In this document: positions 1-14,625 of the stretch, piece by piece
How positions within the stretch are numbered: the stretch's first letter is position 1
Layout: each line of letters begins with the position of its first letter
Assembly: GCA_021852245.1 (NCBI GenBank)
Contig: JAJZNY010000442.1
Location: forward strand, 1-14,625
Origin: Planctomycetota bacterium
GTDB lineage: Bacteria > Planctomycetota > Phycisphaerae > WQYP01
Length of the DNA stretch: 14,625 bases
Direction of reading: 5' to 3'
Program-made: the position numbers and the translations under genes
The notes under the pieces: generated by a model
Seen by the model: the letters and a program-made list of their open reading frames with translations, nothing else
Told to the model about the DNA's origin: nothing
Database searches by the model: none

Positions 1-5
1 CACAT
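1..5 (-). CDS. Start of the next hyp-operon gene, probably hypC (only first codons visible)
   Basis: Reading the minus strand past the hypF stop (18-20), the sequence is TGAGGAGTATGTGGCATGTG up to the window edge. The AGGAG overlapping the hypF stop is a strong ribosome-binding site. Two ATGs follow. The one at 12-10 is only 1 nt from AGGAG, too close. The one at 5-3 is 8 nt away, which is ideal. Its second codon begins TG, so it can only encode Cys, Trp or stop. HypC-family chaperones almost invariably begin Met-Cys, because this Cys binds the Fe(CN)2CO precursor, and hypC often follows hypF. The identity is inferred from two codons and context only. If the ATG at 12 were used instead, the peptide would start M-W-H-V and would not be HypC. 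Confidence 0.4.
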
Positions 6-17
6 GCCACATACTCC

Positions 18-2381
18 TCAACAAGACCTGCGTGCCATCATCGATTCGTTCTGCCATCGGTTAGCGGCGATTAATGCCTGTCCCAGCGCCAGCCCGCCAT
101 CATTGGGCGGAACCAGGCGGTGCCGCAAAACTGTCAGTCCCCGTCGCTTGAGTCGATTTGTAAGATCGCGGGTGAAGAGTTGATTGGCGAAAACGCCGCC
201 GGAAATTGCAATGCTTCCAATCTGATGTGCGACGACGGTCCGCATGATGATGTCTTCCCACGCGGCGGCAAACTGGCTGTGGAACAGGGCCGCAAGCGCT
301 TCTACCGGTACTGGATTTTCCTGTAGTTCCAACAGTCGGCGGTAGAGGGGGCGCAGATCAATCCGGTCGACATCGCCGTCGTAACGGTGGATTTGCCAGA
401 GGGCTTCGGATGGTTCGAATTCGCCGACGATCGCCGCTGATTCGAGTTCCATCGGGGCCTGTGCTTCAAAGCTGTTGCGGCTGCAGATACCCAGCAGGGA
501 AGCGATCCCATCAAAAATACGTCCCGCACTGCTGGAGGTTACACACTGAAATCTCCGCGTCATCATCAGTTTGAGCAGCTTCCGATCCGAATCGTTGGGA
601 ACCAGTCGTATGGCTGCCGGGTGCCGGTCGAAATCATCTCCGAAAGTCTGATGGAGAATCGCCAGGGCACTGCGTGAGATATCGATTGCGGCGGTGTCTC
701 CGCCGGCGAGAATGAGCGGTTGCAGTGAAGCGATACGGTGAAATGTATGGGCCTCCACCCGGAGTAATTCGCAGCCCCAGCCGGTTCCATCCAACCCCAG
801 TCCTGTCCCATCGCAAACGAGTGCTAATGTCGGGCCACTCACGCCATGTTCCGCCATGACAGACGCGGCATGAGCATGGTGATGCTGAATTGCCAATAGT
901 GGCGCGTCGAATGATTTCGCCAATTGACCCGCGAACTGGGAACTGATGTACATGGGGTGCATATCGTGGGCGATGAATTGCGGGCGCACGCTATAAAGGC
1001 GGCAAAGATCATGGATGGTTCGGACAAACTCCGACCGCGTCCGCGGATTACCCAAATCCCCCAGATATTGACTCAAGATCACGTGGGAATCTGCCACCAG
1101 CGCCACTGTGCTTTTTAATTCACCGCCCAAACATAGTCCGCTCAACGACGGCGGGATATTCAGAGGAATAACGCCAGGGACAAAGCCACGCGATCGACGG
1201 ATCGGCAGTGGAGATTCCCCTTCCCCCATATCCAGCAGCACCGAATCGTCAAGACATCGGGCAATCGGCCGATCATGCCACAGAAATGCATCGCACATAT
1301 CGCCAAGCCCGGCGATCGCTTCAGAATTATTTATTGCCAGCGGTTCACCACTGACATTGCCGCTGGTCATCACGAGTGCCGGAATCTCGAGGTCCAGATC
1401 GGCAAACAAGAGATGATGGATCGGGGTGTACGGGAGCATGATTCCCAGGCGGGCATTCCGTCCCGCGACAGCCTCTGCGACGGGGGCTCCCGGCCTGCGC
1501 ATCGCCAGAATGATCGGTGCGGATTCTGACAGCATGACGGCCCGGGCTTGCGAGCTGATGCTGACCAATCGACCGGCGTCGTCCATGGATCGACACATCA
1601 TGGCAAACGGCTTGCCATCCCGTTGCTTTGCCCCCCTGAGTCTGATGACGGCCGCCTCATCGTCCGCCCGCGCGGCCAGATGAAACCCTCCAATTCCCTT
1701 GATGGCGACTACGCCCCCGCCGCGTAATATCCCGGCTGCCTGCCTGATGGGGTCGCCATGTAATGCAACACCATGAGCATTAACCAATTCAACTCCCGGC
1801 CCGCAATTGGGGCACGATACCGGCTGTGCGTGGAATCGCCGATTGCCGGGATCCTCATATTCCCGGCGGCATAGATCGCACATTTCAAAGCCGGCCATGG
1901 TGGTGGCGGCGCGATCATACGGCGTCTCAAGGATGATGCTGTAGCGGGGGCCACAATTTGTGCAGTTGATCATGGCATGGTGGAATCGACGATTGGTCGG
2001 ATCAAAAAGTTCCTGCTGACAATCCCGGCACATGGCGGTATCGGGTGTGATGGCAGTCCGGCCCGACACCACACTCCGGCTCTCTTCGATATGAAACTCA
2101 CACTCGCCTGTACAGGGATCGATGATCAATTCGGTAACGTCGTCAATTCTCGCCAGCGGCGGAGTGTCGTGCTTCACCAGCTGGCAAAAACTTCGGACAT
2201 CGGCGGCAGTTCCCTGCACCTCGATGGTGACGCCCTGAGTTGTGTTGGCGACAAATCCACTGACAGATGTGAGGCGTGCGAGGCGATAAACATGGGGGCG
2301 AAAACCAACGCCCTGAACCTGGCCACGAATAATCAAGCGGCGACGTTGTAAATCCAGACCGTTGATGATTGCCGTAGCCAT
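18..2381 (-). CDS. hypF: HypF, carbamoyltransferase of [NiFe]-hydrogenase maturation
   Basis: HypF converts carbamoyl phosphate and ATP to carbamoyl-adenylate and transfers the carbamoyl group to the C-terminal Cys of HypE, the precursor of the CN ligands of the [NiFe] site. It acts in the cytoplasm. The family domains appear in order, numbered from the ATG at 2381: an acylphosphatase domain (about 15-100, with RGQVQGVGFRP); two zinc fingers with CxxC pairs at 118/121 and 140/143, and 168/171 and 190/193; a YrdC-like domain (about 218-395, with GGGVVAIKGIGGFHL and KQRDGKPFA); and a Kae1-like domain (about 410-775, with HHHAHA at 500-505, DGTG near 524 and ISGGVFAN at 726-733). The length of 787 residues is normal. 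The frame is open upstream to 2462, but ATG 2381 is preferred: AGAGG sits 9 nt before it and the acylphosphatase fold begins just after, while the upstream 27 residues look like untranslated leader. A probable hypC follows directly. No defect is visible. Confidence 0.96.
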   Translation of the reverse strand: MATAIINGLDLQRRRLIIRGQVQGVGFRPHVYRLARLTSVSGFVANTTQGVTIEVQGTAADVRSFCQLVKHDTPPLARIDDVTELIIDPCTGECEFHIEESRSVVSGRTAITPDTAMCRDCQQELFDPTNRRFHHAMINCTNCGPRYSIILETPYDRAATTMAGFEMCDLCRREYEDPGNRRFHAQPVSCPNCGPGVELVNAHGVALHGDPIRQAAGILRGGGVVAIKGIGGFHLAARADDEAAVIRLRGAKQRDGKPFAMMCRSMDDAGRLVSISSQARAVMLSESAPIILAMRRPGAPVAEAVAGRNARLGIMLPYTPIHHLLFADLDLEIPALVMTSGNVSGEPLAINNSEAIAGLGDMCDAFLWHDRPIARCLDDSVLLDMGEGESPLPIRRSRGFVPGVIPLNIPPSLSGLCLGGELKSTVALVADSHVILSQYLGDLGNPRTRSEFVRTIHDLCRLYSVRPQFIAHDMHPMYISSQFAGQLAKSFDAPLLAIQHHHAHAASVMAEHGVSGPTLALVCDGTGLGLDGTGWGCELLRVEAHTFHRIASLQPLILAGGDTAAIDISRSALAILHQTFGDDFDRHPAAIRLVPNDSDRKLLKLMMTRRFQCVTSSSAGRIFDGIASLLGICSRNSFEAQAPMELESAAIVGEFEPSEALWQIHRYDGDVDRIDLRPLYRRLLELQENPVPVEALAALFHSQFAAAWEDIIMRTVVAHQIGSIAISGGVFANQLFTRDLTNRLKRRGLTVLRHRLVPPNDGGLALGQALIAANRWQNESMMARRSC

Positions 2382-2489
2382 GACGCCGGTCCTCTTTGCC
2401 CTGCCGGGTCTCGGGTGACTCGCATCAATCGGCCGCACCGCGAAACCCGGCCCCGCTCTCAAGCTCCACGAATCACATTACCGCCACAA

Positions 2490-2515
2490 CGTATGCCGCA
2501 TCATCAGTGCATACG
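2490..2515. repeat. Perfect 7-bp inverted repeat upstream of hypF
   Basis: CGTATGC at 2490-2496 and GCATACG at 2509-2515 are exact reverse complements with a 12-nt spacer, about 110-135 bp upstream of the hypF start. The size would suit a dimeric regulator site or a short leader hairpin. There is no T-run. A 7-bp arm can occur by chance, so its function is open. Confidence 0.35.
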
Positions 2516-2632
2516 CTCAACGGCGCATAGGTTTAATTCCGTAACGGCCTGTAAGGCTTCTCCCTATTCCAGATGCCATGGTGCCCGTGGCCACTTGATT
2601 GATGACGTGACAGTGAGAAGCGACTGTGATGA

Positions 2633-2656
2633 CGAATGGTTTCGAATCTTCATTCG
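2633..2656. repeat. Inverted repeat with 6-bp arms downstream of the ligase gene
   Basis: CGAATG at 2633-2638 pairs with CATTCG at 2651-2656 across a 12-nt loop that itself contains the palindrome TTCGAA. On the plus strand it is followed by GCG and five T, which looks terminator-like. However, the neighbouring genes are transcribed on the minus strand, where the hairpin is followed by TCATCAC. It could act as a 3' RNA structure about 70 nt after the ligase stop. Evidence is weak. Confidence 0.25.
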
Positions 2657-2725
2657 GCGTTTTTGTCGAAAATTCGCGGTGTGGCTATTTCAGTGGATTT
2701 CGCAGCACCACCAAGACCGAGGGCT

Positions 2726-4000
2726 TCAGCCAGCGCGGGTATCAATAAATATCTGCGGCTTGCGCGAGGGACGAAGGGAGCGGATTCGTGCCATGGTTTT
2801 CACATCACAATATTGAATTTTCGGTATCCATTTAAAATGACGCCGGGCGGCATTGTGAAATCGCGTTCTGAGCAGATGCTGACGCCGCGGCGGACAGACG
2901 ACATAAATCACCACGCGATCGACTCCGATGGCATCACGATCGGCATGAACAATCGCGTCCATCCCCGCATAAATCTCCCGCAGCAGTTCGATGATCGCAG
3001 TTGCAAATATGGATACGCCCTGCACTTTCAAGAGTTGCGAGGAACGGCCAAGAATCGGGCTAATACGAGGAGACGACCGTCCGCAGGGACACGGCTCAGG
3101 ATGAAACGCCGCGATGTCGCCGGTATCGAAGCGTATCAGCGGCATGGCATGCAGGCCCAACGGTGTTATCACCACGCGTCCGGCTATGCCCGGTTTACAT
3201 GGTCTGCCCCCAGCATCCAAGATCTCGATCACCCCCATCTGTGGGTTGAGATGATTGCCAAGGCATTTTGGCCCTTGCGCGAAGGTGCAGCAGACCTCCG
3301 TCGAGGCGTAGGTTGAAAGGATGGGAGCGCGGGTAAATTGTGAAAGTGCCCGATGGACGGCATTGGGCTGAAAGTCGGCATTAAATAATGATTCACCGAT
3401 ACCGATGATCGCGCCGAGATTCTCCGGCAAAGGCGCGCCATCCCGAAGGCTGCCGGCCATCAGCGATGGGACGCCGATGAGAAACCACTTTCGCCCGGGG
3501 GCGAGCGGGAGCTTGGCGACGCCCGCCAGATCCACCAGCGACGGGCCCATGCGCAGGGATAACGCCCCGCACGCCTGTGCCCCAAGCCAATAGGCCAGAC
3601 CGGCAACAAAAAGCCGATCCATGCCGACTGCAATGAGCAGACCATCCCCGGCCCTGAGTCCTGCGAGAGAGAGCGCTGCCGCTTCATTTTGGGCAAGGCG
3701 CAATATGTCTTTTTCTGCCAGGGCAATCCGCACTGGTTGACCGGTCGTACCTGATGTTGTCACCCACTCTCGTATCTCCGCCGGGTTTACCGCGAGAAAG
3801 TCGAGATTATTTTTAACCAGCTCGGCCTTGGTGGTGATGGGGAGCGATTGAAACAGGTGTCGATGCAGATGGATATCTTCCGCAGCCGCCGGAATGCGAT
3901 CACGATAATAATTGCATTTTCTCGCTCTGCGGAGCTGGGCGGAAAGCTTAGTCCATTGCGGTTTCAATATCGTTGGGTAGTCGGTCATGTTCGGCTGCAT
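2726..4000 (-). CDS. PaaK/CapK-like adenylate-forming acyl ligase
   Basis: This 424-residue protein belongs to the phenylacetate-CoA ligase branch of the ANL superfamily, which activates a carboxylic acid as acyl-AMP and usually passes it to CoA or another thiol in the cytoplasm. Visible motifs are the P-loop-like TSGTTGQP (82-89), YASTEV (231-236), RFDTGDIA (290-297), CPCGRSSPRI (304-313) and the hinge GRSSQLLKVQG (317-327). K414 in SRKPQIFIDTR aligns with the C-terminal catalytic lysine of PaaK. The N-terminal KLSAQLRRARKCNYYRDRI also matches the family opening. Length is normal, so the enzyme looks intact. It starts 18 bp after the exporter stop, so it is probably co-transcribed. GGAG lies 13 nt before ATG 4000, rather far; ATG 3988 is an alternative start. 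The substrate cannot be read from the sequence. In the context of a LolA-like carrier and an MMPL exporter, priming of an aromatic or fatty acid for a lipid-like product is plausible, but inferred. Confidence 0.85.
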   Translation of the reverse strand: MQPNMTDYPTILKPQWTKLSAQLRRARKCNYYRDRIPAAAEDIHLHRHLFQSLPITTKAELVKNNLDFLAVNPAEIREWVTTSGTTGQPVRIALAEKDILRLAQNEAAALSLAGLRAGDGLLIAVGMDRLFVAGLAYWLGAQACGALSLRMGPSLVDLAGVAKLPLAPGRKWFLIGVPSLMAGSLRDGAPLPENLGAIIGIGESLFNADFQPNAVHRALSQFTRAPILSTYASTEVCCTFAQGPKCLGNHLNPQMGVIEILDAGGRPCKPGIAGRVVITPLGLHAMPLIRFDTGDIAAFHPEPCPCGRSSPRISPILGRSSQLLKVQGVSIFATAIIELLREIYAGMDAIVHADRDAIGVDRVVIYVVCPPRRQHLLRTRFHNAARRHFKWIPKIQYCDVKTMARIRSLRPSRKPQIFIDTRAG

Positions 4001-4018
4001 CCGTTCGAGTTGTCTCCG

Positions 4019-7000
4019 TTATTGAACCGGTTGTGTGGGCGTGGATTTTGCCAGAAGCAGTAAACGGCGAAGTGCCAGGCGCCGAGCCTGATATGGCGGG
4101 TCCAGAGCCAGCGCACGCGAAAGCGCGGCAGCCGCGTGATGGAGGTGCCCGAGCGCCAGATCAGCACGCCCCGTGAGCTCGTAACTGGAAAAGAAGTCGG
4201 GATCATTTTTGTTGGCGACCGCCGCTTCCTGCAGCGCTTTTTCAAATTCGCCTTGCCGCAGGTACCGATATCCCGCATGCAGGGCCCGGCGAGCCGTTTT
4301 GAACTGCTGCCATTTTCCGGAAGTCCGAAAATGGTCAGCCGGGATCGGAGGAAGCAGGCACGCTTGAAGAGGCGGCGGATGCCGCGAAAGAAGCGGGTAG
4401 ACGTTGATGCCAAGATATGCCCCTTCCGCATAGGGCCATGCCGCCACCCAAAGCTCTCCTTTGGTCAGATTCATGATCGCGGAATGGGCGGTGATCAGCG
4501 CGTCGATGGCATTGCGGTTACCGTAACCGATGAATTGCCCATGAAGTCCGGCCTTATCGCGCAGCAGAGCGGCGAGGTGCACGGCATTGACATGCCCATG
4601 CATGTCATGAATGAGAAGTGCGGCTCTGGCTTGCCGAAATCGCGTTGTTGAAGCGACGATCCGCTGCCGATTAACCGGATCATGTTGGAAGACCGGTGCG
4701 GTAAATTCATTGGCCACGGCGGCATAGGTCTTAATGGGGATGACCGCGCAGTGCAGCGGCGATTTTTCAATGATCACCGCCCGGCCGGTGTTTCCATCCC
4801 CCACCACAATGCTGTCGGCAACAAATACCGGGGCGTGCCGGATGATCGCCTCCGCCTGTGAAAGACTGCCTGCAAACTGCAGAACCTGCCTGGCGGCGAT
4901 GATGGTCGGCTCACCGATCGGTTTGAAGCCGCGTGTGGCCGCCGCGTTAATAAAGAGGCCGATTTTCCGGCTGTTGAAACCGGTTACGCAGCCGCTGAGT
5001 CCCGGCCACGCAACACTGACAAATGCGTATCCTTTTTTCGGACGCATCAAGGTGATGCTCTTCTGGCGATTGAATGCCGGACCACCTTCAAAATCAAAAT
5101 TTCTCGCCAGCCAGAGACAATGATCTCCCGACCAGGCCGGGCACGAAATCACGCCGGTACACCCCACCGCATGAGCGTCAATAAGCGGATTATCAATAAG
5201 ATTTTGTGAAATATCATCCAGCGCTTCATACGAAAGGAGTCGCGCATAGGTGGGCCCCAGATAGCCGTGAATATCAGGATGTGACACCGATTCCGCATAC
5301 GCCTCGCGCTGGATGTAGCCTGGGATGTAACCGGGTAATTGGAGCATATCCAGCGCCACACCGCGTGTGATGACCCACTGTGCCCAGAGGGAGGGGACGA
5401 AGTGATGGAGCTGATCCAGCATGTCGTTTTCAATCTGCGTATCGATGGGTGCCCCCAAAGCGCCATCGTCATAACCGATTCGACCGCTCGATCCGGCGAC
5501 GGAGATCACCCAGATACCGCCGACCCGCCGCATCCATGCACGCCCAATGTGCCACGAATGGGAAGACAACTGCTGCACGACCCGATGCTTTGGCAAATGA
5601 ACGGTTCCGGTGGGCCTTTCACCGGTCATGACCAACTGCCCGACGCACACGACCACCAGCGCCAGGGCCCCTGCCGCACCTGCGATGCCGATACCCCAAA
5701 ATATCAGGCGCAGGGCAAATCGGCGGATGGCAAGGCGACGGCGTAGCACTTTGCCGGGTTGGCGGAGCCTATACCGCAATCGCACGAGCGGCGCGATCCA
5801 GCATAGCGCGGTGAGATAGCCACCGGTGATCCCTGCCACCAGCGTCAGGCCGATCCAATGCAGTGCGGGATGGCCGGCGGCAACAATCGCGCCGGAGCCG
5901 AGGATGGTCGTCAGGGCGCAGATGCCAGTCGTCATGGTGCGTGGCCGTGCCGCTGGATCGGCGAGATTCGGATCGCTGGCGGTGTATATGCCGTAGTCGA
6001 TGGCGACACCCATGGTGAAAAGCATCGGGACCAGCGCCAGAAAATTCAATCCGCCGCCAAACCACTGCGCTACTCCAGCGAGCCAGATGAATCCGACGAT
6101 GAGGGAAAGCGTCGCAACAGCGGCGATATCGATTCGCCGAAAATAGATGCATACCGGCAGAAATATCGCCAGAAATATCCATGGGAATAAGAATTCCAAC
6201 TGTGCCTTGCAGCGCTGGGTGGCATCGAATAACAGCGCACTACCATCTATGATCATCGCACGCGGAAATTGAAGCTCAATCTGTCCGACCCAGTCGGAAG
6301 CCATTCGAGGGGTAAGTCGGCGATTGGGATAGACGGTGGTGGAGATCAGATAATGTCGGCGAGTGATCGTAACTCCGCCCGGGAAAAGCCGAACGGGGGA
6401 ATGGATCATTCTGTAGCGGGCGGAAATGTCGGTTGGCAGTTTCACAAACTCTGAAAGCATGGAGCGGTGGAAGTTCAAGCCGAACAGGTTCGTGACCTGC
6501 TGAAGCCGCGTACGGAGCATTTTGATCCGTGCCGGTGACCAATAAGCCCGCCAGCGTTTGAGCCTGCGATCAAAAATCCGCGTGGGCGGCAGCATCGGGA
6601 TTGGTGAGACAAAACCTTCAATGAGATTTTGCCGCCGGAGCGCATTGAGATTATCACGCAGCAGTGCCGCCTGCTGGAGAGCACTTTCCGCGTGATGAGA
6701 GCGGATGACCACGGCGCCATGATGGCGGCTGTTTCCCCATATCCGGAAAAAGCGATTCTGGATTTGTGCCTGTCGCCGTGGCACGCCGTTGAGGTTCGAT
6801 GGATGCGAATTGTAATTGAGTTTCGCGGCGTGGATGGCCAAGATGATGGTCGCGATGGTAAATGCCGTGGCAGGCAACCAACGGAGTTTTTTCGGGAATT
6901 GAAATCGCGGGGATGTCGGGTGCGGGCGACAATATTCCCCGATAAACACTGGCAAGATCGAAAAGGTGACCAACCAGATGCAAAACGTACCGGCCGCGAT

Positions 7001-8260
7001 AAAAAGTCCCATCGCCCGCAGACCGGGTGCATCGGAAAATGCCAATGCCGCGTAGCCGGCAATGCTGGTCAGCGCACTCATCGTGATCGGACCGAAGAGG
7101 GCCCGCGCAGCTTGCGTCTTGGGCGGCGTACCGTGCGATGCCGCGTCAGATACTGACGGTGATTCATCGGCTAACCGCCCATACTGGGCCAATATCTGTA
7201 TCCCGTAGTCGGTGGTCGCACCAAGGATAAGGCCCGCGAACGCCAAAACCATCAGCGGGAGATGAAGATGGAATATCCCGGCAATGCCCAACGCCATTCC
7301 CAATCCCACAGCCGGAGGCAGCATGCAGATGAACAATGTTCCGACGCGACGAAAATAGAACCAGATGACGCCCGCCACCAGCAGCGAACCCAACGTTGAA
7401 ACCAGAACAACATCGCGTCGGACTCGCGCCGCGTTGGCGGCGTAATCGACATAGGCTCCAAGTGTCCATACATGAAGTTGCGGAAAGGTACGCTTCAATT
7501 TTCCTATCGCGCCGGCAATCTGTCGCAGCATGAGAGTGCTCCGCCGCGTTTGCGCCGGAGCAAAGCGGGGTGTGGCCATCAGCATGATGTGCGTGCCACG
7601 ATCTGCCGAGAGCTGTCCCCGATCCATCATCACCCGGCCAATCGCCATATGCTCCGGGAGGTTACTGCGCATCTGACGATGCAGCAGCGATCTGGCGGCG
7701 AGCGGATCACGCAGTTTACCCGCGAGTTGCAGCACCCCTCCGGGAGCTTCGATATCCACCCGAAGAGCTGCAAAATGGCGGCGGAGCCAGCGGCGATGAA
7801 GATGCGTCTGCAGGATTTTGAACGATTTTTTATCCAGCAATCCGGGCAATTCGGCATTTAATATTCCTCCGGACTGTGCCAGAGCTTGCGGTGAAACACG
7901 TTCCCATACGGAATAAAACTCATGCGTCTTGCGCATCTCGGCCGCCAGCATTCGGGCGGCTGCCGGCAGCTGATGGCGGAACCGCATCGAAGAGTGAAGA
8001 TCGACATAAAGATGATTGGTGATGGATGGATATCGCGATGCGGACCGCAATGATTTCATTTCCGGACTGGACTGCGGAAAAAACAGCAGAACATTATTCT
8101 GCCATCTGATCTTGGTTGAAGCGGCAGCGAGCAGCACTCCGGAGACGATCAGCAGTATCACCAGCCATACTCGGCGCCGCTCACAGAAGGCGTACCAAGC
8201 CGCCATGGCGCGAGTGAGGCGGTCGGCGTGCGGAGATCCTGACTCATGCAAATCTGTCAC
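4019..8260 (-). CDS. MMPL/RND exporter fused to a C45 acyltransferase-like domain and TPR tail
   Basis: This 1413-residue protein has three parts. Residues 1-835 form an RND/MMPL predicted exporter: TM1 about 31-48, a periplasmic loop about 50-280, a TM bundle about 283-445 with DYGI at 351-354, TM7 about 460-478, a second loop to about 688, and a second bundle about 690-828 with DYGI at 755-758. These paired Asp-Tyr motifs are the usual proton-relay positions. An extra TM at about 853-878 should place what follows in the periplasm. Residues about 885-1300 resemble peptidase C45/acyl-CoA:6-aminopenicillanate acyltransferase Ntn hydrolases: GCTG with candidate nucleophile Cys1034, then LARNFDFEGG (1051-1060) matching the family GRNxDW motif, and GLFINAAA (1101-1108). 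Residues about 1325-1395 form one or two TPR-like helical repeats. Start GTG 8260 overlaps the stop of the LolA-like gene (GTGA), with AAAGG 6 nt upstream. Typical MMPL exporters of this group have 750-900 residues, so this is a true fusion in one uninterrupted frame. The cargo is unknown; a lipid or aryl-polyene-like compound is inferred. Confidence 0.85.
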   Translation of the reverse strand: MTDLHESGSPHADRLTRAMAAWYAFCERRRVWLVILLIVSGVLLAAASTKIRWQNNVLLFFPQSSPEMKSLRSASRYPSITNHLYVDLHSSMRFRHQLPAAARMLAAEMRKTHEFYSVWERVSPQALAQSGGILNAELPGLLDKKSFKILQTHLHRRWLRRHFAALRVDIEAPGGVLQLAGKLRDPLAARSLLHRQMRSNLPEHMAIGRVMMDRGQLSADRGTHIMLMATPRFAPAQTRRSTLMLRQIAGAIGKLKRTFPQLHVWTLGAYVDYAANAARVRRDVVLVSTLGSLLVAGVIWFYFRRVGTLFICMLPPAVGLGMALGIAGIFHLHLPLMVLAFAGLILGATTDYGIQILAQYGRLADESPSVSDAASHGTPPKTQAARALFGPITMSALTSIAGYAALAFSDAPGLRAMGLFIAAGTFCIWLVTFSILPVFIGEYCRPHPTSPRFQFPKKLRWLPATAFTIATIILAIHAAKLNYNSHPSNLNGVPRRQAQIQNRFFRIWGNSRHHGAVVIRSHHAESALQQAALLRDNLNALRRQNLIEGFVSPIPMLPPTRIFDRRLKRWRAYWSPARIKMLRTRLQQVTNLFGLNFHRSMLSEFVKLPTDISARYRMIHSPVRLFPGGVTITRRHYLISTTVYPNRRLTPRMASDWVGQIELQFPRAMIIDGSALLFDATQRCKAQLEFLFPWIFLAIFLPVCIYFRRIDIAAVATLSLIVGFIWLAGVAQWFGGGLNFLALVPMLFTMGVAIDYGIYTASDPNLADPAARPRTMTTGICALTTILGSGAIVAAGHPALHWIGLTLVAGITGGYLTALCWIAPLVRLRYRLRQPGKVLRRRLAIRRFALRLIFWGIGIAGAAGALALVVVCVGQLVMTGERPTGTVHLPKHRVVQQLSSHSWHIGRAWMRRVGGIWVISVAGSSGRIGYDDGALGAPIDTQIENDMLDQLHHFVPSLWAQWVITRGVALDMLQLPGYIPGYIQREAYAESVSHPDIHGYLGPTYARLLSYEALDDISQNLIDNPLIDAHAVGCTGVISCPAWSGDHCLWLARNFDFEGGPAFNRQKSITLMRPKKGYAFVSVAWPGLSGCVTGFNSRKIGLFINAAATRGFKPIGEPTIIAARQVLQFAGSLSQAEAIIRHAPVFVADSIVVGDGNTGRAVIIEKSPLHCAVIPIKTYAAVANEFTAPVFQHDPVNRQRIVASTTRFRQARAALLIHDMHGHVNAVHLAALLRDKAGLHGQFIGYGNRNAIDALITAHSAIMNLTKGELWVAAWPYAEGAYLGINVYPLLSRHPPPLQACLLPPIPADHFRTSGKWQQFKTARRALHAGYRYLRQGEFEKALQEAAVANKNDPDFFSSYELTGRADLALGHLHHAAAALSRALALDPPYQARRLALRRLLLLAKSTPTQPVQ

Positions 8261-8991
8261 GCTTGACCTTTCGCGGCGAAGGTGGCCGGAGGAAATTTAA
8301 TATTGATCCGCGTACCGGAGAACCAGTAGTTGATGGTGCCCTGCGGGGACAGGACTTCAAGAGCCGCAAGGAAGCCGGTCTTCCGATTCACAAACAGTTC
8401 GATCTGCTTCACATAGCGACGAAACATCTTATTTGTGGGTGTGATGCTGAACGCGGCGATCGGGATAGGGGTAAGCGAAACATATCGACGATCACGCGCG
8501 GGAGGCTGAGGCAGGGGTGCGGAAAGAATTTTAATCTTTCCTGCGTGCAGGGTGTGTTTTTTTAGTTTGTTCAGGCTGCTGAGGTATTTCATGATCGGCG
8601 CAATTTCAGGTGATCGGGCGGCGTGGATGATGCGCCAAGGCTTGCCATGGGTTTTGGATTCAATCGTATCATGGCGAAGGAGATAAACCGTCTCAACAGG
8701 CCAATCGACCTGATATCTCATTTTGTCTGGTGCCAGCATTAACTTGCCGCCACTTTCAAAACCGTGTTTTAAGAGCGGAGATTTTTGGTAGCAGAGGAAG
8801 CGGGTCTGAAGGGTATGCCAATGGGTTTTATGCAACAGGCGGATTAGCAATGATGCGGGATTGTGTGCTGGGGGTTTGCCCGCCGCTGGTGTGCCCCAGG
8901 CCGATTCAATGAATGACAGCGCTATGGTAGCCGTGAATACCAGAGTAATCGTCACCGCGACGCGGTGGTCGTTCATGTTCCGTCGAACCAT
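8257..8991 (-). CDS. LolA-like periplasmic outer-membrane carrier protein
   Basis: This protein of about 244 residues has an N-terminal signal peptide, with a hydrophobic stretch VAVTITLVFTATIALSF and probable cleavage after SAWG. Residues about 45-240 resemble the LolA-like family (COG2834 type): FLCYQKSPLLKHGFESGGKL near the mature N-terminus matches the family pattern of an F-x-Q/K-x-K run, then a large-side-chain segment, then G-x-L, followed by MRYQVDWPVETVYLL in the position of the usual F-x-W sheet. Family members carry lipids or lipoproteins across the periplasm. Those next to MMPL exporters are thought to receive the exported product. Its stop overlaps the exporter start by 4 nt (GTGA), so the two are translationally coupled. 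The start is uncertain: GTG 8994, ATG 8991 and ATG 8976 are all possible, none has a strong ribosome-binding site, and all leave a usable signal peptide. Sequence similarity to true LolA is low, so the family call is moderate. Confidence 0.75.
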   Translation of the reverse strand: MVRRNMNDHRVAVTITLVFTATIALSFIESAWGTPAAGKPPAHNPASLLIRLLHKTHWHTLQTRFLCYQKSPLLKHGFESGGKLMLAPDKMRYQVDWPVETVYLLRHDTIESKTHGKPWRIIHAARSPEIAPIMKYLSSLNKLKKHTLHAGKIKILSAPLPQPPARDRRYVSLTPIPIAAFSITPTNKMFRRYVKQIELFVNRKTGFLAALEVLSPQGTINYWFSGTRINIKFPPATFAAKGQA

Positions 8992-9557
8992 CACGGCGTA
9001 AATTCTACCGCGATATCCGCACAGCAGCTTATATTTCAGCTTTACCTGAGGAGAGGCAATTCGTTCCGTCGAGGGACGCCATCTAAATATCAGAATAATC
9101 CCCGTCTAAGCCAGAGATCACCGAACGCATTGAAGGTGGATTATCAGATCGGCGAACTGATCACAAACCGAATAACTGCGGAGGAAAGAACGCGAAGAGT
9201 GTTTTCTATACACCGAATCCGTAAAAACATCGCAGTTCCGACAACCATCTCCAGAAGTTATACCGAAAACTCACAGAGTGATAATACGTCTTGTGCGGGC
9301 AGTGCCGAACTCTCTTATCGAGCTATATTGCGCGATGGAGTGGGACTGGAAGTTACGGATTCGGGCAGGGTGCCGAACCTGGCCTCGAGCTCCTCCAGGG
9401 ATTTGCCCTTGGTTTCCGGTGCCAAGGGGGTACATCGAGGCCGAGTAACCCGCCATGCCAGATCGGCACGAAAGGGGAAATTTCAAGTGGCGGATCGGCC
9501 CGGACGGTGCAATAATCAGGTGCGCCGTGATTTTGATTGATGTGGAGACCTTCCGCC
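8992..9557. other. 566-bp divergent intergenic region with a gene relic
   Basis: This region separates the minus-strand exporter unit from the plus-strand ABC importer and must contain the promoters of both. It is more AT-rich than the coding DNA (27 G/C of 60 in 9001-9060). No intact gene was found. The long plus-strand open frame over 8965-9540 has no family character and is partly antisense to the MFS relic. On the minus strand, TTGCCT around 9054-9059 and A/T-rich AAATATAAG about 17 nt further on might be a promoter for the LolA-like gene, but the match is poor. No clear promoter for the importer was recognised. The relic occupies 9315-9422. Confidence 0.55.
9315..9422 (-). pseudogene. 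Relic of the C-terminus of an MFS sugar porter
   Basis: The minus strand encodes APETKGKSLEELEARFG followed by 18 more residues and a TAA at 9315-9317. The segment PETKGKSLEELE is the near-invariant cytoplasmic C-terminal signature of MFS sugar porters (the XylE and GLUT type), found just after the last TM helix. Here no TM helix precedes it: the same frame reads hydrophilic residues upstream and meets a stop at 9483-9485, with no start codon in between. The other two frames do not resume a TM helix either. It is therefore the leftover tail of a porter gene whose body was lost, possibly when the ABC importer operon at 9558 onward arrived. The upstream edge of the relic cannot be fixed exactly. 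Confidence 0.75.
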
Positions 9558-10583
9558 ATGACCATTCCAACCAACAGCCGTGTGATGCGGACGTGCCAGA
9601 GCAATCGGCCAGTTTATCCATTCTTCGTCCTGATCTCGCTGGCGGTTTTTCTCATCGGCATTCCAGCGGTGCAGGGGCGGGTCTTCAGGATGGCCTTCAT
9701 ATGCTCGGGATCGATCACCGACGGGGGTTGGAATCAGGATGGTCGCGATGCCGCTGTGAAGGTTGCCAAAGCACTGCACGCGAAGCTTTCGGTCCTTGAA
9801 CATGTAACGCCCATCCGGGCGACGAGCATCATGCGTGACTTCTGCCGACGCCATTACGGACTGATCATCGGCCACGGGTATGAATTTCTGATTCCCGCGA
9901 CTCAGGTGGCACGGATGACCACGCACACGCGGTTTGCCATCAGCGGCGCGGACAAAGTGGAACCGGGCGTGACCACGATGAATTTCGATCTCACGCAACC
10001 GTCTTATGAACTCGGAGCGCTGGCGGCCATGATCTCGCGGACCGGGAAAATCGGCTTTATCGGCGGAGAGGCGATTCCCTCAGTTGAAGCGTGCTACAAA
10101 GGATTCAAAGCCGGTGCCCGCGCGGTGAATCCGAAGATTCGCGTGGCCCAGGCCTATACCAGTTGGGATCAGGTGGGACTTTCAAAGACGCAGGCCCAAG
10201 CCTTTATCCAGCAGGGGGTGGATGTGATCTATCAGAATGTGGATGCGGCCAGCCAGGGGGTTTTTGAAGCGGTCAAATCGGCAGATCGAAGACATCCGGG
10301 CCATCCGGTTTATGTTTTCGGCTGCAACGGAAATCAAAATAATAATCCCACCTGCAGCCGCTATACACTCGCCAGTGCCGTAATTCGACTGGATCGGGCC
10401 TTCATGCATGTCGCGATTCTTGCCAAAGCGGGAAAACTCAAGGCCGGCGTCATTAATGAAACCATGGCCAATCATGTGTGTATTGTTGTCTTGAATCCGA
10501 AGTTGCTCGGCCGGGTCATTACGCCCGCCATGGAGCATCGACTTGCTGTGATCCGCAAACACCTGCTGGCGGCTAAATCATAG
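9558..10583 (+). CDS. BMP/PnrA-family substrate-binding protein of a nucleoside ABC importer
   Basis: This 341-residue periplasmic binding protein belongs to the Basic Membrane Protein (PnrA/Med) family, which binds nucleosides or related ligands for the ABC proteins encoded downstream. After a signal peptide (hydrophobic residues 21-36, probable cleavage after AVQG at 40) comes the family opening FICSGSITDGGWNQDGRDAA (47-66), corresponding to the D-x-x-[FW]-N ligand loop. Further matches are GLIIGHGYEF, GKIGFIGGEAIPSVEACYKGFKAG, DVIYQNVDAASQGVFEA and ASAVIRLDRAF. There is no lipobox Cys after the hydrophobic segment, so it should be a soluble periplasmic protein. ATG 9558 is chosen because GGAGA lies about 9 nt upstream; TTG 9537 and ATG 9540 lie before that site, and ATG 9585 has none. 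The ATPase gene starts 34 bp downstream, so this is the first gene of the operon. The exact ligand is inferred from the family. Confidence 0.9.
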   Translation: MTIPTNSRVMRTCQSNRPVYPFFVLISLAVFLIGIPAVQGRVFRMAFICSGSITDGGWNQDGRDAAVKVAKALHAKLSVLEHVTPIRATSIMRDFCRRHYGLIIGHGYEFLIPATQVARMTTHTRFAISGADKVEPGVTTMNFDLTQPSYELGALAAMISRTGKIGFIGGEAIPSVEACYKGFKAGARAVNPKIRVAQAYTSWDQVGLSKTQAQAFIQQGVDVIYQNVDAASQGVFEAVKSADRRHPGHPVYVFGCNGNQNNNPTCSRYTLASAVIRLDRAFMHVAILAKAGKLKAGVINETMANHVCIVVLNPKLLGRVITPAMEHRLAVIRKHLLAAKS

Positions 10584-10617
10584 CCTTCGGGCGCCGAGTT
10601 ATGGGTTTGGAGTCTTC

Positions 10618-12201
10618 ATGTCGCCATTGCTGGAACTGATCCGGATCACCCGCCGCTTCGGCAACCTTACGGCGCTGAGCGAGGTGAGCCTGCGGGTGAA
10701 TGCCGGAGAGGTGTTCGGCATTCTCGGCGAAAATGGAGCGGGAAAGTCTACCTTGATGCATCTTCTCGCCGGGGCACTGCAGCCGAATTCAGGTCAGATT
10801 CTGCTGGAGGGGCAAAACGTTGTGATACCCTCGCCCCGCCGTGCATTTGAACTCGGTATCGGCATGGTATATCAACATTTTAAGCTGGTCGGTACTCAGA
10901 CCGGGATGGAAAATCTGGCCTTGTTTGCACCCGGGGGCTGGTGGCGAGGCGTTTCCGCAGAGGTTCGACAAACGGCGGACCGGTGGCGGACGGAGCTGAA
11001 TTGGAATGTGGAAATGCACCGGCCGGTGGAGCGACTGAGTGTCAGCGAGCAGCAGCGGATTGAGATCATCAAAGCGCTCTCGCTGGGTGGGAGACTGCTG
11101 ATACTTGATGAGCCGACCGCCGCACTGACACCGTCGCAGGTGGATTCGCTTCTGTCCACGGTTCGGCAACTGGCGGAGCGGGGACTGACGGTTCTGCTGG
11201 TGAGTCATAAACTTGCTGAGATAAAAAGCGTCTGTGACCGCATCATGATTCTGCGCCAGGGACGGATGACGCTGGAGGCGGCGGCGGACGCGGTTTCGAC
11301 GTCAGAGATCATCACGGCAATGATCGGAAAGGACATTTCGCTGCCGACTGCAGCTCGAGGACGGCAGGGAGGGCGGAGTGTTTTGGAACTTGAGCACGCA
11401 GAACCCAAGCACAGGGGACGACATTCATTTGACCGAGGTGGTTCCGTATTGAAAGCGGCATCACTTCGCGTCAATGCCGGAGAAATTGTGGGAATCTGCG
11501 GCGTGGAGGGGAGTGGACAGATTGAACTCTCGGCAATCCTGACCGACGAAACTCGTGCTGCGGGCCGACTTGTGATTGACGGCATTCCGCTGACCAAATC
11601 CGGAGCTCGACGACATTTGAAAGACATCGGCGTCATACCGGCGGACAGGCAGAAAGAGGGGCTGATATTAACTTGGTCGATTCATAATAATCTGGCGCTT
11701 AAAGCGCATGACCGGCGGCCGTTTTCCCGCTGGGGCATTCTTCGGCGCCGACGATGGTCGGAAACTCATGAAAGAATTAAGCGACAGTTTGACATTCGCG
11801 CCGGTGATTTGCGCATGCCGGTCGCTGGACTATCCGGTGGAAATCAGCAGAAGGTGATCGTCGCCCGGGAATTGGAGCTCAAGCCGAATTTTCTGCTGGC
11901 GATCAATCCCACACGGGGGTTGGATGTCGGGGCTGCGGCATTTGTCATGCAGCAGATGCTCATCGCGCGGGACAGCGGGATGGGGATTCTGCTGATTCAT
12001 GATGATCTGGATGAGTTGTTGCGGCTCAGCGATCGGCTTTATGTGATGTACGCGGGGCACCTGTACGAGACGCCGTGGCCGAATGCGACGCGCCGCCAGA
12101 TCGGAGCGTGGATGCTGGGAAACGATTTGGATCAAATCCGCAGCGGTCCGCATGGAGATGACGGACTCCCTGACCGCAGAAACGGCCCGGTGCAAACTTG
12201 A
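10618..12201 (+). CDS. Double-NBD ABC ATPase of the BMP-type nucleoside importer
   Basis: This 527-residue ATPase has two fused nucleotide-binding domains, as in the sugar/nucleoside CUT2-like class. NBD1 is complete: Walker A GENGAGKST (37-45), Q-loop Gln86, signature LSVSEQQRIE (140-149), Walker B LLILDEP (160-166) and His197. NBD2 has the degenerate Walker A GVEGSGQIE (295-303), without Lys and Ser/Thr, an intact signature LSGGNQQ (405-411), and the altered Walker B stretch LLAINPTRGLDVGA (426-439), where Asn-Pro replaces Asp-Glu. This asymmetry is normal for the family, so the protein is not damaged; one composite site is expected to hydrolyse ATP. ATG 10618 has GGAG 5 nt upstream. The stop overlaps the TTG of the next permease gene (TTGA), which indicates translational coupling. 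The domain order and neighbours match the Bacillus nupO/yufO type of transporter. Confidence 0.95.
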   Translation: MSPLLELIRITRRFGNLTALSEVSLRVNAGEVFGILGENGAGKSTLMHLLAGALQPNSGQILLEGQNVVIPSPRRAFELGIGMVYQHFKLVGTQTGMENLALFAPGGWWRGVSAEVRQTADRWRTELNWNVEMHRPVERLSVSEQQRIEIIKALSLGGRLLILDEPTAALTPSQVDSLLSTVRQLAERGLTVLLVSHKLAEIKSVCDRIMILRQGRMTLEAAADAVSTSEIITAMIGKDISLPTAARGRQGGRSVLELEHAEPKHRGRHSFDRGGSVLKAASLRVNAGEIVGICGVEGSGQIELSAILTDETRAAGRLVIDGIPLTKSGARRHLKDIGVIPADRQKEGLILTWSIHNNLALKAHDRRPFSRWGILRRRRWSETHERIKRQFDIRAGDLRMPVAGLSGGNQQKVIVARELELKPNFLLAINPTRGLDVGAAAFVMQQMLIARDSGMGILLIHDDLDELLRLSDRLYVMYAGHLYETPWPNATRRQIGAWMLGNDLDQIRSGPHGDDGLPDRRNGPVQT

Positions 12202-13310
12202 AAGGTGTGCGACTCCGGATGCCCTCGCTCCAACGCGGCAGAATGTTTCTGCTGGAAATATTATTTACCGTCGGCGGATGTGCGCTGGCGGCCAGCGCAG
12301 TATTGATCCTGCTTGCTCTGATGGGGTTCCCACCCGGTCACATCCTGGAGCTATGGTACCGGGGCGCGGCGGCGGATCGTTACGCTCTGGCGGATACCCT
12401 TACCAAGGCCTGTCCGCTGCTGCTGACCGGACTTGCGGCGGCCATTACATTTCGGGCCGGCGTTTTTAATATCGGAGCGCAGGGACAACTGCTGGTCGGA
12501 GCGGCCATGGCGGTGGCCATGAGCACGAGGCTGCTGAGTCCGCACACCCCCCCACTGCCAGGCATCACGATGTGCCTTTTCGCCGGAGCCATCGCCGGTG
12601 CCGCATGGGGATTGCTCGCCAGCATATTGGAATTGTGGCGCAAGGTGCCGGTGGTTCTATCCACGATCTTGCTGAATTTCACCGCCCTTTACGCGGTGAA
12701 AATACTTCTGCACAGTTATCTGCAGGCACACGGTACATCTGCTCCGCAAAGTTCGCAGATTCCGCCCCATTTCTGTCTGCCGGTGATGATGAAATACACT
12801 TCGCTGCATATTGGAGTTCTGATCGCGGCGGCCATTGCTGTGGTGGCGGAGTTCGTGCAGGTTATGACCGTATTCGGATTTCAGACCACCGCCATCGGAC
12901 TCAACGAAGCGGCTTCGCGGCTCGTGGGTATTCCGGTTGCGGCTCGTCAGATTCATACCATGCTGATTGGAGCCGGATGTGCGGGCCTGGCCGGGGCAAT
13001 TCAGATTTTGGGCGTTGCCCATTTCATGACGGCGAAGATCGGTAATTACGGCTACGCGGGGATTGCGGTGGCTCTGCTGGGACGGCTCGATCCGATAGGT
13101 GTGGCGGTGGCGGCGCTGTTTTTTGGTGCGCTCGACGCCGGGGCTCAGCGGGCGGAGGAGAGCAGCATCGGATTGCCGCATGAAACCGCCAATATCATCA
13201 AGGCCGTCATTATTCTCGCGATGCTGATGATCGGAGCGTGGTCGATGCGACGGACATTGCGCAGCGGCCTGTGGCAACCGCGCACCCCTGAAACAGGAGA
13301 TGGCGCCTGA
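12198..13310 (+). CDS. First permease of the nucleoside ABC importer
   Basis: This protein of up to 370 residues belongs to the BPD_transp_2 (LivH/RbsC-like) permease family, inner-membrane subunits that pair with a second permease and the double ATPase. About eight to ten hydrophobic segments are visible, the first near 17-42. The signature FRAGVFNIGAQGQLLVGA (85-102) is typical of the nucleoside branch, and the cytoplasmic loop GLNEAASRLVGIPV (234-247) is the probable contact with the ATPase. AVALLGRLDPIGVAVAALFFG (290-310) is also characteristic. TTG 12198 overlaps the ATPase stop and would allow re-initiation, but it has no ribosome-binding site. ATG 12219, with GAAAGG 13 nt before it, and GTG 12207 are alternatives; all precede the first TM helix, so the mature function is unaffected. 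The stop at 13308-13310 overlaps the start of the second permease. Confidence 0.9.
   Translation: MKGVRLRMPSLQRGRMFLLEILFTVGGCALAASAVLILLALMGFPPGHILELWYRGAAADRYALADTLTKACPLLLTGLAAAITFRAGVFNIGAQGQLLVGAAMAVAMSTRLLSPHTPPLPGITMCLFAGAIAGAAWGLLASILELWRKVPVVLSTILLNFTALYAVKILLHSYLQAHGTSAPQSSQIPPHFCLPVMMKYTSLHIGVLIAAAIAVVAEFVQVMTVFGFQTTAIGLNEAASRLVGIPVAARQIHTMLIGAGCAGLAGAIQILGVAHFMTAKIGNYGYAGIAVALLGRLDPIGVAVAALFFGALDAGAQRAEESSIGLPHETANIIKAVIILAMLMIGAWSMRRTLRSGLWQPRTPETGDGA
13295..13300 (+). promoter_or_regulatory. Ribosome-binding site for the CTG start of the second permease
   Basis: AGGAGA lies inside the last codons of the first permease gene, 6 nt before CTG at 13307. It is the strongest Shine-Dalgarno match in the importer operon. 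No ATG, GTG or TTG in the permease frame lies within range: the first ATG in frame is 13364, 63 nt away. The ATG at 13300-13302 overlaps the site and is in another frame. The spacing decides the start choice for the next gene. Confidence 0.65.
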
Positions 13311-14284
13311 GCATTTCACTACCGACTTTTCTTTTCAGGGAGACGATCAGTGCCGCCGCACCGATGGTGCTTGCCGGTCTCGGAGAACTTACGGCGGAAC
13401 TTACGGGCGTGATCGACATCGGCATTGAGGGGATCATGCTTTCGGGAGCATTGGCCGCGTTTCTGGCGTCGTTTGCGTCCGGTCATGGAATGATCGGTCT
13501 GCTGGCGGGAATCCTCTCCGGAATCGTCATGGCGGGCATATTTGCCATAACCTGCATCGGCATGGGCGCGGATCAGATCGTGGTTGGGACTGCGATTAAC
13601 CTTCTGGCATTGGGGGCGACGGGAAGCTTCTGGATGCTGTTTCAGAATTGGACACAAAACCACAATCTCGTTATTCACCTCACGCGGAATGAGGCATTCA
13701 ACCGCATACCGATCCTAGGGCTTTCACAGATCGGCTTCGCCGGACCGGCATTATTTGATCAATATGGGCTGGTGTATTTTACCATTCTGCTCTCCGGCGT
13801 TGTCGGCTGGACGCTGAACCGCACCCGGCTGGGATTGGTGATCCGCGGTCTGGGCGACTCCCCCGAGACCTGTGCGGCGGCGGGCATACCGGTAAAACTG
13901 AGTCGGACGCTGGCGACCCTCTTCGCCGGCAGCTGCGCGGGGGCCGCGGGAGCCTATCTGAGCATCATGCAGACGCACAGCTTTGCCCAGAATATGACGG
14001 ATGGAATCGGGTTTGTGGTGCTGTCTCTCGTGATTTTCGGGCGTTGGACGGTTTGGGGATTGATCGGCGGCTGCATTCTGTTTGGAGCCATTAACAGCCT
14101 GCAGCAGACCCTGCAGACCGCACGCTACACGAGCCATTCGACGTTTCTCCACGCCATGCGGCATCTGCCGTTTGAGCTTTTCCAGATGTTGCCGTATCTG
14201 GCCGCTCTTGTTGCGCTGGCCATTTTCGCGGGCAGTCGGCCGGGCCCCAAATATCTTGGGAAAAACTGGCAACCGGATGCCTGA
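13307..14284 (+). CDS. Second permease of the nucleoside ABC importer, probable CTG start
   Basis: This 325-residue BPD_transp_2 permease is the partner of the first permease. The family signature GVIDIGIEGIMLSGA (34-48) and the loop GLGDSPETCAAAGIPV are clear, and about eight hydrophobic segments follow. The first ATG in frame (13364) would begin inside the conserved segment SAAAPMVLAGLGEL, where homologues have a preceding helix. The frame is open upstream to a stop at 13289-13291, and residues FLFRETISAAAP encoded there fit the missing N-terminus. In that stretch the only good initiator is CTG 13307, which overlaps the TGA of the first permease (CTGA) and has AGGAGA 6 nt before it. ATT 13313 is a weaker choice. 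The alternative is that the start has been lost by a mutation or sequencing error. It is the last gene of the importer operon and converges on kbl. Confidence 0.88.
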   Translation: MSISLPTFLFRETISAAAPMVLAGLGELTAELTGVIDIGIEGIMLSGALAAFLASFASGHGMIGLLAGILSGIVMAGIFAITCIGMGADQIVVGTAINLLALGATGSFWMLFQNWTQNHNLVIHLTRNEAFNRIPILGLSQIGFAGPALFDQYGLVYFTILLSGVVGWTLNRTRLGLVIRGLGDSPETCAAAGIPVKLSRTLATLFAGSCAGAAGAYLSIMQTHSFAQNMTDGIGFVVLSLVIFGRWTVWGLIGGCILFGAINSLQQTLQTARYTSHSTFLHAMRHLPFELFQMLPYLAALVALAIFAGSRPGPKYLGKNWQPDA

Positions 14285-14372
14285 GGGCGTGCGTGCAAGC
14301 GGGATAAAGAGGCATTTTGGAATCTGGGTGGTCCTCTTCCGGATGAGTCCTTTTCGGCGTACCCACCCCTCT

Positions 14373-14412
14373 GCCACGCTGGCTGGCCAAATCGGCCCGG
14401 TGGCCTCGTGGC
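14373..14412. terminator. Possible stem-loop between the convergent importer operon and kbl
   Basis: GCCACG at 14373-14378 pairs exactly with CGTGGC at 14407-14412, and GGCC at 14385-14388 can pair with GGCC at 14402-14405 inside it. An alternative hairpin, GGCCT (14402-14406) with AGGCC (14414-14418) around a 7-nt loop, overlaps it. The position between two converging genes suits a bidirectional transcription end, but neither strand shows a T-run after the stem, so this is not a canonical intrinsic terminator. Nothing else was recognised in 14285-14442. Confidence 0.25.
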
Positions 14413-14442
14413 AAGGCCCCCCCCTGCCGCACCGCGTCAAAA

Positions 14443-14625
14443 TCATTTTTCCGTTTCGCTTCGCGCGGAAATAAAAGCCGCTATCGCCCGCTGCAGGTCG
14501 TCACGACTGTGGGCAGCCGAAACTTGAATCCGGATGCGGGCCTTCCCCATCGGCACAACGGGATAGGCGAAGGCAACGACAAATACGCCCCTTTCGACCA
14601 CCTTGCGGGCCATGTTCACGGCAAG
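14443..14625 (-). CDS. kbl: Glycine C-acetyltransferase (2-amino-3-ketobutyrate CoA ligase), C-terminal 60 residues
   Basis: The minus strand is open from the window edge to a TGA at 14443-14445 and encodes the last 60 residues of Kbl. This PLP-dependent alpha-oxoamine synthase converts 2-amino-3-oxobutyrate and CoA to glycine and acetyl-CoA, in the threonine dehydrogenase pathway. The segment VVAFAYPVVPMGKARIRIQV followed by SAAHSRDDLQRAIAAF is the family C-terminus: the conserved P-V-V-P-x-G-x-A-R-I-R run, then S-A-x-H-[ST]. Related enzymes (KAS such as BioF and ALAS) have a similar layout, but the PVVPxGKARIR and SAAHSRDDL wording favours Kbl. The catalytic lysine and the start lie outside the window. 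It converges with the importer operon, and the partner tdh is not visible. Confidence 0.88.
   Translation of the reverse strand, partial: LAVNMARKVVERGVFVVAFAYPVVPMGKARIRIQVSAAHSRDDLQRAIAAFISARSETEK

What the first reader, a model, noticed from the sequence alone, without database searches (positions are those of the whole stretch)
4019..8260. MMPL/RND exporter, C45 acyltransferase-like domain and TPR fused in one 1413-residue protein
The sequence shows one uninterrupted frame with an exporter body, an extra TM helix at about 853-878, an Ntn-hydrolase-like domain with GCTG (Cys1034) and RNFDF (1053-1057), and a TPR-like tail. RND exporters of the MMPL type normally end soon after their last helix. 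A covalent acyltransferase/hydrolase on the periplasmic side would let the pump hand its cargo directly to an enzyme that attaches or removes an acyl group. From memory, C45-like proteins and MMPL exporters occur as separate genes in some flexirubin-type clusters; the fusion may hard-wire that link.
Basis: partly seen in the sequence, partly recalled or inferred. Interest (0 to 1): 0.75.

Follow-up and report, generated by a model that had tools for sequence, protein, structure and literature searches.

The report
Lipid exporter fused to C45 acyltransferase
In some planctomycete bacteria a membrane pump of the kind that carries pigment-type lipids to the outer membrane is one protein with a penicillin-acyltransferase-like enzyme held on its outer side, which suggests that the lipid is chemically finished as it is exported.

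The parts
4019..8260 (-). MMPL exporter - extra helix - C45 Ntn-hydrolase - TPR fusion, 1413 aa
   Evidence: One open frame; PF03176, PF03417, NF040521 matches; homologues with the same architecture
5771..8260 (-). MMPL/RND exporter body, residues 1-830
   Evidence: 11 clear hydropathy peaks and a weaker twelfth at 388-406 (1.35); HpnN and MmpL4/5 among profile matches; E. coli ApeM matched over 703 columns
7205..7210 (-). Asp351-Tyr352, first DY pair (proton relay of MMPL/RND proteins; the role is recalled)
   Evidence: Invariant in 17 of 17 rows of A3; codons checked
5993..5998 (-). Asp755-Tyr756, second DY pair
   Evidence: Invariant in 17 of 17 rows of A3; codons checked
5630..5686 (-). 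Extra helix (TM13), residues 859-877, joins exporter and C45 and would place C45 in the periplasm
   Evidence: Hydropathy 2.3; helix 842-880 in the 973-residue model; a hydrophobic stretch in 34 of 34 fused homologues
4373..5515 (-). C45/AAT Ntn-hydrolase domain incl. pro-region, residues 916-1296
5159..5161 (-). Cys1034 codon, predicted nucleophile and cleavage point Gly1033|Cys1034
   Evidence: 59 of 59 rows Cys; preceding residue G 29, A 28, S 2; first aligned residue opposite residue 1 or 2 of penicillin V acylase and bile salt hydrolases, 126 of human NAAA and 143 of human acid ceramidase
5090..5104 (-). RNFDF, residues 1053-1057
   Evidence: R1053, F1055, D1056 in 59 of 59 rows
4046..4315 (-). 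TPR-like tail, residues 1316-1405
   Evidence: Five helices 466-555 of the model; profile matches to TPR structures; Pfam only below cut-off
8257..8994 (-). LolA2-like periplasmic carrier, 245 aa; overlaps the fusion gene by 4 bases
   Evidence: NF053544 LolA2_flexi E 4.7e-8, below its cut-off; a gene of the same cluster is upstream in all 7 whole fusions
2726..4000 (-). FlxY-like AMP-forming ligase, 424 aa; 18 bases downstream of the fusion
   Evidence: NF053551 FlxY E 7.8e-88, 295 bits against a cut-off of 520; a gene of the same cluster is downstream on the same strand in all 7 whole fusions

Best explanation
The protein is an ApeM-type MMPL/RND lipid exporter that carries its own periplasmic acyl-handling enzyme. 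The FlxY-like ligase activates an acid (probably aromatic) in the cytoplasm; the product ends up on a membrane lipid; the proton-driven MMPL body moves that lipid to the outer face of the inner membrane; the C45 domain, held there by the extra helix and matured by cleavage before Cys1034, takes the acyl group onto Cys1034 and passes it to an acceptor; the LolA2-like carrier takes the finished lipid towards the outer membrane. Shown: architecture, predicted fold, catalytic residues, conservation, operon, and kinship of the exporter to the E. coli aryl-polyene exporter. Inferred: topology, self-cleavage, acyl transfer rather than hydrolysis, cargo, direction.
For: Domains and fold; C1034, R1053, D1056, N1184, R1249 in 59 of 59 rows; the one modelled segment under pLDDT 50 inside the domain is four residues just before Cys1034, where precursors of this fold are cut; hydrophobic helix in 34 of 34 fused homologues, with more K+R before it than after it in 29 of 34; C45 dN/dS 0.075 against 0.161 for the exporter, window versus G001; LolA2 upstream and FlxY-like ligase downstream in 7 of 7 whole fusions; ApeM match E 2.4e-24, ApeL 2.1e-5, ApeN 0.0071, same gene order; C45-TPR and MMPL as near neighbours in 6 of 10 f48 loci. 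Precedent: Chp2, a periplasmic acyltransferase that needs MmpL10 (PMC4183827, abstract and passages).
Against: No reaction or cargo is shown. The closest folds include hydrolases (acid ceramidase, NAAA) as well as a transferase. The FlxY and LolA2 matches are below NCBI's cut-offs. The ApeN match is weak, and a second DUF3261 profile from fewer rows did not find ApeN (E 9.8). DUF3261 is missing in 4 of 4 window-genus genomes; no aromatic lyase in 16 of 16 family genomes searched. Beyond LolA2, DUF3261 and FlxY no neighbour gene recurs across the fused genera; the upstream block of G104, partly shared by G025, holds Mla-type, Kdo-transferase and housekeeping genes but no ketosynthase or ligase among the 8 tested. 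5 of 34 homologues do not follow the charge rule. Several genera keep the operon without C45, so C45 is not needed for export as such. The f48 exporters are only about 20% identical to this one.
Confidence: 0.5

Rival explanations
1. The C45 domain is a hydrolase: it cuts an acyl amide, ester or thioester from the exported molecule (or from a lipid carrier) and so releases the cargo or resets the carrier, like acid ceramidase and NAAA.
Confidence: 0.32
2. The system moves and modifies a lipid that has nothing to do with aryl polyenes; the FlxY/LolA2 likeness reflects only distant kinship. (This concerns the cargo and can be true together with the first or second mechanism.)
For: No aromatic lyase in 16 of 16 family genomes searched; the ketosynthase pair found in G001 is no sign of a dedicated pathway, since its second gene has a match in 383 of 394 genomes of the class; FlxY and LolA2 below cut-offs; tested neighbours of one fused gene are not polyene genes.
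Against: Full-length match of the exporter to ApeM, same gene order, C45-TPR kin inside flexirubin-like clusters. A missing lyase is not decisive: the E. coli pathway is predicted to start from 4-hydroxybenzoate (PMC8253772), and G002, which has ketosynthase, LolA2, FlxY-like and MMPL genes together, has no lyase either.
Confidence: 0.4
3. C45 serves only as a self-cleaving linker that parts exporter and TPR tail after membrane insertion; its acyl chemistry is unused.
For: A small residue precedes Cys in 59 of 59 rows, as self-cleavage would need; in genus g51 another fusion keeps a lipobox in 7 of 7 proteins, so built-in cut sites occur in this exporter family.
Against: R1053, D1056, N1184, R1249 are invariant as well and C45 is the most constrained part.
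Confidence: 0.06
4. The frame joins two genes through an assembly or frame error.
For: None found.
Against: Whole fusion in 7 separate genomes, 41-91% identity; 29 whole and 5 partial fusions among 37 proteins; purifying selection on all parts.
Confidence: 0.01

Closest known systems
E. coli aryl polyene exporter ApeL-ApeM-ApeN (LolA-like, RND, DUF3261)
   Same: Gene order LolA, MMPL, DUF3261 as in the fused genera that keep DUF3261; exporter profile matches ApeM over 703 columns, E 2.4e-24
   Different: ApeM has 772 residues and no C45; the window has no DUF3261 gene; no C45 gene is annotated in the E. coli stretches read
Flexirubin cluster of Chitinophaga pinensis (FlxA-FlxY, LolA, predicted exporter)
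   Same: FlxY-like ligase and LolA2-like carrier beside an exporter; C45-TPR in a planctomycete cluster with lyase, ketosynthase, deacetylase, LolA
   Different: The words penicillin and peptidase do not occur in the paper's main text and the passages read name no C45 protein; the window has no lyase or ketosynthase
Mycobacterial Chp2-MmpL10
   Same: Periplasmic acyltransferase that depends on an MmpL exporter and finishes the lipid outside (PMC4183827, passages)
   Different: Chp2 is a separate cutinase-like alpha/beta hydrolase; here a C45 Ntn-hydrolase is fused to the exporter
Isopenicillin N acyltransferase (C45), acid ceramidase, NAAA
   Same: Fold, nucleophile position, pro-region
   Different: Soluble enzymes of organelles without a transporter part (recalled)

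Membership tests
C45/AAT autoproteolytic acyltransferase/hydrolase | Score above curated cut-offs | tested here: met
   PF03417 46.2 of 23.2; NF040521 139.7 of 85
C45/AAT autoproteolytic acyltransferase/hydrolase | Ntn-hydrolase fold with nucleophile Cys at the mature N-terminus position | tested here: met
C45/AAT autoproteolytic acyltransferase/hydrolase | Autoproteolysis before Cys | not testable with these tools
   Only the small residue before Cys in 59 of 59 rows
MMPL/RND lipid exporter | MMPL score above cut-off and two DY pairs | tested here: met
   32 of 20.5 bits; D351-Y352 and D755-Y756 in 17 of 17 rows
MMPL/RND lipid exporter | 12 transmembrane helices in two halves | tested here: inconclusive
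   11 hydropathy peaks over 1.4, a twelfth candidate of 1.35 at 388-406; six helices of the second half modelled
Aryl polyene exporter (ApeLMN kind) | Exporter homologous to ApeM over its length | tested here: met
   hhalign prob 99.6, E 2.4e-24, 703 columns, 19% identity
Aryl polyene exporter (ApeLMN kind) | LolA-like and DUF3261 partners | tested here: inconclusive
   LolA2-like present; DUF3261 absent in 4 of 4 window-genus genomes, present in other fused genera
Flexirubin/aryl polyene biosynthesis cluster | Ketosynthases, dehydratase, aryl starter genes in the cluster | tested here: not met
   None among the 8 window genes tested; no recurring neighbours; no aromatic lyase in 16 of 16 family genomes
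FlxY (NF053551) | Score above curated cut-off | tested here: not met
   295 of 520 bits
LolA2_flexi (NF053544) | Score above curated cut-off | tested here: not met
   32.6 of 125 bits
TPR | Score above Pfam cut-off | tested here: inconclusive
   18.5 of 27 here; helices modelled; 11 of 59 family rows match PF07719, best E 7e-9

The most novel reading that the evidence does not exclude
A lipid exporter whose chain contains its own cut sites and outer-face enzyme: the MMPL body exports an acyl or aryl-polyenyl lipid, the C45 domain cuts its own chain before Cys1034 and, still docked on the pump, transfers the cargo's acyl group to its final outer-membrane anchor. In sister genus g51 the same place is taken by a DUF3261 (LolB-like) lipoprotein behind a kept lipobox, so one exporter family would be made as polyproteins that are resolved into pump plus finishing enzyme or pump plus outer-membrane receptor. 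This would make C45 the missing outer-face step of flexirubin-type lipid anchoring in these bacteria.
Probability: 0.25. Interest if true: 0.78.

Novelty: new variant of a known kind. Interest (0 to 1): 0.52.

Why it matters
In the passages that I read, the export of flexirubin is called a matter of yet unknown mechanisms (PMC3992019), and the molecule that anchors the E. coli aryl polyene was not known, although the lipid of Xenorhabdus doucetiae is said to have been solved since (PMC8253772). A conserved fusion, together with gene neighbourhoods in other planctomycetes, ties C45 enzymes to the ApeM-type exporter and predicts a periplasmic acyl step that can be tested with one point change (Cys1034). 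It also gives a bacterial parallel, with a different enzyme fold, to the coupling of acyl transfer and MmpL export known from mycobacteria.

Tried and rejected
Ketosynthase pair as the missing pathway: G001:C98 has two adjacent ketosynthase genes, with a phosphoglucose-isomerase-like and a chorismate synthase gene behind them, but the second gene has a match at E 1e-40 or better in 383 of 394 genomes of the class (some of these may be ordinary FabF), so it says nothing about this operon.

Amine-oxidase family as pathway marker: PF01593 is present in 17 of 17 genomes searched, uninformative.

Aromatic lyase as aryl-starter marker: 0 of 16 family genomes; kept as evidence against a tyrosine-derived starter. 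Of the 5 other genomes in that call G002 has none and G479, G511, G407, G499 have one or two; only one of G499's lies in the C45 cluster.

Assembly error: rejected. One possible real split remains: P0045 (449 aa, longest contig 169 kb) lies in the fused clade without the exporter; not followed up. G074 shows the fusion in two pieces on two contigs, read as a contig break; G151 shows only its end.

Literature: no paper describing an MMPL-C45 fusion showed in the listings (titles, starts of abstracts and term counts seen; some lists were capped). Passages were read of PMC8253772, PMC3992019 and PMC4183827. This covers only the held open-access library.

Limits of counts: A2 used 9 loci and 50 of the 67 proteins. 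Of the 37 phylum genomes with a match I fetched the surroundings of 20. In one search, 3 of these 20 loci (L101, L110, L117) gave no C45 gene because my simple gene caller chose a longer overlapping frame; L070 is only 3.6 kb. PlsC was tested by Pfam in L104 and L106 only and is listed for P0035 and P0036; the label PlsCfused in the tree otherwise rests on the position of C45 in the chain. LolA2 was found near C45 in 1 of 17 loci (L113) and FlxY weakly in 2 (L113, L115). In the trees, rows with a C45 span under 330 or an MMPL span under 550 residues were dropped, and near-copies (locus and database protein) count twice; row L064 (G092, branch 4.48) in the exporter tree is no orthologue. The trees are quick ones without bootstrap. 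E-values are scaled to 5000 sequences.
Full report
What is there. The frame lies on the minus strand, 8260..4019, 1413 residues from GTG. It overlaps the LolA2-like gene (8257-8994) by 4 bases and is followed after 18 bases by a FlxY-like ligase gene (2726-4000), then by hypF (18-2462). Pfam and NCBIfam give MMPL (32 bits, cut-off 20.5), AAT (46.2, cut-off 23.2) and C45_proenzyme (139.7, cut-off 85). Hydropathy gives 11 clear peaks in the exporter in the RND pattern, a weaker twelfth at 388-406 and one more at 859-877 behind it. The DY pairs at 351-352 and 755-756 are invariant in 17 of 17 exporter rows; their role as proton relay is recalled.

Topology. A 973-residue model of the second exporter half with C45 (pLDDT 85.8, pTM 0.82) shows one helix 842-880 between exporter and enzyme. 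A hydrophobic stretch is present at this place in 34 of 34 fused homologues, with more K+R before than after it in 29 of 34. With an even number of helices before it, the enzyme would be periplasmic. This is inference.

Not an artefact. Of 37 proteins found with the C45 region at fusion-compatible length, 34 have MMPL followed by C45 (29 with the whole exporter, 5 beginning inside it), 2 have PlsC followed by C45, 1 has C45 alone in its frame. Of 28 genomes of the nearest family, 7 hold the whole fusion (G001, G104, G025, G015, G041, G055, G068), 2 hold pieces at contig ends (G074, G151), 7 hold MMPL fused to DUF3261 (one cut by a contig end), 9 hold an unfused exporter in the loci that I read, 1 (G169) was not read in full, and 2 (G092, G109) have no match at E 1e-20. 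Between window and G001 dN/dS is 0.075 for C45, 0.161 for the exporter, 0.333 for the linker and 0.339 for the TPR tail; with the more distant relatives dS is saturated.

History. In a FastTree of 123 C45 domains (118 different) the 44 MMPL-fused rows and 7 short rows, 6 of them on contigs of 3.6 kb or less, form one clade with support 100. In an exporter tree of 63 rows, unfused and DUF3261-fused rows lie among C45-fused ones; the label needs 4 changes and well-supported branches force 2. One gain and several losses fits both trees; it is not proven.

Neighbourhood. In 7 of 7 whole fusions the LolA2 gene is directly upstream (overlap 4 to 70 bases) and the FlxY-like gene follows on the same strand within 16 to 797 bases. 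A DUF3261 match follows the fusion in g34, g44, g57 and g117 (the one of g57 has a stop inside), but none is found in 4 of 4 window-genus genomes. Other neighbours do not recur across the fused genera. Eight genes upstream of the G104 fusion, several of them shared with G025, were tested: MlaD- and MlaE-like, a GNAT, a pseudouridine synthase, an MscS-type channel, a Kdo-transferase-like, an ASCH and an S1 protein. The E. coli aryl polyene cluster has LolA, MMPL, DUF3261 in the same order; the exporter profile matches ApeM over 703 columns (E 2.4e-24), LolA2 matches ApeL (2.1e-5), and the DUF3261 profile from 13 rows matches ApeN weakly (0.0071; hhalign probability 76), while a profile from fewer rows does not (9.8). 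Among 109 control proteins the best values were 7.5 for the 13-row profile, 0.22 for the other DUF3261 profile, and none for LolA2, MMPL and C45. In the cited study ApeL, ApeM, ApeN are proposed to carry the lipid to the outer membrane (PMC8253772, passages).

The separate genes. In a phylum sample C45-TPR kin occur in 37 of 392 genomes. I fetched 20 loci; 17 gave a C45 gene with my gene caller. Of these 17, 7 have an MMPL match (L099, L100, L104, L105, L106, L109, L111) and 6 a DUF3261 match. Of the 10 in family f48, 6 have the exporter nearby; L107, L108 and L103 have long neighbours without a Pfam match, and L070 is too short to tell. The f48 exporters tested are 20-21% identical to the window's. 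In L104 the order is reductase, ketosynthase, amine-oxidase-family flavoprotein, MMPL, DUF3261-like (below Pfam's cut-off), PlsC-C45-TPR. In L111 a ketosynthase gene overlaps the C45-TPR gene by 4 bases, more ketosynthase and reductase genes follow, and MMPL is fused to PlsC and a methyltransferase. In L113 C45-TPR lies with an aromatic lyase, a ketosynthase, an AMP-ligase-glycosyltransferase fusion, LolA, a polysaccharide deacetylase and a lipid A acyltransferase-like gene, close to the Flx gene list of Chitinophaga pinensis (PMC3992019, passages). FlxY of that organism makes 4-coumaroyl-CoA in vitro.

How it most likely works. The ligase activates an acid inside; the exporter moves the lipid that carries it; the C45 domain acts on the outer face; LolA2 takes the product on. 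The mycobacterial Chp2-MmpL10 pair shows that a periplasmic acyltransferase can depend on an MmpL exporter (PMC4183827, passages). What is against it is told in the Against line: no cargo, no lyase, no nearby pathway genes, hydrolases among the closest folds, and genera that do without C45.

Verdict. It is a new variant of a known kind (ApeM-like exporter, C45 enzyme), with good evidence for anatomy and association and none for the reaction.

Noticed in passing
L049:8606-11836 and six more g51 loci (L044, L045, L053, L054, L055, L056): In genus g51 the same exporter is fused to a DUF3261 (LolB-like) domain, and 7 of 7 keep an internal lipobox L[AG]GC after the joining helix, as if signal peptidase II released an outer-membrane lipoprotein from the pump.
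   Followed up: partly
L059:7864-11889 and L111:2658-6590: MMPL exporter fused to a PlsC-type acyltransferase and a methyltransferase, in ketosynthase-bearing clusters.
   Followed up: partly
L104:8641-11187 and L106:8564-11134: PlsC and C45-TPR in one chain, next to an unfused MMPL gene; with one membrane helix between them there would be one acyl enzyme on each side of the membrane.
   Followed up: partly
L113:3926-6070: AMP-binding ligase fused to a GT2 glycosyltransferase in a flexirubin-like planctomycete cluster.
   Followed up: no
L118:8990-11663: Adjacent pair of ketosynthase genes, the second weaker in the C-terminal domain, near a phosphoglucose isomerase-like and a chorismate synthase gene; the second gene has a match in 383 of 394 genomes of the class.
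   Followed up: partly
window 9537-14284: Divergent PnrA-like (BMP) ABC transporter operon: binding protein, ATPase, two permeases; same arrangement in G001.
   Followed up: no
P0045: 449-residue C45 protein from the clade of fused proteins, longest contig 169 kb: possible secondary split of the fusion.
   Followed up: no
L035:1007-10564: MlaD- and MlaE-like lipid transport genes and a Kdo-transferase-like gene upstream of the fusion in G104, partly shared with G025.
   Followed up: partly
window 18-2462: HypF carbamoyltransferase gene directly behind the ligase gene, also in G001.
   Followed up: no
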